From positions 1,554,001-1,618,000 of the forward strand of contig NZ_FXBJ01000002.1 of NCBI RefSeq assembly GCF_900177385.1: a stretch of DNA of 64,000 bases, read 5' to 3'. The notes under the pieces were generated by a model. The model searched no databases, was not told the DNA's origin, and worked only from the letters and a program-made list of their open reading frames with translations. Source of the DNA: Carnobacterium iners. Its GTDB lineage: Bacteria > Bacillota > Bacilli > Lactobacillales > Carnobacteriaceae. Shown here piece after piece: positions 1 to 64,000 of this stretch; positions within the stretch are counted from its first letter, which is position 1, and the number at the start of each line of letters is the position of its first letter. The translations under genes were made by a program, and so were the position numbers.

Positions 1-52
1 TTTTAACAAATAACTCAATAAAAAAGTTGAAAAAATCTGTTCTTCTTTTTAA

Positions 53-82
53 TTGACAGAAGATACAAAAACAGGCTACTAT
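53..82 (+). promoter_or_regulatory. Sigma-A type promoter for the HTH-PfkB gene
   Basis: A perfect TTGACA (-35) at 53-58 is followed 18 bp later by TACTAT (-10) at 77-82. The start codon lies 44 bp downstream, with an AGGAAGAGGTG ribosome site just before it. The match is by eye only. Confidence 0.6.
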
Positions 83-126
83 ATTAATTAAACATACGAA
101 GTTTCTATTGAGGAAGAGGTGAAAAA

Positions 127-1311
127 ATGAATTTAAATGAGAAAGAAAAGGAAATACTAGCCGCTATTAAAATAAATCCTTATATTAGTCAACAACAACT
201 AGCTGATGAAATAGGGTTGTCACGATCATCCATTGCCAATCTAATTTCAGGATTAGTAAAAAAAGACTACCTTGTCGGAAAAGCTTATATTTTAGTTGAA
301 AAAAAACCCGTTATTTGTATTGGGGCTGCCAATATAGATAGACGTTACCTATTGACTAATCCACTAGCGATGAGAATAACCAATGATGTAAAAGAGCGTT
401 TTTCAGTTGGGGGTTGTGCCCGAAATGTTGCAGAAAATTTAGGGAGACTCGGGATTGAATCGACGTTGCTTTCGATTGTTGGAAATGATCCTCATTGGCA
501 ATTGATTAAAGAATATTCTGAACACTTTATGGATGTTTCCCAAGTTGATACAATTGAAAATGAATCAACGGGTGTGTTTGTTGAAGTGTTAAATCCAAAA
601 GGGGCTATCGAATTCAGCTTGACAGATATGGATATCTACCAATACATGACTCCTGAATGGCTAAGTAAATATCTTGGTTTATTGAAAGAAGCGGAATATT
701 TAGTAGCAGATTTGAATCTTCCTAAAGAAACTTTAGAGTTCTTAGTCTCTTTTAAAACCACCTATCAAATTCCGCTTATTTTAATTTCAGCGAGTGTCTT
801 AAAAATGAAAAATTTACCAGCTAATCTAAAAAGTGTCGATTTATTTATCGTAAAATACAATGAATCAGAAGCCTTCTTTAAAATACCGGTAAATTCAAAA
901 GAAGAAATGGAAAAAGTGGCTTTAAAATGGTTAACATTTGGGCTGAAAAGTGTGGCTGTTACTAAAAATAATGAACAAATTGTCCTGAGAACCGATAAAG
1001 AGAAAATTTATCATTATTTAAATAAGGGTAGCGTAAATAAAAATTACAACTGGGGATTGAACGAAGCCGGTTGTGCAGGGATTATCTATGCTTATAAAAA
1101 AAGAAAATCAACAAAAGAAAGACTCGTATACGGTTTAATGAACGCTTATCAGACCTCGAAGACTCTTCATCTGATTCGCCCAAATCTGACAGCTAATCAA
1201 TTGGAAAAAGAAGTAAGTCTATTTTCTCAAATAGAAAAAAATAAGGCAGATAAAGATAAACGCATACGCGATAAAGCCTTAAAAGAGGTGCAATCATTAA
1301 ATGAAGAGTAG
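127..1311 (+). CDS. HTH-domain PfkB-like carbohydrate/nucleoside kinase family protein
   Basis: A 394-residue protein. Residues ~1-50 form a winged helix-turn-helix (QQQLADEIGLSRSSIANLIS) and residues ~60-370 a PfkB/ribokinase fold, with the family signature GGCARNVAENLGRLG near residue 95. This architecture is known from pseudouridine-kinase-like proteins that carry an N-terminal HTH. The second PfkB signature, normally GAGDA with the catalytic Asp, reads EAGCA at residues 313-317, so the expected catalytic base is a Cys (residue 316). The C-terminus ends in a charged tail. The start is supported by AGAGGTG 6 bases upstream. The gene stands alone between its own promoter and a terminator. 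It could be a weak kinase, or a sugar- or nucleoside-sensing regulator that has lost catalysis. The family call is firm, the activity is doubtful. Confidence 0.8.
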   Translation: MNLNEKEKEILAAIKINPYISQQQLADEIGLSRSSIANLISGLVKKDYLVGKAYILVEKKPVICIGAANIDRRYLLTNPLAMRITNDVKERFSVGGCARNVAENLGRLGIESTLLSIVGNDPHWQLIKEYSEHFMDVSQVDTIENESTGVFVEVLNPKGAIEFSLTDMDIYQYMTPEWLSKYLGLLKEAEYLVADLNLPKETLEFLVSFKTTYQIPLILISASVLKMKNLPANLKSVDLFIVKYNESEAFFKIPVNSKEEMEKVALKWLTFGLKSVAVTKNNEQIVLRTDKEKIYHYLNKGSVNKNYNWGLNEAGCAGIIYAYKKRKSTKERLVYGLMNAYQTSKTLHLIRPNLTANQLEKEVSLFSQIEKNKADKDKRIRDKALKEVQSLNEE

Positions 1312-1343
1312 AGTTATCTGAATAGATTGAGTTGTTTGATTGG

Positions 1344-1396
1344 TTTTTTCTTGATTGTATTCATTCTTTTAAAAAGGAATACAATCAAGAAAAAAA
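1344..1396 (+). terminator. Rho-independent terminator, near-symmetrical
   Basis: A perfect 19-bp inverted repeat (1344-1362 with 1378-1396) around a short A/T loop, with T-runs on one side and A-runs on the other. It follows the HTH-PfkB gene and could work in both directions. Confidence 0.75.
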
Positions 1397-1512
1397 TAGA
1401 AAAAACAGGTACATAATAGCATGAATAAATGGGTAAAACAGATTAAAGACAGTTTATTTGAAAAGGGAGCTAGAAAAGATGTTATCTTCCTGTCTGTAAA
1501 CCAATTTAAATG

Positions 1513-1552
1513 AAAACCACCCACATTTGAGTTATCAAGTGTGGGTAGTTTT
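1513..1552 (-). terminator. Terminator for the small minus-strand gene
   Basis: Arms ACCCACA and TGTGGGT, with flanking complementary A/T bases, form a strong hairpin. Read on the minus strand it begins 9 bp after the 72-residue gene and ends in TTTTCATTT. Confidence 0.65.
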
Positions 1553-1560
1553 GTATACTA

Positions 1561-1779
1561 TTAGTTTTTATCTTCAGTTGGGGTATCTTTTTTGAGTCGT
1601 TTTAAATGTGCCGGATCTTTAAAAGGTTCGAAGTCCTCTGATTTAGGCTCTTCTTTAGATTTTCTATCACGATCTTCTTTTGGCAAATCATTTAAATTCT
1701 CGTCATTGATATACGTTTTTAATGAAGCGGTATCAAGCAAGGGCTGGTTATCTTCTTTACCCGTTTTTTGGTTATCCAT
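1561..1779 (-). CDS. Small hydrophilic hypothetical protein (72 aa)
   Basis: I do not recognise this protein. It is highly charged (many Lys, Asp, Glu), with no hydrophobic segment, signal peptide or cysteine, and is probably largely disordered. The minus-strand reading is chosen over the overlapping plus-strand frame because an excellent ribosome site (AAAAGGAGGTGATC) lies just before the minus-strand ATG and a hairpin terminator follows the stop. The plus-strand frame has neither. It is a single-gene unit, convergent with the HTH-PfkB gene and divergent from the phosphoesterase gene. Confidence 0.6.
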   Translation of the reverse strand: MDNQKTGKEDNQPLLDTASLKTYINDENLNDLPKEDRDRKSKEEPKSEDFEPFKDPAHLKRLKKDTPTEDKN

Positions 1780-1945
1780 ATCTGATCACCTCCTTTTCAG
1801 TATAACATAAAACTAATAAAACCGCTTTCCGTTTGAATCTATGGTAAAATAAAGGTACAAGAAATTACTCAAAGTAAAAAGAGTAAAAAAGAAGTTTTAT
1901 TTAAATAAGAACAGTAAAAAGTTTTAATACGTGGAGGAATTTTTT

Positions 1946-2791
1946 ATGTCGGGATGGACTAATGCATTTATTATAGTAGGATTAATTATTTTATTGGGGC
2001 TCTATTTGCTTACTCAAAATAAATGGCTTCAAGTGAAACAGTTTCATATTAAATTGCCAAACTCAGGTAAAGGAATTAAAGGTAAAAAAATTATCCAGCT
2101 TTCGGATATCCATATCCCTAGACAAGGCGTATTGCTATCGCAACTTATAAAAAAAGTAGCCTTAGAAAAACCTGATTTGATTGTCTTGACGGGCGATCTT
2201 ATTGATGTAAGAGGAGAATTTAAAAGAGAGACTTTACAAAAATTAGCTCAGTCACTCGTTCACATTGCGCCGACTTACGCTGTGAGCGGAAATCACGATG
2301 CAAAAGGTGGATACTTAAAAGAGTGGGAAGATGCTTTAACAACAGCTAATGTAAGAGTCTTGATTGATGAGGCTGAGTGGATTCCATTTGAAGAAGACGG
2401 ATTCCTTTTAATGGGTTTATCTGAAAAAGAAGACTTTGATAGTACACCAAGACCCATTCTCAAAAGTATCGCCTTGACTAAAGAGATGCAAAATCAGCCT
2501 AAAATATTACTAGCACATCACCCAGAATTATTTGAAGACTATTTAATGGATTTAACCCGAGTACCGGACTTGATTCTAAGTGGACATGCACATGGCGGGC
2601 AAATTAGACTACCTTTTATAGGAGGACTCTTTTCCCCTGGACAAGGCCGCTTTCCTAAATACACAGATGGCGTTTATTACTACCCAGAAATGCCAGGCAA
2701 CAGGATGATTGTTAGTCGAGGGATTGGAAATTCAACGTTCCCTTTTCGTATCAATAATCGCCCTGAAATAGTAGTTATCGTATTAGATTAA
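1946..2791 (+). CDS. Membrane-anchored calcineurin-like metallophosphoesterase (YkuE family)
   Basis: A 281-residue protein with one N-terminal membrane segment (residues ~5-24), then a calcineurin-like metallophosphoesterase domain. All metal-binding blocks are present: DIH near residue 54, GDLID near 82, GNHD near 115, AHHPE near 190 and GHAHGGQ near 212. The family hydrolyses phosphomonoesters or diesters with a two-metal centre. Bacillus YkuE is a related cell-wall-associated member, but the substrate here cannot be read from sequence. An upstream GTG at 1931 would extend the frame by five residues, but GGAGG sits inside that extension and is the ribosome site for the ATG at 1946, so 1946 is the start. 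Monocistronic, with a terminator after it. Confidence 0.85.
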   Translation: MSGWTNAFIIVGLIILLGLYLLTQNKWLQVKQFHIKLPNSGKGIKGKKIIQLSDIHIPRQGVLLSQLIKKVALEKPDLIVLTGDLIDVRGEFKRETLQKLAQSLVHIAPTYAVSGNHDAKGGYLKEWEDALTTANVRVLIDEAEWIPFEEDGFLLMGLSEKEDFDSTPRPILKSIALTKEMQNQPKILLAHHPELFEDYLMDLTRVPDLILSGHAHGGQIRLPFIGGLFSPGQGRFPKYTDGVYYYPEMPGNRMIVSRGIGNSTFPFRINNRPEIVVIVLD

Positions 2792-2813
2792 TCTCATAGG
2801 ACCATTCGTTACT

Positions 2814-2850
2814 AAAATCCTGTTTCTAAAAAAAGAAATAGGATTTTTTT
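2814..2850 (+). terminator. Rho-independent terminator after the phosphoesterase gene
   Basis: Arms AAAATCCTGTTTCT and AGAAATAGGATTTT flank an all-A loop and are followed by a run of T. Confidence 0.8.
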
Positions 2851-2929
2851 ATTTTTGCAAGGGTTTTCTTTTGAAATTTTACCTATAGTTCGTTAAACTG
2901 TAGGTAGAATGAAGAGGAGAGTGATCATT

Positions 2930-3811
2930 ATGGTTGAAAGCTTATTAGACAGAACACCGTTAAATAATGGTTATACCATTCCAGGAATTGGATTGGGAAC
3001 AAGTGGAATGATGGGGATAGAAGCAGAAGATGCTGTATTCTATGCCATCAATAATGGGTATCGTTTGATTGACACAGCTTCTGTTTATGATAATGAAGAG
3101 GATGTTGGAAAAGGCATTAATCGTGCAATCAATGCCGGTGTTTCGCGTGATGAAATTTTTGTTACAACTAAAATATGGAAAACCGATATGGGGTTTGACA
3201 ATGCCATCCAGTCTTTTGATCAAAGTTTAAATCGATTAAATCAAAAATATGTTGACTTGTTACTAATCCATTGGCCAGATAAAGATGATGACGTAAACTT
3301 AGATACATGGCGCGCTTTAGAATCTATCTATGAATCAGGACGTGCACGTTCAATCGGCGTCTGCAACTTTAACCATAAAAACCTAGCAACGTTATTAGAA
3401 GAAGTTAAAGTAAGACCAGCAACCAATCAATTTGAAATGTATCCAGGCCATAGTGGTCAAGATACAAACGACTATTGTAATAGCGAAAATATCGTTTCAA
3501 TGGCTTATAGTCCAATCAAAAAAGGCAACATTAGTAAAGAAAATAGAACGATGACATTGGCTAAGAAACACAACAAGACACCAGAACAAATTGCTTTGCG
3601 CTGGGCAGTTCAAAGAGGGACTATCCCGATTCCAAAATCGAGTCATAAAGAACGGATTAGAGAAAACGGAGACATCTTTGATTTCTTTTTAGATAATGAA
3701 GATATGGACTTTTTAAATGATTTAGATATGAAACAAGGTAGGAAGCAACGATTAAGAGACAATATACCAGGAACGTTAGAACGCAAAAACCGTAGAAAAT
3801 TTAATGGCTAA
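2930..3811 (+). CDS. Aldo/keto reductase
   Basis: A 293-residue NAD(P)H-dependent oxidoreductase of the aldo/keto reductase superfamily, with a TIM-barrel fold. The catalytic tetrad is visible: Asp and Tyr in LIDTASVYDNE (~residues 47-57), Lys in VTTKIW (~82) and His in LLIHWP (~115). The cofactor-binding segment IPKSSHKERIREN lies near residue 245. It resembles bacterial 2,5-diketo-gluconate reductase-like or YtbE-like proteins that reduce assorted carbonyls; the substrate cannot be assigned. The frame is open from 2909, but AGAGGAGA sits within that stretch 8 bases before the ATG at 2930, which I take as the start. Single gene with its own terminator. Confidence 0.88.
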   Translation: MVESLLDRTPLNNGYTIPGIGLGTSGMMGIEAEDAVFYAINNGYRLIDTASVYDNEEDVGKGINRAINAGVSRDEIFVTTKIWKTDMGFDNAIQSFDQSLNRLNQKYVDLLLIHWPDKDDDVNLDTWRALESIYESGRARSIGVCNFNHKNLATLLEEVKVRPATNQFEMYPGHSGQDTNDYCNSENIVSMAYSPIKKGNISKENRTMTLAKKHNKTPEQIALRWAVQRGTIPIPKSSHKERIRENGDIFDFFLDNEDMDFLNDLDMKQGRKQRLRDNIPGTLERKNRRKFNG

Positions 3812-3831
3812 TAATGGTCTGTTTTAATCAT

Positions 3832-3870
3832 AGAAAGAAGATAAGCCTCGTGCTTGTCTTCTTTCTTTTT
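3832..3870 (+). terminator. Rho-independent terminator after the aldo/keto reductase gene
   Basis: Arms AGAAAGAAGATAAGC and GCTTGTCTTCTTTCT, then a T-run. Confidence 0.8.
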
Positions 3871-4102
3871 AGACTGACCTCACTCCCATTCAGTTTTTTA
3901 TAAAAAAAGAATCAAGATGCAGTAATAGCCAATAAAAAAAGATGATCCGTTTAACTTTAAAGAAATAGTCATTAAGAAGATCAGTCTTTCTAAATGAATT
4001 AAAATTTGTTATGATAAAGTCAGAATAATGATTACTTTATAGTTAAAGGTAAATCAGAAAAAAATAAAGAGATGTTCTTAATCTACTTGGAGGAGACTAG
4101 CG

Positions 4103-5110
4103 ATGACATTGCGTTTAGGAATTATTGGAACAAATTGGATTACCAATCAGTTTATTGATGGTGCAATTAAAACAGGATTATATACAATGACTGGCGTCTA
4201 TTCAAGAACCGTTGAAAAGGCTAAAGCATTCGGCGAACCTTATGGAGCAACTGTTTTTGAAACAGACCTAGCGTCATATGCTAACCACCCAGACTTAGAT
4301 GTTGTTTACATTGCCTCACCTAATAGCTTGCATTTCGAACAAGCGATGGCATTAATGAAAGCAGGTAAACATGTCATTGTTGAAAAGCCGATGTTTTCTA
4401 ATCCGAGAGAATGGGAAGCTGCTGTGAAAGTAGCCAATGAAAATAAGGTTTTCTTGTTTGAAGCAGCTCGTCACATTCATGAAGAAAATTTTAAGCTGGT
4501 TAAAGATAACATTCAAAAAATCAGCCATGTTCAAGGGGCTAGCTTAATGTATATGAAGTATTCTTCTCGTTATGATCAAGTCCTAGCTGGCAAAGAGCCA
4601 AATATCTTTTCATTGAAGTTCTCAGGTGGAGCGTTAGCTGATTTAGGTGTTTACCCTCTTTATGCAGCATTATCATGGTTTGGTGTGCCAAAATCAAGCC
4701 AGTATTTCTGCACAAAATTAGCAACAGGCGTAGACGGTAAAGGAACCGTTATTTTGCGTTACGATACCTTTGATGTCACTATTCAAACTGGTAAGATTGC
4801 TAATTCTTATTTGCCATCTGAAATTTATGGTTTAGATGAAACCCTCTTATTAGATGGTGTTTCAGATATTGCGTGTATCGAACGGGTTGACCGCAAGACG
4901 AATCTAAAAGAAACTATTTCGCAACCGATTACCCAAGCACCGATGATGGAAGAAGCCGAGGCTTTTGCTAAAGTCATCAACAACCCTACAGACAAAGAAG
5001 CCTTAAAAGATTACGCGGACTGGCAAGAGTTAAGCCGCCAAGTTAATATCTTATTAACATCTTTGCGTATAGATGCAGGCATTGTTTACGAAGCAGACCA
5101 AGAAAAATAA
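4103..5110 (+). CDS. Gfo/Idh/MocA family oxidoreductase
   Basis: A 335-residue NAD(P)-dependent oxidoreductase. The Rossmann start LGIIGTNWIT (residues ~5-14) and the EKPM motif (~97-100, with the usual catalytic-region Lys) mark the Gfo/Idh/MocA family. The C-terminal half is the usual alpha/beta substrate domain, with GGALADLGVYP near residue 175. Such enzymes act on sugars, inositol or dihydrodiol-type substrates; which one applies here is unknown. The ribosome site TTGGAGGAG lies 8 bases before the ATG. Copy 1 of the IS150-group element is inserted 59 bp after the stop, within what was probably the 3' flank and terminator of this gene. Confidence 0.87.
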   Translation: MTLRLGIIGTNWITNQFIDGAIKTGLYTMTGVYSRTVEKAKAFGEPYGATVFETDLASYANHPDLDVVYIASPNSLHFEQAMALMKAGKHVIVEKPMFSNPREWEAAVKVANENKVFLFEAARHIHEENFKLVKDNIQKISHVQGASLMYMKYSSRYDQVLAGKEPNIFSLKFSGGALADLGVYPLYAALSWFGVPKSSQYFCTKLATGVDGKGTVILRYDTFDVTIQTGKIANSYLPSEIYGLDETLLLDGVSDIACIERVDRKTNLKETISQPITQAPMMEEAEAFAKVINNPTDKEALKDYADWQELSRQVNILLTSLRIDAGIVYEADQEK

Positions 5111-5224
5111 ATCGACTAAAAAAGACTCAGTAACACTTATCATAGGAAGTAAAGCTTTATTTCTTATCATGAGCCGACCCCCGAAAGTTAGACCTGGAAA
5201 ATCTAAACTTAGGGGGTTTTTTGT

Positions 5225-5809
5225 ATGGCAAAATATAGTTTCGAATTTAAGCTAACGGTTGTTAAGAGTTATTTAGATGGAGCTGGTGGATACAAGTTTT
5301 TGGCTAAAAAATATGGTATCCCAGGAAAAAGTGGATCCCAACTCAAAATATGGGTCGCTAATTATAGACAATTCGGTGAGGATGGGCTAATCAGAAGTAA
5401 AAAAGACAATCATTATTCTGTTCAATTCAAGATAGATACGATAGAGTTGTATCTAACTACTGAGATGTCCTATCAGCAGCTTGCATTGAAGCTCAAGATA
5501 AACAACCCATCCTTAATCGCTAATTGGGTAAGGGCATTTCATGCCGAAGGCATTGAAGGACTCTCAAAACCGAAGGGACGTCCGGCTAAAATGAAAAATA
5601 AAAACACTAACCAACTAAATAAAAACAGCCCTATTAAATCTACTGATAAAAATTCAGAACGGATCAAAGAGCTTGAGAATCAAGTATTATCTTTAGAAAT
5701 TCAAAATGCTTTTTTAAAAGAATTGCGGAGTCTGCAGACCGAGGAAAACCAAAATCAAACGAACCAACTGCAAAAATTATCTACAGACTCCGAGAAAAAT
5801 TCCAATTAA
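5225..5809 (+). CDS. IS150-group transposase OrfA (helix-turn-helix protein)
   Basis: A 194-residue protein with two helix-turn-helix repeats (residues ~1-55 and ~65-120), the second followed by an RPAKMK-type basic stretch, then a coiled-coil/leucine-zipper region (~140-170, SERIKELENQVLSLEIQNAFLKEL). This is the standard IS150-group OrfA, which binds the terminal repeats and oligomerises. OrfB lies one base back in frame; its frame is open upstream of its first ATG and overlaps the 3' end of orfA (reading AKIIYRLREKFQLK). A -1 ribosomal frameshift near the C AAA AAT stretch would give the OrfAB transposase, as in other IS3 elements. No promoter was identified beyond the terminal repeat region. 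Confidence 0.9.
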   Translation: MAKYSFEFKLTVVKSYLDGAGGYKFLAKKYGIPGKSGSQLKIWVANYRQFGEDGLIRSKKDNHYSVQFKIDTIELYLTTEMSYQQLALKLKINNPSLIANWVRAFHAEGIEGLSKPKGRPAKMKNKNTNQLNKNSPIKSTDKNSERIKELENQVLSLEIQNAFLKELRSLQTEENQNQTNQLQKLSTDSEKNSN

Positions 5810-5820
5810 AAGATATCTTA

Positions 5821-6663
5821 ATGACTATTGATTATCCTAAATCAACCTACATGTATTGGCAAAAACGTTTTAAACAGAAGGATCCAGATACAGAGTTAAA
5901 GCAACTTATATTAGAAATACGGGACCAACACAAAGATTACGGTTACCGTCGTATAAAGGCAGAATTAAGAAATCGTGGTTTCGTTGTAAATAAAAAGAGA
6001 ATTCAACGCATTATGCAGGAACTAAACTTACAAGTTACTTCTTTTTCTCGTAAATCACGTAAGTATAGCTCCTACAAAGGAACGGTTGGAAAAGTTACTC
6101 CTAATCGTATCAGCCGCAGATTTGATACAACTATCCCCTATCAAAAGATAACGACGGATACAACAGAATTTAAGTATTACGAAAATGATCCATCTGGGAA
6201 TCTGCAGATAAAAAAATTATACCTTGATCCTTTTATGGACATGTATAATAAGGAGATAGTCAGCTATAAAATCACAAAACAACCGAATGGTATCACTATT
6301 ATGGAGGCTTTAGCCGATGCTATTAAAGCAACTGAAAAGTGTCCATTTAGACGAACTTTCCATTCTGATCAGGGTTGGGCATACCAAATGAAGGCCTACG
6401 GCGCTGAGCTGAGAAAAGATAATATATTCCAAAGTATGTCTAGAAAAGGGAATTGTCTTGATAATTCTCCAATAGAAAATTTCTTTGGACTACTAAAACA
6501 GGAAATGTATTATGGAAATGTTTTTCATAGTTATAGAGAGCTGGAACAAGAAATCATCAAATATATTCACTATTATAATCACGATCGCATAAAAGAGAAG
6601 TTAAATTGGATGAGCCCAGTTCATTATCGGGAACATCATTTCTCTCCTTCTCTAGTAGCTTAA
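5821..6663 (+). CDS. IS150-group transposase OrfB (DDE integrase domain)
   Basis: 280 residues from the first ATG. An HTH_21-type segment (residues ~40-95) precedes an rve/DDE integrase core with Asp in TTDTTEF (~116), Asp in FHSDQG (~177) and Glu in IENFFGLLKQE (~214). The frame is open upstream of the ATG, so the working product is probably the OrfA-OrfB fusion made by -1 frameshifting. All catalytic residues are present and there is no stop, so the copy looks functional. Confidence 0.92.
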   Translation: MTIDYPKSTYMYWQKRFKQKDPDTELKQLILEIRDQHKDYGYRRIKAELRNRGFVVNKKRIQRIMQELNLQVTSFSRKSRKYSSYKGTVGKVTPNRISRRFDTTIPYQKITTDTTEFKYYENDPSGNLQIKKLYLDPFMDMYNKEIVSYKITKQPNGITIMEALADAIKATEKCPFRRTFHSDQGWAYQMKAYGAELRKDNIFQSMSRKGNCLDNSPIENFFGLLKQEMYYGNVFHSYRELEQEIIKYIHYYNHDRIKEKLNWMSPVHYREHHFSPSLVA

Positions 6664-6857
6664 AAGCAAAAAAATAGAGTAGATTTCTCTACTCTAAATA
6701 AAGTCCAACTTTTTGGGGTCACTATATCACTAAGTGAAGCAAGGTCTTTTTTATTTAGTGAAAATCCGTTGAGCGACTTTAGCTTTAGCGGTTTTTTTGG
6801 TATGATAAGCAGTGACGCGGTGTATAAGAGCGGGGATAAAGAAACGAGGAAATGATA

Positions 6858-8204
6858 ATGATGAATGAAAAAATAGCACCAGAGTTACAAGAATACTGGG
6901 CAGAATTAGACTACACAACTCCATCAGCTATTCAAAATAGCGTCTATGACTTAATGAAAGCTGGCCGTGATGTGGTTGGAATATCGCCTACTGGAACAGG
7001 GAAAACAGTCGCCTATACATTACCTTCTTTAGAACAAATCGAACCTAAAGCCGGTGTTCAATTACTGATATTGACGCCTTCACAAGAATTAGCTGTTCAA
7101 GTAGCTTCTGTTGTAAAAGAATGGAGCAGCCAATTAGGCTTAGAAGTTCAAACGATTATTGGTGGAGCCAATAAAGTTAGACAAATTGACAATTTAAAAA
7201 AGAAACCTGAGATTATTGTCGGAACAACAGGGCGAATTCTTGAAATTGCCGAAACCAAAAAACTAAAACTGCATCAAGTAAAAACAGTTATCTTAGATGA
7301 AGCCGATCAATTATTGGAACAAGAACAATTAAAAACAGTTCGCCAATTGATGAGCAAAATTCCAGGAGAACGCCAAATGGGCTTTTTCTCAGCAACAAGT
7401 AATGAGTTAATGGAAGACTTGGCTAAATGGTTTAATGTAGATCCTGAATGGATTGATGTAACGGAAGAAGATGAATCTAAAGGCAAAGTCTTGCACGCGT
7501 ATATTGAAACACCAACTCGAAAACGAGTCGAAATTATTCGTCGTTTAACACGAATGGAAGGCTTTAAGGCGTTAATTTTTGTCAACAATGTTGCCAATCT
7601 CACGCAAGCTTTTGAAAAATTACAATACGAAGGTATTTCGGTTGCTGTATTGCATTCAGAGAAATACAAAACAGAAAGACAACATGCTTTACAACAATTT
7701 AGAGATGGAAAAGTCGACCTGCTGTTAACGACCGATGTAGCGTCACGAGGCCTAGATATCAGAGGGTTGCCTTATGTGATTCAATACGATTTGCCAATGA
7801 GTAAAGAAAGCTACATTCACCGCTCAGGTAGAACCGCGCGTATGGGACAAACAGGAACAGTCTTAACGCTTGTTAATGACCGTGAACGCCGTGAATTTAA
7901 AAAAATCATTGCAGCCTTAGAAATAACCATTACACCGCTGTACCTTTACGCTGGAGAATTGGTTACAGAACGTCCAGAGATTGAAGAATCAACAGCATTA
8001 GAAGCAAAAACCAAACAAAAAGGCAAAGCAAAGAAAATAAAAACAAAAGAAAAAAGAGAGACACCTAAAAAGTCAAAAGCTCCAAGTCTTTTGTCTGTAA
8101 CAAAGGATAGTCAAACTGAACAACCAGTTGGACTGGATAAAAAGAAAAAACACAAAAAGAAACCCAATAAAAATAAAGGGGCTCGCAAGCCTAAAAAAGA
8201 ATAA
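6858..8204 (+). CDS. DEAD-box ATP-dependent RNA helicase
   Basis: 448 residues from this start. Helicase motifs in order: Q-motif region (YTTPSAIQ), Walker A SPTGTGKT (~residues 42-49), PTxE-type TPSQELA, TTGR, DEAD (~146-149), SAT (FFSATS), then the second RecA domain with TTDVASRGLDI and HRSGRTARMG. A Lys-rich tail (residues ~375-448) probably binds RNA. It resembles small Firmicute helicases such as YfmL and the Listeria helicase that I recall sits beside celR, which have roles in ribosome assembly and cold growth. Three ATG codons lie close together (6852, 6858, 6861). GAGGA at 6846-6850 overlaps the first too closely, so 6858 or 6861 is the likely start. IS copy 1 sits directly upstream and may have displaced its native promoter. 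Confidence 0.9.
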   Translation: MMNEKIAPELQEYWAELDYTTPSAIQNSVYDLMKAGRDVVGISPTGTGKTVAYTLPSLEQIEPKAGVQLLILTPSQELAVQVASVVKEWSSQLGLEVQTIIGGANKVRQIDNLKKKPEIIVGTTGRILEIAETKKLKLHQVKTVILDEADQLLEQEQLKTVRQLMSKIPGERQMGFFSATSNELMEDLAKWFNVDPEWIDVTEEDESKGKVLHAYIETPTRKRVEIIRRLTRMEGFKALIFVNNVANLTQAFEKLQYEGISVAVLHSEKYKTERQHALQQFRDGKVDLLLTTDVASRGLDIRGLPYVIQYDLPMSKESYIHRSGRTARMGQTGTVLTLVNDRERREFKKIIAALEITITPLYLYAGELVTERPEIEESTALEAKTKQKGKAKKIKTKEKRETPKKSKAPSLLSVTKDSQTEQPVGLDKKKKHKKKPNKNKGARKPKKE

Positions 8205-8239
8205 AAAGACTTTTTATAAAGAAAAAATAGCATTAAAAC

Positions 8240-8272
8240 AAAAGTAGCGGGATACGTTTATCCGCTACTTTT
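8240..8272 (+). terminator. Terminator-like hairpin between helicase and regulator genes
   Basis: Arms AAAAGTAGCGG and CCGCTACTTTT with a one-base bulge. The T-run is partly inside the stem, so it may be leaky. Confidence 0.6.
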
Positions 8273-8314
8273 CACTAAGAGTAACGTATCCGGTTTCAAT
8301 GAAGGAGGAAGAAG

Positions 8315-10996
8315 ATGCTTTCGCGTAAAAAAGATATTCTAACCTATCTAGTCAAACAAGCCGCGCCCTTGTCAGCGAAAGAGATTGCTTTAGCAATGGA
8401 GCTGGATCGTGCCAACGTCAGTCGTTATTTAAATGACTTACATAAAGAAGGGCACATTGAAAAAAGAACCGGGAGACCGGTCTTATATCAAGCTAGAACA
8501 CTCAGTCCTGCTTTACCCGAATTAACTGCTGAACAAGAAGCTTTTACTAAATTAGTTGGCTACAATGCTTCTTTGAAAGTGATGATTCAACAGGCTAAAG
8601 CAGCTATTTTATATCCACCAAGAGGATTGCATACGATTATCTTCGGTGAAACCGGTACAGGTAAGACGTTATTTGCTGAATGCATGTATCAATTTGCACT
8701 AGAATCTCAAGTGCTATCACAAGATGCGCCTTTTGTTTCCTTTAACTGTGCAGATTATGCGCAAAATCCACAATTATTATTTGGCCATATCTTCGGTGTG
8801 AAAAAAGGCTCTTATACTGGGGCAACTGAAGATCGAACAGGTTTAATGCATCAAGCCGATGGTGGGATTTTATTTCTTGATGAAATCCATAGACTACCCC
8901 CAGAAGGCCAAGAGATGTTGTTTACGTTTATCGATAAAGGCGTCTATCGTCCTTTAGGTGAAAGCAGCCAGACTCGAACAGCAAGTGTTCAAATCATTGG
9001 CGCAACGACCGAAAATCCGGAAGTCTTATTGGATACTTTCAATCGCCGGATCCCGATGACAATTACAATGCCGTCTTTAGCAGAACGGACCATTGAAGAG
9101 CGTTATGAATTAGTAGCCGCTTTCTTGCAACAAGAAGCACAACGATTAAATCAAAAAATTGTTATCGAGCGAGAAGTATTAGTGGCCTTTATGCTTTACC
9201 CGGCTAAAGCCAACATTGGCCAAGTCCAACGGGATTTGAAATTAGTCTGCGCGAAAGCTTTTTTACATTACCGAACACATCAAACGGATTACTTGAAAAG
9301 TACCCAACAAGATTTGCCTTTAGCTGTCCAAAAAGGGTTGTTGCTAGTCAAAGAAGCACCCGAAAGGCTCAACCAATTAGTTGATCGCCACCAAACACAT
9401 TTTTCTTATGTTCCAACCAGTCAAAAGACAGCCATCAATGAAAATTTAGAATCAGACATGAGTGTCTACAATGCCATTGAAGAACGTGTTGAAGAAGCCT
9501 TAAAAGTGGGTTTATTAAAAGAGGTTGAATTAGAAGGGTTTATTCAAAATAACTTGCCACACTATTTTAATGATTACCTAGAAAAATTATCACTATCAGA
9601 TATCCATCAAGAACTCGTTCCAATAGATATTCGAAAAGTAACAGAAAAATTGTACGATTTTGCAGAAAAAAAACTTGAGCGAACCTATCATTCAAAATCA
9701 CGATTTGCTTTTTCATTACACTTGCAAAGTGCGATTGAACGTATTAAAGAAAAACGGTCTATTGTGCACCCGGATTTAAATAGTGTCCGAAAAAACTATT
9801 CAAAAGAATTTCAAGTAGCGATTGATTTATCAGCGATGATTGAACAGCAATTCGGGATTGACATTCCATTTGATGAGATTGGTTTTATCACGATGTTCCT
9901 GACACTAGAAGCACAAGAACCTGAAAAAACAGCAGCGAATCAAGTGGGTGTAGTGGTCATCATGCATGGGAAATCAACGGCTAGTAGCATGCTTGAAACG
10001 GCGCAAGACTTACTGGATACAAAAGTAGGTGTAGCACTTAATATGCCACTGACCGTTAAAGTAAAAGAGATGTATGAAACAGTTAGACAAGCAATTGTAG
10101 CCAATAAAGCCCTCTATGAACATGGCTTATTGTTGCTAACCGATATGGGCTCTTTGAATGCTTTTGGCGGCATGCTCGCACAAGAGTTAAGATTAGATGT
10201 TCGAACGATTTCGATGACGAGTACACCCATTGTCTTAGAAGCAATCCGCATGGCCAGTATTGGGAGACAATTAGAAGATATTTATGAAAATTGTCGTATG
10301 GCAATGACTCCGGAGGAAACCACTAGTAAAGCGCCTCAAAAAGAAAAACAATCAGCAATCATTGTCTCTTGTTTTACTGGTGAAGGAGTAGCAAAGAGAG
10401 TAGAAGACCGATTAAAAAAGGTCATGGACACAACACATATGACCATTATTCCTTTGCAGTTCTTACAGTTGCAAAAAATGAAACAGCAAATAGATCAATT
10501 GACTGAGCAGTATGCAATCAAAGCGATTATTGGAACCGTTCCAGTGGACCATCAAAACATTCCCTATTATACGGCCTATGAAGCCTTTGATAGGGAAAAA
10601 ATGGTAGAAATAAAAAATCAAGTAGAGGAATGGCCTTTGGATAAGATAAGCCAAACCTTGACTGGAACATTGAAAGAAGTCGGTTCTGTCAGTCGACTAG
10701 TAGGAAACTTGCAACAAGTTATTCAGCAATTAGAAGTAGACCTTTGTTTAGTTTTACCAGTAGAAGTAAAAGTAGGCCTTATTTTGCATATAGCTTTTCT
10801 AATGGAAAGCATTAAAAGTGGCAAAGAAGAACTAGCTTTTCCAGATAAAGAAAACTACTTGATGAAACACCCACTTGTTGTAGAAAAGTTGACTCAACTA
10901 CTCACTCCATTAGAAGAAGAATACGAGTTGGTTATTCCACAAAATGAACAAGCTTATTTAATTCAAATGATTGTAGAAAATCAACTAACAAACTAA
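8315..10996 (+). CDS. Sigma-54-dependent PTS regulator, LevR/CelR type
   Basis: An 893-residue modular activator. A DNA-binding helix-turn-helix (residues ~1-60, MLSRKKDILTYL then LDRANVSRYLNDL) precedes an AAA+ sigma-54-activator domain with Walker A GETGTGKT (111-118), the sigma-54-contacting loop as GSYTGA (~165) and Walker B GILFLDEIH. Next come a PRD domain (~460-560), an EIIA-mannose-like domain with HGKSTA, an EIIB-galactitol-like domain with CFTGEG, and a second PRD (~815-893). Phosphorylation of PRD and EIIA histidines by PTS proteins is how this family senses sugar and carbon status. The -24/-12 promoter 66 bp past its terminator, driving PTS IIB/IIA genes, is its obvious target. 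Gene order resembles helicase-celR-IIB-IIA of Listeria (from memory). AAGGAGGAAG is the ribosome site. Confidence 0.9.
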   Translation: MLSRKKDILTYLVKQAAPLSAKEIALAMELDRANVSRYLNDLHKEGHIEKRTGRPVLYQARTLSPALPELTAEQEAFTKLVGYNASLKVMIQQAKAAILYPPRGLHTIIFGETGTGKTLFAECMYQFALESQVLSQDAPFVSFNCADYAQNPQLLFGHIFGVKKGSYTGATEDRTGLMHQADGGILFLDEIHRLPPEGQEMLFTFIDKGVYRPLGESSQTRTASVQIIGATTENPEVLLDTFNRRIPMTITMPSLAERTIEERYELVAAFLQQEAQRLNQKIVIEREVLVAFMLYPAKANIGQVQRDLKLVCAKAFLHYRTHQTDYLKSTQQDLPLAVQKGLLLVKEAPERLNQLVDRHQTHFSYVPTSQKTAINENLESDMSVYNAIEERVEEALKVGLLKEVELEGFIQNNLPHYFNDYLEKLSLSDIHQELVPIDIRKVTEKLYDFAEKKLERTYHSKSRFAFSLHLQSAIERIKEKRSIVHPDLNSVRKNYSKEFQVAIDLSAMIEQQFGIDIPFDEIGFITMFLTLEAQEPEKTAANQVGVVVIMHGKSTASSMLETAQDLLDTKVGVALNMPLTVKVKEMYETVRQAIVANKALYEHGLLLLTDMGSLNAFGGMLAQELRLDVRTISMTSTPIVLEAIRMASIGRQLEDIYENCRMAMTPEETTSKAPQKEKQSAIIVSCFTGEGVAKRVEDRLKKVMDTTHMTIIPLQFLQLQKMKQQIDQLTEQYAIKAIIGTVPVDHQNIPYYTAYEAFDREKMVEIKNQVEEWPLDKISQTLTGTLKEVGSVSRLVGNLQQVIQQLEVDLCLVLPVEVKVGLILHIAFLMESIKSGKEELAFPDKENYLMKHPLVVEKLTQLLTPLEEEYELVIPQNEQAYLIQMIVENQLTN

Positions 10997-11005
10997 AGCA
11001 AATAG

Positions 11006-11043
11006 AAAACCTACACAGTAAAGACTACTGTGTAGGTTTTTTT
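11006..11043 (+). terminator. Rho-independent terminator after the LevR-type gene
   Basis: Arms AAAACCTACACAGTA and TACTGTGTAGGTTTT, then a T-run. It separates the regulator from the sigma-54 promoter. Confidence 0.85.
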
Positions 11044-11108
11044 GTTAGTGTGTATCTATTCGAATCATAAGAAAGCGTTGACAGATAACGATTTCATTAA
11101 ATATAAAG

Positions 11109-11125
11109 TTGGCACGCTATTTGCA
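11109..11125 (+). promoter_or_regulatory. Sigma-54 (-24/-12) promoter of the PTS IIB-IIA operon
   Basis: TTGGCACGCTATTTGCA matches the sigma-54 consensus TGGCAC-N5-TTGC exactly. It lies 46 bp upstream of the IIB start and downstream of a sigma-54 activator gene. A small inverted repeat (CGTT 11076-11079, AACG 11087-11090) just upstream could belong to the activator's binding site, but that is a guess. Use of this promoter needs an rpoN gene elsewhere in the genome. Confidence 0.9.
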
Positions 11126-11170
11126 TTGTATAAGGTGTAGGAACAAAAAAATGAGATGGAGTGATAATAC

Positions 11171-11488
11171 ATGTCAAAGAAAACAATTATGTTAGTTTGT
11201 TCAGCAGGTATGAGTACAAGTTTATTAGTGTCTAAAATGGAAAAAGTAGCTGCAGAAAGAGGAATTGATTCTGAGATTTTTGCAGTATCAGCATCAGATG
11301 CAGATAATAACATTGAATCAAAAAATGTAGATGTTTTATTATTAGGACCTCAAGTACGCTTTATGAAAGCTCAATTTGAGAAAAAATTAGCAGGCAAAGA
11401 CATTCCATTAGAAGTCATCAACATGCAAGATTACGGCATGATGGATGGCGCAAAAGTATTAGATCAAGCTTTAAGATTGATTAAATAA
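11171..11488 (+). CDS. PTS system, lactose/cellobiose-family IIB component
   Basis: A 105-residue cytosolic phosphocarrier. The P-loop-like active site CSAGMSTSLL starts at Cys10, which takes phosphate from IIA and hands it to the sugar in the IIC channel. Length and the motif LGPQVRFM are typical of cellobiose/chitobiose IIB proteins (ChbB/LicB/CelA type). It is first in a two-gene operon transcribed from the sigma-54 promoter. The ribosome site is GATGGAGTG, just upstream of the ATG. No IIC permease gene is found next to it, so it must work with a permease encoded elsewhere or serve a signalling role. Beta-glucoside/cellobiose specificity is inferred from family and context. Confidence 0.92.
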   Translation: MSKKTIMLVCSAGMSTSLLVSKMEKVAAERGIDSEIFAVSASDADNNIESKNVDVLLLGPQVRFMKAQFEKKLAGKDIPLEVINMQDYGMMDGAKVLDQALRLIK

Positions 11489-11522
11489 ACATAAAGAACA
11501 AGTAGTGAAAGGAAGTTATCGA

Positions 11523-11852
11523 TTGGAAAACCAAGAAAATTTACAATTAATTATGGGACTAATTATTAATGGAGGAAATGCTAAAAGTGATGCAATGGAG
11601 GCTATTCATGCCGCTAAGGTATCAGATTTTGAATTAGCTGACCAAAAATTAAAAGATTCTGATAAAGGTCTTGTAGAGGCACATCATTCACAGACGTCTA
11701 TGTTAACGGCAGAAGCATCAGGAGAAAAAGCTGAATTGAGTTTGTTGTTGATTCATGGTCAAGACCATCTGATGAACGCCATCACTTTTCGTGATATGGC
11801 ATCAGAAGTAGTAGATGTTTATAAAAAAATGGCTGGTGTAGCGATCGATTAA
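11523..11852 (+). CDS. PTS system, lactose/cellobiose-family IIA component
   Basis: 109 residues from a TTG start. It is a three-helix-bundle IIA of the lactose/cellobiose family. The phosphorylated His corresponds to His78 in IHGQDHLM, the position known from staphylococcal IIA-lactose. LVEAHHSQTSML (~residues 50-61) is the other conserved block. The frame is open from a GTG at 11505, but AAAGGAAG (11507-11514) lies inside that stretch, 8 bases before the TTG at 11523. That makes TTG the better start and gives the usual family length. It follows IIB by 34 bp. The operon ends here at a terminator, without a IIC gene. Confidence 0.9.
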   Translation: MENQENLQLIMGLIINGGNAKSDAMEAIHAAKVSDFELADQKLKDSDKGLVEAHHSQTSMLTAEASGEKAELSLLLIHGQDHLMNAITFRDMASEVVDVYKKMAGVAID

Positions 11853-11867
11853 AAAAAATAGATAAAG

Positions 11868-11905
11868 AAAAATCCCTTTAAAGAGCTATTCTTTTAGAGG
11901 GATTT
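11868..11905 (+). terminator. Rho-independent terminator of the PTS IIB-IIA operon
   Basis: Arms AAATCCCTTTAAAGA and TCTTTTAGAGGGATTT, then TGTTTTGTT. Confidence 0.75.
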
Positions 11906-12020
11906 GTTTTGTTAAAAGAATGTTAAAATTAAATGAAAGAAATAGATAATTGATTGACTAAGTAAGCGTTTTCCAGGACAATAGAGTAAGAGATAAACTA
12001 AACAGGTGAGGATGAGCAAA

Positions 12021-12182
12021 ATGCTTAAAAACGGTTTGTTTATTATGGTGGTAGGATTTGTCGCTCTTATTCTAGGATTGGCCAATGCAGATAGTTACCA
12101 ACCCATTACTTTAATCATAGGGATTATTCTAACAATCGCTGGATTTATGATGTATAATTGTGCCGAACAAAAAAGTGAATAA
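12021..12182 (+). CDS. Small two-helix membrane protein (53 aa), hypothetical
   Basis: MLKNGLFIMVVGFVALILGL opens a first hydrophobic helix (residues ~5-24). A short polar link is followed by a second helix, PITLIIGIILTIAGFMMY (~28-45), and a charged tail. GTGAGGA ends 8 bases before the ATG at 12021, while the in-frame ATG at 12012 overlaps that site. A terminator lies 22 bp after the stop. These signals make it a likely real gene. I do not recognise the family; small DUF-type membrane proteins like this are common in lactic acid bacteria. Confidence 0.6.
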   Translation: MLKNGLFIMVVGFVALILGLANADSYQPITLIIGIILTIAGFMMYNCAEQKSE

Positions 12183-12203
12183 AAAATAAAATAGGATAAA
12201 TCG

Positions 12204-12244
12204 AAACCTCTTTGCTTAAAGATAAGTGAAGAGGTTTTTTTTTG
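12204..12244 (+). terminator. Rho-independent terminator after the small membrane protein
   Basis: Arms AAACCTCTT and AAGAGGTTT, then nine or more T. Confidence 0.8.
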
Positions 12245-12323
12245 TTTGAAATAGAAAAGGTTCATAGTAGTAAATATGAGGATATAGAGATGCAATACGA
12301 GTATTTGTGCTTACTCATTTATT

Positions 12324-13880
12324 GGACCTTGCTTTCAAAAACGAATAGTCAATAAATGCTCCATTCTAGGATGGAAATGGACAAGTTTCTCTTGTTTCTT
12401 ATATCACTTGTCCAAAACAAGAGATTGTTGGACAAGTGAAAGTCAAATGACAGGTAGCTGGGCGTATTCGAATCAATGATAGACAAGTGGGCTGTGGTAT
12501 CCTGCTATCTTGTCCGTTTGACTAAAATCAGCTACCTGTTCCTTTATTGGACCTTGCTTTCAAAAACGAATAGTCAATAAATGATCCGTTTTAGAATAGA
12601 AATCGACAAGTTTTTCTTGTTTCTTATATCACTTGTCCAAAACAAGAGATTGTTGGACAAGTGAAAGTCAAATGACAGGTAACTGGGCGTATTCTAATCA
12701 ATAATAGACAAGTGGGCTGTGGTATCACGCTATCTTGTCCGTTTGACTAACATCAGCTACCTATTTATTTATAAGACCTTGCTTTCAAAAACGAATAGTC
12801 TGTAATAAATAATCCGTTCTGGAATAGAAATGGACAAGTTTCTCTTGTTTCTTATATCACTTGTCCAAAACAAGAGATTGTTGGACAAGTGAAAGTCAAA
12901 TGACAGGTAACTGGGCATATTCGAATCAATAATAGACAAGTGGGCTATGGTATCCTGCTATCTTGTCCGTTTGACTAACATCAGCTACCTGTTCCTTTAT
13001 TGGACCTTGCTTTCAAAAATGAATACTCATTAAATACTCCATTCTAGGATGGAAATGGACAAGTTTTTCTTATTTCTTATATCACTTGTCCAAAACAAGA
13101 GATAGGTGGACAAGTGAAAGTCAAATGACAGGTAACTGGGCGTATTCGAATCAATAATAGACAAGTGGGCTGTGGTATCACGCTATCTTGTCCGTTTGAC
13201 TAACATCAGCTACCTATTTATTTATAAGACCTTGCTTTCAAAAACGAATAGTCTGTAATAAATAATCCGTTCTGGAATAGAAATGGACAAGTTTCTCTTG
13301 TTTCTTATATCACTTGTCCAAAACAAGAGATTGTTGGACAAGTGAAAGTCAAATGACAGGTAACTGGGCATATTCGAATCAATAATAGACAAGTGGGCTA
13401 TGGTATCCTGCTATCTTGTCCGTTTGACTAACATCAGCTACCTGTTCCTTTATTGGACCTTGCTTTCAAAAATGAATACTCATTAAATACTCCATTCTAG
13501 GATGGAAATGGACAAGTTTTTCTTATTTCTTATATCACTTGTCCAAAACAAGAGATAGGTGGACAAGTGAAAGTCAAATGACAGGTAACTGGGCGTATTC
13601 GAATCAATAATAGACAAGTGGGCTGTGGTATCACGCTATCTTGTCCGTTTGACTAACATCAGCTACCTATTAACATATTGGACCTTGCTTTCAAAAACGA
13701 ATAGTCAATAAATGATCCGTTTTAGAATAGAAATGGACAAGTTTCTCTTGTTTCTTATATCACTTGTCCAAAACAAGAGATTGTTGGACAAGTGAAAGTC
13801 AAATGACAGGTAACTGGGCGTATTCGAATCAATAATAGACAAGTGGGCTGTGTTATCACGCTATCTTGTCCGTTTGACTA
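12324..13880. repeat. Tandem array of seven ~226-bp units rich in inverted repeats
   Basis: Units begin at GGACCTTGC/AGACCTTGC: 12324, 12549, 12774, 13002, 13227, 13455 and 13680. Lengths are 225, 225, 228, 225, 228 and 225; the seventh stops near 13880 without the closing linker. Units 3+4 and 5+6 are a near-perfect 453-bp duplication. Each unit has five copies, on one strand or the other, of the core GACAAG, arranged as perfect 9-10-bp inverted repeats (TGGACAAGT / ACTTGTCCA / TGGACAAGT). It also has AGTCAAA...TTTGACT and ACAGGTAGCTG...CAGCTACCTGT. No open frame of useful length exists on either strand. Function unknown: structured RNA, protein-binding array or selfish intergenic repeat. 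Confidence 0.95.
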
Positions 13881-13926
13881 AAACGAGGTGCACACAATAG
13901 CACTTAACACCGTACAGTAGAAAAAC

Positions 13927-13960
13927 AGAGCCCAGTACAATAACTCAAATACTGTGCTCT
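13927..13960. other. Hairpin downstream of the repeat array
   Basis: Arms AGAGCCCAGTA and TACTGTGCTCT with one mismatch, followed by ATTCATTTTT. It may terminate transcription coming out of the array on the plus strand, or a readthrough transcript from the tRNA side. Confidence 0.45.
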
Positions 13961-14013
13961 ATTCATTTTTGCATAAGTTACTTCTATCCATCAATAAGTG
14001 CCAACTAATCTAT

Positions 14014-14048
14014 AAAAAAACCCTCTTACAGCTAACTGTAAGAGGGGG
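14014..14048 (-). terminator. Terminator of the tRNA-Arg transcript
   Basis: Arms CCCTCTTACAG and CTGTAAGAGGG. Read on the minus strand it ends in seven T and lies 12 bp past the tRNA 3' end. Confidence 0.85.
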
Positions 14049-14059
14049 GTGAAACGGCA

Positions 14060-14133
14060 TGGTCCTAGAGAGGTTCGAACTCCCGACCTAACGTTTAGGA
14101 AACGTTTGCTCTATCCAGCTGAGCTATAGAACC
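14060..14133 (-). tRNA. tRNA-Arg (anticodon CCT)
   Basis: On the minus strand the 74 bases fold into a full cloverleaf. Acceptor GGTTCTA pairs with TAGGACC, the D-arm is GCTC/GAGC, the anticodon stem AACGT/ACGTT encloses loop TTCCTAA, and the T-arm GGGAG/CTCTC encloses TTCGAAC. The anticodon CCT reads the rare Arg codon AGG. The discriminator base is A and the terminal CCA is not encoded. It is followed by its own terminator and then by the repeat array. Confidence 0.95.
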
Positions 14134-14193
14134 GATTCAATACGATAGTTATCTTCTCACGCTTTGCTCAATTTGTCTAGTATTATTTAAAAG

Positions 14194-14238
14194 TAAAGAG
14201 GACTCAGATAACTAAAATATTATCTGAGTCCTCTTTAT
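14194..14238 (-). terminator. Terminator of pepS
   Basis: Perfect arms TAAAGAGGACTCAGATA and TATCTGAGTCCTCTTTA, starting 12 bp after the pepS stop on the minus strand. Confidence 0.85.
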
Positions 14239-14249
14239 GGAGTGAAGTA

Positions 14250-15488
14250 TTAAGCCCAATCGCCATTACGGAAGATAGGAACGGTGCTGCCGTCTTCACG
14301 AATACCGTCAACGTCCATTTTATCTGAACCAATCATGAAGTCCACGTGAACATTAGAACGATTCAAGCCAGCTTCTTTTAACTCATCTTCGGACATTTCT
14401 GTTCCGCCAACTAAACTAAAGGCGTAAGCAGATCCTAATGCTAAGTGGTTAGAAGCATTTTCGTCAAATAAAGTATTGAAGAAAGTGATACCGGATTGAG
14501 AAATAGGAGAAGGATCAGGTACTAATGCGACTTCGCCTAAACGAGCAGCGCCTTCATCTGTTTGGATTAACTGTTTCAAGACTTCTTCACCTTCGCCAGC
14601 AGTAACCTTTACGACTTTACCATCTTTAAAAGTGAATTCCATATCCATCAATGTGTTTCCAGCGTAACTTAACGGTTTGGTGCTTCTAACGACACCATCA
14701 ACACGATTAGCGTCAGGAGCAGTAAAGACCTCTTCAGTAGGCATGTTGGCCATGAAACGTTCGCCACGAACATTATCACTGCCAGCGCCTTCCCAAAGGT
14801 GGTTAGCAGGTAACCCCACGATTAAGTCTGTTCCAGGAGCGATGTAGTGTAAAGCTGTAAATTGTTCTTTGTTCAATTCATTTGCTTTTTCATTTAGAGT
14901 AACATCTTTTTTCTCCCATGTTGCAATAGGATCTTTATCAAAAATATGAACAGCCTTAAAGATAGCCTCCCATAATGCGTCAACTTGTTCACCAGTGGTT
15001 GCTAAATCGGGGAAAACTTTCGCTGCCCATTTACCACTAGCTGCTGCTGCAACAACCCAACTAACTTTATTAGCCTGTGTTGCTTTACGTTGCTCGCTTA
15101 AAGCTTTACCGTTTGCAGTTTGGAAAGCAGCGATTTTTTTGCTATCGAGACCAGCTAATGCATCTGGATCAGAAGAAATTAAGCTAATACGACTAGCACC
15201 TTTAGCTACTAAAGCTAAAGACTCATCTATTTTGTATTGCGGGATATCAGTTAAGATTTCCTCTGGTGTGTGTTCCATTTGCTCACGATTGACACTGTCG
15301 TCGACCCATTTTACAACGACCTCAACAGCACCCAAAGCATAAGCTTTCTTGGTGATCAAGCGTACTAATGGAGCTTGATCGACAGCAGCTTGTAAAACAA
15401 CAGTGTGTCCTTTTTGAACATTGACTCCTGTTCGAACAATCGTTTCAGCGTATTTAGTTAAAAGTTCATCAAAATTTGTTAATGTCAT
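14250..15488 (-). CDS. pepS: Aminopeptidase PepS (M29 metallopeptidase)
   Basis: A 412-residue cytoplasmic aminopeptidase of the M29 family (AmpS/PepS/AmpT), dimeric two-metal enzymes that release N-terminal residues during peptide use. Typical blocks are MTLTNFDELLTKYAETIVRT at the N-terminus, GANHLW-like PANHLWEGAGSDNVRGERFMANMPTEE in pieces around residues ~230-255, the metal-binding region SNHLALGSAYAF and the late HVDFMIGSD with the expected His-x-Asp. The frame runs on to 15566, but GGAGGAAT lies 7 bases before the ATG at 15488, and that ATG gives the family's usual start and length. It is a single-gene unit with its own terminator. Confidence 0.9.
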   Translation of the reverse strand: MTLTNFDELLTKYAETIVRTGVNVQKGHTVVLQAAVDQAPLVRLITKKAYALGAVEVVVKWVDDSVNREQMEHTPEEILTDIPQYKIDESLALVAKGASRISLISSDPDALAGLDSKKIAAFQTANGKALSEQRKATQANKVSWVVAAAASGKWAAKVFPDLATTGEQVDALWEAIFKAVHIFDKDPIATWEKKDVTLNEKANELNKEQFTALHYIAPGTDLIVGLPANHLWEGAGSDNVRGERFMANMPTEEVFTAPDANRVDGVVRSTKPLSYAGNTLMDMEFTFKDGKVVKVTAGEGEEVLKQLIQTDEGAARLGEVALVPDPSPISQSGITFFNTLFDENASNHLALGSAYAFSLVGGTEMSEDELKEAGLNRSNVHVDFMIGSDKMDVDGIREDGSTVPIFRNGDWA

Positions 15489-15660
15489 CTGATTAATTCC
15501 TCCTATGATGTGATAGTTACTTATTTTTATCTTGATAATCATAGCATAAGAAGCGTATTCACACAATTTGTTGGTTCCTAAAAAAATTATTTAGTGAAAA
15601 GCTAATAAGAATAATTGACAGGAAATGAGACTAGTAACCCTTGATTTCCTTATTTTTCTC

Positions 15661-16686
15661 TTAAAAAATAGAAGTTGAATCTGGACGATCAAATTTTACT
15701 GACGAGCCAAATGGAAGTCTATTTTGGAACTCATTGATTCGCTTATCCATAATGCGCCCATTTTGTATAATGAGAGCACGATTCAAGACGTCGTTTGGAC
15801 GACTTTCAACTAGGTCATCAATGTATTTGGCCGTTTCATGCGAAATAGCACTTGAAGCTGAACGATAAAAAATAGTTGGTGTGTGGTCAACGGCATAGTG
15901 AATAACGCTATCCACTTCATAGATAGGGTTTTTTAAAGACGTCGGAATAGTCGACTCGATGGCCCCGTTCTCATCACAGCTGACATCAACAATCATTGTA
16001 CCAGGTTTCAGTTTTTTTAAATCTGCTTGATAAACAATATGGTCGGTACGTGTGGTATCCCATAATAGCGCATTAACAATGACATCAAATTCAGGCATTT
16101 CTTTTCTAAATAACTTTTCTTGAAGACGGTTAAATACTTTCACATCTGCTCCTAAGCCGATTAAAATACGTAGAGCACCTTTAGCTGTATTGCCACGTCC
16201 AATGAGAGCTACTTTAGTATCATATGGCATCAGGCCATTTAACTGATAGGCATGCATAACCGCCGCTTCACCAGCTAATTCATTGCTGCGCCAATAACAA
16301 TGCCGGTTGTCTTCATACATATCTTCCCAAGCATAAGCAGAAAGCTTGTTTTCCATTAAGATATCCGTAATTTCTTTGCTTTGAACAGCGTGAATCCAAC
16401 CAAAAAGAGTTTGACCAGCACGTAAGTCTTTTAAAAAAGACGAGTCGCCAATCTTAGGATCACAAATAATATCTTGCTGTAAAGCGATTTCTCTTGAAAC
16501 GATCTGGCAACCTAAAGCAGCGTATTCAACATCTGAGATATTTAAATCGCTTCCATAATTTTCTTCGAAAAACAAAAGTTCTTGGTGTCTTAATTGAGCA
16601 ATATCTTTCGGCAATAAAGCAATTCGCTTTTCGCCATCTTTATAGCTATTAACAAACCCAATTGATTTTAATTTTTCTCTTAGCAT
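15661..16686 (-). CDS. ceo: N5-(carboxyethyl)ornithine synthase
   Basis: A 341-residue member of the alanine dehydrogenase / pyridine-nucleotide-transhydrogenase fold. The N-terminal domain carries the EKRIALLPKDI block (residues ~18-28). A Rossmann NADPH-binding domain has VALIGRGNTAKGA near residue 165. The whole pattern (GWIHAVQ, YAWEDMYEDN, YRSASSAISHETA) matches what I know of lactococcal Ceo, which reductively condenses pyruvate with ornithine or lysine. It is slightly longer at the C-terminus than the ~313 residues I recall for the Lactococcus enzyme. TAGGAGG precedes the ATG. It is read in the same direction as pepS but 172 bp separate them, so a shared transcript is uncertain. Confidence 0.75.
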   Translation of the reverse strand: MLREKLKSIGFVNSYKDGEKRIALLPKDIAQLRHQELLFFEENYGSDLNISDVEYAALGCQIVSREIALQQDIICDPKIGDSSFLKDLRAGQTLFGWIHAVQSKEITDILMENKLSAYAWEDMYEDNRHCYWRSNELAGEAAVMHAYQLNGLMPYDTKVALIGRGNTAKGALRILIGLGADVKVFNRLQEKLFRKEMPEFDVIVNALLWDTTRTDHIVYQADLKKLKPGTMIVDVSCDENGAIESTIPTSLKNPIYEVDSVIHYAVDHTPTIFYRSASSAISHETAKYIDDLVESRPNDVLNRALIIQNGRIMDKRINEFQNRLPFGSSVKFDRPDSTSIF

Positions 16687-17195
16687 GTTCCTAACCTCCT
16701 ATGAGTAATTATCATGCGTGAAAAAAGACTGATGCGATACCTCATTGTCTCATTAATATTAGCTATGTACAAATAAAATCAAAAAAAATAAGATAAGTCA
16801 CGTTTTATGAGGATTTTTTAATGGAAGAGACCAAATTGCTGATTGACTGTTGATTTAAACAAGAGGAAAGAGTATTTTAAACGATACATGAACTAAAATA
16901 CTTTTTTTTTTATGACATTAGTGATAAAATAAGGTAAGGTTGGACAGAGGGGAAGCTGTCCAGTAAAAAAAACAATATTGTATATGTGAGTATCCGTTAA
17001 ATAAAACGAGAGAAAGCAGTAAGAATGTAACGTCAGATAACGAATACCGGCGTGAATGGTTGTTAGGTCACTCACTAATAGGTATAGTCACTTTCATTGT
17101 CTATCAAGTTGGTTTGAAAAGTGAAGTCCAACTATAAGTAAATGCTAATAGAACTAAGGTCAGTGATAACAAAAAGAAAAAAGAGGTGAGCCAAA
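16687..17195. other. Divergent intergenic region with two hairpins
   Basis: No gene of useful length in 509 bp. A strong hairpin followed by ten T (AGTATTTTA...TAAAATACT, about 16871-16912) points plus-strand, although no plus-strand gene precedes it. A second stem, TGGACAG...CTGTCCA, lies at 16940-16962. Promoters for ceo (minus) and the TetR gene (plus) must be in here. The first hairpin may end a small RNA or attenuate a leader. Confidence 0.5.
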
Positions 17196-17741
17196 ATGGC
17201 CAGAAAAAAAACGATTTTAAAATCACATATCCTTGATACGGCATATGCAGTCGTGAAAAAAGAGGGTTTTGAAGGATTTACAGCTAGAAATATTGCTAAA
17301 ACAATGGATTGTTCAACTCAGCCAATTTATTTAGAGTTTAAAAATATGGATGATTTAAAAAATGAGCTTTATACAAAAATAAAAGACTATTTAACTGAAA
17401 CAATTTTCGCAAACAAACGATCAGAGGACGCTATTTTAAACACATGCCTCAATTTTGTTCATTTTGCGAAAGATGAACCAATCTTTTTCCGAGCATTATT
17501 TTTAGAAGACCACTTAGACCCAAAACGGATGTACAACCTTTCGTACGAAGAAATGCTAACAGCTTTTGAAGAAAAAGCGAAAACTAGCTCACTAAGTAAA
17601 GTTGAAAAAAGAACATTATTTGAAACTATTTGGATCAGTGTTTATGGTACAGCTGCTCTTTTAGCGCAAAGTCTGATCGAATTAGATGAAGTCGCTTTAA
17701 AAAATAGCTTAGAAAAAAATATTAACGAATTAACTAAATAA
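17196..17741 (+). CDS. TetR/AcrR family transcriptional regulator
   Basis: A 181-residue repressor-type protein. The N-terminal TetR DNA-binding domain (residues ~8-54) has FTARNIAKTMDCSTQPIYLEF, the family's helix-turn-helix with an unusual QPIYLEF end in place of the common LYYHF-type end. The C-terminal ligand domain is diverged (TetR_C_33-like by impression only). The ribosome site is AAGAGGTGAG, 7 bases before the ATG. The target is unknown. It is convergent with the flavodoxin gene across a shared terminator, so co-regulation with flavodoxin is not implied by position. Confidence 0.85.
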   Translation: MARKKTILKSHILDTAYAVVKKEGFEGFTARNIAKTMDCSTQPIYLEFKNMDDLKNELYTKIKDYLTETIFANKRSEDAILNTCLNFVHFAKDEPIFFRALFLEDHLDPKRMYNLSYEEMLTAFEEKAKTSSLSKVEKRTLFETIWISVYGTAALLAQSLIELDEVALKNSLEKNINELTK

Positions 17742-17746
17742 AAAAA

Positions 17747-17786
17747 TAATAACCGTAATCCTTTTTATAAGGGATTGCGGTTATTG
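17747..17786. terminator. Bidirectional terminator between the TetR and flavodoxin genes
   Basis: Arms AATAACCGTAATCC and GGGATTGCGGTTATT (one mismatch), with A-runs left and T-runs right, between two convergent genes. Confidence 0.8.
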
Positions 17787-17788
17787 TT

Positions 17789-18241
17789 TTATAAAGAAGC
17801 GACTTTAGCTACGAGAGCTTTTGCAAAAGCTTCTAATTTTTTAGTGTCTTCTTCGTTAGGATCTAAGTCGACTTTGACACTTTGGGCGCCTTCGGTTGCT
17901 CCTATTTGCTTAAATTGATTTGTAAAATCATCGACAGACTGGCAAAATTTTTCATAGAAAGTATCTCCAGAACCATAGGTCCCAAATATTTTTCCAGTTA
18001 AATCAATTTCAGCAAGTTCTTCGTAAAAATCAACAATCTCATCTGGTAAATTAGCATCATTTCCGTAGGTATAGGTCCCAACAAGGCAAATATCAACAGC
18101 CAAGAAATCCTCAGGGTCGGCTTGCATACAGTCAACAACTTCAACAGCGACGCCTAACTCTTCAAGAGCCTTTTCAATGATATCGGTACATTCTTCTGTA
18201 TTGCCCGTTAAACTCGCAAAGACAATCATTGCAGTAGTCAC
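17789..18241 (-). CDS. Flavodoxin
   Basis: A 150-residue short-chain flavodoxin, a cytosolic FMN electron carrier. The phosphate-binding loop is SLTGNTEE (residues ~10-17). FMN-ring loops are GTYTYGNDANLP (~54-65) and YGSGDTFYEKFC (~88-99). The protein is very acidic, as usual for flavodoxins. The start is GTG at 18241: AAAGGAAG lies 10 bases upstream, whereas the next ATG, four codons in, is too far from it. Redox partners are not encoded nearby. Confidence 0.9.
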   Translation of the reverse strand: MTTAMIVFASLTGNTEECTDIIEKALEELGVAVEVVDCMQADPEDFLAVDICLVGTYTYGNDANLPDEIVDFYEELAEIDLTGKIFGTYGSGDTFYEKFCQSVDDFTNQFKQIGATEGAQSVKVDLDPNEEDTKKLEAFAKALVAKVASL

Positions 18242-18461
18242 TACTGATTCACTTCCTTTCTAAAAATGTTCTTCAATTTACACAAAGTATACCAAACGTT
18301 AACGCCATTTCGCAATGCTAATTCAATCAAATAAAGAAGAAAGACAGCCTTTAAAAAAGATGCCTCATAAGCAATAAAACAAGAAAGGTTCACTTTTTGA
18401 GAATTTAAGCATATAATAGAATTGGCTTAAACGCAAAATGAAAAGAGAAGAGGAATAAGAA

Positions 18462-19211
18462 GTGATTACATTAAAATCAACACGAGAAATAGATGCAATG
18501 GCAGAATCTGGCGCATTATTAGCTAGTATTCATGAGAAATTACGTGACTTTATTAAACCAGGTGTAACCGGAACAGAGATTAACAGATTTTTCCAAGACC
18601 AGATTGAAGCAGCCGGTGGTATTCCAGAGCAAATTGGTTTTGAAGGCTATGAATACGCTACTTGTGTGAGTGTAAATGATGAAATTTGCCATGGCTTCCC
18701 AACCGATAAGCCACTAAAAGATAATGATTTAATAAAAGTAGATACAGTTGTTAATCTAAAAGGTGCGATGTCCGATTCATGTTGGACCTATGTAGTAGGA
18801 GAATCGACACCCGTTATTGATCATTTAATGGAAGTGACAAAAAAGGCTTTGTATAAAGGAATCGAACAAGCACAAGTTGGCAATCGTATTGGCGATATTG
18901 GCCATGCAATCCAAACTTACGTAGAATCAGAGAAGCTATCTGTTGTTCGTGAATTTATCGGACATGGAATTGGACCCACATTACATGAATCACCAGCTGT
19001 CCCTCATTATGGTGAAGCCGGTAAAGGGCTGCGTCTAAAAGAAGGAATGGTTATTACCATCGAGCCCATGGTCAATACTGGAACATGGAAATCAAAAATG
19101 GATAAAAATGGCTGGACAGCCCGTACAAAAGACGGCGGCCTAAGCTGCCAATTTGAACACACACTAGCCATCACAAAACAAGGCCCAAGAATCCTAACCA
19201 TGCAAAAATAA
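18462..19211 (+). CDS. map: Methionine aminopeptidase, type I
   Basis: A 249-residue M24A metallopeptidase that removes the initiator Met from new proteins. All five metal ligands are in place: Asp94 (KVDTVV), Asp105 (MSDSCW), His168 (GHGIG), Glu201 (TIEPM) and Glu232 (QFEHT). The frame begins at GTG, with AGAGGAA about 8 bases upstream; no nearer ATG fits. This is the short form, without an N-terminal zinc-finger extension. It is monocistronic, and the following 494 bp are non-coding. Confidence 0.95.
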   Translation: MITLKSTREIDAMAESGALLASIHEKLRDFIKPGVTGTEINRFFQDQIEAAGGIPEQIGFEGYEYATCVSVNDEICHGFPTDKPLKDNDLIKVDTVVNLKGAMSDSCWTYVVGESTPVIDHLMEVTKKALYKGIEQAQVGNRIGDIGHAIQTYVESEKLSVVREFIGHGIGPTLHESPAVPHYGEAGKGLRLKEGMVITIEPMVNTGTWKSKMDKNGWTARTKDGGLSCQFEHTLAITKQGPRILTMQK

Positions 19212-19292
19212 AGATGTGAAGATCAACGGGTAGCTTCGACAAGAAAATAGGGAAAATTAAAGAAATCTTCGATTTCGACTATTTTTATCTTT

Positions 19293-19461
19293 TTCTCGAG
19301 AAACTGTTGATCGTAGCTCAATTAGTAAGACGTGGAGTACCACATGGAGTTTCGATTCAAAATCAGGAATCTTGCCGGAAATGTTTCATTTCTATAAAGA
19401 TTATCTATTTTGACGAGAAACCGTGGTACGCAACTCAATTAGTAAGATGCTGAGAACTCTG
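19293..19461 (+). repeat. Degenerate ~118-bp direct duplication with tRNA-like D-arm
   Basis: GAGAAACTGTTGATCGTAG then CTCAATTAGTAAGAC (about 19300-19332) recurs as GAGAAACCGTGGTACGCAA then CTCAATTAGTAAGAT (19416-19449), 118 bp apart. GTAGCTCAATTAGTAAGAC resembles a tRNA D-arm and a TTCGATTC at 19353-19360 a T-loop. Neither copy folds into a sound cloverleaf by eye, so these look like tRNA-derived fossils or a local duplication. The 19212-19705 gap holds no gene. Confidence 0.4.
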
Positions 19462-19553
19462 ATCAGTCATGAAAGAAAAACAGGAAATAGCAAAGAGGAT
19501 GCCTTTTATCCTCACAGCCATTTATCTTTTTTTGAATACTTAAAGTTCAAGTA

Positions 19554-19599
19554 TAAAAATCAATCACTCAGGATTTATTCCATTTGATTGGTTTTTTAT
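19554..19599 (+). terminator. Terminator-like hairpin before the YihY gene
   Basis: Arms AAAATCAA and TTGATTGGTTTT followed by T-rich sequence; the loop is long (about 20 bases). Confidence 0.45.
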
Positions 19600-19705
19600 T
19601 TTAACTAATTTTTTAAATACATATTTTTAAATCCTTTAACCAACACTAGTTTTTTTGTAAAAGAATCAGTATAATGAAAAATAGTAGTTAAAAAGGAGTT
19701 TAAAA

Positions 19706-20605
19706 ATGGCTCAACACATGAATAAAAAGAAGGAAATTAAAAAAATTATCTGTATTTTTCGTAAAAAATATAAAGAAGCAGAAATAACAAATTCAGGTGC
19801 GGTTATCGCTTATTATTTTTTATTATCTTTATTCCCATTACTGATTGTTATTGGAAATCTATTACCACTATTAAACTTATCACCTGAGACGGTTTATCTG
19901 TATCTAGATAAAGCCGTTCCCGCTTACTTAGTAGAAAATCTAAAACCAATTATGGATAAAATTCTAACGTCAGGTAGCAACAGGGTCCTTTCTATCGCTG
20001 CAATTGGTACGTTATGGTCTTCAAGTCGTGGCATGAATGCTTTGCAGATAAGTATGAACAAAGCTTATGGTGTTGAAGCTCGGAAAAATTTTATTTTGAT
20101 TCGTTTAGCCTCCATTGCTTTTACGGTGGTACTGATAACAGGTTTGATAGTACTAGTAGCAGTGTTTGGTTTTGGTCAATTGATTTTAGAAGAGCTTATC
20201 CCTCTATTAAAACTACCTGCTGATTTAATTAACACGTTTCTTAGTTTACGTTGGCCGGTGACGATGTTCACTTTGTTTTTCTCATTTTCTTTATTGTATT
20301 ATTTTGTTCCTAACGCAAAGCTTAATTTAAAAATGGTTTTACCAGGGGCAATATTCTCTGCAGTGGGCTGGATTTTAATCACTCAAGCTTTTACCGTCTA
20401 TGTTGCCTACTTTGCTATAGGTACATTAAGTTATGGTTCAGTTGGAACATTGATTGTCTTCATGCTGTGGTTAAATTTATTAGGTGCCTTACTAACCTTA
20501 GGTGCATTAGTTAATGCGACTATTACAGAATACCGAGAAGGCACCATCGAACAATCAAATAGTCGGATTAGCAAGTATGTCGAAAGAAAACTAAGTAAAA
20601 GGTAA
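19706..20605 (+). CDS. YihY/virulence factor BrkB family inner-membrane protein
   Basis: A 299-residue integral membrane protein with about six hydrophobic segments (roughly residues 30-55, 85-110, 130-160, 185-205, 210-240 and 245-275). Family blocks include NSGAVIAYYFLLSLFPLLIV near the N-terminus, TLWSSSRGMNALQISMNKAYG near residue 105 and YGSVGTLIVFMLWLNLLGAL near 245. The family was once labelled ribonuclease BN, which is now known to be wrong for these proteins; their function remains unclear. AAAAGGAG is 7 bases before the ATG. It stands alone; the following kilobase is decayed. Confidence 0.88.
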   Translation: MAQHMNKKKEIKKIICIFRKKYKEAEITNSGAVIAYYFLLSLFPLLIVIGNLLPLLNLSPETVYLYLDKAVPAYLVENLKPIMDKILTSGSNRVLSIAAIGTLWSSSRGMNALQISMNKAYGVEARKNFILIRLASIAFTVVLITGLIVLVAVFGFGQLILEELIPLLKLPADLINTFLSLRWPVTMFTLFFSFSLLYYFVPNAKLNLKMVLPGAIFSAVGWILITQAFTVYVAYFAIGTLSYGSVGTLIVFMLWLNLLGALLTLGALVNATITEYREGTIEQSNSRISKYVERKLSKR

Positions 20606-20871
20606 CCAGATGTTACTAATTATTTTTTACGCCGTATCCTATTGATAAAAAAATGACTGCCAATAAATCGATTAATGAAATAAATTCAGCAAATTTAAAA
20701 AACGATAATTATTTGATGGAAGATAATTTGATTAAAGAAGAATTAAAAAGTAGGGATATAAAAAAGTACCAATAGACAGTTACATTGGATTAAGCGTGAA
20801 AAAAAAGGAAAAACACATTAGACTTAATCCGGAAAATAAATCTTACGGAGTCCTTAACCAGCTAGATAGAT

Positions 20872-21120
20872 GAGTTAATTAAGGCAATCTTTACTGCTAT
20901 CTTGGCTATTAATGACGGTAGTTCAGATAAATACCAGTCTATTTTTATTGAATTAAGTAAGAGAAAAGCAGTAACGGTTCATAGAGATATCATCAATTTA
21001 GGTAAGATCAGAGCACTAAAAAACAGGCTTGATTATTTTATGAATATTGTTGAACAATCAGATTTTTCAGGTTTCATGACTACGGACCCAGATGAGCAAC
21101 CAGCTTATCAAACATCATGA
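20872..21120 (+). pseudogene. Remnant of a GT2-type glycosyltransferase
   Basis: The frame reads ELIKAIFTAILAINDGSSD, then HRDIINLGKIRALKNRLDYF, then FSGFMTTDPDEQP. This matches the start of polyprenol-phosphate-type GT2 enzymes: the nucleotide site xNDGSSD, NxGKxxALKxGxxYF and the metal motif DADxQ, here DPDEQ. Stops interrupt the frame upstream (TAG, TGA near 20862-20873), and it ends at 21120 with no catalytic domain beyond. The flanks, 20606-20871 and 21121-21479, hold only short broken frames (for example a 40-codon frame at 20653-20775) and nothing I recognise. Confidence 0.6.
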
Positions 21121-21479
21121 GACTATCAAAAAAATTTTAATAATTGTTAGCGTATTGACTTACTCGATTAAGCTCAAAACAAAAATCAAACGGTCTGGTT
21201 TCCAAATTAAATAATTTTTTATTACCTGTGATTTCAACCTACAGAAGAATATTTTATCTTTTAGTACCCATTTAATTCTGGAGAACGGTTGTTAAGCCGT
21301 AATATAATCAGTTGGATAAACAAAATTTCCTGGAAATAGTCATTTTTCGTATAAGTACTATCTTTTTTATATTTTTCTAATAAGTATAAAATTAGATTAT
21401 AAACTATATTTACAGGATACTAGTGAAAAATTATAAAGGAACTATTAATTTTTATACTAAAAAAGCTAAACTTAACTAT

Positions 21480-21492
21480 TTATGTTATAATT
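21480..21492 (+). promoter_or_regulatory. Extended -10 promoter of the teichoic acid export operon
   Basis: TTATGTTATAATT contains TGTTATAAT, an extended -10 box. No good -35 is seen. The same 13 bases occur at 41194-41206 before the capsule operon. Confidence 0.5.
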
Positions 21493-21553
21493 TCATCTGG
21501 TGTCTTATACCTTAATAAAGAAATAAAACAATAAAAGAAGTAAGGTGACTATT

Positions 21554-22657
21554 ATGGAAGAACAAATTAAAGTACGTGTTAGTAATGTTACAAAGCAATA
21601 TGATTTATACAAGCAAAAATCAGATAAGGTCAAAGCTTTATTTAAATTTTCTAAACAAGATATTCCGACGTTTTGGGCTCTTAAAGGAGTTTCCTTTGAG
21701 ATTCATGATGGTGAAACAGTTGGGTTGATTGGAATTAATGGATCTGGAAAATCAACGTTATCAAACATCATTGCAGGGATTATTCCGCCAACAACTGGAG
21801 CTACGAACATTAATGGAGAAACTTCGATTATTTCTATTTCTGCCGGATTAAAGAATCAATTGACAGGATTAGAAAATATTCGCTTAAAATCTTTGATGAC
21901 TGGAAAAACAAATGCAGAGATTGATGAATCAATAGATAGTATCATTGAATTTGCTGATATCGGCGATTTTGTTAATCAACCGGTTAAAAGTTATTCAAGC
22001 GGTATGAAGTCACGATTAGGTTTTGCTATCGCCGTTCATACCAATCCTGATATTCTAATTATAGATGAAGCATTGTCTGTTGGTGATGAAACATTCTATC
22101 AAAAATGTGTCGACAAAATGATGGAATTTAAAGCACAAGGAAAAACGATTTTCTTTGTTAGCCATTCGTTAGGACAAGTAAAAAAACTATGTGATAAGAT
22201 TATTTGGATGCACTATGGTGAAATTAAAATGATTGGTCCTTCTGAAGAAGTAGCTAAAGAATACCAAAGCTTTATCAATGAGTTTAAAGCTATGAGTGCA
22301 AAGGAGAAAAAAGCTTATCAGAACAAACACAAACAAGAACAAAAAGATTTTGATATTAGACAATTCCATCAAGAAAAAATTGCTAATGCAAAGGATAAAA
22401 ATGAAGAAAAAATATTAGATCAACAATTCAGTGAAGAAAAGATAACAGACAAGATGACATGGCCTACTAGAATAGCTTTAATAATAACTATTGCGGCAAT
22501 TATATTCCTAGTCAGCGTTCATTTTAGTGAAAAATCCTTAACCAGTGTTTTGATTGGGTCTAATAATAGAGACAATGAAATACATCAATTAGCCGGTACT
22601 TCAACTAATGAAGTAAAGACGATTTCTTTTTCAGTTGAAAACGATAGGATAGAGTAA
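21554..22657 (+). CDS. tagH: Teichoic acid ABC exporter, ATP-binding subunit TagH
   Basis: A 367-residue protein. ABC ATPase domain: Walker [10 protein letters not shown] (~residues 59-67), signature [12 protein letters not shown] (~145), Walker B ILIIDEAL and the switch His in FVSHS. A charged linker (~245-300) leads to one membrane helix, [16 protein letters not shown] (~310-325), and a short outer tail. TagH proteins have this ATPase-linker-helix layout; here the outer part is shorter than in Bacillus TagH, which I recall as over 500 residues. With TagG (23850) it exports wall teichoic acid. An upstream GTG (21545) is in frame, but AAGGTG overlaps it and serves the ATG at 21554. Confidence 0.88.
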
Positions 22658-22661
22658 GGAC

Positions 22662-23837
22662 ATGAAAAAACAAGTAGCTAAGATACTTTATGTTTGGCTT
22701 ATCCGCTTCTATTCTTTTTTCTTAAAACCTTTAAAAGTCAAAAAAAAATTAGTTTATTTAATGAGCTTCCCAAAAAACGAGAACGGACTGCTTGGCACAT
22801 TTATTGAACAAAATCCTACAATAGAAGTCACTCTGTTCTACGAAAAAAGCTGTGAGTGTGAAGCCGCACAGTTTAAAAAAATAGGAGTAACCGCTTATCC
22901 AATCAAAAAATCACTAGGTTTTATAAAAAAAGCTGTACCTCTATTTATGCAAGCTAGAGTGATACTTTGTGACAATTATTTTCCAATTCTGGCAGGACTT
23001 TCTTTGCAAAAAGAGACGACGGTTATACAAATATGGCACGCAAATGGGGCAATTAAACGCTTTGGTTTAGAAGATCCAGCGACTAAGGCCAGAAGCTCAT
23101 TTGATATAAAAAGATTTGAACAAGTCTATCAGCAGATTGATGAATATATTGTTGGTTCAAAAATGATGGGGCAAGTCTTTCAAAATAGTTATAATGCTGT
23201 TGAGGAAAGTATTGTTCCAATTGGTTATCCACGTTCAGATATTTATTTTGAAAAAAATAGAATTCGACAAAAAAGAGAATATTTTTATAAAAAATTCCCT
23301 GAATTAAGAGGAAGAAAGATTATTTTATACGCTCCAACTTATAGGGAAGATAAATTGGGAGTTTATCCATTAGACATAAAGCACTTGTATGAAGAGTTGG
23401 GCAATGAGTATGTGTTAATCATGAAGAAACATCCTCATATTATTACGCCATTGGTTGAGAATCATTATGAAAGTTTTTTTTATGACAACGTACACGATTT
23501 TTCAATTGAAGACTTGTTAGTAGTGACGGATTGTTTGATAACAGACTATTCATCTGTTCCTTTTGAGTTCACATTATTAGATAATGCTAAAAAGATTATT
23601 TTTTATTGCTATGATCAAGATGCTTACAATCAGAGAACAGGTATTCAAAGAAACTTTAAAGAATGGGCGCCTGGAGAAATTGTTTCTTCAATGGATGGAG
23701 TTATAGCAGCAATCAAAAAAGAAAATAAAATAGATTTTAACCAATTTAATGAAAAATGGAACACGTATAATGACGGACATTCAAAAGAACGAGTCATTAA
23801 ACACATTCAAAAAAAATACGACTATCTTTTAAGTTAG
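22662..23837 (+). CDS. CDP-glycerol glycerophosphotransferase family protein (TagB-like)
   Basis: A 391-residue peripheral membrane enzyme of the CDP-glycerol:poly(glycerophosphate) glycerophosphotransferase family. Diagnostic parts are QIWHANGAIKRFG (~residues 126-138), with the catalytic His of the WH[GA] motif, YAPTYRED (~225) and CLITDYSSVPFEF (~290). At under 400 residues it resembles the priming enzyme TagB/TarB more than the longer polymerase TagF, but the exact step cannot be set from sequence alone. It begins 4 bp after tagH and ends 12 bp before tagG, so it is part of the export operon. A Lys-rich N-terminus could tether it to the membrane. Confidence 0.8.
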   Translation: MKKQVAKILYVWLIRFYSFFLKPLKVKKKLVYLMSFPKNENGLLGTFIEQNPTIEVTLFYEKSCECEAAQFKKIGVTAYPIKKSLGFIKKAVPLFMQARVILCDNYFPILAGLSLQKETTVIQIWHANGAIKRFGLEDPATKARSSFDIKRFEQVYQQIDEYIVGSKMMGQVFQNSYNAVEESIVPIGYPRSDIYFEKNRIRQKREYFYKKFPELRGRKIILYAPTYREDKLGVYPLDIKHLYEELGNEYVLIMKKHPHIITPLVENHYESFFYDNVHDFSIEDLLVVTDCLITDYSSVPFEFTLLDNAKKIIFYCYDQDAYNQRTGIQRNFKEWAPGEIVSSMDGVIAAIKKENKIDFNQFNEKWNTYNDGHSKERVIKHIQKKYDYLLS

Positions 23838-23849
23838 AGGAGTTTTAAC

Positions 23850-24659
23850 GTGAACAATGTCATGTTGATTATTAAAGAACAAATCAGTAGTTTTGGAATT
23901 ATTTCAAGGGTATCAAAATATGAAGAAAAAGCTACTTATCAAAGCCATTATTTAGGACTGATGTGGCAATTTTTGAATCCACTAATTCAGATTGGTATTT
24001 ATTACCTAATTTTTGGGATAGGCTTAAATGGTGCAAGAGATGTTGACGGAGTGCCATTTATTGTTTGGATGTTAATAGGGATTATTGTCTGGTTTTTTAT
24101 TAACACAAGCCTATTAGGCGGTTCGAATAGTATTTATAATAAAGTAGCTATGGTTTCAAAAATGAAATTTCCAGTTAGTATTTTGCCAAGTATTAACATT
24201 ATGAGTAACTTGGTTTCTTATAGTTGGATGATGGGTATTTTACTAACGGTTATGTTAGGTTTCGGAATTTATCCAACAGTATACTGGATTCAGTATATTT
24301 ATTACTTTATCTGTATGATTGCATTTTTGTTTGCAATGGGTGTTTTAAATTCAACGATTACTATTTTAGTCAGAGACTACCATATTATGCTTCAATCAAT
24401 TTTACGCTTGCTTTTTTATGTTTCTGGGTCAATATGGGATATCCAATCACGTAATTTTCCAGATTGGTTAGTTCACACTTTGCAATTGAACCCCGTATAT
24501 TACCTTATTAATGGTTTTAGAGAAACTTTCTTATCACAAGGTTGGTTTTGGCAAGCACCTACGCTGGCGCTTATCTTTTGGGGAATTATTTTAATAATAC
24601 TGCTTATAGGATCTCACTTGCACATGAAATTTAGAGCACGTTTTGTAGATTTTATTTAA
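23850..24659 (+). CDS. tagG: Teichoic acid ABC exporter, permease TagG
   Basis: A 269-residue ABC-2 type permease with about six membrane helices. The cytoplasmic N-terminus has the family motif YQSHYLGLMWQFLNPL (residues ~31-46) before the first helix. It pairs with TagH to carry lipid-linked teichoic acid across the membrane. The start is GTG at 23850 with GAGGAG 8 bases upstream; the next ATG (four codons on) is further from that site. The gene order tagH - glycerophosphotransferase - tagG, with the permease after the ATPase and one biosynthetic gene in between, differs from the Bacillus tagGH pair. Confidence 0.9.
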   Translation: MNNVMLIIKEQISSFGIISRVSKYEEKATYQSHYLGLMWQFLNPLIQIGIYYLIFGIGLNGARDVDGVPFIVWMLIGIIVWFFINTSLLGGSNSIYNKVAMVSKMKFPVSILPSINIMSNLVSYSWMMGILLTVMLGFGIYPTVYWIQYIYYFICMIAFLFAMGVLNSTITILVRDYHIMLQSILRLLFYVSGSIWDIQSRNFPDWLVHTLQLNPVYYLINGFRETFLSQGWFWQAPTLALIFWGIILIILLIGSHLHMKFRARFVDFI

Positions 24660-24692
24660 AAATACGTTTTAACATCTAGGAGGATATTTATT

Positions 24693-25139
24693 ATGAAGAA
24701 AGTTTTAACATACGGTACGTTTGATTTATTACACAAAGGACATGTCCTATTATTGCAACGAGCCCGTGCTTTAGGGGACCATCTGACGGTAGCGGTCTCT
24801 ACGGATCAGTTCAACGCATTAAAAGGTAAGAAATCTTACACTTCTTGGGAAGACCGTAAATTAATTTTAGAAGCCTTGTCTTGTGTGGATGAAGTGATTC
24901 CAGAAAACGAATGGGAACAAAAAATTAAAGATGTAAAGGAATACGATATCGATTTATTTGTAATGGGTGATGATTGGGAAGGTAAGTTTGATTTCTTGAA
25001 AGATTATTGTCAAGTTTATTACTTACCTCGCACAGCAGGTATTTCAACAACTAAAATTAAACAAGACTTAAAAGAAATCAAAGCTGAAGTAGATAAATTG
25101 AGTCAGAAAATTGAAGAAGAAATTAATCAAGAAAATTAA
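24693..25139 (+). CDS. tagD: Glycerol-3-phosphate cytidylyltransferase TagD
   Basis: A 148-residue nucleotidyltransferase making CDP-glycerol from CTP and glycerol-3-phosphate, the donor for poly(glycerol-phosphate) chains. The HxGH motif is His14-Lys-Gly-His17; RTAGISTTKI (~residues 113-122) is the second nucleotide motif. The C-terminus has a short charged helix (KAEVDKLSQKIEEEI) beyond the usual ~129-residue core. TAGGAGGA is well spaced before the ATG. It sits among the glycerophosphotransferase genes that use its product. Confidence 0.95.
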   Translation: MKKVLTYGTFDLLHKGHVLLLQRARALGDHLTVAVSTDQFNALKGKKSYTSWEDRKLILEALSCVDEVIPENEWEQKIKDVKEYDIDLFVMGDDWEGKFDFLKDYCQVYYLPRTAGISTTKIKQDLKEIKAEVDKLSQKIEEEINQEN

Positions 25140-25173
25140 TATTTGAAAATCAATAAAAGGAGTGTCTGAAAAA

Positions 25174-26346
25174 ATGAAACAAAAAATGCTTGTTTTTCTC
25201 TTATCTTCAATGTTTCGTTTTTTCTCATTCTTACCTGTACTACCCAATCTCTATGTATTTGAATCACAATATGGTGGAAGATTTGACGATAATCCAAAAG
25301 CTATTTACGATTGTTTAAAAAAAGAAAATAAGCCTGAAAATAAATTATTTTGGAGCATACGTTATCGAGATCGGAAAATAGTTGGAAATGAAGATGTGAA
25401 TGTCTTGTATCGTTTTTCAATTCGTTGGTTATATTATATGGCCCGTGCTAATTTCTGGATTGTTAATGCTCGTATGCCACAGTGGCTTAAAAAGAGGGAA
25501 GAAACGAAATACGTTCAGACTTGGCATGGAACCCCATTAAAGAAATTAGCTTTAGATATGGATACATTCAGTATGCCAGGCTCAAATTTAGAAACATATA
25601 AAACTAATTTTTTAGCTGAAACAAAAAAATGGGATTATTTGGTTGCGCCTAATCAATATTCTGAAAAAATTTTCAGATCCTGTTTCGCATTTGAAAAATC
25701 GTTTATTGAAAGTGGTTATCCTCGAAATGACGTTTTATATCAGAAGAACAATCCGACAGATATCAATGAAATAAAAAAGCGTTTAGATTTACCATTGGAT
25801 AAAAAAGTTATTCTTTATGCTCCAACATGGCGTGATGATTATTATATTTCTCAAGGTAAGTATAAATTTTATGTTCCTTTTAATATTGAAAAGTTAATCG
25901 AAATCTTAGATGATAAAGCTGTATTTATCTTCAGAGCTCATTATCTAGTTGCTGACAGTTTAAGTGAGTTAGCAGATAAACCGAATATTTACAATTTTTC
26001 TAAAAATGAAGATATTAGCGACTTGTATTTAGTATCTGATCTTTTAATAACGGACTATTCTTCGGTATTTTTTGATTATGCAAACCTTAAAAGATCGATG
26101 TTGTTTTATGCTTATGATTTTGAACATTATCGAGATAACTTAAGAGGTTTTTACTTTGATTTAGAGAATGATGCTCCTGGCCCGTTTGTAACAAAAGAAG
26201 AAGAATTTCATGACTATCTTTGTGAGTTTATTAAAGAGAATGATATTAAAGAATCCGATGAGAAACTCGCTGAATTTGGAAATAAATTTTGTGCTTGGGA
26301 AGATGGCAAAGCAGCTAAAAAAATAATAGAAGTAATTCAAAAATAA
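25174..26346 (+). CDS. CDP-glycerol glycerophosphotransferase family protein
   Basis: 390 residues. A hydrophobic N-terminal stretch (MLVFLLSSMFRFFSFLPVLP) is followed by the glycerophosphotransferase domain, with QTWHGTPLKKLALDMD (~residues 113-128), YAPTWRDD (~205) and LLITDYSSVFFDYANL (~290). It is closer in motif style to TagF-type domains than the protein at 22662. The frame starts at a GTG (25162), but that codon is inside the AAAGGAG ribosome site; the ATG at 25174 is 11 bases from it. It follows tagD by 34 bp and is likely co-transcribed. Confidence 0.82.
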   Translation: MKQKMLVFLLSSMFRFFSFLPVLPNLYVFESQYGGRFDDNPKAIYDCLKKENKPENKLFWSIRYRDRKIVGNEDVNVLYRFSIRWLYYMARANFWIVNARMPQWLKKREETKYVQTWHGTPLKKLALDMDTFSMPGSNLETYKTNFLAETKKWDYLVAPNQYSEKIFRSCFAFEKSFIESGYPRNDVLYQKNNPTDINEIKKRLDLPLDKKVILYAPTWRDDYYISQGKYKFYVPFNIEKLIEILDDKAVFIFRAHYLVADSLSELADKPNIYNFSKNEDISDLYLVSDLLITDYSSVFFDYANLKRSMLFYAYDFEHYRDNLRGFYFDLENDAPGPFVTKEEEFHDYLCEFIKENDIKESDEKLAEFGNKFCAWEDGKAAKKIIEVIQK

Positions 26347-26449
26347 TAAGTTTGATTATAACAATCAAAAAAAGATAAATAAAAAACCATCTCTAAAAAA
26401 ATGGCGATGTTTTATTATTTAAATTTAGAAAGAAATGAGTGAATAGATA

Positions 26450-29008
26450 TTGGACTTGAAAAAAATAACAGAAATCAGTAAATTTTATCTTAGCCCTTTA
26501 AAAGAGCAGTTAACAAATAAAAAAGTAAAGTTAAGAAGTACGTATATTCAAATGATAGATCAAAAAAAGGTTGTTACTGATACTTTCTTGCTAGAATCTT
26601 ATCATGCTGTGAGCTTAACAGGGAACGTGTTTGCTTTATTCACTCAACTAGTAAAAGAAGAAAAACTAAAACAAGCAAACTTTTATTGGGCTACTGTAGA
26701 TTTAAAGAATCCTATGATCCAAAAGATAAAAAATGATTATCCAGAATATACCAATATTCATTTTGTAGAATACGAAAGCAAAAAATATTTTGAATTGTTA
26801 GCAACATGTGAGTATCTGATAAATGATACTTCATTTATGCCATATTTTGTTAAGCGTAAAGAACAGATTTACATCAATACTTGGCATGGTACACCTCTAA
26901 AAACATTAGGGCTAGATATTAAAATGGGTAATATTACTGCTCATAAAAATATTCAGCGTAATTTGTTGCATACCGATTATTTATTTATGCCTAATAGATT
27001 TACTGCAGATCGTTTGATTAAATCGAATGATTTAGATGGTATACTTGATAGCAAGGTTTTTCTTACAGGGAACCCAAGAGTTGATTTAACCTTAAGTAAA
27101 AAGAAAGAAGAAATTATAAAACTATTAAACTTACCTACTGACAAAAAATTAGTTCTTTACGCTCCTACATGGAAAAAAAGCTTAGCAGAAACAACAGAAG
27201 ATGATATCTTAACATTACTTAAAGAAGTACGAGAAATACAAAAAGCATTAGGAAATCGGTACAAAGTTTTATTGAAAACTCATTATTTCATCTATTCATA
27301 TTTTGTTGAACATAATTATGAAAAAGAAATTATACCAAACTGGGTTGATACAAATCAGTTGTTGACTTGTATCGATAAATTGATCACAGATTATTCTAGT
27401 ATTTTTTTCGATTTTTTACCAACAAAAAAACCAATTTATTTTTATATCCCAGATAAAGAAGTTTATGAAGAAACGCGAGGCTTTTATTTAGATTTAGAGC
27501 AACTACCAGGCAATTTAAGTACTACATTTGATGAATTACGTGAATCTCTTATAATTGAAGACGAGGAATATGAAAAATTGAATGAAGTAAAATATCTGAA
27601 TTACCTAGAGACATTTTGTTCTTATGATGATGGGCAATCAAGGAAAAGAGCGGTAGATATCATTATTCATAATAATTCTATGAATAATGAAAGAATCAAC
27701 TACTTATCAAATAAAAAGAAAATAATTTTTTATTGTGGTGGTTTTTTCAACAATGGCATTACAATGACTGCTATTAATCTTTCTAAAATGATTGATTATG
27801 ATAAATATGACGTAATATTTATGGATACAGATAGAGTAAGAGAAGAAAAATACAATAATATACTGAAAGTTGACAAAAGAGTTCATTTTATATACACATT
27901 TGGAGCAATGAATAGAGGTTATTTTAACACTATTCGTCAAAATTTATTGTTTAGACAAGGTCTGGATTCTAAATATTTAAATAAAGACAAATTAAAACAA
28001 CATTTAAATCATGAATTTAATCGTATAACTGGAAAATTACCATTAGATATTGCTATTGATTTCGGTGGTTATAATAAAATGTTTACGGCATTGTTTGCTT
28101 TCTCAGATGTACCAATAAAAGTGAATTATCTCCATGCTATAATGATGGAAGAGTATAACAAAGTTATTGGAAATAAGTTCAAGCATAAATGGAATTTAAA
28201 AGTAATATTTAGCTTATATCGTTATTTTGACAAGGTAATTTCTGTTTCAGAAAGCGCGAATAATCAGAATAAAAAGGATTTAGCACGTTATATACCTGAC
28301 TATGAAGTGAAAATGGACTATGTAAATAACCCAATTAATGGTGATGCAATTTTAGAAGATATCCATTTAAATACACAATTGAATAATGGTAAAGATATCT
28401 ATAGCTCATCAGATCAAAGTAACAGAACGGTATTTTTTGAAAAGAATGATAAGGAAACTGGAATTGTGACATTAAAAGGATTTATTTCTCCAGATAAAAA
28501 CAACATAAATTTTGTGAACGTTGGTAGACTATCACCTGAAAAAAATCAGATATCACTAATAGAAGCTTTTTCAAAATTAGTAGAAGATAACAGTAACTGT
28601 CACTTATATATACTTGGTAGCGGTCCAATGAAAGTTGAAATAAGAAATAAAATAATTGAAACAAGAATGGAAAAGCACATCCATTTGCTTGGACACTTGG
28701 AAAATCCATCTATGTTTGTTAATTTATGTGATTGTTTTATTTTAACATCACATTATGAAGGTCAAGGTATAGTGCTTCTTGAAGCTATGATAATAGGTAA
28801 GCCAATTATAGGCACAGATGTACCAGGTATTCATAGTGTCTTAGAAAATACAAATGGTTTATTAATTAATGATTCAATAGATGGTATTTATCAAGGGATG
28901 AAAGATTTCGTTAACGGTAAAGTGATTGCTGAAGAATTTGATTATTATTCGTATAACAAAGAAGCTCTTGGTGACTTTTACAAAAAAGTATGTGAAGATT
29001 TATTATAA
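26450..29008 (+). CDS. Fusion: CDP-glycerol glycerophosphotransferase + GT4 glycosyltransferase
   Basis: An 852-residue protein. The N-terminal half (~residues 60-400) is a glycerophosphotransferase with INTWHGTPLKTLGLDI, YAPTWKKS and KLITDYSSIFFDF. The C-terminal half (~420-852) is a GT4/GT-B glycosyltransferase with FVNVGRLSPEKNQISLI and the donor-site SHYEGQGIVLLEAMIIGKP. The combination suggests one protein that extends the glycerol-phosphate chain and adds a sugar to it, but this is inferred. TTG is the likely start, with a modest GAAATGAG site upstream; there is no ATG nearby. The 103-bp gap from the previous gene has a weak stem (AAACCATC...GATGTTTT) but no clear terminator. Confidence 0.85.
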   Translation: MDLKKITEISKFYLSPLKEQLTNKKVKLRSTYIQMIDQKKVVTDTFLLESYHAVSLTGNVFALFTQLVKEEKLKQANFYWATVDLKNPMIQKIKNDYPEYTNIHFVEYESKKYFELLATCEYLINDTSFMPYFVKRKEQIYINTWHGTPLKTLGLDIKMGNITAHKNIQRNLLHTDYLFMPNRFTADRLIKSNDLDGILDSKVFLTGNPRVDLTLSKKKEEIIKLLNLPTDKKLVLYAPTWKKSLAETTEDDILTLLKEVREIQKALGNRYKVLLKTHYFIYSYFVEHNYEKEIIPNWVDTNQLLTCIDKLITDYSSIFFDFLPTKKPIYFYIPDKEVYEETRGFYLDLEQLPGNLSTTFDELRESLIIEDEEYEKLNEVKYLNYLETFCSYDDGQSRKRAVDIIIHNNSMNNERINYLSNKKKIIFYCGGFFNNGITMTAINLSKMIDYDKYDVIFMDTDRVREEKYNNILKVDKRVHFIYTFGAMNRGYFNTIRQNLLFRQGLDSKYLNKDKLKQHLNHEFNRITGKLPLDIAIDFGGYNKMFTALFAFSDVPIKVNYLHAIMMEEYNKVIGNKFKHKWNLKVIFSLYRYFDKVISVSESANNQNKKDLARYIPDYEVKMDYVNNPINGDAILEDIHLNTQLNNGKDIYSSSDQSNRTVFFEKNDKETGIVTLKGFISPDKNNINFVNVGRLSPEKNQISLIEAFSKLVEDNSNCHLYILGSGPMKVEIRNKIIETRMEKHIHLLGHLENPSMFVNLCDCFILTSHYEGQGIVLLEAMIIGKPIIGTDVPGIHSVLENTNGLLINDSIDGIYQGMKDFVNGKVIAEEFDYYSYNKEALGDFYKKVCEDLL

Positions 29009-29297
29009 ATTTTCAGAAAAATAATGACTTGATTTAAACGGGGATTTTGAATTAAGGTTAATGATTAGATTTAAAAAATCAGTTATTAAAAGATTATTTT
29101 TACTTTGAAATACAAGGTCTTACGATAGAGTATTTAAAAAATAAGTTCTTTCCAGTGATAAGGCATCTAAGCTTATTATTTAAAGGGAGAATTTATTTTT
29201 TTTATTATAAATTATAGGAATAAATAAATTGTAAGCGTAAAATGAAAAGGTATATTCCACTTAAGTAATATTCCATTTATACTTCTATTATCAAGAT

Positions 29298-29453
29298 ATT
29301 GTTCCAATTCATTTAGACCATCTAAATGAATCTATTAAAAAAGAAAAAATTGAACGGGTAGTTAAAATACATTTACCAGATAGAAACCTCACGGTTTCTA
29401 TTCATAACGGGATTAATAATTGCATTCTTTACGCTCTACTCAAGGAGTTGTAA
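29298..29453 (+). pseudogene. IS66 first orf (TnpA-like), C-terminal remnant
   Basis: A 51-codon open stretch without its own start, reading VVKIHLPDRNLTVSIHNG and ending four bases before the tnpB ATG. Position and spacing fit the C-terminus of the IS66 accessory orf; the N-terminal helix-turn-helix part is missing. The match is by position more than by sequence. Confidence 0.45.
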
Positions 29454-29456
29454 ACG

Positions 29457-29822
29457 ATGATTGTAGATTATACAAAAGTTCAATTTATTTATATTGTCTG
29501 TGGTAAAACAGATATGCGGAAATCAATTGATGGATGAGCTGCTTTAATACAGGATCAATTTGATTTAGACGTATTTGGTAATTATCTTTTTATTTTTTGT
29601 GGTGGAAGCCGTAATAAATACAATGCGTTACATTGGGATGGAGATGGGTTTATTCTTTTGTATAAACGATTAAAAAGTGGAGTAATCCAAGTAATTCAAT
29701 GGCCAAGGTCGAGAGAGGATCTTCGAATGGTTTCTCAACAGGAACTACGCTGGCTTTTGGAAGGTTTATCTATTGAGCAGCCTAAAGCGATAAAAAAAGC
29801 AAAAACTGGATACTTCCATTAA
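29457..29822 (+). pseudogene. IS66 TnpB, interrupted by an in-frame stop
   Basis: The 121-codon frame reads KTDMRKSIDG-stop-AALIQDQF, then LFIFCGGSRNKYNALHWDGDGFILLYKRL, the hallmark IS66 Orf2 (TnpB) sequence. The stop TGA at 29535-29537 replaces the usual Leu after DG. The rest of the frame is open to 29822, so a single recent lesion inactivates it. AAGGAG precedes the ATG. Confidence 0.9.
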
Positions 29823-29868
29823 ATGATATAATAAGGAAGGAAGTTATTCTAGAAATGAGGTGAGCAGA

Positions 29869-31434
29869 ATGTCAAAACTTGAAGATTTACTGGTTAAACA
29901 GTTAGAACAAAGCAATCAACAAAACGAACAGTTAATGGAACAGCTAGAACTATTAACTGAACAAGTTAAGTTTTTAACTCAAAAATTATATGGTCGTTCA
30001 AGTGAAAAAACTTCTGCTACCAGCGAAAACCAGTTAAATCTCTTTACAGACGACGACCTAAATCTATTTAATGAATCAGAAGTTGAATCTGATAAATCAG
30101 CTCCAGAACCAAAAAATGAAGACGATATCCAACCTATAAAAAAAAAAAAAGGCCATAAAGCTGAAATGATTAAACATCTACCCATCCAAGAAATTCAGTG
30201 CCTGTTGCATGAAAAGGATAGTCAGTGTATCTGGTGCAACTCTGAACTTCGACCTATTGGTCGTGAATATGTGCGAGAAGAAGTAGAATTTATTCCTGCC
30301 CATCTAAAAGTAAAGAAATTTTATCGGTATTCTTATGAATGCCCATCATGTAAAAAAGATGGGGAAGATGTTATTGTAAAAGCAAAAACACCAAATCCTG
30401 TTATTTCAAAAAGTCTTGCTTCGCCTAGTTCTGTAGCTTGGTTACTCTACCAAAAATTTGAGCTATCCTTGCCTTTCTATCGTCAAGAAAAAGAATGGCA
30501 AAGCTACGGTATTACATTAAATCGTGCAACGATGGCTAATTGGGTTATTAAATCTGCAGATCTTTGGTTGAAACCTATTTTTAATATTTTGCATCAGGAA
30601 TTATTTAAAGCCACTTGTATTTTTGCAGATGAGACTCCTATGCAGGTACTTCATGAGCCAGGTAAGTTGGCTACATCTAAATCTTACATGTGGTTGTACC
30701 GTACAAGTGCGAACTCAGATAAACCTACGGTTCTATATGAATACTCACCAACTCGTTCAGGAAGTAACGCCCAACAGTTTTTGAGTGGATTTAGCGGGTA
30801 TCTGCATTGCGATGGATACGATGGTTATAATAAAGTACAATCCATCACACGAGTTGGTTGTTGGGCACATGTGAGAAGGAAATTTCACGATGGTATTTCA
30901 AAAGTAGCCATTATCAAAAAATCTCAGTGTGAAATTGGACAGGATTATTGCGATAAACTCTTCAAAATAGAAAGAGATATCGTACACCTTATTCCTACAG
31001 AGAAGCTTAAAATGCGTAAAGAATTAGCCACTCCTATATTGAATCAGTTTTGGTATTGGGTTGAACAAACAAACGCATTAAAGAACTCTGTCTTAGGAAA
31101 GGCGTTAACGTATGCTAAAAATCAAAAAAAATACTTGATGAACTATTTACTTAACGGAGAATGTCATCTTTCCAATAATTTAGCGGAAAGAAGTATTCGG
31201 CCATTTGTAGTAGGACGAAAAGCATGGAACTTTTCCTCGAGCACCAAGGGTGCAACTTCGAGTGGGATCGCTTATAGTATTATTCAGACAGCACTAGAAA
31301 ATAATTTAAATGCTTATGACTATCTAAAGTACTTATTTGAGGAGTTACCGAATATTCCATTTGAGGAGCAACCTGAGATACTGGAGGGTTATTTACCATG
31401 GAATAATGAAATTCAATTAAAGTTTAAAAAATAA
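29869..31434 (+). CDS. IS66-family transposase TnpC
   Basis: 521 residues, full length. An N-terminal coiled coil (~residues 1-35, Gln/Glu-Leu rich) leads to the KLYGRSSEK block, then a zinc-binding segment with CxxC pairs (CIWCNSEL ~115; CPSC ~157). The DDE core has Asp in FADETPMQVLHEPGK, Asp in LHCDGYDGYNKV and Glu in NLAERSIRPFVVGRKAW. The frame opens at a GTG (29860) that is part of the AGGTG ribosome site, so the ATG at 29869 is the start. It looks catalytically complete, but tnpB is broken, so movement would need help from another IS66 copy. A hairpin terminator (31429-31464) follows. Confidence 0.92.
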   Translation: MSKLEDLLVKQLEQSNQQNEQLMEQLELLTEQVKFLTQKLYGRSSEKTSATSENQLNLFTDDDLNLFNESEVESDKSAPEPKNEDDIQPIKKKKGHKAEMIKHLPIQEIQCLLHEKDSQCIWCNSELRPIGREYVREEVEFIPAHLKVKKFYRYSYECPSCKKDGEDVIVKAKTPNPVISKSLASPSSVAWLLYQKFELSLPFYRQEKEWQSYGITLNRATMANWVIKSADLWLKPIFNILHQELFKATCIFADETPMQVLHEPGKLATSKSYMWLYRTSANSDKPTVLYEYSPTRSGSNAQQFLSGFSGYLHCDGYDGYNKVQSITRVGCWAHVRRKFHDGISKVAIIKKSQCEIGQDYCDKLFKIERDIVHLIPTEKLKMRKELATPILNQFWYWVEQTNALKNSVLGKALTYAKNQKKYLMNYLLNGECHLSNNLAERSIRPFVVGRKAWNFSSSTKGATSSGIAYSIIQTALENNLNAYDYLKYLFEELPNIPFEEQPEILEGYLPWNNEIQLKFKK

Positions 31435-31464
31435 GTCTTGCTATAATTATAGCAAGACTTATTT
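31429..31464 (+). terminator. Terminator of the IS66 tnpC gene
   Basis: A near-perfect palindrome, AATAAGTCTTGCTATA with TATAGCAAGACTTATT, overlapping the stop codon. Confidence 0.75.
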
Positions 31465-31610
31465 ATCGTTACAATATACCTGGTTACTTTGCGCTTACTA
31501 TCAAACAAGGTTCCTAAATATAGTTTATAAAAGTATAGATTTAATCATTTTTTTTCGCTATACTAAAATGGTGATTTAAAAGTGAATATCGATAAAGGAG
31601 GATAAATGTT

Positions 31611-34600
31611 TTGAAAGTGAGTAAGAATTTTTTTGGGAAAGTTATAATATTAGCCATGGTAGGTACTTTAGTTGGGCCTAGTTTTTTAAGTACTACTGTG
31701 TCTGCTGTAGAAAACAATAATATAGAAACCTCAGTAAGTACATATAATTTAAATGCAACTCCGATTTCAAAAAAAACGGCCTTCATTAATGCTACATCTG
31801 CTTATGCAACTTCTGTAGCGAACGAATATGGTATCTATCCATCTGTTATGCTTGCACAGGCAGCATTAGAAAGCGATTGGGGAACGAGCATGTTAGCGTA
31901 TAACCCTAATTTTAATTACTTTGGAATAAAAGGCAGTTATAATAATAATTTTTTCACTAAATACACAAGAGAATACAGTGAAAAAGATGGTTGGACTATA
32001 ATAAAAGCAAACTTCAAAAAATATCTTTCGGTTAATTCAGCGTTCATAGATTACGCGGATAAACTAACAAAAGGGCCTGGTTGGGATAACGAAAACGGTT
32101 CATGGGATAAAAATTTTTATAGTGGTACTTGGAGAATAAATGCAGATACTTATAAAGATGCTACTAAATCATTATTAAATAAATATGCTACTGATCCTAA
32201 TTACAATACCAAATTAGATGCGATTATCGAGACTTATAATTTAACTCGTTTTGATAAAATGACATCAATTGATTTAAATACGATTAATTTGGAAGCTAGT
32301 TTGGCTGGAATAAACTATGATGAAGTTATTTCGACTACTGATGTGAAAGACTATTCAATGCACATAAATAGTCAATCTGAAGGGATTTATACTGCTCCCA
32401 AAGATACAGAAAATTCTAAAATACTTTCTACAACTATGGAGTACTTAAATAGAAAAGTGTTTGTTAAAGAAGAAAAGAAAACAAAAAATGGTTCAACTTG
32501 GGCTTATATTACATTAGATGGAAAAGAGCTTGGTTGGATTGATATAAAAGGTTTAACGAGTTTTGATGTAACTTTATCAGAAAAGAACATTAATTACACA
32601 GCTAAGATCACTCGTAAAACGGACGGCATTAATACATTGCCGTATGGATTAGAAGGGTCCAAACTGGTCGTCATGTCATCAGGCTATTATGGCAAGGACG
32701 TAACCATTACCAAAGAAATGGTTACCACGCGAGCAACGTGGTCTTATATTAAAGATCTCGGATGGATTGACAAAAAAGGCTTAGATATTGAAAAAATAAC
32801 AGCCGTTGAGGATACATCTTATTATAAAAGAATTGGTCGTAAAACTGATGGCATTAATACCCAACCGTGGGGGACAGAAGGATTTGCATTAAACTATTTG
32901 TCTTCTAACTTTTTTGGGAAACAAGTAAAAGTAATCAAAGAAGCTACAACCCGTCGTTCAACTTGGGCCTATATTACATTAGATGGAAAAGAGCTTGGTT
33001 GGATTGATATAAAAGGTTTAACGAGTTCTGATGTAACTTTATCAGAAAAAAACATCGATTATACGGCTAAGATCACTCGTAAAACGGACGGCATTAATAC
33101 ATTGCCATATGGGTTAGAAGGGTCCTTGCTAGTATCCATGTCATCAGGCTATTATGGCAAAGACGTAACCATTACCAAAGAAATGGTTACCACGCGAGCA
33201 ACGTGGTCTTATATTAAAGATCTCGGATGGATTGACAAAAAAGGCTTAGATATTGAAAAGATAACAGCCGTAAAGGATACGTCTTATTATAAAAGAATTG
33301 GTCGTAAAACCGATGGAATTAATACCCAACCGTGGGGGACAGAAGGATTTGCATTAAACTATTTGTCTTCTAACTTTTTTGGGAAACAAGTAAAAGTAAT
33401 CAAAGAAGCTACAACCCGTCGTTCAACTTGGGCCTATATTACATTAGATGGAAAAGAGCTTGGTTGGATTGATATAAAAGGTTTAACGAGTTCTGATGTA
33501 ACTTTATCAGAAAAAAACATCGATTATACGGCTAAGATCACTCGTAAAACGGACGGCATTAATACATTGCCATATGGGTTAGAAGGGTCCTTGCTAGTAT
33601 CCATGTCATCAGGCTATTATGGCAAAGACGTAACCATTACCAAAGAAATGGTTACCACGCGAGCAACGTGGTCTTATATTAAAGATCTCGGATGGATTGA
33701 CAAAAAAGGCTTAGATATTGAAAAGATAACAGCCGTAAAGGATACGTCTTATTATAAAAGAATTGGTCGTAAAACCGATGGAATTAATACCCAACCGTGG
33801 GGGACAGAAGGATTTGCATTAAACTATTTGTCTTCCAACTTTTTTGGGAAACAAGTAAAAGTAATCAAAGAAGCTACAACCCGTCGTTCAACTTGGGCTT
33901 ATATTACATTAGATGGAAAAGAGCTTGGCTGGATTGATATAAAAGGTTTAACGAGTTCTGATGTAACTTTATCAGAAAAAAACATCGATTATACGGCTAA
34001 GATCACTCGTAAAACGGACGGCATTAATACATTGCCATATGGGTTAGAAGGGTCCTTGCTAGTATCCATGTCATCAGGCTATTATGGCAAAGACGTAACC
34101 ATTACCAAAGAAATGGTTACCACGCGAGCAACGTGGTCTTATATTAAAGATCTCGGATGGATTGACAAAAAAGGCTTAGATATTGAAAAGATAACAGCCG
34201 TAAAGGATACGTCTTATTATAAAAGAATTGGTCGTAAAACCGATGGAATTAATACCCAACCGTGGGGGACAGAAGGATTTGCATTAAACTATTTGTCTTC
34301 CAACTTTTTTGGGAAACAAGTAAAAGTAATCAAAGAAGCTACAACCCGTCGTTCAACTTGGGCTTATATTACATTAGATGGAAAAGAGCTTGGCTGGATT
34401 GATATAAAAGGTTTAACGAGTTCTGATGTAACTTTATCAGAAAAGAACATTAATTATACAGCTAAGATCACTCGTAAAACGGACGGCATTAATACATTGC
34501 CATATGGGTTAGAAGGGTCCTTGCTAGTATCCATGTCATCAGACTATTATGGTGAAAACATAACGGTTGCCAAAGAAATGGTCACTACTCGAGCAACATG

Positions 34601-35255
34601 GGCACTCATTTATTTTGAAGGTAAAAATTTAGGATGGGTTGATAAAAGAGGATTAAACAGAATTGATTTATTTAAAAATGTTGTTGTTCTTGACCCGGGT
34701 CATGGAGGAACGGATCCTGGGGCACGAGCTGGTGGGATTAATGAAAAAGACTTGAATCTTACTGTTGCAAAAAAAGTGGAATTAAAGTTAGAGCAAGCTG
34801 GTTACGAAGTGGTCATGACTAGATCAACAGATAAATTTCTGGAACTATCTGAAAGAGCTGCTACTGCAAACAGAGCGAATCCAGATATTTTTGTTAGTAT
34901 TCATACGAATTCTTTCAATACATTAGTCTATGGTATAGAAACTTTTTCTTACAATAAAAATGGTGATCCCAATAATATCTTGAAAGCAAATGATCCTTCT
35001 AGATTATTGAATAGTTCGCTATTATCTCAGAATATCCAAAATTCGCTTATTAGTAATACCAACGCATTTAATCGTGGAGCAAAAAAAGCTAATTTTCATG
35101 TTGTAAGAGAAACTTGGATGCCAGCTGTATTAGTTGAGATTGGATTCGTTGATAATACAACCGAGAGAAATAAGTTGGTAACAAATACGTATCAAGAAAA
35201 AATTGCAACAGGTATTGTTGGAGGTATTCAAACTTATTTTAAAAATATTAATTAA
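31611..35255 (+). CDS. Secreted two-domain autolysin: glucosaminidase + GW repeats + amidase
   Basis: 1214 residues. A signal peptide (residues ~1-33, ending near TVSA) precedes a glucosaminidase/GH73-type domain (~55-215) with QAALESDWGTSMLA holding the catalytic Glu. Then come ten GW (SH3-like) modules (~245-1015) in alternating types A (RKTDGINTLPYGLEG) and B (RKTDGINTQPWGTEG). Last is an Amidase_3 domain (~1023-1214) with zinc ligands in LDPGHGG, INEKDLNL and SIHTNSF and catalytic Glu in LVEIGFVDN. It cleaves both glycan strands and the muramoyl-alanine bond; GW modules hold such enzymes on lipoteichoic or teichoic acids. Its setting inside a teichoic acid region fits. The start is TTG, chosen because AAAGGAGG ends 8 bases before it; the nearby ATG is out of frame. 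Confidence 0.92.
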   Translation: MKVSKNFFGKVIILAMVGTLVGPSFLSTTVSAVENNNIETSVSTYNLNATPISKKTAFINATSAYATSVANEYGIYPSVMLAQAALESDWGTSMLAYNPNFNYFGIKGSYNNNFFTKYTREYSEKDGWTIIKANFKKYLSVNSAFIDYADKLTKGPGWDNENGSWDKNFYSGTWRINADTYKDATKSLLNKYATDPNYNTKLDAIIETYNLTRFDKMTSIDLNTINLEASLAGINYDEVISTTDVKDYSMHINSQSEGIYTAPKDTENSKILSTTMEYLNRKVFVKEEKKTKNGSTWAYITLDGKELGWIDIKGLTSFDVTLSEKNINYTAKITRKTDGINTLPYGLEGSKLVVMSSGYYGKDVTITKEMVTTRATWSYIKDLGWIDKKGLDIEKITAVEDTSYYKRIGRKTDGINTQPWGTEGFALNYLSSNFFGKQVKVIKEATTRRSTWAYITLDGKELGWIDIKGLTSSDVTLSEKNIDYTAKITRKTDGINTLPYGLEGSLLVSMSSGYYGKDVTITKEMVTTRATWSYIKDLGWIDKKGLDIEKITAVKDTSYYKRIGRKTDGINTQPWGTEGFALNYLSSNFFGKQVKVIKEATTRRSTWAYITLDGKELGWIDIKGLTSSDVTLSEKNIDYTAKITRKTDGINTLPYGLEGSLLVSMSSGYYGKDVTITKEMVTTRATWSYIKDLGWIDKKGLDIEKITAVKDTSYYKRIGRKTDGINTQPWGTEGFALNYLSSNFFGKQVKVIKEATTRRSTWAYITLDGKELGWIDIKGLTSSDVTLSEKNIDYTAKITRKTDGINTLPYGLEGSLLVSMSSGYYGKDVTITKEMVTTRATWSYIKDLGWIDKKGLDIEKITAVKDTSYYKRIGRKTDGINTQPWGTEGFALNYLSSNFFGKQVKVIKEATTRRSTWAYITLDGKELGWIDIKGLTSSDVTLSEKNINYTAKITRKTDGINTLPYGLEGSLLVSMSSDYYGENITVAKEMVTTRATWALIYFEGKNLGWVDKRGLNRIDLFKNVVVLDPGHGGTDPGARAGGINEKDLNLTVAKKVELKLEQAGYEVVMTRSTDKFLELSERAATANRANPDIFVSIHTNSFNTLVYGIETFSYNKNGDPNNILKANDPSRLLNSSLLSQNIQNSLISNTNAFNRGAKKANFHVVRETWMPAVLVEIGFVDNTTERNKLVTNTYQEKIATGIVGGIQTYFKNIN
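32621..34480 (+). repeat. 465-bp tandem repeat encoding paired GW modules (four periods)
   Basis: The segment starting ACGGACGGCATTAATACATT recurs at exactly 465-bp steps (32621, 33086, 33551, 34016 and, as the start of a partial fifth, 34481 by the GGACGG mark). Each period is 155 codons, one A-type plus one B-type GW module. Middle periods are almost identical at DNA level, including silent sites. The first period differs slightly and the last partial one diverges after about 70 bp. Confidence 0.95.
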
Positions 35256-35331
35256 TTGTTTTGTTTAAAATTTAAATAAAATATGATAGAAACCCTGACA
35301 TATAAAGATTTGATTGTATAATAAAAAGACT

Positions 35332-35386
35332 AAGATTAGTAGTGTAATATCCACCATCGTGGGTATTACACTACTAATCTTTTTAT
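35332..35386 (+). terminator. Strong terminator after the autolysin gene
   Basis: Arms GATTAGTAGTGTAATATCCAC and its complement, ending GTAGTGTAATAC... in reverse, around a CATC loop, followed by TTTTTATAT. Confidence 0.85.
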
Positions 35387-35396
35387 ATATCTTAGA

Positions 35397-35790
35397 ATAT
35401 AAATAGAAAACAAGTGAGTTCTCCTGTAAAATGATAGTCGACGAAAATTTACCACTAGGAGGAATTCACTTGCCTACTTTGATATGTTAAAAGTACTAGA
35501 TGGTTAAGATGTAAAGATTTATTTTAACGACCATTTCGTTAAATATGCTAACATAAAGAAAAACTGACATATACGCCGACGGAGTGTCCAAAATGCCAAG
35601 TATCAAATAAAAACAATTGTTTTATTACGAATACAGTCAAAGTTCATGTTAATATGAAACCGAAGGTTAAAAGAAAATATGATAGAAAAAAATCTGTATC
35701 AAGGACGACTAATACCAGATATGTTGCAGGCTCAATAAAATGAACAGTTGAAGACTATTAATTCTCACTACCATCATTTGACATTATAAC
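35397..35790 (+). pseudogene. Decayed transposase remnant (possibly ISL3-like)
   Basis: Opens with an inverted repeat (CAAGTGAGTTCTCCT and AGGAGGAATTCACTTG, 35413-35475) and then short broken frames. One reads TECPKCQVSNKNNCF, a CxxC zinc-binding start like that of ISL3-type transposases; others carry several stops. No intact frame remains. The family guess rests on the zinc motif and the terminal repeat only. The rest of 35256-35897 is non-coding. Confidence 0.35.
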
Positions 35791-35897
35791 CAAAATAGTA
35801 CTATTAATATTTTGATTATATTATTTGCAATATCTGTTAAAATATACTTTATATCTATATTTTTCTATTTTTAATTGAAGAAGGGAACAATCCTCTA

Positions 35898-36635
35898 ATG
35901 GAAAAAAATCAAAAAGTAACTGTATTAGATATAGATTTTGATAATGTAACACAAGATGATCTGGTAGATCAGTTAAATCAATGTATTCATTCAAAACAGA
36001 AAATATTTGTGGTCACAGCAAATCCAGAAATTGTTATGTATGCAAATCAGAATCCTGACTATATGGATATACTAAGAAAAGCAGACTATATTACCGCAGA
36101 TGGGATTGGTATTGTAAAAGGTGCGCGTATATTAGGAACACCGATAGTGGAAAGAGTTGCCGGATATGATTTGATGCTTGAATTATTAAAAAAGGCAGAT
36201 CAATTTAAATACAGTATGTATTTAGTAGGAGCAAAAGAAGAGGTAATAGTAAAAGCTGTTAAAAAAATTAAGAAAGAGTACCCAAATATTACCTTAAAAG
36301 GCTATCATAATGGGTATTTTAAACTGTCAGATAAGGAAGTTATGGGCAAAGTGTTGCAAGCGCAAACTGATATTGTATTTGTAGGATTAGGTTTTCCAAA
36401 GCAAGAAAAGTGGATTCAAAATTATTTGGACCAAGCACCTAAAGGATTAGTAATGGGAGTGGGCGGATCTTTTGATGCTTTTACTGGGACGGTTAAGAGA
36501 GCTCCTAAATTTATTATTAAATTGAACTTAGAATGGTTTTATCGATTAATTAAACAACCCACACGATTTAAAAGAATGTTAATGATTCCAAAGTTTTTAA
36601 TTGCAATTTATAAAGAAAAAAGAAAGAATATCTAA
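35898..36635 (+). CDS. tagA: N-acetylmannosaminyltransferase TagA (WecG/TagA/CpsF family)
   Basis: A 245-residue GT26-family enzyme. It adds ManNAc to the lipid-linked GlcNAc to form the wall teichoic acid linkage unit. Family blocks are VTANPEIVMYANQN (~residues 39-52), ADGIGIVKGARILG (~68-81, with the catalytic-region Asp), VGLGFPKQEKWI (~158) and GVGGSFDAFTGTVKRAP (~185). A basic C-terminus (RLIKQPTRFKRM) is typical of membrane docking. The UDP-ManNAc it needs would come from the 2-epimerase encoded at 39974. It stands alone after a long non-coding gap. Confidence 0.9.
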   Translation: MEKNQKVTVLDIDFDNVTQDDLVDQLNQCIHSKQKIFVVTANPEIVMYANQNPDYMDILRKADYITADGIGIVKGARILGTPIVERVAGYDLMLELLKKADQFKYSMYLVGAKEEVIVKAVKKIKKEYPNITLKGYHNGYFKLSDKEVMGKVLQAQTDIVFVGLGFPKQEKWIQNYLDQAPKGLVMGVGGSFDAFTGTVKRAPKFIIKLNLEWFYRLIKQPTRFKRMLMIPKFLIAIYKEKRKNI

Positions 36636-36682
36636 TTTAAAAACAATATATATTTTATTAGTATCGTTATTGCAAAAATGAA

Positions 36683-36710
36683 TTGAAAAATTCTGAACTA
36701 CTGGTACAAT
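36683..36710 (+). promoter_or_regulatory. Promoter of the LCP gene
   Basis: TTGAAA at 36683-36688, a 16-bp spacer, and TACAAT at 36705-36710 preceded by TGG, giving an extended -10. The ATG lies 54 bp downstream. Confidence 0.5.
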
Positions 36711-36764
36711 AAAGTGATAGCAATTTGTAAGAAATAAATAAAGAAACAGTAGGAGGAATGATTC

Positions 36765-37733
36765 ATGGCTGAGTCACGCTCAAGAGTGAGAAAGAATTCA
36801 AATAAAAGTCCCCAAAAAAAGAAAAAAGGACTAAAAATTGGATTATTAATACTAGTTGTTTTATTGACTGTTTTTGGGTTGTACATCTGGAAAGTGTACA
36901 GTGATGTTACTGGGACAACTGAAAAGATTTATAAAAATGTTGACGACAAAGAAGAAGTGAGAAATAGTCCTGTTAATATTGACAAGAGTGACTCATTCTC
37001 AGTCTTGATGTTAGGTGTAGATACAGGAGATTTAGGACGAACAGAACAAGGGCGTTCAGATACAATGATGGTGATGACCATTAACCCTAGAACCAATACG
37101 TCTAAGATTGTCAGCATTCCTCGTGACACCTATACAGAAATTGTAGGCAAAGGCACAATGGATAAAATCAACCATGCTTATGCTTTTGGTGGAACAGCGA
37201 TGGCAATGAATACGGTACAAAAATTATTGGATATTCCGATTGATTATTATGTAGAAGTCAATATGCAAGGGGTTCAAGATCTTGTTGATACGGTTGGTGG
37301 TGTTAACGTTACAAGTCCATTAACATTTGATTACGATGGCTATTCATTTATCGAAGGCCAAACAAAGACTCTTGGTGGAGCGGAAGCTTTAGCTTTTTCT
37401 AGAATGCGTTATGAAGATCCTGAAGGGGATTATGGCCGTCAAAAAAGACAACGCCAAGTTCTTGAAGCAATCGTTAAAAAAGCTGCGACTTTCTCTACCA
37501 TTACGAATTACAAAGACGTCTTAGGCACGATGGAAAACAACTTGCAAACTAATTTAGCATTTGAAGATATGGTTGATATTTTTAGCAAATATCGTTCAGC
37601 TACGAGTAATATCGAACAAATCCAACTAGAAGGTACAGGGATTATGTTAGATAATATTTCTTACCAACAGGTTTCTGAAGAAGAATTAAATCGTGTCTCT
37701 ACACTACTAAAAGAACAACTTGAAATAGATTAA
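36765..37733 (+). CDS. LytR-CpsA-Psr (LCP) family cell-wall polymer ligase
   Basis: 322 residues. A basic cytoplasmic tip (residues ~1-24) leads to one membrane helix (~25-45) and an outer LCP domain. Key motifs are VLMLGVDTGDLGRTEQGRSDTMMV (with the conserved Asp and Arg residues that hold the lipid pyrophosphate), SIPRDTYTEI, KINHAYAFGG and FSRMRYEDPEGDYGRQKRQ. LCP enzymes transfer teichoic acid or capsule from undecaprenyl carrier to peptidoglycan. Lying between tagA and the capsule operon, it could serve either polymer. GTAGGAGGA precedes the ATG. Own promoter and terminator. Confidence 0.92.
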   Translation: MAESRSRVRKNSNKSPQKKKKGLKIGLLILVVLLTVFGLYIWKVYSDVTGTTEKIYKNVDDKEEVRNSPVNIDKSDSFSVLMLGVDTGDLGRTEQGRSDTMMVMTINPRTNTSKIVSIPRDTYTEIVGKGTMDKINHAYAFGGTAMAMNTVQKLLDIPIDYYVEVNMQGVQDLVDTVGGVNVTSPLTFDYDGYSFIEGQTKTLGGAEALAFSRMRYEDPEGDYGRQKRQRQVLEAIVKKAATFSTITNYKDVLGTMENNLQTNLAFEDMVDIFSKYRSATSNIEQIQLEGTGIMLDNISYQQVSEEELNRVSTLLKEQLEID

Positions 37734-37741
37734 AAATGAAG

Positions 37742-37776
37742 AAGAGGCAACTTTTTTATGAAGGGTTGTCTTTTTT
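37742..37776 (+). terminator. Terminator after the LCP gene
   Basis: Arms AAGAGGCAAC and GTTGTCTTTT pair with two G-T pairs and run into T-rich sequence. Confidence 0.6.
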
Positions 37777-37904
37777 GCATATACCTTAATTTGAATGAAA
37801 GATTTGAATTAAAATAGCTGTTTAAGATTGTTATTTAGCTAGTTGTATATTATGATTGTAAAGGAAACAAGTTACTAGTAAATACAAATCAGAGGAGCGT
37901 TTAA

Positions 37905-38915
37905 ATGGCTATACTCGTTACAGGTGGTGCCGGATACATCGGAAGCCACACAACCGTAGAATTATTAAATGCAGGCTATGAAGTCGTGATAGTAGACGAC
38001 TATTCAAATAGTAAACCAGAAGTATTAAATCGTATCAAAGAAATTACTGGAAAAGCCTTTAGTTTCCATGAAGTGAACATCCTAGACAAGCCAGCACTTG
38101 AAAAAGTCTTCCAAGCTTATGACCTGGAAGCTGTGATTCATTTTGCGGGTTATAAAGCGGTGGGCGAATCAGTTGCGAAGCCGTTAAAATATTACCATAA
38201 CAACTTGACTGGGACGTTTGTCTTAGCTGAATTGATGGCACAGTATAACGTTAAGAAGATCGTCTTTAGTTCTTCTGCGACGGTTTATGGGATGAATAAT
38301 ACATCGCCACTAACAGAAGACTTGCCATTAAGTACCACAAATCCTTATGGGACGACGAAAATGATGATTGAACAAATTTTACAAGACGTTTATAAAGCCG
38401 ATAATACGTGGAGTATCGCTTTATTGCGTTACTTCAACCCAATTGGTGCACATGAGAGTGGCCGGATTGGTGAAGATCCAAATGGGATTCCCAATAACCT
38501 AATGCCTTTTATCACACAAGTTGCCGTTGGGAAACGTGAAAAGTTAAGCATCTTTGGCGACGATTATGACACACCAGATGGTACAGGCGTACGGGATTAC
38601 ATTCATGTTGTCGACTTAGCTAAAGGCCACTTAAAAGCTGTTGAAAAAGTTCTAGAGACAGAAGAAATCCAAGCCTATAACTTAGGTACAGGTATGGGCT
38701 ATAGTGTTTTAGATGTTGTCAACAATTTTGAAGAAGCAACCGGTCAAAAAGTTCCTTATATAATCATGGAGAGACGTCCAGGAGATATTGGAACGTGCTA
38801 TTCAGACGCGACAAAAGCAGCTAAAGAATTGCATTGGACAGCAACGCATGATTTAAAAGAAATGTGTCGCGATTCATGGAAATGGCAATCAGAAAATCCA
38901 AAAGGCTACGAATAA
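37905..38915 (+). CDS. galE: UDP-glucose 4-epimerase
   Basis: A 336-residue extended short-chain dehydrogenase interconverting UDP-glucose and UDP-galactose (and possibly the N-acetyl forms). NAD site GGAGYIGSHT (residues ~7-16), active-site Ser in FSSSATVYG (~122), catalytic Tyr and Lys in YGTTK (~149-153), and RYFNPIGAHESGRIGEDP. These are the standard GalE features over the standard length. It supplies galactosyl donors for the capsule and teichoic acid genes on either side. GAGGAG is 8 bases before the ATG; its own terminator follows. Confidence 0.95.
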   Translation: MAILVTGGAGYIGSHTTVELLNAGYEVVIVDDYSNSKPEVLNRIKEITGKAFSFHEVNILDKPALEKVFQAYDLEAVIHFAGYKAVGESVAKPLKYYHNNLTGTFVLAELMAQYNVKKIVFSSSATVYGMNNTSPLTEDLPLSTTNPYGTTKMMIEQILQDVYKADNTWSIALLRYFNPIGAHESGRIGEDPNGIPNNLMPFITQVAVGKREKLSIFGDDYDTPDGTGVRDYIHVVDLAKGHLKAVEKVLETEEIQAYNLGTGMGYSVLDVVNNFEEATGQKVPYIIMERRPGDIGTCYSDATKAAKELHWTATHDLKEMCRDSWKWQSENPKGYE

Positions 38916-38934
38916 ATAAGCAACTATTAAAATA

Positions 38935-38974
38935 GAAAAAAGGCGTTGGCAACTTGTCAACTGCTTTTTTTACA
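38935..38974 (+). terminator. Terminator after galE
   Basis: Arms AAAAAAGGCGTTG and CAACTGCTTTTTT, then more T. It overlaps the upstream open stretch of the galU frame, which further argues for the galU start at 39000. Confidence 0.75.
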
Positions 38975-38999
38975 TAAGATAATCATTGGAGGAGCTTAC

Positions 39000-39884
39000 A
39001 TGCAAAAAGTTAGAAAAGCTGTTATTCCAGCAGCCGGATTAGGAACACGTTTTTTACCTGCAACAAAAGCAATGGCTAAAGAAATGCTGCCGATTGTGGA
39101 TAAACCAACGATTCAATTTATCGTAGAAGAAGCGATTGAATCAGGGATCGAAGAAATACTGGTTGTGACAGGGAGAGCTAAGCGCTCGATTGAAGATCAT
39201 TTTGATTCAAACTTTGAATTAGAACAAAATCTTATAAGTAAAGAAAAATGGGACTTATTAAAGCTAATAGAGAGTACCACTAAAATTAAATTGCATTTTA
39301 TTCGTCAGTCTTATCCTAAAGGGTTAGGCGACGCGGTCTTACATGCAAAAAGTTTTGTAGGGAACGAACCGTTTATTGTTTTGCTAGGTGATGATATGAT
39401 GAAAGACGACGTACCCTTAACAAAGCAATTGATGAACCGCTACGAAGAAACTGGCTCGTCAGTACTAGCAACAATGCGTGTACCTTATGAAGAAACATCA
39501 AAGTATGGCATTGTTGACCCAGCTAAAAAGCTAGCAGAAGGATTGTATGAGGTTAAGCAGTTTGTTGAAAAGCCGAATGTGGAAGATGCGCCAAGTGATT
39601 TGGCTATTATTGGACGTTATTTATTAACTCCTGAAATTTTTGAGCTGTTAGAAAAACAAGAACCAGGTGCGGGTAATGAAGTCCAATTAACTGATGCGAT
39701 AGAAGCTTTGAATAAAACACAAAAAGTGTTGGCTCATGAATACAAAGGCATTCGCTATGATGTTGGAGATAAATTCGGTTATATGACAACAAGTATAGAA
39801 TATGGCTTAGAACACCCTGAAGTAAAAGATAACCTAAAACAATACTTGATTCAACTAAGCAAAGAATTACGAGAAACAAAATAA
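39000..39884 (+). CDS. galU: UTP-glucose-1-phosphate uridylyltransferase
   Basis: A 294-residue nucleotidyltransferase making UDP-glucose. Nucleotide-binding start [19 protein letters not shown] (residues ~6-24), [10 protein letters not shown] (~26-35), [15 protein letters not shown] (~105), LLGDDM (~130) and VEKP (~170). The frame runs on from 38946, but that part lies in the galE terminator; TTGGAGGAG is 7 bases before the ATG at 39000, which gives the usual length. UDP-glucose feeds GalE, glucosylation of teichoic acid and capsule synthesis. Flanked by terminators on both sides. Confidence 0.95.
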
Positions 39885-39889
39885 AAAAT

Positions 39890-39929
39890 AAAGCATAACC
39901 AACGTTTAATGGGTTATGCTTTGCTTTTT
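39890..39929 (+). terminator. Terminator after galU
   Basis: Arms AAAGCATAACC and GGTTATGCTTT, then GCTTTTTA. Confidence 0.8.
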
Positions 39930-39973
39930 AAGGTATCTAGCTGAAGAAATTTCTAGAGAAAGGACGTATTCAG

Positions 39974-41122
39974 ATGAAAAAAATAAAAGTCATGACGGTT
40001 TTTGGAACCCGACCGGAAGCAATTAAAATGGCACCAGTCGTTTTAGAATTGAAGCGGCGTTCAGACCAATTTGAATCAGTTGTTGTAGTAACCGCTCAAC
40101 ACCGACAAATGCTTGATCAAGTGTTAGCTATTTTTGCTATTCAACCAGATTACGATTTAGATGTGATGAAGGAGCGACAAACATTGGCTCAAATTACAGC
40201 GAATGTCTTAATAGGGATGGAAGACGTGATGAAAAAAGAACGGCCCGATATAGTTTTAGTCCATGGGGATACAACGACCACTTTTGCAGCAGGATTATCC
40301 GCTTTTTACAATCAAATAAAAGTTGGTCATGTAGAAGCAGGACTTAGGACATGGAATAAGCAATCGCCTTTTCCAGAAGAAATGAATCGCCAAGTGACCG
40401 ATGTTTTATCTGATCTTTATTTTGCTCCGACTAAAGAAAGTGCCGCGAATCTTTTAAAAGAGAATCATCCCAAAGAGCATGTCTATATCACAGGGAATAC
40501 AGCGATTGATGCGTTAAAAGAAACGATTCAAACAAACTACCGTCATGAAGTTTTAGATAAATTGACGGATGGGAATCGTTTAATTTTGATGACGATGCAC
40601 CGTAGAGAAAATCAAGGAAAACCGATGGAACGGGTCTTTAAGGCTGTTCGAAAAGTTGTTGATGCTTACCCCGATATCGAAGTGGTTTATCCCGTTCATT
40701 TAAATCCTGTCGTGCAAGAATTAGCAGCTAAAGAATTAGGCAATCATCCGCGCATTCATCTGATTAACCCCTTAGATGTGATTGACTTTCATAACATTGC
40801 GGCTAAAAGTTACTTTATTATGAGTGATTCAGGTGGAGTCCAAGAAGAAGCACCATCATTAGGTGTGCCGGTATTGGTATTGAGAGAGACCACTGAACGT
40901 CCAGAAGGCGTTGCTGCTGGGACCTTGAAACTAGTCGGAACAAAAACGGAAGATGTCTTAGATGCCATGAAACAAGTGTTAGACGATTCTGAGACACATA
41001 AAAAAATGGCAGCAGCAAAAAATCCTTATGGCGATGGAATAGCCGCTGAGCGTATTTTAGATGTTTTAGCATATGAATTAGGCCAAAATAGTGAAAGGCC
41101 AGAAAATTTTAAGAACAAATAA
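39974..41122 (+). CDS. mnaA: UDP-N-acetylglucosamine 2-epimerase (non-hydrolysing)
   Basis: A 382-residue GT-B-fold enzyme giving UDP-ManNAc. Typical blocks are TVFGTRPEAIKMAPV (residues ~8-22), VHGDTTTTFAAGL (~93), HVEAGLRTWNKQSPFPEEMNRQ in two parts near 117 and 130, TMHRRENQG (~208) and SDSGGVQEEAPSLGVPVLVLRETTERPEG in parts near 287-315. All are standard for WecB/MnaA. It provides ManNAc for the TagA-made linkage unit and may also serve the capsule. AGAAAGGACG precedes the ATG. A second 2-epimerase (CapG type) would be expected past the window's right edge if FucNAc is made. Confidence 0.95.
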   Translation: MKKIKVMTVFGTRPEAIKMAPVVLELKRRSDQFESVVVVTAQHRQMLDQVLAIFAIQPDYDLDVMKERQTLAQITANVLIGMEDVMKKERPDIVLVHGDTTTTFAAGLSAFYNQIKVGHVEAGLRTWNKQSPFPEEMNRQVTDVLSDLYFAPTKESAANLLKENHPKEHVYITGNTAIDALKETIQTNYRHEVLDKLTDGNRLILMTMHRRENQGKPMERVFKAVRKVVDAYPDIEVVYPVHLNPVVQELAAKELGNHPRIHLINPLDVIDFHNIAAKSYFIMSDSGGVQEEAPSLGVPVLVLRETTERPEGVAAGTLKLVGTKTEDVLDAMKQVLDDSETHKKMAAAKNPYGDGIAAERILDVLAYELGQNSERPENFKNK

Positions 41123-41130
41123 AGAAGGAT

Positions 41131-41168
41131 CAGAACAGACTAAAAAGGAAATTTTTAGCCTGTTCTAG
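41131..41168 (+). other. Hairpin downstream of mnaA without a clear T-tail
   Basis: Arms AGAACAGACTAAAAA and TTTTTAGCCTGTTCT (one mismatch) lie just past the mnaA stop and ahead of the capsule promoter. There is no T-run after the stem on either side beyond the T in the arm, so termination is possible but not certain. Confidence 0.45.
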
Positions 41169-41193
41169 AATTAAATAACAAAAAAACTAAGTA

Positions 41194-41206
41194 TTATGTT
41201 ATAATT
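41194..41206 (+). promoter_or_regulatory. Extended -10 promoter of the capsule operon
   Basis: TTATGTTATAATT, identical to 21480-21492 upstream of tagH, with TGTTATAAT as the extended -10. It lies 60 bp before the CpsC-type gene. No clear -35. Confidence 0.5.
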
Positions 41207-41266
41207 AAGGAGTCCTAATTTTAAAAGAATAGAGTAAGAATTAAAAAGATTTTGTAGGAGGAAATA

Positions 41267-42004
41267 ATGGAAGAAGAAATTAGCTTAGCGGAATTGTTCG
41301 CTACTTTAAAGAAAAGAAAAATCATGATTGCAAGTGTCGGATTAGTGATGCTATTAGTAGCAGCCATCTTCACTTTCTTTATTGCAACGCCACAATATAG
41401 TTCAACAGCTCAAATATTAGTCAATCGCAAAACAGAATCTACTGAAGGGATTCAGTTAACGGATATCAACACAAACGTACAGATGATTAATACATATAAA
41501 GATATTATCAAAGGGCCAGTTATTTTAGATCCTGTCAGTAAAAAGTTGGCATCTGATTTAACCCCTGCTCAACTATCAGAAAAGATTGAAATTTTAACTC
41601 AAGATAACTCACAAGTCTTCTCTTTAAAGGTGACTGATGTTAATCCTGTTACGGCAGCTGAAATAGCGAATGAAGTAACGACGACTTTCCAAAATGAAAT
41701 TGGCAGTATTATGAACGTTGAAAATGTCACGATTATTTCTGAAGCTATCCCAAATGAAAATCAAATTTCGCCTAACAATCCTCTAAACTTAGTCATTGGT
41801 TTATTGGTTGGCCTAATGCTTGGTGTTGGGGTGGCCTTTTTACTAGAGTTTATGGATAAATCAATTCGTGATGAGCGTTTTATCACAGAAGAAGTCGGTT
41901 GGCCAATTCTAGGTAGCGTTTCTGAAATGACACGTGATGAATTAGCAACTAAACTGGAGACGTTTAAACAAAAAAATAGGAAAAGAACTCAGAGTAGAGT
42001 CTAA
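41267..42004 (+). CDS. Capsule chain-length regulator / kinase activator (CpsC/CapA, Wzz type)
   Basis: 245 residues. Two membrane helices (~residues 19-40 and ~172-195) flank an outer domain with PQYSSTAQILVNRKTES near the first helix; PxxP-like EAIPNENQISPNNPLN precedes the second. This is the polysaccharide co-polymerase layout. In Gram-positives it activates the separate tyrosine kinase encoded next (42016) and so governs chain length and attachment. GTAGGAGGA precedes the ATG. First gene of the capsule operon, followed at 11 bp by the kinase. Confidence 0.9.
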   Translation: MEEEISLAELFATLKKRKIMIASVGLVMLLVAAIFTFFIATPQYSSTAQILVNRKTESTEGIQLTDINTNVQMINTYKDIIKGPVILDPVSKKLASDLTPAQLSEKIEILTQDNSQVFSLKVTDVNPVTAAEIANEVTTTFQNEIGSIMNVENVTIISEAIPNENQISPNNPLNLVIGLLVGLMLGVGVAFLLEFMDKSIRDERFITEEVGWPILGSVSEMTRDELATKLETFKQKNRKRTQSRV

Positions 42005-42015
42005 GAGGTGAAAAG

Positions 42016-42714
42016 ATGTTTAAAAAAACAACAAAAAAAACAACTGTCGAACGTCCTAGTTTAATTACCCTAACTCGACCGAGTTCGGTTATAGCAGAAC
42101 AATTTAGAACAATTCGGACAAACATTCAATTTTCAATGGTTGATAATGAGTTGAGAACACTAGTGGTAACGTCAGCTGCTCCAGGAGCAGGGAAATCAAC
42201 GGTTTCTGCTAACTTAGCCGTTACGATGGCGATGCAAGGCAAGCGTGTTTTATTAGTAGATGCAGACATGCGTAAACCCACCGTTCATAAAACATTTGAA
42301 TTGCCTAACCAAAATGGTTTAACGACGTTACTAACAGAAAAAAATATTGAAATTAAAGAGATCGCTCACCGTATGCCAACCGAAGGGTTATACGTGATTA
42401 CAAGTGGTGCTATTCCACCGAATCCTTCAGAACTCTTAGCTTCCAATCGAATGACGGCACTTATTAAAGAACTAGAAGAAGTTTTTGATTTAATAATTTT
42501 TGATACACCTCCAGTTATTGCCGTGACGGATGCACAAGTTATGGCAGCTAGAGTAGATGGAACACTTTTTGTTATTGATAAAGGTGTTGCAAATAAAGAA
42601 ATGGTAAAAAAATCAAAAGAATTATTGGATATTGTGAAAGCTAATGTAATTGGTGTAATCTTTAATCGTGTAGAATTGTCATCCGATAATTACTATCATT
42701 ATTACGGAGAATAG
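42016..42714 (+). CDS. Capsule tyrosine-protein kinase (CpsD/CapB, BY-kinase)
   Basis: A 232-residue bacterial tyrosine kinase. Walker A APGAGKST (~residues 56-63), Walker A' VLLVDADMRKP (~82-92) and Walker B LIIFDTPP (~160) define the BY-kinase family. The C-terminal tip has a Tyr cluster (NYYHYYGE) that is autophosphorylated in known members. It works with the CpsC-type protein just upstream and is reset by the PHP phosphatase just downstream. The three genes sit within 11 bp of one another. Confidence 0.93.
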   Translation: MFKKTTKKTTVERPSLITLTRPSSVIAEQFRTIRTNIQFSMVDNELRTLVVTSAAPGAGKSTVSANLAVTMAMQGKRVLLVDADMRKPTVHKTFELPNQNGLTTLLTEKNIEIKEIAHRMPTEGLYVITSGAIPPNPSELLASNRMTALIKELEEVFDLIIFDTPPVIAVTDAQVMAARVDGTLFVIDKGVANKEMVKKSKELLDIVKANVIGVIFNRVELSSDNYYHYYGE

Positions 42715-42725
42715 GAGAGAGTCAA

Positions 42726-43493
42726 ATGATTGATTTGCATTGTCATATTTTACCAGGCATCGATGATGGTGCAAAAACGATGGACGAATCTATTGTAATG
42801 GCTCGTTTAGCTGTTGCTGAAGGAATCACTCATATCCTTGCTACCCCTCACTATAAAAATGGCCGTTGGACAAATGAAAAGGACACGATTATACAAGGTG
42901 TTCAGCTTGTGCAAAAAGAGTTAGACGATAGAGAGATTGCCTTGACGCTGTTTCCAGGGCAAGAAGTCCGGATTGTTGGCGAGTTGATGCAAGATATTGC
43001 AGAAAATAGGATTCAATTTATTGATGAAGACAACCAGTACCTTATGATTGAGTTCCCGACTGCGACAATACCCGCATATACGGACTCTTTATTTTTTAAT
43101 TTAAAAAAAACAGGTGTCACGCCAATTATTGTCCATCCAGAACGAAACCATGCGTTACTTAAAGATCCAAATATTCTCCTTAGTTTGATTCAAAAAGGAG
43201 CTTTAGCGCAATTAACAGCAGGAAGCTATGTGGGGACTTTTGGGAAAAAAATCCAACAGTTCAGCAAACAATTAATCGCTGCGAATTTAGTTCATTTGAT
43301 TGCCTCCGATGCACATAATATAACAACGCGCTCTTTTCATATGAAGGATGCTTATCGAAAGTTAGAAAAAGAGTTTGGTAAAGAAACAGTCATGAATTTT
43401 AAACAAGTAACGAAGGACTTAATTAATGGTGAAATGATTAGTCCCTCTTTACCAAATGAGATTAAAAAATCAAAATTTTTAGGCTTATTTTGA
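42726..43493 (+). CDS. Capsule protein-tyrosine phosphatase (CpsB/CapC, PHP family)
   Basis: A 255-residue manganese-dependent PHP-fold phosphatase that dephosphorylates the BY-kinase. Metal-binding motifs are MIDLHCHILPGIDDG (residues 1-15), ATPHY (~40), HPERN (~139) and the late SDAHN (~197). It lies 11 bp after the kinase gene. The stop is followed closely by the start of the next gene (20 bp to the ATG), so the four-gene regulatory and dehydratase start of the operon is continuous. Confidence 0.93.
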   Translation: MIDLHCHILPGIDDGAKTMDESIVMARLAVAEGITHILATPHYKNGRWTNEKDTIIQGVQLVQKELDDREIALTLFPGQEVRIVGELMQDIAENRIQFIDEDNQYLMIEFPTATIPAYTDSLFFNLKKTGVTPIIVHPERNHALLKDPNILLSLIQKGALAQLTAGSYVGTFGKKIQQFSKQLIAANLVHLIASDAHNITTRSFHMKDAYRKLEKEFGKETVMNFKQVTKDLINGEMISPSLPNEIKKSKFLGLF

Positions 43494-43513
43494 TAAAGAA
43501 AGAAGGGATAATA

Positions 43514-45385
43514 ATGAGTAGAACAATAAAAAGAATTATCTTAATCGGTTATGACAGTATGGCTATTGTGTTATCAGCTATTATGGCCTATTACTTTTTA
43601 AATCCATATATAGGACTATCCTTTGAGAACCTATCGATACTCGTTGCACTAATTATTTTTATCTATCTAGCATTAGCGGTCTATTTTAATTTATTTTCAA
43701 AAATTAATCGCTTTATGAGCATTAAAGAGTCACTTACCATCGGACTATGTGTATCGATTGCTTACGTTTTATCGGCTAGTATCTACTTAATCATGGGACA
43801 AACGGTTAGCTTTCGATTTATCTTATTGGGTTATCTCTTTTCGGTAGCTTTGATTATGGGAAGTCGAGTCGGTTGGCGTATTTATCATGAACACCATTAC
43901 CGTAAGTTGAATGCCCATCGAATCGAACGCCAAGTTCCAACCCTAGTTATCGGTGCAGGTCATGGTGGCAGTATTTTAATCAGAAGTCTAAAAAGAAGCG
44001 ATACAGACGTTAAATTAGTCGGGCTATTAGATGATGATTTATCCAAACACAATCTGCTGTTATATGATGTCCGTGTCTTAGGTCAGATAGCCGATATTCC
44101 GTTATTAGTGAAACAATATCGTGTAGAACAAGTAACGATTGCGATACCCTCATTAGATCCTAAAGAATACGAGCGTATTTTAGATTTATGTAACCAAGCA
44201 GATGTAGCGGTTAATCAGATGCCTTCTATTGAAGATGTCTTGCAGGGCAAATTATCGGTTAGTCAGTTTAGGGAAATCGATGTGGTCGATTTGTTGGGAC
44301 GTGCAGAAGTGAAATTAGATATGAAACAAATTTCAACTAAATTAGTCGGCAAAACGATTTTAGTTAGTGGTGCCGGTGGATCAATTGGTTCCGAAATTTG
44401 TCGTCAAATAGCGCGTTTCTCACCAGCACGAATTATTTTATTGGGCCATGGTGAAAACTCTATCTACTTGATTGATAAAGAATTGAAGAATGCATTTGGG
44501 AAAACGATTGAGATTGTTCCTATTATCGCAGATATTCGTGACCGTAAACGGATCTTTCATATTATGAAAGACTATAAACCAGCAAGAGTTTATCATGCAG
44601 CAGCGCATAAGCATGTGCCGATGATGGAATACAATCCACGTGAAGCGGTAAAAAATAATATCTATGGAACGAAAAATATGGCGGAAGCAGCAAAAGCTGC
44701 TGGAGTTGATAGTTTCGTGATCATCTCAACGGACAAAGCGGTTAATCCTCCGAACGTGATGGGGGCAACCAAACGTATCTCTGAAATGATTGTGACTGGT
44801 TTAAACGAACCAGGTAAAACGAAGTTCGCAGCGGTGCGTTTTGGAAATGTCTTAGGCAGTCGTGGAAGTGTTGTCCAACTATTCAAAGAACAAATTAGGA
44901 ACGGTGGGCCTGTAACGGTGACCGATTTTCGAATGACACGTTACTTTATGACCATTCCGGAAGCGAGTCGTTTAGTTATCCAAGCAGGAGCTTTAGCCCA
45001 AGGTGGCGAAATTTTTATTCTAGATATGGGTGAACCGGTTAAAATATATGACTTAGCTAAAAAAGTAGTCAAGTTAAGTGGCCTTACAGAAAAAGAAATT
45101 CAAATCACTGAAACGGGTATTCGACCAGGTGAAAAACTATATGAAGAATTAATGGTGGATAGTGAAAAAACCAAAGAACAAGTTTTCGAGAAGATATTTG
45201 TTGGAAAAGTAACAGATATGACTGTCGATACAGTAATGGAATTCGTGGAACATTTAGATAATTGTACAATTGAGGAACTAAGAACTGAGATTATTGAGTT
45301 TGCGAATGAGAAAACAGAAGTTGAATCTGAAGTAGATAAAAGTTATTCTTATCAAGGAAATCAATTAGTGGGGGTGCAAGAATAA
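43514..45385 (+). CDS. Membrane nucleotide-sugar dehydratase/epimerase (CapD/PglF/FlaA1 type)
   Basis: 623 residues. Four N-terminal membrane helices (~residues 10-110) are followed by a Rossmann-like regulatory domain (~140-260) and a catalytic SDR domain with GAGGSIGSEICRQI (~285), STDKAVNPPNVMGATK (~395-410; the usual catalytic Tyr replaced by Met, as is known for this 4,6-dehydratase family) and a family C-terminus. These enzymes make UDP-4-keto-6-deoxy-HexNAc, often for the first capsule sugar. The frame runs back to 43490, overlapping the phosphatase gene, but AGAAGGGA sits 7 bases before the ATG at 43514. Confidence 0.9.
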   Translation: MSRTIKRIILIGYDSMAIVLSAIMAYYFLNPYIGLSFENLSILVALIIFIYLALAVYFNLFSKINRFMSIKESLTIGLCVSIAYVLSASIYLIMGQTVSFRFILLGYLFSVALIMGSRVGWRIYHEHHYRKLNAHRIERQVPTLVIGAGHGGSILIRSLKRSDTDVKLVGLLDDDLSKHNLLLYDVRVLGQIADIPLLVKQYRVEQVTIAIPSLDPKEYERILDLCNQADVAVNQMPSIEDVLQGKLSVSQFREIDVVDLLGRAEVKLDMKQISTKLVGKTILVSGAGGSIGSEICRQIARFSPARIILLGHGENSIYLIDKELKNAFGKTIEIVPIIADIRDRKRIFHIMKDYKPARVYHAAAHKHVPMMEYNPREAVKNNIYGTKNMAEAAKAAGVDSFVIISTDKAVNPPNVMGATKRISEMIVTGLNEPGKTKFAAVRFGNVLGSRGSVVQLFKEQIRNGGPVTVTDFRMTRYFMTIPEASRLVIQAGALAQGGEIFILDMGEPVKIYDLAKKVVKLSGLTEKEIQITETGIRPGEKLYEELMVDSEKTKEQVFEKIFVGKVTDMTVDTVMEFVEHLDNCTIEELRTEIIEFANEKTEVESEVDKSYSYQGNQLVGVQE

Positions 45386-45523
45386 CAAGCAATATACTAG
45401 ATTCAATGATATAGGAGTATAAAAAGTGATACAAAATACTGATAACTATAAGAAATTTTTTAGCATAAATTGTAGAGCAGTATATTTTTACTGAGGAGAT
45501 AATAGAGAGGTGTTTTCTAAAAT

Positions 45524-46162
45524 ATGACATATAATGAAAATAATAAATTAAATTACATTTATTTTAAAAGAACAATCGATATTTTTGTCTCATCAATTGG
45601 ACTGATACTGACATCCCCTATTCTGTTAATTACTGCAGTGGCAATAAGAAGTAATACACCTGGACCGATTATTTTCAAACAAAAACGCTTAGGTCTTCAT
45701 GGAAGAACGTTTGAGATATACAAATTTAGGTCCATGGGTATGAATGCGGAGAAAGGTGGTGTCTACGAAAAAAAAAATGATTTGAGAGTCACAAGTGTAG
45801 GAAAGTTTATTCGCAAAACAAGTATCGATGAACTACCTCAATTCGTGAATATTCTTAAAGGAGAAATGTCTCTTATTGGACCTAGGCCCGCTTTAATGTA
45901 TCACCCTTGGAACTATGATAAATATAGTGAAGAACAGAAAAGAATGTTTTCTGTGAAACCTGGAGTAACCGGTTGGGCACAAATTAATGGTAGAAAAGAT
46001 GTAGAGTGGCCTAAAAGAATTGAACTGAACGTGGAGTATGTAGATAATCTATCATTAAAATTTGATACGATGATTTTTTTCAAGACTATTTTAAAAGTTG
46101 TGAAAATGGAAAATAATTTAAACGTGAACGAAACGGCTACAAAACAAAAAGAAGTAAAATGA
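45524..46162 (+). CDS. Initiating sugar-phosphate transferase (short polyprenyl glycosylphosphotransferase)
   Basis: 212 residues. One membrane-inserted helix (~residues 16-38) is followed by the catalytic domain with FKQKRLGLHGRTFEIYKFRSM (in two pieces, ~50-70), RKTSIDELPQF (~104) and LIGPRPA (~124). This is the PglC/WcaJ-C-terminal type. It moves a sugar-1-phosphate onto undecaprenyl phosphate to begin each repeat unit, probably the dehydratase product of the preceding gene. A loose GAGAGGTG lies 11 bases before the ATG. The 138-bp gap before it has no terminator that I can see. Confidence 0.9.
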   Translation: MTYNENNKLNYIYFKRTIDIFVSSIGLILTSPILLITAVAIRSNTPGPIIFKQKRLGLHGRTFEIYKFRSMGMNAEKGGVYEKKNDLRVTSVGKFIRKTSIDELPQFVNILKGEMSLIGPRPALMYHPWNYDKYSEEQKRMFSVKPGVTGWAQINGRKDVEWPKRIELNVEYVDNLSLKFDTMIFFKTILKVVKMENNLNVNETATKQKEVK

Positions 46163-46198
46163 AATAGATAAAATACAATATATTAGGAGGGTGCCAGA

Positions 46199-47038
46199 TT
46201 GTCTTTGAAGTTAATGTATATAACTGATGATACACAGATAGCTCAAATAGCAGAAAAAAGCGGCGTTGACCTGATTTTTGTTGACCTTGAAATTAATGGT
46301 AAAGATGAGAGGCAGGCCCATTTAGATACAGTTATTTCTCGGCATCAAATTGAAGATGTAAAAAAAATAAAAGATGTATTAAAGATAGCAAAATTATTAG
46401 TCAGAGTTAATCCACTATGTGAAGAATCTAAGGCAGAGATTGAAAGAGTTATTAATGATGGTGCTGATATCATCATGCTTCCTTTTTTTAAGACAAAAGA
46501 AGAGGTAAATACCTTTGTTCGCTACGTAGATAACCGTGCTGAGGTTATGCTCCTTTTAGAAACACCTGAAGCTGTCGGAAATCTGGATGAAATTCTAGCT
46601 GTTGATGGTATTGATTATGTGCATATTGGTCTAAACGATTTGCATATTGGATATAAGATGCAGTTTATGTTCGAGCTCTTAGCAGATGGAACTGTTGATA
46701 AGATATGTGAAAAAATAGAAAAAAAAGGTATTCAGTATGGGTTTGGTGGAATTGCAAGATTAGGTCAAGGAGAACTTGCATCAGAATATGTCATGGGAGA
46801 ACATTATAGATTAAACTCATCTATGGCAATTCTTTCTAGAAGTTTTTATAATACAAATAAGGTTCCGGGACCAGACAAAGCAAAACAAGTATTTGATAAA
46901 GGTGTTTCTGAAATAAGAAATTATGAACTAGAACTAATAAAAAAAGATAGAAACTTTTTTGAAGAAAATAGAGTAACTGTAAAAAATAAAATAATAGCTA
47001 TAACTAATCGGAAACAAACTGTTTCAAGTGGCAAATGA
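46199..47038 (+). CDS. HpcH/HpaI-type aldolase / citrate lyase family protein
   Basis: A 279-residue TIM-barrel protein of the HpcH/HpaI aldolase family. It shows DLIFVDLEINGKDERQ (~residues 21-36), LLVRVNPL (~63), the metal site Glu in LLLETPEAV (~118) and Asp in HIGLNDLHIG (~143-152). These class II enzymes split or join pyruvate and an aldehyde. In a capsule locus it may make or use a keto- or hydroxy-acid that decorates the polymer; no specific reaction can be named. The start is TTG, supported by an AGGAGGG site 10 bases upstream. It follows the sugar transferase gene by 36 bp, so it is in the same operon. Confidence 0.8.
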   Translation: MSLKLMYITDDTQIAQIAEKSGVDLIFVDLEINGKDERQAHLDTVISRHQIEDVKKIKDVLKIAKLLVRVNPLCEESKAEIERVINDGADIIMLPFFKTKEEVNTFVRYVDNRAEVMLLLETPEAVGNLDEILAVDGIDYVHIGLNDLHIGYKMQFMFELLADGTVDKICEKIEKKGIQYGFGGIARLGQGELASEYVMGEHYRLNSSMAILSRSFYNTNKVPGPDKAKQVFDKGVSEIRNYELELIKKDRNFFEENRVTVKNKIIAITNRKQTVSSGK

Positions 47039-47066
47039 TGCTACTTCCAATTACTAGTCTCAATTT

Positions 47067-47330
47067 TTGGGAATCATATCTAAAAAAAACTACGAATTTT
47101 TGTATGTATTAAAAGTGATCTCTAGATTCGAAGATATCTATTTAGATAGATCAGCGAAAGATCAATTAATAAAGGTGTACGAAGAAAAGAACAGACATAA
47201 AAAACAAACAAAAGATGTTTTAAAAATATATTTCATTATACTTCAATATAGTAAATCTACTCTCGGTTCTTTACTTAATAATTCAATCAAGAAGTTTATT
47301 GTCATGAAGACTAAATACATTACCAAATAA
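47067..47330 (+). CDS. Hypothetical 87-residue frame, doubtful
   Basis: I do not recognise this frame. It is basic and Lys/Ile/Tyr-rich, like neighbouring capsule proteins in codon style, but it begins at TTG with no visible ribosome site. It lies 28 bp after the aldolase gene and ahead of a broken ATP-grasp gene. It may be a fragment of a gene damaged together with the ATP-grasp gene. The next 195 bp hold nothing. Confidence 0.3.
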   Translation: MGIISKKNYEFLYVLKVISRFEDIYLDRSAKDQLIKVYEEKNRHKKQTKDVLKIYFIILQYSKSTLGSLLNNSIKKFIVMKTKYITK

Positions 47331-47525
47331 GAGTTTGGATAATCTAATAGCCGGTGTAAATCTAATGTATAAGTACAAAAAATAGTTTAATTCGTCTAAT
47401 AAATATATTAGTTTTAAAAAGCTATAGCCTAAAAACTGATCAGGCAAAAAAATATTTAAATAGACATATAAGATAAATATTTTATTAGTAAAAGAATTTG
47501 AAATCTGAACTATAATATTAAAAGG

Positions 47526-48535
47526 ATGGAGTTAAAAAATATGGTGAATCGTGTAAATAAAATTATTAAAGATTATTCAAAGCAACTAGTTACAACTGCT
47601 CAAAGTGTAAATAAAATAAATAGTAAGAATAAAATTTCTATAATTATAGATCAAGTATACTGTACATTAAAATATGGATCTAGCCCAAACAATTACTTAA
47701 ACTTTTAGTTTTATGCATTAAATTCATCTAAAAGAAATAGTTATGTTACACATAGGGTCAGCGAAAATATGATTAAAAGATATAATAATGATGCATATAG
47801 AGAAATATTTGAAGACAAAAGTAAGTTTGCAGAAGTGTTTCAAGAATACTTTGGTAGAGAATGGATTTCACTAAAAGAATTAAATTATGATAAGTTCTTA
47901 GAATTTATTAAGGATAAAGAGATGTTTATCTATAAGCCCATAAATTCAGCACAAGGACAAGGTATTAAAAAAATAGAAACTAAGCAATTTCAAAGTAGTA
48001 GAAACCTATATGACTATATTAAAGATACTTATAAAGAAAATGGCATTATAGAAGATTGGATCACACAGCATCAAGAAGTATCAAATTTATACAGCAAATC
48101 AGTTAATCCAGTTAGGATTGTATCAGTTAACAAAAATGGGAGATTTAATATTGTAGCTGCCGGCTTAACCATAGGTAATGGTAGGGATATCCAAATGTTT
48201 GTTTGAACGATTTAGTATGTCCAATTGATATTAATACGGGCTTATTAAAATTTTCGGCAGAAGACGGTAATGGGCAAACCTACGAAAAACATCCGATTAC
48301 GGGTGAAATTATAAAAGGATTTAAAATTCCATTTTGGAAAGAAATTATAAAGTTAGTCTATGAAGCATCTTTGGTCGTCCCTGAGGTCGGCTATGTTGGA
48401 TGGGATATAGCAATAACCCCTGATAAAGCAATTATTATAGAAGGCAATACCTCCCCAGGATATAAATTTTATCAATTACCCAATCATTTACCAAATGGAG
48501 TTGGTAATAAAGAAATTTATGAAAAAAACAATTGA
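47526..48535 (+). pseudogene. ATP-grasp protein (sugar-transfer-associated type), broken
   Basis: Three pieces of one gene. Codons from 47526 stop at TAG 47706-47708 (LNF-stop-FYALNSS), but the same frame continues to 48206 with YKPINSAQGQGIKKIE (ATP-binding Lys and Gly-rich loop) and IEDWITQHQEVSNLY. A frame change near 48200 then leads into DLVCPIDINTGLL, GYVGWDIAITPDKAIIIEGNTSPGY (the metal-binding Glu-Gly-Asn end of ATP-grasp). Around the shift some residues seem to be missing. So one nonsense and one indel lesion inactivate it. The type fits ATP-grasp ligases found in polysaccharide loci. Confidence 0.8.
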
Positions 48536-48967
48536 TTTCGATAGCAAAAAACTATGTTGGTTAATTTCGTGAAATACTAATTAATATACTGAAAAAGAAT
48601 GATTATGTAATATGTACGTCTGTAATAACTATTTATGGCTCTTGACTTACCTTATGATTTTGCGTACTTATTGAAAAATAAAACTTTGTCTATAATAGGT
48701 TTAATAGTCTTTATTCCAGCGAAGAACTGAATTTTATATTCTAGTATCTTAGCTGGGATTTATTCACAACATTTTATCAACTGTATATTTTTACGAACTT
48801 CTATATCTTAGATAAGATTAGTAATATAAATGAAGTGAAAAAAGTATGGCATGATGATTCCCTGAGACAAGATAGCATGAAAAAAGCTTAAAAGGAAAAG
48901 ATAACAAGTTCTGTAAGAAATAGACCGATTATAAAAGATGAAATTAGGAATTAGGAGGTGGGTTTAG
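48536..48967. other. Non-coding gap in the capsule locus
   Basis: 432 bp of AT-rich sequence with many stops in all frames. One stretch (GLIVFIPAKN then ILYSSILAGIY, 48690-48780) is hydrophobic and might be a scrap of a membrane protein gene, but I cannot identify it. The ribosome site TTAGGAGGTGG for the next gene is at its end. Confidence 0.5.
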
Positions 48968-49882
48968 ATGATAAAGTTGTTGTTAACAGGTGCTTTTAAA
49001 TACAGTCAAGAACAGCTTGATAACCTAGAAGGTTTGGGCTATGAAATTATATTTATTCAAGACGAGAGAGTATCAATCAATATTGATGTATCTAATATTG
49101 AAGTAGTCGTATGCAATAGTTTATTCCTTTATAACAATATTAGTAAATTTAAAAATCTGAAAGTTATCCAACTTACGAGTGCCGGAATGGATAGAGTACC
49201 ACTAGATTACATAAATAAAAATAAAATAAAAGTGTTTAATGCAAATGATGTTTATAGTATACCAATAGCAGAGTGGGTTGTACTCAAGGTTTTGGAAACA
49301 TACAAGATGAGTAAATTTTTCTATAAAAATCAAGAAATACATGAATGGACTAAGCGTAGAGACTTATTGGAGTTAACAAATAAAACAGCTTCAATCATTG
49401 GTTTTGGTAATGTCGGGCGGGAAGTAGCGAAGCGGCTTAAAGCATTTGGTGTGAAAATAATAGGCGTTGATAGAAAAGAAATAGAATCTGAGTATTTTGA
49501 TGAGTGTATCTTGATTAAAGATAGCGACAAAGCGCTAGAAAAGTCAGATATTATTATTTTGACCTTGCCCTTAACTAAAGAAACTCGTAGTTTCATTAAT
49601 AAAGATACGATCAAAATGATGAAAGACAATGTTGTCCTTGTGAATGTAGCCCGTGGTGGCTTAATAAACGAAGCTGAATTAATAACTGCACTTAATGAAG
49701 GTAAATTTTTAGGTGTTGCTTTAGATGTATTTCAAGAGGAACCTCTCAGAGAGAGTCGTTTATGGGATTTCGAGAATGTTATTATAACACCACATAATTC
49801 ATTTGTTTCAGATAGGATTGATGACAGGTTATTTAATTTGATAGCTGAAAATTTAAATTCTAATTTAATACATATAGTTTAA
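48968..49882 (+). CDS. D-isomer-specific 2-hydroxyacid dehydrogenase
   Basis: A 304-residue NAD-dependent dehydrogenase (phosphoglycerate/lactate dehydrogenase superfamily). Substrate-site TSAGMDRVPLDYI (~residues 73-85) is followed by NAD loop IIGFGNVGREVAKRLKAFG (~141-159), catalytic Arg in NVARGGLINEAEL (~222), Glu in FQEEPLR (~254) and His in ITPHNSFVS (~274). It is slightly shorter than typical family members. It likely reduces a 2-keto acid to the D-hydroxy acid, or the reverse. Just 12 bp separate it from the amide-synthetase-like gene, and the aldolase upstream could supply its keto acid; together they suggest a non-sugar substituent on the capsule. Confidence 0.88.
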   Translation: MIKLLLTGAFKYSQEQLDNLEGLGYEIIFIQDERVSINIDVSNIEVVVCNSLFLYNNISKFKNLKVIQLTSAGMDRVPLDYINKNKIKVFNANDVYSIPIAEWVVLKVLETYKMSKFFYKNQEIHEWTKRRDLLELTNKTASIIGFGNVGREVAKRLKAFGVKIIGVDRKEIESEYFDECILIKDSDKALEKSDIIILTLPLTKETRSFINKDTIKMMKDNVVLVNVARGGLINEAELITALNEGKFLGVALDVFQEEPLRESRLWDFENVIITPHNSFVSDRIDDRLFNLIAENLNSNLIHIV

Positions 49883-49894
49883 AGGAGATAAACC

Positions 49895-51505
49895 GTGGTG
49901 AATGTAGCAGATAACATGAAAAATATCTTAGAGGAATATCCAAATTATCAAGAGACACTCTTTACTAAGGGCTACTTGATCACAAGTAACTTATTTAAAG
50001 AATTAGATTTATATCCTTTTTACAATAATTGGAATAAAGAAGAATGTGGTACATTTAATAATGGAATGCCTGTAAACATTTATTACCATAAGCAGCAAGA
50101 CTATCATGTATATGAAGAAAATGGAATAACGGCCGCTATTATTGGACATGCTTACAATCCATTTGATATGAAGTATAAAGAAGTAGAAATACTAAAAGAC
50201 TGCATACAGGAATATAAAAAGAATGAAGAAGCATTTTTGGAAAAGATAAGTGAGTTAACAGGTATCCATATAATTGTTATAAATGATAACGGAAACTTAA
50301 TAGTTCTCCAAGATTGTGCGGGTATGAAAGCCTGTTATTATGGGATAGCCAAAGATGATGTTTGCATAACCTCACATCCTCAGTTAGTGGGAGATATTTA
50401 TAATTTAGAAATAGATGCTAATGTAAATGAGCTGATGCAAAAATGGTTTTTTTCTTTAACAGGAAGATATCTTCCTGGAGATTTATCTCCATATAAGTTA
50501 CTTAAAAGACTAGGGCCCAATACATTAATACGATATTCAGAAGATTTTAAATTAGAAAGATTTTATCCTACTGAAAGACATCCGGAGCTAAGCGAGGACG
50601 AATATGAAGAATCATTAAATCTAATAGCAAAGGTACTGAAAAATAATATAGAGTTGTGTACCTTAAAATGGGATGTTCCAGCTATTTCGCTTTCAGGTGG
50701 GATGGATAGTAAGACAACACTAGCTAGTGCGAATGGGTTTTATGATAAATATAAGTATTATAGTTTTCATTCTAAACCCCAAGAAATAGAGGATGCAGAT
50801 GCAGCACATGAGATTTGCCGAGAAATACGCGTTGAACATGACATATATGCTATTCCTGAAAGAAATGAAGATATTCAAGACTTTGAGATTCTTAAAAAAA
50901 TAATACTGCATAATGCTTCTTATATAGATAATCCTAAAGATAATGAGATTAGAAAATTTATCTATTTAAGTAGATTAAATGATTTTGATGTTGAATTGAA
51001 ATCTTGGGTATCAGAAATAGGAAGAGCCATGTGGGGGAAAAAATATAGTGTTAGCTTACCAGAAACTTTAACGCCAAGACATTTTACAATTTTTCAAACA
51101 AGATACTTTGGATCGCCTAAACTGTTAAGACATTCAGATAGAAGTTACGAAGATTATCTTCAAAGAATAAATCTTACCCAGCCTATCTATAACTACGAAC
51201 ATGCTGATTTATTTTACTGGGAATTTAGATTTGGTTCATGGGGAAGCAATGTTGCAACAACCCAAGATATTTCGAGACACATGGTTACAATGCCTATGAA
51301 TAATCGTAAGTTAATGGATATGTTTTTGTGGTTTCCGCATGAGTATAGAAAAAAAGATATGGTTAACCGAAAAGTTATTAAAATATCTAATAATGAGATA
51401 GCGAAATTAGATATTAATGTTGATAATATGTATTTGAGAGGTAAAAGAGTTTTCATTGAAAAAATTTATTATCATTATAGAACTTTTTTTTATAGAAGTA
51501 AGTGA
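49895..51505 (+). CDS. Asparagine-synthase-like amide synthetase without the glutaminase Cys
   Basis: 536 residues. The C-terminal part (~240-530) is an asparagine synthase-type ATP-pyrophosphatase domain with PP-loop SLSGGMDSKTTLA (~265-277), which adenylates a carboxylate. The N-terminal ~200 residues resemble the Ntn-type domain in general layout (QDCAGMKACYYG, then TSHPQLV), but the protein begins MVNVADN, with no Cys at position 2. It therefore probably cannot draw ammonia from glutamine and may use another amine, as beta-lactam synthetases do. GTG start, with AAAGGAGAT 6 bases upstream. It follows the dehydrogenase gene at 12 bp. IS copy 2 is inserted 83 bp after its stop. Confidence 0.78.
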   Translation: MVNVADNMKNILEEYPNYQETLFTKGYLITSNLFKELDLYPFYNNWNKEECGTFNNGMPVNIYYHKQQDYHVYEENGITAAIIGHAYNPFDMKYKEVEILKDCIQEYKKNEEAFLEKISELTGIHIIVINDNGNLIVLQDCAGMKACYYGIAKDDVCITSHPQLVGDIYNLEIDANVNELMQKWFFSLTGRYLPGDLSPYKLLKRLGPNTLIRYSEDFKLERFYPTERHPELSEDEYEESLNLIAKVLKNNIELCTLKWDVPAISLSGGMDSKTTLASANGFYDKYKYYSFHSKPQEIEDADAAHEICREIRVEHDIYAIPERNEDIQDFEILKKIILHNASYIDNPKDNEIRKFIYLSRLNDFDVELKSWVSEIGRAMWGKKYSVSLPETLTPRHFTIFQTRYFGSPKLLRHSDRSYEDYLQRINLTQPIYNYEHADLFYWEFRFGSWGSNVATTQDISRHMVTMPMNNRKLMDMFLWFPHEYRKKDMVNRKVIKISNNEIAKLDINVDNMYLRGKRVFIEKIYYHYRTFFYRSK

Positions 51506-51642
51506 TAGATTTATGTTTAAATTAACCATTTTATAAAGAGGAAATAAGTCAAGTCCATAATCCTGTGTAAAAATTCTAGTATAAGGTCTGAGCCGACCCC
51601 CGAAAGTTAGACCTGGAAAATCTAAACTTAGGGGGTTTTTGT

Positions 51643-52227
51643 ATGGCAAAATATAGTTTCGAATTTAAGCTAACGGTTGTTAAGAGTTATTTAGATGGAG
51701 CTGGTGGATACAAGTTTTTGGCTAAAAAATATGGTATCCCAGGAAAAAGTGGATCCCAACTCAAAATATGGGTCGCTAATTATAGACAATTCGGTGAGGA
51801 TGGGCTAATCAGAAGTAAAAAAGACAATCATTATTCTGTTCAATTCAAGATAGATACGATAGAGTTGTATCTAACTACTGAGATATCCTATCAGCAGCTT
51901 GCATTGAAGCTCAAGATAAACAACCCATCCTTAATCGCTAATTGGGTAAGGGCATTTCATGCCGAAGGCATTGAAGGACTCTCAAAACCGAAGGGACGTC
52001 CGGCTAAAATGAAAAATAAAAACACTAACCAACTAAATAAAAACAGCCCTATTAAATCTACTGATAAAAATTCAGAACGGATCAAAGAGCTTGAGAATCA
52101 AGTATTATCTTTAGAAATTCAAAATGCTTTTTTAAAAGAATTGCGGAGTCTGCAGACCGAGGAAAACCAAAATCAAACGAACCAACTGCAAAAATTATCT
52201 ACAGACTCCGAGAAAAATTCCAATTAA
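51643..52227 (+). CDS. IS150-group transposase OrfA (copy 2)
   Basis: 194 residues, identical to the OrfA at 5225 except for one Met-to-Ile change near residue 80 (TTEISYQQL here, TTEMSYQQL there). The same helix-turn-helix pair, coiled coil and overlap with the orfB frame are present, so it appears fully functional. Confidence 0.92.
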   Translation: MAKYSFEFKLTVVKSYLDGAGGYKFLAKKYGIPGKSGSQLKIWVANYRQFGEDGLIRSKKDNHYSVQFKIDTIELYLTTEISYQQLALKLKINNPSLIANWVRAFHAEGIEGLSKPKGRPAKMKNKNTNQLNKNSPIKSTDKNSERIKELENQVLSLEIQNAFLKELRSLQTEENQNQTNQLQKLSTDSEKNSN

Positions 52228-52238
52228 AAGATATCTTA

Positions 52239-53081
52239 ATGACTATTGATTATCCTAAATCAACCTACATGTATTGGCAAAAACGTTTTAAACAGAAGGA
52301 TCCAGATACAGAGTTAAAGCAACTTATATTAGAAATACGGGACCAACACAAAGATTACGGTTACCGTCGTATAAAGGCAGAATTAAGAAATCGTGGTTTC
52401 GTTGTAAATAAAAAGAGAATTCAACGCATTATGCAGGAACTAAACTTACAAGTTACTTCTTTTTCTCGTAAATCACGTAAGTATAGCTCCTACAAAGGAA
52501 CGGTTGGAAAAGTTACTCCTAATCGTATCAGCCGCAGATTTGATACAACTATCCCCTATCAAAAGATAACGACGGATACAACAGAATTTAAGTATTACGA
52601 AAATGATCCATCTGGGAATCTGCAGATAAAAAAATTATACCTTGATCCTTTTATGGACATGTATAATAAGGAGATAGTCAGCTATAAAATCACAAAACAA
52701 CCGAATGGTATCACTATTATGGAGGCTTTAGCCGATGCTATTAAAGCAACTGAAAAGTGTCCATTTAGACGAACTTTCCATTCTGATCAGGGTTGGGCAT
52801 ACCAAATGAAGGCCTACGGCGCTGAGCTGAGAAAAGATAATATATTCCAAAGTATGTCTAGAAAAGGGAATTGTCTTGATAATTCTCCAATAGAAAATTT
52901 CTTTGGACTACTAAAACAGGAAATGTATTATGGAAATGTTTTTCATAGTTATAGAGAGCTGGAACAAGAAATCATCAAATATATTCACTATTATAATCAC
53001 GATCGCATAAAAGAGAAGTTAAATTGGATGAGCCCAGTTCATTATCGGGAACATCATTTCTCTCCTTCTCTAGTAGCTTAA
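52239..53081 (+). CDS. IS150-group transposase OrfB (copy 2)
   Basis: 280 residues, identical in translation to the OrfB at 5821, with all three DDE residues (TTDTTEF, FHSDQG, IENFFGLLKQE). The -1 frame relation to orfA is kept. Either copy could supply transposase to both. Confidence 0.93.
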   Translation: MTIDYPKSTYMYWQKRFKQKDPDTELKQLILEIRDQHKDYGYRRIKAELRNRGFVVNKKRIQRIMQELNLQVTSFSRKSRKYSSYKGTVGKVTPNRISRRFDTTIPYQKITTDTTEFKYYENDPSGNLQIKKLYLDPFMDMYNKEIVSYKITKQPNGITIMEALADAIKATEKCPFRRTFHSDQGWAYQMKAYGAELRKDNIFQSMSRKGNCLDNSPIENFFGLLKQEMYYGNVFHSYRELEQEIIKYIHYYNHDRIKEKLNWMSPVHYREHHFSPSLVA

Positions 53082-53202
53082 AAGCAAAAAAATAGAGTAG
53101 ATTTCTCTACTCTAAATAAAGTCCAACTTTTTGGGGTCACTATAGTCACATTAAATATTGGTTATCTTTTTTTAAGTCTGATCTATTTGTAGTTTGTAGC
53201 TA

Positions 53203-54083
53203 CTAAAACTGGATATATCTTTGGGATGAACCAATCCACTCTTCATTCTTATCCATTAGAACCGCGCCAACCAATCGGTCAGCCGAAGCAAAACTTGGGA
53301 AAATACGGATTGTCTTCTTACGACAACGAACTTCTTGGTTGAGTCGTTCAATTAAGTTGGTACTTTTTAATCGAGAGTGGACCTGCTCCATTACTGCGTA
53401 CTGGAAGGCATATTTAAAACCGAGATCTAATTTTTCGCCGCTCTGGCTAAATCGATATTGGTGAATCTGAAGACGGCTTTTAAAGAATCTCTAAAGGGCT
53501 TAGATTTTTTTAGGAATGCTTTCTAGGATATTTCTCATGAAATGGACCTGACATCTTTGCCAAGAAAGCCCGGCAAAGGATTGACGAATAATCGTAACTA
53601 GACCTGGGTGAGTGTCTGAAATGAAGAGCTGTATTCCGCTCAATCCACGTTGTTTCAAGTACTCAAAGAATGTAGTCCATATTTCTACGCTCTCTTCATT
53701 TTGAATCATGAAGCCAATAATCTCACGCTCGCCTTCTTAAGTGATTCCCAAAGCGATATGGCAACTTTTTAGAAAAAATGCGGAGATCTTCTCGAACCTT
53801 GATATACAAGACTTCAATCATTAAGGATGACTATCTAGAATCCGATTTTGTCATTCAGATATGAGTGGATTGAGCTGTTTAGTTATGCTGGAAACAAATG
53901 ATTTGGATACAGTCTTTCCTTATAGTTCCTCTACGATTTGAGAGACCTTGCGCGTAGAGAGGCTAGAAACGTAAATCTCTGCTATTGAAGCCATCAGGGC
54001 TTTCTCATTTCGTTGATATCGCTCAAATATATTCGGAGAAAATTTTCCGTCACGGGTCTGTGGTATCTTTAAATCAAATGTTT
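53203..54083 (-). pseudogene. IS256-family (mutator-type) transposase, degenerate
   Basis: Minus-strand pieces match IS256 transposases in order: an N-terminal part (RYQRNEKALMASIAEIYVSS, near 54000), a middle part (WTTFFEYLKQRGLSGIQLFI with SDTHPGL, then WQRCQVHFMRNILESIPKK, 53500-53709) and a C-terminal part (RLKSTNLIERLNQEVRCRKK and IGAVLMD-like VGAVLMDKNEEW, 53203-53391). Several stops and at least one deletion (about 53392-53500) separate them. No terminal repeats identified. Copy 2 of the IS150-group element lies 58 bp beyond its 3' end. Confidence 0.88.
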
Positions 54084-54155
54084 CAAGTATTTAGTAATTT
54101 ACTAGCTGAATTCGATAATTAGTAACCTTATAAAAATAATAATATAAGATAGTAG

Positions 54156-55295
54156 GTGAAAAAAATTAAAAAAATATTATTGACTGCGACAGTACTAAGC
54201 CATATTGCTCAATTCCATAAACCTCTAATTAACATGTTGAAAGAAAATGATTATGAGGTGCATGTGGCTGCAAGAGATAACTTGATAGAGAAAAATGGAC
54301 TTCAGCTTAATGAACCAGATAAAATTTACGATATATCACTCGATAGATCCCCACTGAGCAAGAATAATATTACGGCTTTTATGCAATTGAATAAGATTCT
54401 TTCCAATAATCACTATGATATCATACATTGCAATACTCCTATGGGAGGTGTGATTACAAGATTAGCAGCTATTAAATATCGTAAAAGCGGAACAAAAATA
54501 TTTTATACTGTACATGGATTTCATTTTTATAAAGGAGCACCTATGAAAAATTGGATAGTTTTTTATCCAGTAGAGAAATTCTTATCAAGATATACAGATA
54601 AGTTAATTACTATATCCAAAGAAGATTATGATTTTGCTAAAAAGAATAAATTTAAAACAAAAATTGAACACATTCATGGAGTTGGTGTAAATTCGGATAA
54701 ATATTTTTCGCCATCAAATGAGATAATACAGAAATTAAGATTGGAAACAGGCTATTTGATGAAAGACTTTATTTGTATCTGTACAGGAGAATTAAATGAT
54801 AATAAAAACCAAATATCACTATTACGAGCCGTACCAGCAATTTTGAAAAAAATTCCAAATTTTAAATTGATTTTAGCTGGAAATGGTCCAAAACAAATCT
54901 ATTTACAAGGATTTATTTCAGAGATGCAACTAGATAACTATGTTAAAATGATTGGTTATGTTAAAGATTTAGAACAATATGTAATGATGAGCGATATTGC
55001 TGTTTCCTCTAGCTTAAGAGAAGGTCTAGGACTTAATTTAATTGAAGCAATGCTATGCGCAAAACCGGTTATTGGTTCTGAAAATAGAGGTCATAAAGAG
55101 CTCATTACACATATGGTAAGTGGATTTCTCGTTAGTCCTACAATCAGTGAAGAATATGTTGAGGCAATTATTAAGATATACAGAAATCTAGATTTGAAAT
55201 CTAATATGGGTAAGAATGCTATTATATATTCCCAAAAATATTCAAAGGAAAATGTTGTTAAAGAACTACAAAAAATATATGAATTAAATCAATAA
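54156..55295 (+). CDS. Glycosyltransferase family 4 protein
   Basis: A 379-residue GT-B-fold retaining glycosyltransferase. The acceptor-side N-terminus is LLTATVLSHIAQFHKPLINM, with HCNTPMGGVITRLAA near residue 90. The donor half has CTGELNDNKNQISLLRA (~210) and the nucleotide-sugar motif SSSLREGLGLNLIEAMLCAKP (in parts, ~287-307). It resembles CapM/EpsD-type enzymes that add GalNAc- or GlcNAc-like sugars, but the sugar is not readable. The start is GTG with only a weak site (AGTAGG) directly before it. First gene after the IS256 remnant, so its original promoter linkage to the operon may be lost. Confidence 0.85.
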   Translation: MKKIKKILLTATVLSHIAQFHKPLINMLKENDYEVHVAARDNLIEKNGLQLNEPDKIYDISLDRSPLSKNNITAFMQLNKILSNNHYDIIHCNTPMGGVITRLAAIKYRKSGTKIFYTVHGFHFYKGAPMKNWIVFYPVEKFLSRYTDKLITISKEDYDFAKKNKFKTKIEHIHGVGVNSDKYFSPSNEIIQKLRLETGYLMKDFICICTGELNDNKNQISLLRAVPAILKKIPNFKLILAGNGPKQIYLQGFISEMQLDNYVKMIGYVKDLEQYVMMSDIAVSSSLREGLGLNLIEAMLCAKPVIGSENRGHKELITHMVSGFLVSPTISEEYVEAIIKIYRNLDLKSNMGKNAIIYSQKYSKENVVKELQKIYELNQ

Positions 55296-55323
55296 AAATT
55301 AGTTGCTTGAGGAGGTATAATAA

Positions 55324-56646
55324 GTGAATGGTGATAATAGACCTAAAATTTTGATAATTTCTGATGCAACCTGGTCAGATGATAATAACATTGGCAATAC
55401 TTTTTCAAATTTATTTAGAGACTGGCCTAAGGATAAAATAGGAATGATTTATGCTAGATCAGACTTGCCTAATACAGATATTTGCGATGAGTTTTTTCAG
55501 ATATCAGAAAGTAGATTAATCAAACGTTTTTTTAATTTTAATATTAAAACTGGTAAAAATATCAAAAATATTTCCTTGAAAAAGATTGAAAAAAAAAACA
55601 TAGAGATGGATGAAGTGTCCGGAAAAAACTTATATAATTTTTTTTTAAAATATAGATGGAATATTTTTTTAACAGCCAGAGAAATATTATGGAAAGTTGG
55701 AAACTGGAAAACAAAAGAATTAGATGGGTTTATTGATGATTTTAGTCCTGAAATAGTTTTATCTTTAGGATGTCCTAATGAGTACATGAATAACTTACAA
55801 CAGTATGTCATAACTAAATCTAGAGCTAAGTCAATAATTTATTTTGTTGATGACGTATATTCAAGTAAAAGATTTAATTTATCTCCTATATTTTGGTTTA
55901 ATAGAAGACTTAGAAGACGGGAAATACGTAAAACGGTCAGTATGTGCGATTTAGTATACACAATTATTGATAAGCAAAAGAAAGAGTATGATGACTTATT
56001 TGGCGTCAATAGTAAAATTTTAAATAAAGGTGGAAATTTTTTAAATAAGCTAATAATTAAGAAAAACTTAAGTACGCCAATCAAAATAGTATATACAGGT
56101 AATATAACTTCCGGTAGATGGCGGACTTTGGTTAAAATCGGTGAGGCTTTAGATAAAATTAATAAAAATAAAATCAAAGCTATACTTGAAATTTACACTA
56201 AGAATGAATTATATGGAAAGATAGAAAAAGCTTTTGAAAAAATTGCTAGTGTAGAATTTAAAGGAGGTCTAAATGTAGAACAAGTAAAAGATATACAGAA
56301 TAGTGCAGATATTTTACTTCATGTAGAATCAATTAAATTGAAAGAAAAGTTAGAAACAAGGCTATCTTTTTCTACAAAAATAGTTGATTACTTTGAACGT
56401 GGAAAATGTATTTTAGCTATTGGGTGGGCAGAATCTGCTTCTATTGAATATATAAAAAAAAATCAAGCTGGGTTTGTTATTGAGGATGTAAGTAACATCG
56501 AAGTAGAGTTAGGAAAATTAATAAATAATCCCGAGTTAATACGAGACTATGGCAATAAAGGTAGAAATTGTGGATTTAATCATCACCAAATAAATAAAAT
56601 TAAAGAAAGTATGTTGCATGATTTTAAAAATTTATTAACTCATTAA
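55324..56646 (+). CDS. Putative GT-B glycosyltransferase of the capsule locus
   Basis: 440 residues with the general GT-B look. An N-terminal domain begins KILIISDATWSDDNNIGNTFSNLF, and a donor half has KIVYTGNITSGRWRTLVKIGEAL (~residues 255-277), ADILLHVES (~325) and LSFSTKIVDYFERGKCILAIG (~340). The usual EGxxxxxxEAMA donor motif is not clear, so the subfamily is uncertain. GTG start with a strong GAGGAGG site 9 bases upstream. It follows the previous glycosyltransferase gene by 28 bp. Very AT-rich. Confidence 0.65.
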   Translation: MNGDNRPKILIISDATWSDDNNIGNTFSNLFRDWPKDKIGMIYARSDLPNTDICDEFFQISESRLIKRFFNFNIKTGKNIKNISLKKIEKKNIEMDEVSGKNLYNFFLKYRWNIFLTAREILWKVGNWKTKELDGFIDDFSPEIVLSLGCPNEYMNNLQQYVITKSRAKSIIYFVDDVYSSKRFNLSPIFWFNRRLRRREIRKTVSMCDLVYTIIDKQKKEYDDLFGVNSKILNKGGNFLNKLIIKKNLSTPIKIVYTGNITSGRWRTLVKIGEALDKINKNKIKAILEIYTKNELYGKIEKAFEKIASVEFKGGLNVEQVKDIQNSADILLHVESIKLKEKLETRLSFSTKIVDYFERGKCILAIGWAESASIEYIKKNQAGFVIEDVSNIEVELGKLINNPELIRDYGNKGRNCGFNHHQINKIKESMLHDFKNLLTH

Positions 56647-56809
56647 TGTTTATGCTTATATATATTTGCATCAAGTGGCTAACTTAAAATAATAAGAATA
56701 TTAGATTCAATAAAAAAACGTCTAAAATAAGAAGATAAATCTAATAACGATGAGCAAGATGTTATGATATTGATAATATTTGTTTATTATATAAAAGGAA
56801 TTGAAATGA

Positions 56810-58021
56810 ATGCATATCTTACAAATAAATGCAGTTAGTGAAATTCGCTCAACTGGTCGCTTCATCAAAGAACTAGATGAATATCTTATTCGAAATGAAT
56901 ATAAAAGTAGTGTAGCATTTTCGGAAGGAATACTTAATAGTAGGGGATACAAAATTGGAACAAAATTGGAAAAAAAAATTCATGGGCTTTGTTCAAGAAT
57001 AACTGGATTACAAGGATACTTTTCAAAAAATGGGACTAGAAAATTATTAAATCATATTAATAAAATAAATCCTGATATTGTTCATATACATAATTTGCAT
57101 AGTAATTTTATTAACATGCCTATGCTTTTTAAGTACCTAGCTAAAAACGATATAGCCACTGTTATCACGCTTCATGATTGCTGGTTTTATACAGGTGGAC
57201 ATACTCATTATGTTACAGATAATTTTTATGATTGGGAAACTGGATTTTTTAAAAAAAATCGGAATAAAAAATTGACAGGTAATAAAAGCTGGTTTTTTGA
57301 TCAGAGCGAAAAAATATTTAATGATCAAAAAAAATGGTTTATGAATATTCCAAGACTAACTTTTGTGGGCGTATCAGGATGGATAACTGAAGAAGCCAAA
57401 AAATCAGAAGTTGCTCAAGGATCAACTATACAAACTATTCATAATTGGATTGATATTGAGACTTTCAGACCAACTAATAATACTGATATCAGAGATGAAC
57501 TAAATATTCAATTTGAATTTATTATTCTTGGAGTAGCTAGCGCATGGACTAATAAAAAAGGACTTGATAATTTTATTGAGCTGTCAAAAAATATCAAAGA
57601 TGATGAATGTGTTATATTAATAGGAAAAGTTGATAAGCATATTAATTTACCAGACAATATAATTAACGTTCCAGAAACGCATAACGTTAATAAATTAGTA
57701 GCCTATTATTCGTTAGCTGATGTATTTATAAATTTATCACTTGAAGAATCGTTTGGTAAAGTTACAGCAGAGGCATTATCATGTGGTACTCCTGCTATAA
57801 GTATAGATTCTACCGCTAATGCAGAAATAATAGGGGAAGGGTGTGGATATATCATTAAAGATTGGAATCTTAATGATATATTAAGTAAAATAGATATAAT
57901 AAGATTTGATGGAAAATATACATACACTGATAATTGTATAAAATTTATAAGAGAAAAATTTGACTCTAAAGAAAAATTAAAAAAATATAAACAATTGTAT
58001 GAAAATATAATCTTAAAATAA
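56810..58021 (+). CDS. Glycosyltransferase family 4 protein (WcaC/EpsF-like)
   Basis: A 403-residue GT4 enzyme. N-terminal MHILQINAVSEIRSTGRFI resembles colanic-acid-type transferases (first loop with SxGR). Further features are DIVHIHNLHSNFINMP (~residue 84), TLHDCWFYTGGHTHY (~111), the donor half GVASAWTNKKGLDNFIEL (~240) and SLEESFGKVTAEALSCGTPAI (~300), which holds the retaining-enzyme Glu pair. The ATG at 56810 is used rather than the overlapping ATG at 56806, whose frame stops after nine codons. AAAGGA lies 10 bases upstream. The 163-bp gap before it has no gene. Confidence 0.88.
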   Translation: MHILQINAVSEIRSTGRFIKELDEYLIRNEYKSSVAFSEGILNSRGYKIGTKLEKKIHGLCSRITGLQGYFSKNGTRKLLNHINKINPDIVHIHNLHSNFINMPMLFKYLAKNDIATVITLHDCWFYTGGHTHYVTDNFYDWETGFFKKNRNKKLTGNKSWFFDQSEKIFNDQKKWFMNIPRLTFVGVSGWITEEAKKSEVAQGSTIQTIHNWIDIETFRPTNNTDIRDELNIQFEFIILGVASAWTNKKGLDNFIELSKNIKDDECVILIGKVDKHINLPDNIINVPETHNVNKLVAYYSLADVFINLSLEESFGKVTAEALSCGTPAISIDSTANAEIIGEGCGYIIKDWNLNDILSKIDIIRFDGKYTYTDNCIKFIREKFDSKEKLKKYKQLYENIILK

Positions 58022-58041
58022 GATTACAAGGGAGAATAATT

Positions 58042-59076
58042 ATGACTATAATTATTGGGTATATAGCTATAGTAGGTATGTCAAGAATTATTTCACCTAA
58101 TAAAAAATTTTTTTCACTAATTGCAAGTTTTTCATTACTTATTATAGCGGCCTTTAGGTCCATAGAATTTGGATCTGATACGATAGGATATGTTAAGGCA
58201 TATCAAGAATTAGAGTATAAATCTTTATCTATTTTAATAAAAGAATTTTTATTTGGAAATGGAAAAGATCCTGTTTTTTATATTTTTTCAAAACTTATCA
58301 ATATGAGTGGAGCAAATTTCCGAATCTGGTTACTTATACTCTCTGGAATATTTATATTTTCGGTAGAAAGAACTATTAGAAAATACTCTCCCTACCCTTA
58401 TCTTAGCTATGTTGCTATAATTTCTTTGGGATATTTCTTTTTCTCTTTAACAGGGTTAAGGCAAACCCTCGCGCTATCGCTGATCTTACTTTCGTATCCA
58501 TTTTTAAAAGAAAAAAAGAAACTCCCATTTATAGTTATCGTTTTTATAGCTTCTCTATTTCATTCCTCTGCTTTAGTTTTTTTATTTAGTTATCCTCTGG
58601 CGAATATGAGACTTGGGTATAAACATATTCTAGGGCTTGGCGCATCGCTATTTATTTCTGTTTTTTTTAGTGACTATATAAGGTATTTTGTTAAAATATT
58701 TAGTTGGACAGAAACGCTATCAAGTTATGCACTTCAAGAAGCTAAATTATCTTATTCTGGATTTATTATCCAGTTATCTATATTACTTTTTTGCGTAATC
58801 TTCAAAGAAAGATTAATCAAAGAGGATACAAAAAATTTAATATTATATAATTTGCTGTTTATAGGACTCATATTTCAATCTTTTGCGCCAGTAATTGCAG
58901 AGTTTTTTAGAATTAGTATGTATTTTTCTATATTTAGTATAATATTAGTTCCAAGAGCTATTAATGTTGTGAAAGACAAAAATTTAAGAGTACTTGTATA
59001 TTTTATAATATTTATTCTTTTTGTTTCTTATATATTATGGACAAATAGTTTTTATAGTTATAATTTTTTGGATTAA
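58042..59076 (+). CDS. Capsule repeat-unit polymerase (Wzy, EpsG family)
   Basis: A 344-residue integral membrane protein with about ten hydrophobic segments. The EpsG-family pattern is visible: FRSIEFGSDTIGYVKAYQEL (~residues 33-52) in an outer loop and LTGLRQTLALSLILLSYPFL (~137-156), with the Arg that marks this polymerase family. It joins lipid-linked repeat units on the outer face of the membrane. Position between glycosyltransferases and the flippase supports the call. A GGGAG site lies 7 bases before the ATG. Confidence 0.85.
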   Translation: MTIIIGYIAIVGMSRIISPNKKFFSLIASFSLLIIAAFRSIEFGSDTIGYVKAYQELEYKSLSILIKEFLFGNGKDPVFYIFSKLINMSGANFRIWLLILSGIFIFSVERTIRKYSPYPYLSYVAIISLGYFFFSLTGLRQTLALSLILLSYPFLKEKKKLPFIVIVFIASLFHSSALVFLFSYPLANMRLGYKHILGLGASLFISVFFSDYIRYFVKIFSWTETLSSYALQEAKLSYSGFIIQLSILLFCVIFKERLIKEDTKNLILYNLLFIGLIFQSFAPVIAEFFRISMYFSIFSIILVPRAINVVKDKNLRVLVYFIIFILFVSYILWTNSFYSYNFLD

Positions 59077-59411
59077 TCTTTACTAATAAAGACCTCATAT
59101 ATATATTACGCATTTTTAAAAATATCTCATTTAAAAAAATATCTTTAAGATAGTTAATATTAAATAGTCATATTTTTTTATAAACCAATCTATTTGGTTC
59201 TGTTTTAACTGTATGCTTACTTCCTGTAATATTATACTTTCACGTAATTTTAAATTAGGCTTTTAGATTTCTTTTATAAAGACAAGATAATCTTAACTTA
59301 AACATAAGAAATTTTTTCTATCATTAGTTGAATTCTACAAGATATTATGTTTATTATTCAACTGATCATAACCTGTCTACTTTTTATTCATAAAAATAGA
59401 ATAGATAAAGT
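59077..59411. other. Non-coding AT-rich gap between Wzy and the IS4 element
   Basis: 335 bp with no frame of note, no clear terminator and several short A/T-rich palindromes. The last nine bases (59403-59411, AGATAAAGT) are the left copy of the IS4-family target duplication. Confidence 0.6.
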
Positions 59412-60797
59412 CACTAGTGTTGCATAAACATAGCTTAATTTGACCTCATTTCTTGTTTTTCTGAAAAAAGGCAAAAAAAGGGAGTGCTTACGCAAAAGAT
59501 GACTATTTCCAGAAAATTTTGCTTATTCAACTGATTCCATTACCAACGGACACCCTTTCTTTAAGGATCTAAGTCGGTATCAAAAGATTAAACCATTCTT
59601 CTGCCGGTTGAAATAACAGATAACGAAAAAATCGTTTGATTTGGAAAACAGACTGTTTACTTTTTGTTTTTAACTTAATCAAATAGGTTAATAAACTGGC
59701 AATCATGGCTAAAATCAGCTGATTGACAACCCCTTTTTCACTTCTCGAAAAAAACTTTTTAATCGTCATATGTTGTTTAATATGCTTGAAGAACAGCTCT
59801 ATTTGCCAACGTGCTTTGTACATTTCTGCAATGTCAGTAGAGGAGCAGTCAAAACGATTGGTAATAAACTGGAGAGTTTTCCCCTTTTTATCTTGAACGG
59901 TTACTAAACGAAATCTGGACGTTAGATGGTTCTGAGCACCTAATGCGACCATTTGGTCGCTGATAACGGACTCACTCTTGGAAGTTACTAATGGTTCTAA
60001 AACATGAACTTTTGTATTCTTTTTGATTCTTGTCACAAAGAAGTAGCCCTGCGAGTGCATCGTATCTAATCGTTCAAAATCAAGGTAACCGCGATCAAAC
60101 ACATAAGTCGCTTCAGGTTGATTAACCAATACTTCTAACTGATTTGTATCGTGCTCGACGGCGTTAGTCAGTCTAAATTCATCTGGGTAAAGATGTTCAT
60201 TATCCATAAAGCAGAGTTTTAAGTGAAGCTTAACTCCTGATGTTGTTTTACGAAAATCAGCCCATTGATAAAGGTTTTGGTTAAGTGAAAACGTCGAAGA
60301 ATCAATTAGGTAGAGACTATTTCGTTTCGTTACGGGCCTTTTATTTTTAGCCTGACTAACCAGCTGACTAAAAATGGCTAAAAGAATCTCTGAATCTATT
60401 TTTGAGAGAGTTCTAGAGAGCTGAGAATAACTGATACTAGTCATACCCATTTCTTTTTGAAGTTCTTTCGAAACAAAAGCCGCATCCATCTCTCTAAGAC
60501 TTTCTTTTTCGTCATTGATTCCATGAAGAAAAAGTTGAAGAGCTTGGAAGAAACTAAGTTTCTTATGGTATTTATCAAAGTCAACAATCTTTTTTTGAAT
60601 AGGGCTTGGTAAAAGATTTAGCTTAATGGAAGAAAAACATTTATTAAAAGCAGAATTTGTTTTATACTTATCCATGTGTTAGGTCCTTTTTATTGGTCTT
60701 GGATGAGTCATCTGAGTTCAGTATAAAGGACTTTTTTGCATATTGGAATAATATAAACAAATTTGTGAAACACATAATGTTTCATGCAACACTAGTG
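59412..60797 (-). mobile_element. IS4-family element, intact, with 9-bp target duplication
   Basis: 1386 bp with inverted ends CACTAGTGTTGCATAAACAT (left) and, reversed, CACTAGTGTTGCATGAAACA (right). A perfect 9-bp direct repeat AGATAAAGT flanks it (59403-59411 and 60798-60806). The single transposase gene reads against the capsule genes. The insertion falls between the polymerase and flippase genes. Confidence 0.92.
59569..60675 (-). CDS. IS4-family transposase
   Basis: A 368-residue DDE transposase. Asp in LYLIDSSTFSL (~residue 123), Asp in TYVFDRGYLDF (~195), and the IS4 signature Y-x2-R-x3-E-x6-K in YKARWQIELFFKHIKQ (~290), which holds the catalytic Glu. An N-terminal DUF4372-like segment (LSFFQALQLFLHGINDE) is present, as in the IS4 branch found widely in Firmicutes. 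AAAAAGGAC is 7 bases before the ATG. No stops or truncation, so it looks active. Confidence 0.93.
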   Translation of the reverse strand: MDKYKTNSAFNKCFSSIKLNLLPSPIQKKIVDFDKYHKKLSFFQALQLFLHGINDEKESLREMDAAFVSKELQKEMGMTSISYSQLSRTLSKIDSEILLAIFSQLVSQAKNKRPVTKRNSLYLIDSSTFSLNQNLYQWADFRKTTSGVKLHLKLCFMDNEHLYPDEFRLTNAVEHDTNQLEVLVNQPEATYVFDRGYLDFERLDTMHSQGYFFVTRIKKNTKVHVLEPLVTSKSESVISDQMVALGAQNHLTSRFRLVTVQDKKGKTLQFITNRFDCSSTDIAEMYKARWQIELFFKHIKQHMTIKKFFSRSEKGVVNQLILAMIASLLTYLIKLKTKSKQSVFQIKRFFRYLLFQPAEEWFNLLIPT

Positions 60798-60842
60798 AGA
60801 TAAAGTAAATATTAAATTCCAAGAAATAATGAGAGGTATAGT

Positions 60843-62213
60843 ATGAAAAAAAAATTAAGTGTGAAGAATAAGATATTAGAGAATGAAAATAATAGAAATA
60901 TAATGGTGAATGTACTCGGTGCATTTATGATAAAAGGAGGGGGACTAATAGTCTCTTTATTTGCAATGCCGTCATATATAAGTTATTTTAATAATCAAAC
61001 AGTTTTAGGCCTATGGTTTACGATGTTATCAGTATTAACATGGATACTAACTTTTGATTTAGGAATAGGAAATGGCTTGAGAAATCATTTAGTACCTGCT
61101 TTTATCAAAAAAGACAAACAATCAATAAGAAAATTAATTTCTTCAGCTTACATAGTGATTGGCATGATGATGTTAGTTATATTAATTTTAGCAATACCAA
61201 TATTTAATTTTATAAATTGGAATAAACTATTTAATATTTCAGAGAAATTAATCGACAGTAAAATATTATTACTATCAGTGACTATTGTTTTTTCAGGAAT
61301 AATGTTGCATTTCTTACTTAAAATTATAAATTCAATTTTATATGCTTTGCAGAAGTCTGCAATAAATAATTTTATTGGATTATTAAATAGTATAATAATT
61401 CTTGCATACTTGCTATTAGCCCCATCTGCTGATCTACCAACAAGTCTATTAAGACTATCAATTGTTAATGTAGTAGCAATAAATGTTCCTTTATTAGTTG
61501 CTACAATATATGTTTTTTCAAAGGAACTTAAATTTAGTAAACCTAAACTCAGTTTTTATAGAAAAGAATATGCTACCAAAATATTAAAGCTTGGAGGTTT
61601 ATTTTTTTGGGTACAAATTATGTATATGCTTATTACAACAACAAATGAATTTTTAATCACATGGTTGTCAATTCCAGCAGAAGTTGTTGAATATTCAATT
61701 TATTATAAGTTGTTTACTTTAGTTGGAATTATATTTGCACTTGCATTAACTCCTATTTGGTCTGCCGTGACTAAAGCTCTTTCAGAGAATAATATTAATT
61801 GGATAAAAAAATTATATAGGTTATTAATATATTTAACTTTAATTGCAGTTGCTTTTGAATTTATTTTAATACTTTTTTTACAACCAGGAATCAATATATG
61901 GTTAGGTTCGAATGCAATTAAAGTGAATTATTATTATGCTTTTACTTTTGCAATATTTGGAGGTATATTTATTTGGAATGGTGTGTTGTCAAGTATAGCA
62001 AATGGACTTGGAGAATTGAGAGTACAAGCCTTATGTTATACAGTTGGAGCATTTTTGAAATTTCCAATAGCATGGGTTTTAGTGCATTATCTAGATTCTT
62101 GGATAGGTATAATTATAGCTAATATTATTGCAATGGGGTTATATAGTATTATTCAACCATTTTGGTTAAATAGAATATTAAAAAATAAAATTGGAGGTCA
62201 AAATAATGTTTGA
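60843..62213 (+). CDS. Capsule repeat-unit flippase (Wzx, polysaccharide exporter family)
   Basis: A 456-residue membrane protein with 12 or so helices, of the PST/MOP flippase superfamily. It begins with a Lys-rich cytoplasmic end, then GAFMIKGGGLIVSLFAMPSYI and a conserved DLGIGNGLRNHLVPAF (~residues 79-94), a pattern typical of Wzx. It moves lipid-linked repeat units across the membrane for Wzy. GAGAGGTATAGT precedes the ATG. Its 3' end overlaps the CapE-type gene by 8 bp, so those two are translationally coupled. The IS4 element 45 bp upstream may affect its expression. Confidence 0.9.
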   Translation: MKKKLSVKNKILENENNRNIMVNVLGAFMIKGGGLIVSLFAMPSYISYFNNQTVLGLWFTMLSVLTWILTFDLGIGNGLRNHLVPAFIKKDKQSIRKLISSAYIVIGMMMLVILILAIPIFNFINWNKLFNISEKLIDSKILLLSVTIVFSGIMLHFLLKIINSILYALQKSAINNFIGLLNSIIILAYLLLAPSADLPTSLLRLSIVNVVAINVPLLVATIYVFSKELKFSKPKLSFYRKEYATKILKLGGLFFWVQIMYMLITTTNEFLITWLSIPAEVVEYSIYYKLFTLVGIIFALALTPIWSAVTKALSENNINWIKKLYRLLIYLTLIAVAFEFILILFLQPGINIWLGSNAIKVNYYYAFTFAIFGGIFIWNGVLSSIANGLGELRVQALCYTVGAFLKFPIAWVLVHYLDSWIGIIIANIIAMGLYSIIQPFWLNRILKNKIGGQNNV

Positions 62214-63252
62214 AGATAAAATATTATTAATAACAGGTGGTACAGGTTCTTTTGGAAATGCTGTATTAAAGAAATTTTTAGATAGTGATATTAAAGAAAT
62301 ACGTATTTTTTCAAGAGATGAAAAAAAACAAGATGATATGCGTAAAAAGTATAATAATCCTAAAATTAAATTTTTTATTGGTGATGTAAGAGACCCGAAT
62401 AGTATACGTAATGTAATGTATAACGTTGATTTTGTATTTCATTCTGCCGCATTGAAACAAGTTCCTTCTTGTGAGTTTTTTCCAATGGAAGCAGTGAAAA
62501 CGAATGTGATTGGAACAGACAATGTTCTTAATGCAGCAATTGAAGCAGGAGTCGAAAAAGTTATTTGTTTATCTACAGACAAAGCAGCGTATCCCATCAA
62601 CGCGATGGGAACTTCTAAAGCAATGATGGAAAAAGTTTTCGTTGCTAAGTCACGAAATGTTAGTCCAGACCAAACATTAATATGTGGGACTAGATATGGT
62701 AACGTGATGGCTTCCAGAGGAAGTGTAATTCCGCTGTTTATTGAACAAATAAAAGCAGGGAATCCATTAACAGTTACTGAATCAAGTATGACTCGATTTA
62801 TGATGAGTTTAGAAGAAGCGGTAGATTTAGTTGTTTTCGCATTTCATAACGCTAAACAAGGTGATATCATGGTTCAAAAGGCACCTGCAAGTACAATCGA
62901 TACGTTAATAAAAGCGTTGCAAAAAATATTTGATACGAATGTACCTGTTGAAGTTATTGGAATTAGACATGGGGAAAAGATGTATGAATCACTATTAACT
63001 AAAGAAGAAGCTGCGCACTCCATTGATATGGGAGGATTTTATAGAGTTCCTTCAGATAAAAGGGATTTAAATTATGGCAAATTCTTTGAAGAAGGAAATA
63101 TTAACGCTGTGCATATCAATGAATACAACTCTGAAAACACAGAACAGCTTACAGTTGAACAATTAGTAGAAAAATTATTAAAATTAGATGAAATACAAGA
63201 CGCATTAATCGGCTGGGGGTCTCCATATGCAAATATTGGTAACCGGATCTAA
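62206..63252 (+). CDS. capE: UDP-GlcNAc 4,6-dehydratase/5-epimerase (CapE/FnlA type)
   Basis: A 348-residue SDR enzyme starting UDP-N-acetyl-L-fucosamine synthesis. NAD site ITGGTGSFGN (~residues 9-18), HSAALKQVPSCEFFPMEAVKTN in pieces (~83-104), catalytic region STDKAAYPINAMGTSKAMMEK in pieces (~125-145; Met in place of Tyr before the Lys, as known for this family) and the long C-terminal tail (LIGWGSPYANI) peculiar to CapE/FnlA. The frame begins at a 62191 codon, but TTGGAGG lies there as the ribosome site for the ATG at 62206. It overlaps the flippase gene by 8 bp and the next gene by 26 bp. Confidence 0.9.
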   Translation: MFEDKILLITGGTGSFGNAVLKKFLDSDIKEIRIFSRDEKKQDDMRKKYNNPKIKFFIGDVRDPNSIRNVMYNVDFVFHSAALKQVPSCEFFPMEAVKTNVIGTDNVLNAAIEAGVEKVICLSTDKAAYPINAMGTSKAMMEKVFVAKSRNVSPDQTLICGTRYGNVMASRGSVIPLFIEQIKAGNPLTVTESSMTRFMMSLEEAVDLVVFAFHNAKQGDIMVQKAPASTIDTLIKALQKIFDTNVPVEVIGIRHGEKMYESLLTKEEAAHSIDMGGFYRVPSDKRDLNYGKFFEEGNINAVHINEYNSENTEQLTVEQLVEKLLKLDEIQDALIGWGSPYANIGNRI

Positions 63253-64000
63253 TGGATTTGTAGGGAAAAATCTAATTGCTGAATTGAATAATCAAGGCTA
63301 CAAAGATATAATAGAATTTGATAGAAACACGGATAAAAACTTATTAGAAGAATTTACCAAAAAATGTGATTTTGTTTTCCATTTAGCTGGGGTAAATCGT
63401 CCAAAAAATGAAAAAGAATTTATGCAAGGTAATTTTGGATTTACTTCTGATTTATTACAAATGCTCAAAAAAAATAATAACAAAGCTCCGGTACTTATTA
63501 CTTCATCTATCCAAGCTGAAAAAGATAATCCATATGGGATAAGTAAACGTGCTGGTGAAGAGTTATTGATTAATTATGAAAAAGAAACAGGAGCTAAGGT
63601 ATTTGTTTACCGTTTAGCGAATTTATTTGGAAAATGGAGTCAACCCAATTACAATACAGTAGTAGCTACTTTTTGCCATAACACTGCTAGGGATATCGAT
63701 ATTCATGTAAACGACCCAGAAGCTAAGTTAACTCTATGTTATATTGATGATGTAATAAAAGAGTTTATATTAGCTCTAGAAAATAAAACTCAAGTAAGTG
63801 GGGATTTTTATAGAGTACCCATAGAGTATGAGACTACTCTGGGTAAGGTAGCATCTTTAATTAAAAGCTTTAAAGAGAGTCGTTCTAATTCAATCGTTCC
63901 AAATATGGGAAACGAACTAACTAAAAAATTGTATAGTACTTATTTAAGCTTTTTACCAGAAAATAATTTCTCTTATGATTTAAAAATGAATGTTGATCAA
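63227..64000 (+). CDS. capF: CapF/FnlB-type bifunctional enzyme, cut by the window end
   Basis: 258 codons are present and the frame is open at the right edge. MQILVTGSNGFVGKNLIAEL is the NAD-binding start; FHLAGVNRPKNEKEFMQGN (~residues 44-62) and YGISKRAG (~103-110, catalytic Tyr-x3-Lys) mark the SDR domain of CapF. The known enzyme carries a C-terminal cupin epimerase domain, which would lie beyond the window, giving about 370 residues in all. It acts after CapE on the way to UDP-L-FucNAc; CapG is expected next. The ATG lies inside the 3' end of capE, a 26-bp overlap implying coupled translation. Confidence 0.9.
   Translation, partial: MQILVTGSNGFVGKNLIAELNNQGYKDIIEFDRNTDKNLLEEFTKKCDFVFHLAGVNRPKNEKEFMQGNFGFTSDLLQMLKKNNNKAPVLITSSIQAEKDNPYGISKRAGEELLINYEKETGAKVFVYRLANLFGKWSQPNYNTVVATFCHNTARDIDIHVNDPEAKLTLCYIDDVIKEFILALENKTQVSGDFYRVPIEYETTLGKVASLIKSFKESRSNSIVPNMGNELTKKLYSTYLSFLPENNFSYDLKMNVDQ

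Follow-up and report, generated by a model that had tools for sequence, protein, structure and literature searches.

In parS, matS and iterons, a short conserved sequence recurs at fixed helical spacing with free sequence between the sites. REP/BIME elements are short extragenic palindromes (20–40 nt class) in regular, alternating orientation, which lie mostly between co-directional and convergent genes and feature GTAG/CGTC tags, conserved bodies, RAYTs and reported protein binding sites (PMC3733652, PMC2817692). The palindromes described here resemble them in size class, in alternating regular order (35 nt at a 51/52-nt pitch) and in their location on the 3′ side of genes. MITE-like repeats of Gram-positive bacteria include EFAR of the enterococci, RUP and bcr1 (PMC3733652). 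No title or abstract among those listed by the literature searches, several of which gave capped lists, describes the present arrays, which is weak evidence of absence because subscription papers were also mostly outside their scope. The locus analyzed here lies in a 64,000-nt stretch of Carnobacterium iners DNA (the window) and belongs to a family of scattered intergenic palindrome arrays, within which it has been amplified.

The array at the window locus

TRF called a tandem array with a period of 225, 6.9 copies and 90% matches, as well as a double period of 453 nt. Unit boundaries anchored on CCTTGCTTTCAAAAA (Table 1) agree with the seven head-to-tail units of 225 or 228 bp that a sequence-only reading of this DNA had described, except that the seventh is partial. 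The same reading had estimated some 35 GACAAG/CTTGTC cores at five per unit, and the count is 21 GACAAG plus 14 CTTGTC; it had also seen no open frame, and the longest stop-free stretch is indeed 62 codons. Counted on both strands of the entire window, GACAAG appears 54 times where 23.2 are expected, a number reached in 0 of 100 shuffles, and 35 of these occurrences fall inside the array. Units 3 and 5 are identical over their whole 228 nt, which bears out the earlier view that this is not a CRISPR, and units 4 and 6 differ in 5 of 228 columns, thus indicating that a 453-nt two-unit block was probably duplicated recently. The claim that arms are kept while linkers drift is no more than a trend within the array (variation in 1 of the 35 arm columns and in 22 of the 164 remaining columns without gaps; p = 0.086) and is better supported between species.

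Table 1. Coordinates of features at the array locus, numbered from the first letter of the window.
Feature	Position	Strand	Basis or remark
Small membrane protein gene next to the array	12021–12182	+	
Terminator-like hairpin 3′ of the small membrane protein gene, ahead of the array	12203–12238	+	
Tandem array, seven units	12315–13881	.	TRF and anchored unit map
Unit 1, 225 nt	12327–12551	.	Anchored on CCTTGCTTTCAAAAA
First 35-nt palindrome of unit 1, GGACAAG-N21-CTTGTCC	12379–12413	.	
Equivalents of the first palindrome (starts)	12604 (one mismatch), 12832, 13057, 13285, 13510, 13735		
Strong other-phase hairpin, TCACTTGTCCAA-N12-TTGGACAAGTGA, 12-bp stem	12404–12439	.	
Second 35-nt palindrome of unit 1, AGACAAG-N21-CTTGTCC	12481–12515	.	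102 nt (2 x 51) past the first
Equivalents of the second palindrome (starts)	12706, 12934, 13159, 13387, 13612, 13837		
Unit 2, 225 nt	12552–12776	.	Anchored unit map
Unit 3, 228 nt, same sequence as unit 5	12777–13004	.	Anchored unit map and unit comparison
Unit 4, 225 nt	13005–13229	.	Anchored unit map and unit comparison
Unit 5, 228 nt	13230–13457	.	Anchored unit map and unit comparison
Unit 6, 225 nt, differs from unit 4 at 5 columns	13458–13682	.	Anchored unit map and unit comparison
Unit 7, partial, 199 nt	13683–13881	.	Anchored unit map
Terminator-like hairpin after tRNA-Arg, pointing at the array	14021–14046	−	
tRNA-Arg (CCT), 3′ end facing the array	14060–14133	−	

The 225-nt unit, which had been taken for the element itself, is a composite, and the basic element is a palindrome of 35 nt. 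Palindromes of the form RGACAAG-N21-CTTGTCY and 16-nt spacers together make up a grid of 51 nt, into which the first three GACAAG cores of unit 1 (12380, 12431 and 12482) fit. A unit-length query against the whole of its own genome (G000) gave seven matches, all in the window array; the 35-nt palindrome recurs elsewhere, the unit as a whole does not. These copies are 90–100% identical to the query and not all alike, which argues against an assembly artefact or a chance low-complexity repeat. Tandem repeats do misassemble easily, and the unit count rests on one assembly, but with relatives present as single copies at the corresponding position of other species, the same geometry at many loci and only 0–2 matches for control patterns, we regard such an origin as very improbable. 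The right arm of the other-phase hairpin in Table 1 includes the middle grid half-site (12430–12436). The unit also holds a pseudoknot-type pattern (AGTCAAA..ACAGGTAACTG..TTTGACT..CAGCTACCTGT), for which nested folds were predicted instead.

The small membrane protein has relatives in 13 of the 17 other genomes of the family and no Pfam match. Terminator-like hairpins flank the array on both sides and are directed at it; a further hairpin noted by eye just past the array on the + strand (AGAGCCCAGTA..TACTGTGCTCT, 13931–13968, with a weak T-run) was not among the calls of the terminator scan. Elsewhere in the window, a 465-nt repeat runs in frame (32491–34601; 4.5 copies, 97% matches) within a 1214-aa ORF (31611–35255), the ends of which read by eye like cell-wall hydrolase domains. 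The window also carries two insertion sequences: an IS3-like ORF pair at 5225–6663, the first ORF of which matches HTH_Tnp_1 (Pfam) and the family name of which comes from reading the sequence, and an IS66 transposase (Pfam) at 29860–31434.

Geometry and distribution of the palindromes

Each element consists of two half-sites, (R)GACAA(G/A)(T/C), which are inverted relative to each other and together span exactly 35 nt. A free-length search of 18 family genomes with GGACRAR-N{8,38}-YTYGTCC, in which 31 lengths were allowed, returned palindromes of exactly 35 nt in 13 of 17 own-genome cases (5 loci, with the window array contributing six of the 13) and in 26 of 30 cases in the congener G006 (10 loci), against a control of 0 for both exact-length counts. 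In array-bearing genomes of the family, these palindromes frequently succeed one another at 51 nt. With the same 31 lengths allowed, 42 of the 50 listed palindromes of the distant genome G627 are 35 nt long (58 counted, control 17); they lie at 14 places with a pitch of 52 nt, one of them (L182) inside a reading frame. For G706 the figure is 7 of 19, a total that is near its control of 13. Both genomes appear to be Bacillaceae-like, judging from the type of their arms, and the pitch, 51 nt in the own genome, is mostly 52 nt in Bacillaceae-type genomes. When two mismatches were allowed, the own-genome count (109) barely exceeded the control (102), and only rows with 0 or 1 mismatch and clusters are trusted from that search.

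In half-site maps of the own genome, a grid of about 51 nt underlies the long-unit arrays as well as those of 51 nt, and one composite unit of 244 nt is common to three loci of this genome and two places in one contig of G007. Besides the window array, long units were noted in L104 (G000:C2:1502500-1506000; about 51/225 nt), L071 (about 245 nt), L106 and L107 (about 244 nt), L108 (about 251 nt) and L109 (about 191 nt).

Across the order, 59 of 395 genomes contain the exact 35-nt palindrome. Counts are strongest in the own genus (13 and 26) and in a second genus of the same family (g3; 13, 6 and 3), genus g33 of family f4 reaches 4, and the rest have 0–3, with controls of 0–2. The strict tandem pattern was found in only 4 of 398 genomes of the class, namely the own genome (7 forward matches), G484 (36), G627 (18) and G706 (2), and whatever role the arrays have would therefore be dispensable for most Bacilli. 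In the bacterial genome collection the pattern gave 18 stretches, 13 of which read as arrays: 12 in named records of Neobacillus, Mesobacillus, Robertmurraya, Gracilibacillus, Halobacillus, Evansella and Bacillus sp., and the thirteenth in a Bacilli MAG. One accepted array (L125) lies within a mechanical frame of 159 aa, and the other five stretches (L110, L116, L117, L118 and L121) were set aside as coding or chance. N21 and the 16-nt spacer were required in the search that found the named records, where the spacing is not independent evidence, unlike in G627 and G706, which were searched with free length.

Among viral contigs the tandem pattern yielded one stretch with a 16-nt spacer, judged to be chance from its sequence and ORFs (L178), and none with a 17-nt spacer. 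Phage and plasmid collections and a distant blastn search with one unit gave no match. Weaker unit matches at L010, L011 and L012, which lie in or at coding sequence, are seemingly due to chance, while that at L013 may be a remnant. By eye, the second genus also has intergenic palindromes with other arms (CACTCTTCCAT/ATGGAAGAGTG and CACTCCTTCGT/ACGAAGGAGTG; L088, L098 at about 1400–1520, and L024), which are possibly further families of the same kind.

Arm conservation, context and candidate functions

Palindromes of the family lie between the small membrane protein gene and tRNA-Arg in four of the five genomes examined from the genus. The 35-nt palindrome is present at this locus in G007 and, with partly changed arms, in G005; in G006 (L072 1842–2079) a lone GGACAAG palindrome has a different 51-nt array, with GGACGAA arms, next to it. 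In G004 (L018), other genes follow the small gene, and two 35-nt palindromes set 51 nt apart begin 855 and 906 nt downstream of it, spanning 855–940 nt behind an intervening gene; the tRNA is absent from the downstream stretch examined. Six small-gene loci of other genera have no palindromes within 1500 nt.

The 103 elements comprise 36 distinct interiors, and the 36 locus-distinct palindromes have nothing in common but their arms, the core of which was fixed by the search pattern, and an A/T-rich centre; G627 and G706 add 26 distinct palindromes at 17 loci. In orthologous arrays compared with the own genome, the 7-nt arms are 68.5% identical against 55.1% for the rest in G007 (p = 4e-7, pooled) and 63.6% against 46.9% in G005 (p = 1e-6, pooled), a comparison in which aligners may anchor on arms present in both arrays. 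The arms exceed the rest in 10 of the 12 pairings with a result, significantly in 9; locus 1504k (two pairings) gave no arm conservation, 1643k was not significant and a thirteenth pairing (80k) yielded no result. Of 50 mask shifts, one, by a single base, matched the observed value. In an oriented profile of 10 pairings, from which 80k and the two 1504k pairings were excluded, identity is 0.72–0.88 across GACAAGT and 0.47–0.64 just inside it.

The arms also occur in dialects: mostly RGACAAGT in G000, G005 and G007, mainly GGACAAAC in G006, GGACAAAC or GGACAAGC in the second genus, and GGACAAA in Bacillaceae-type loci. Because the searches fixed GACRA, agreement in that core was built in; the positions that follow were left wholly or partly open, however, and these differ lineage-wide across unrelated loci, as would be expected if the preference of a trans-acting factor had changed. 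Arms conserved above the interior at fixed spacing, the pattern looked for in an array of sites, were found with the exceptions of 1504k, 1643k and G706. The combination of fixed length and free interior sequence favours recognition of duplex DNA, and we tentatively propose that the arrays, amplified locally through recombination, are sites for a putative dimeric protein with sequence specificity. The candidate protein would bind the half-sites as a dimer or higher oligomer, and with a pitch of 51–52 bp, about five helical turns, neighbouring sites would be presented on one and the same face of the double helix. Copy number could change by slippage or unequal recombination between near-identical palindromes, a process that would also explain how the higher-order units of 225 nt and the duplicated 453-nt pair arose here.

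Alternatively, the palindromes could be transcribed in 3′ untranslated regions, where RNA stem-loops would protect, process or terminate transcripts; we consider this somewhat unlikely. The covariance analysis that had been proposed gave a divided result: covariation between the arms at pairs 7 and 8 survives shuffling within lineages (7 and 15 of 2000 shuffles), a hint of base pairing, and pairs 1, 5 and 9 and the other phase stay below that level. In G627 and G706, however, pairing beyond the 6-bp GGACAA/TTGTCC arms is at shuffle level (pairs 7–14), which leaves a loop of 23 nt, and the pooled set has no pairing beyond pair 9, itself marginal. Folding of the interiors is slightly stronger than that of shuffles (mean z about −0.6, n = 51), but equally so on both strands, and the excess of G-T over A-C pairs on the strand of the upstream gene (16 versus 8 in 37 elements) is not significant. 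Good other-phase stems occur at several loci, for instance at 12404–12439. A loop of fixed length and free sequence is nevertheless something that a generic RNA stem does not need. The examined arrays gave no match at gathering score in Rfam 15, and all matches from a permissive Rfam search of the window array were far below gathering scores.

The genomic surroundings bear on both readings. The 43 clusters with both neighbours called comprise 14 convergent, 25 co-directional and 4 divergent cases, a count that takes in lone palindromes at just seven named loci and leaves out three clusters with one neighbour missing. Among the divergent calls, L072 is really convergent, its small membrane gene being under the length limit, and L113 is counted twice; the palindrome-poor divergent stretch L105:1559-1661 was not included, and the clusters L095 and L125 lie inside mechanical reading frames. 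The arrays are thus mostly downstream of genes, as 3′ untranslated elements would be, and a terminator-like hairpin precedes the array at only 16 of the 43 array-facing gene ends, compared with 11 of 43 for the control strand; many arrays could accordingly be transcribed. At the window locus, on the other hand, such a hairpin faces the array from each side. For the proposed protein sites, an intergenic position mostly behind 3′ ends and away from promoters suggests an architectural role, in which the protein would be nucleated on the chromosome, over ordinary promoter control. Linkage to tRNA genes was rejected, with a tRNA in only 2 of 60 scanned array loci (L099 and L072, the latter being the orthologous locus); a tmRNA was found in L111. 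Each of four genomes has a single dif-like site, which in the own genome is located at 1.886 Mb of C2, and clustering at the terminus as for matS was discarded, as the arrays, judged by eye, are not consistently near these sites.

The palindromes could also be selfish or neutral repeats of the REP/MITE kind that spread and then expanded by slippage with no host function. The patchy distribution, the unstable local copy number and the 244-nt unit shared by loci of G000 and G007 are in keeping with this, and the arm dialects could equally mark separate invasions. Interiors that mostly differ between loci, however, do not give the impression of copies of one shared original, arrays have stayed in the same intergenic regions with conserved arms, and viral contigs yielded just one stretch (16-nt spacer) and none (17-nt spacer) with the strict tandem pattern. 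Matches to PF01797 (Y1 transposase) occur in 2 of the 18 family genomes; the own genome has three (L128, L130 and L133 at G000:C2:1059807, 1036462 and 1123283), and the four congeners searched have none. Mobilization of the family by RAYT was rejected, as the array-rich G006, G011 and G013 lack a PF01797 match. Overall, we regard a selfish origin as unlikely. Of the roles suggested by the sequence-only reading, a binding array fits best, a structured RNA is left with no match to a known family, and RNA elements and selfish repeats are still live rivals.

If the arms are protein sites, they would represent a nameless DNA-binding system of Firmicutes with the 35-mer as a ready-made probe, and a natural experiment in which one geometry is kept inside and outside the order while nearly all other bases change. 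In its widest form, which is speculative and unlikely as a whole, a chromosome-architecture system would be scattered through Bacilli: the candidate protein would recognize GACAA half-sites at five-turn spacing and nucleate on the arrays; its preference would coevolve with the entire set of arrays in a genome, and recombination would tune array length. If the palindromes are instead selfish or RNA elements, they form a family with mostly locus-specific interiors that is poorly explained by copy-and-paste spread.

Relation to known systems

Unlike REP/BIME, the present palindromes carry no GTAG/CGTC tag, and their GGAC and GTCC ends pair with each other. They also differ in their fixed length of 35 nt with GGACAA/TTGTCC arms, in interiors that are mostly not common to loci, in the array-rich relatives that have no RAYT match and in their occurrence in Bacilli. 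EFAR is palindromic by its title and, like the present family, occurs in Gram-positive bacteria. Among the 395 genomes of the order, none outside the own family and f4 has more than 3 exact 35-nt palindromes; provided that the sample includes enterococci, this gives no sign of an enterococcal family with such a form in high copy number. MITEs of the EFAR, RUP and bcr1 kind are shared sequences with terminal inverted repeats and a target-site duplication; interiors of the present palindromes differ at most loci.

Regular repeat and spacer lengths and a palindromic repeat recall CRISPR, but most ‘spacers’ of a locus resemble one another and whole units duplicate, as units 3 and 5 show. Unlike parS, matS and iterons, the arrays are dispersed at many loci with no consistent nearness to dif. 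We regard the family as one of the extragenic-palindrome kind, for which protein docking is the leading, if unproven, functional reading.
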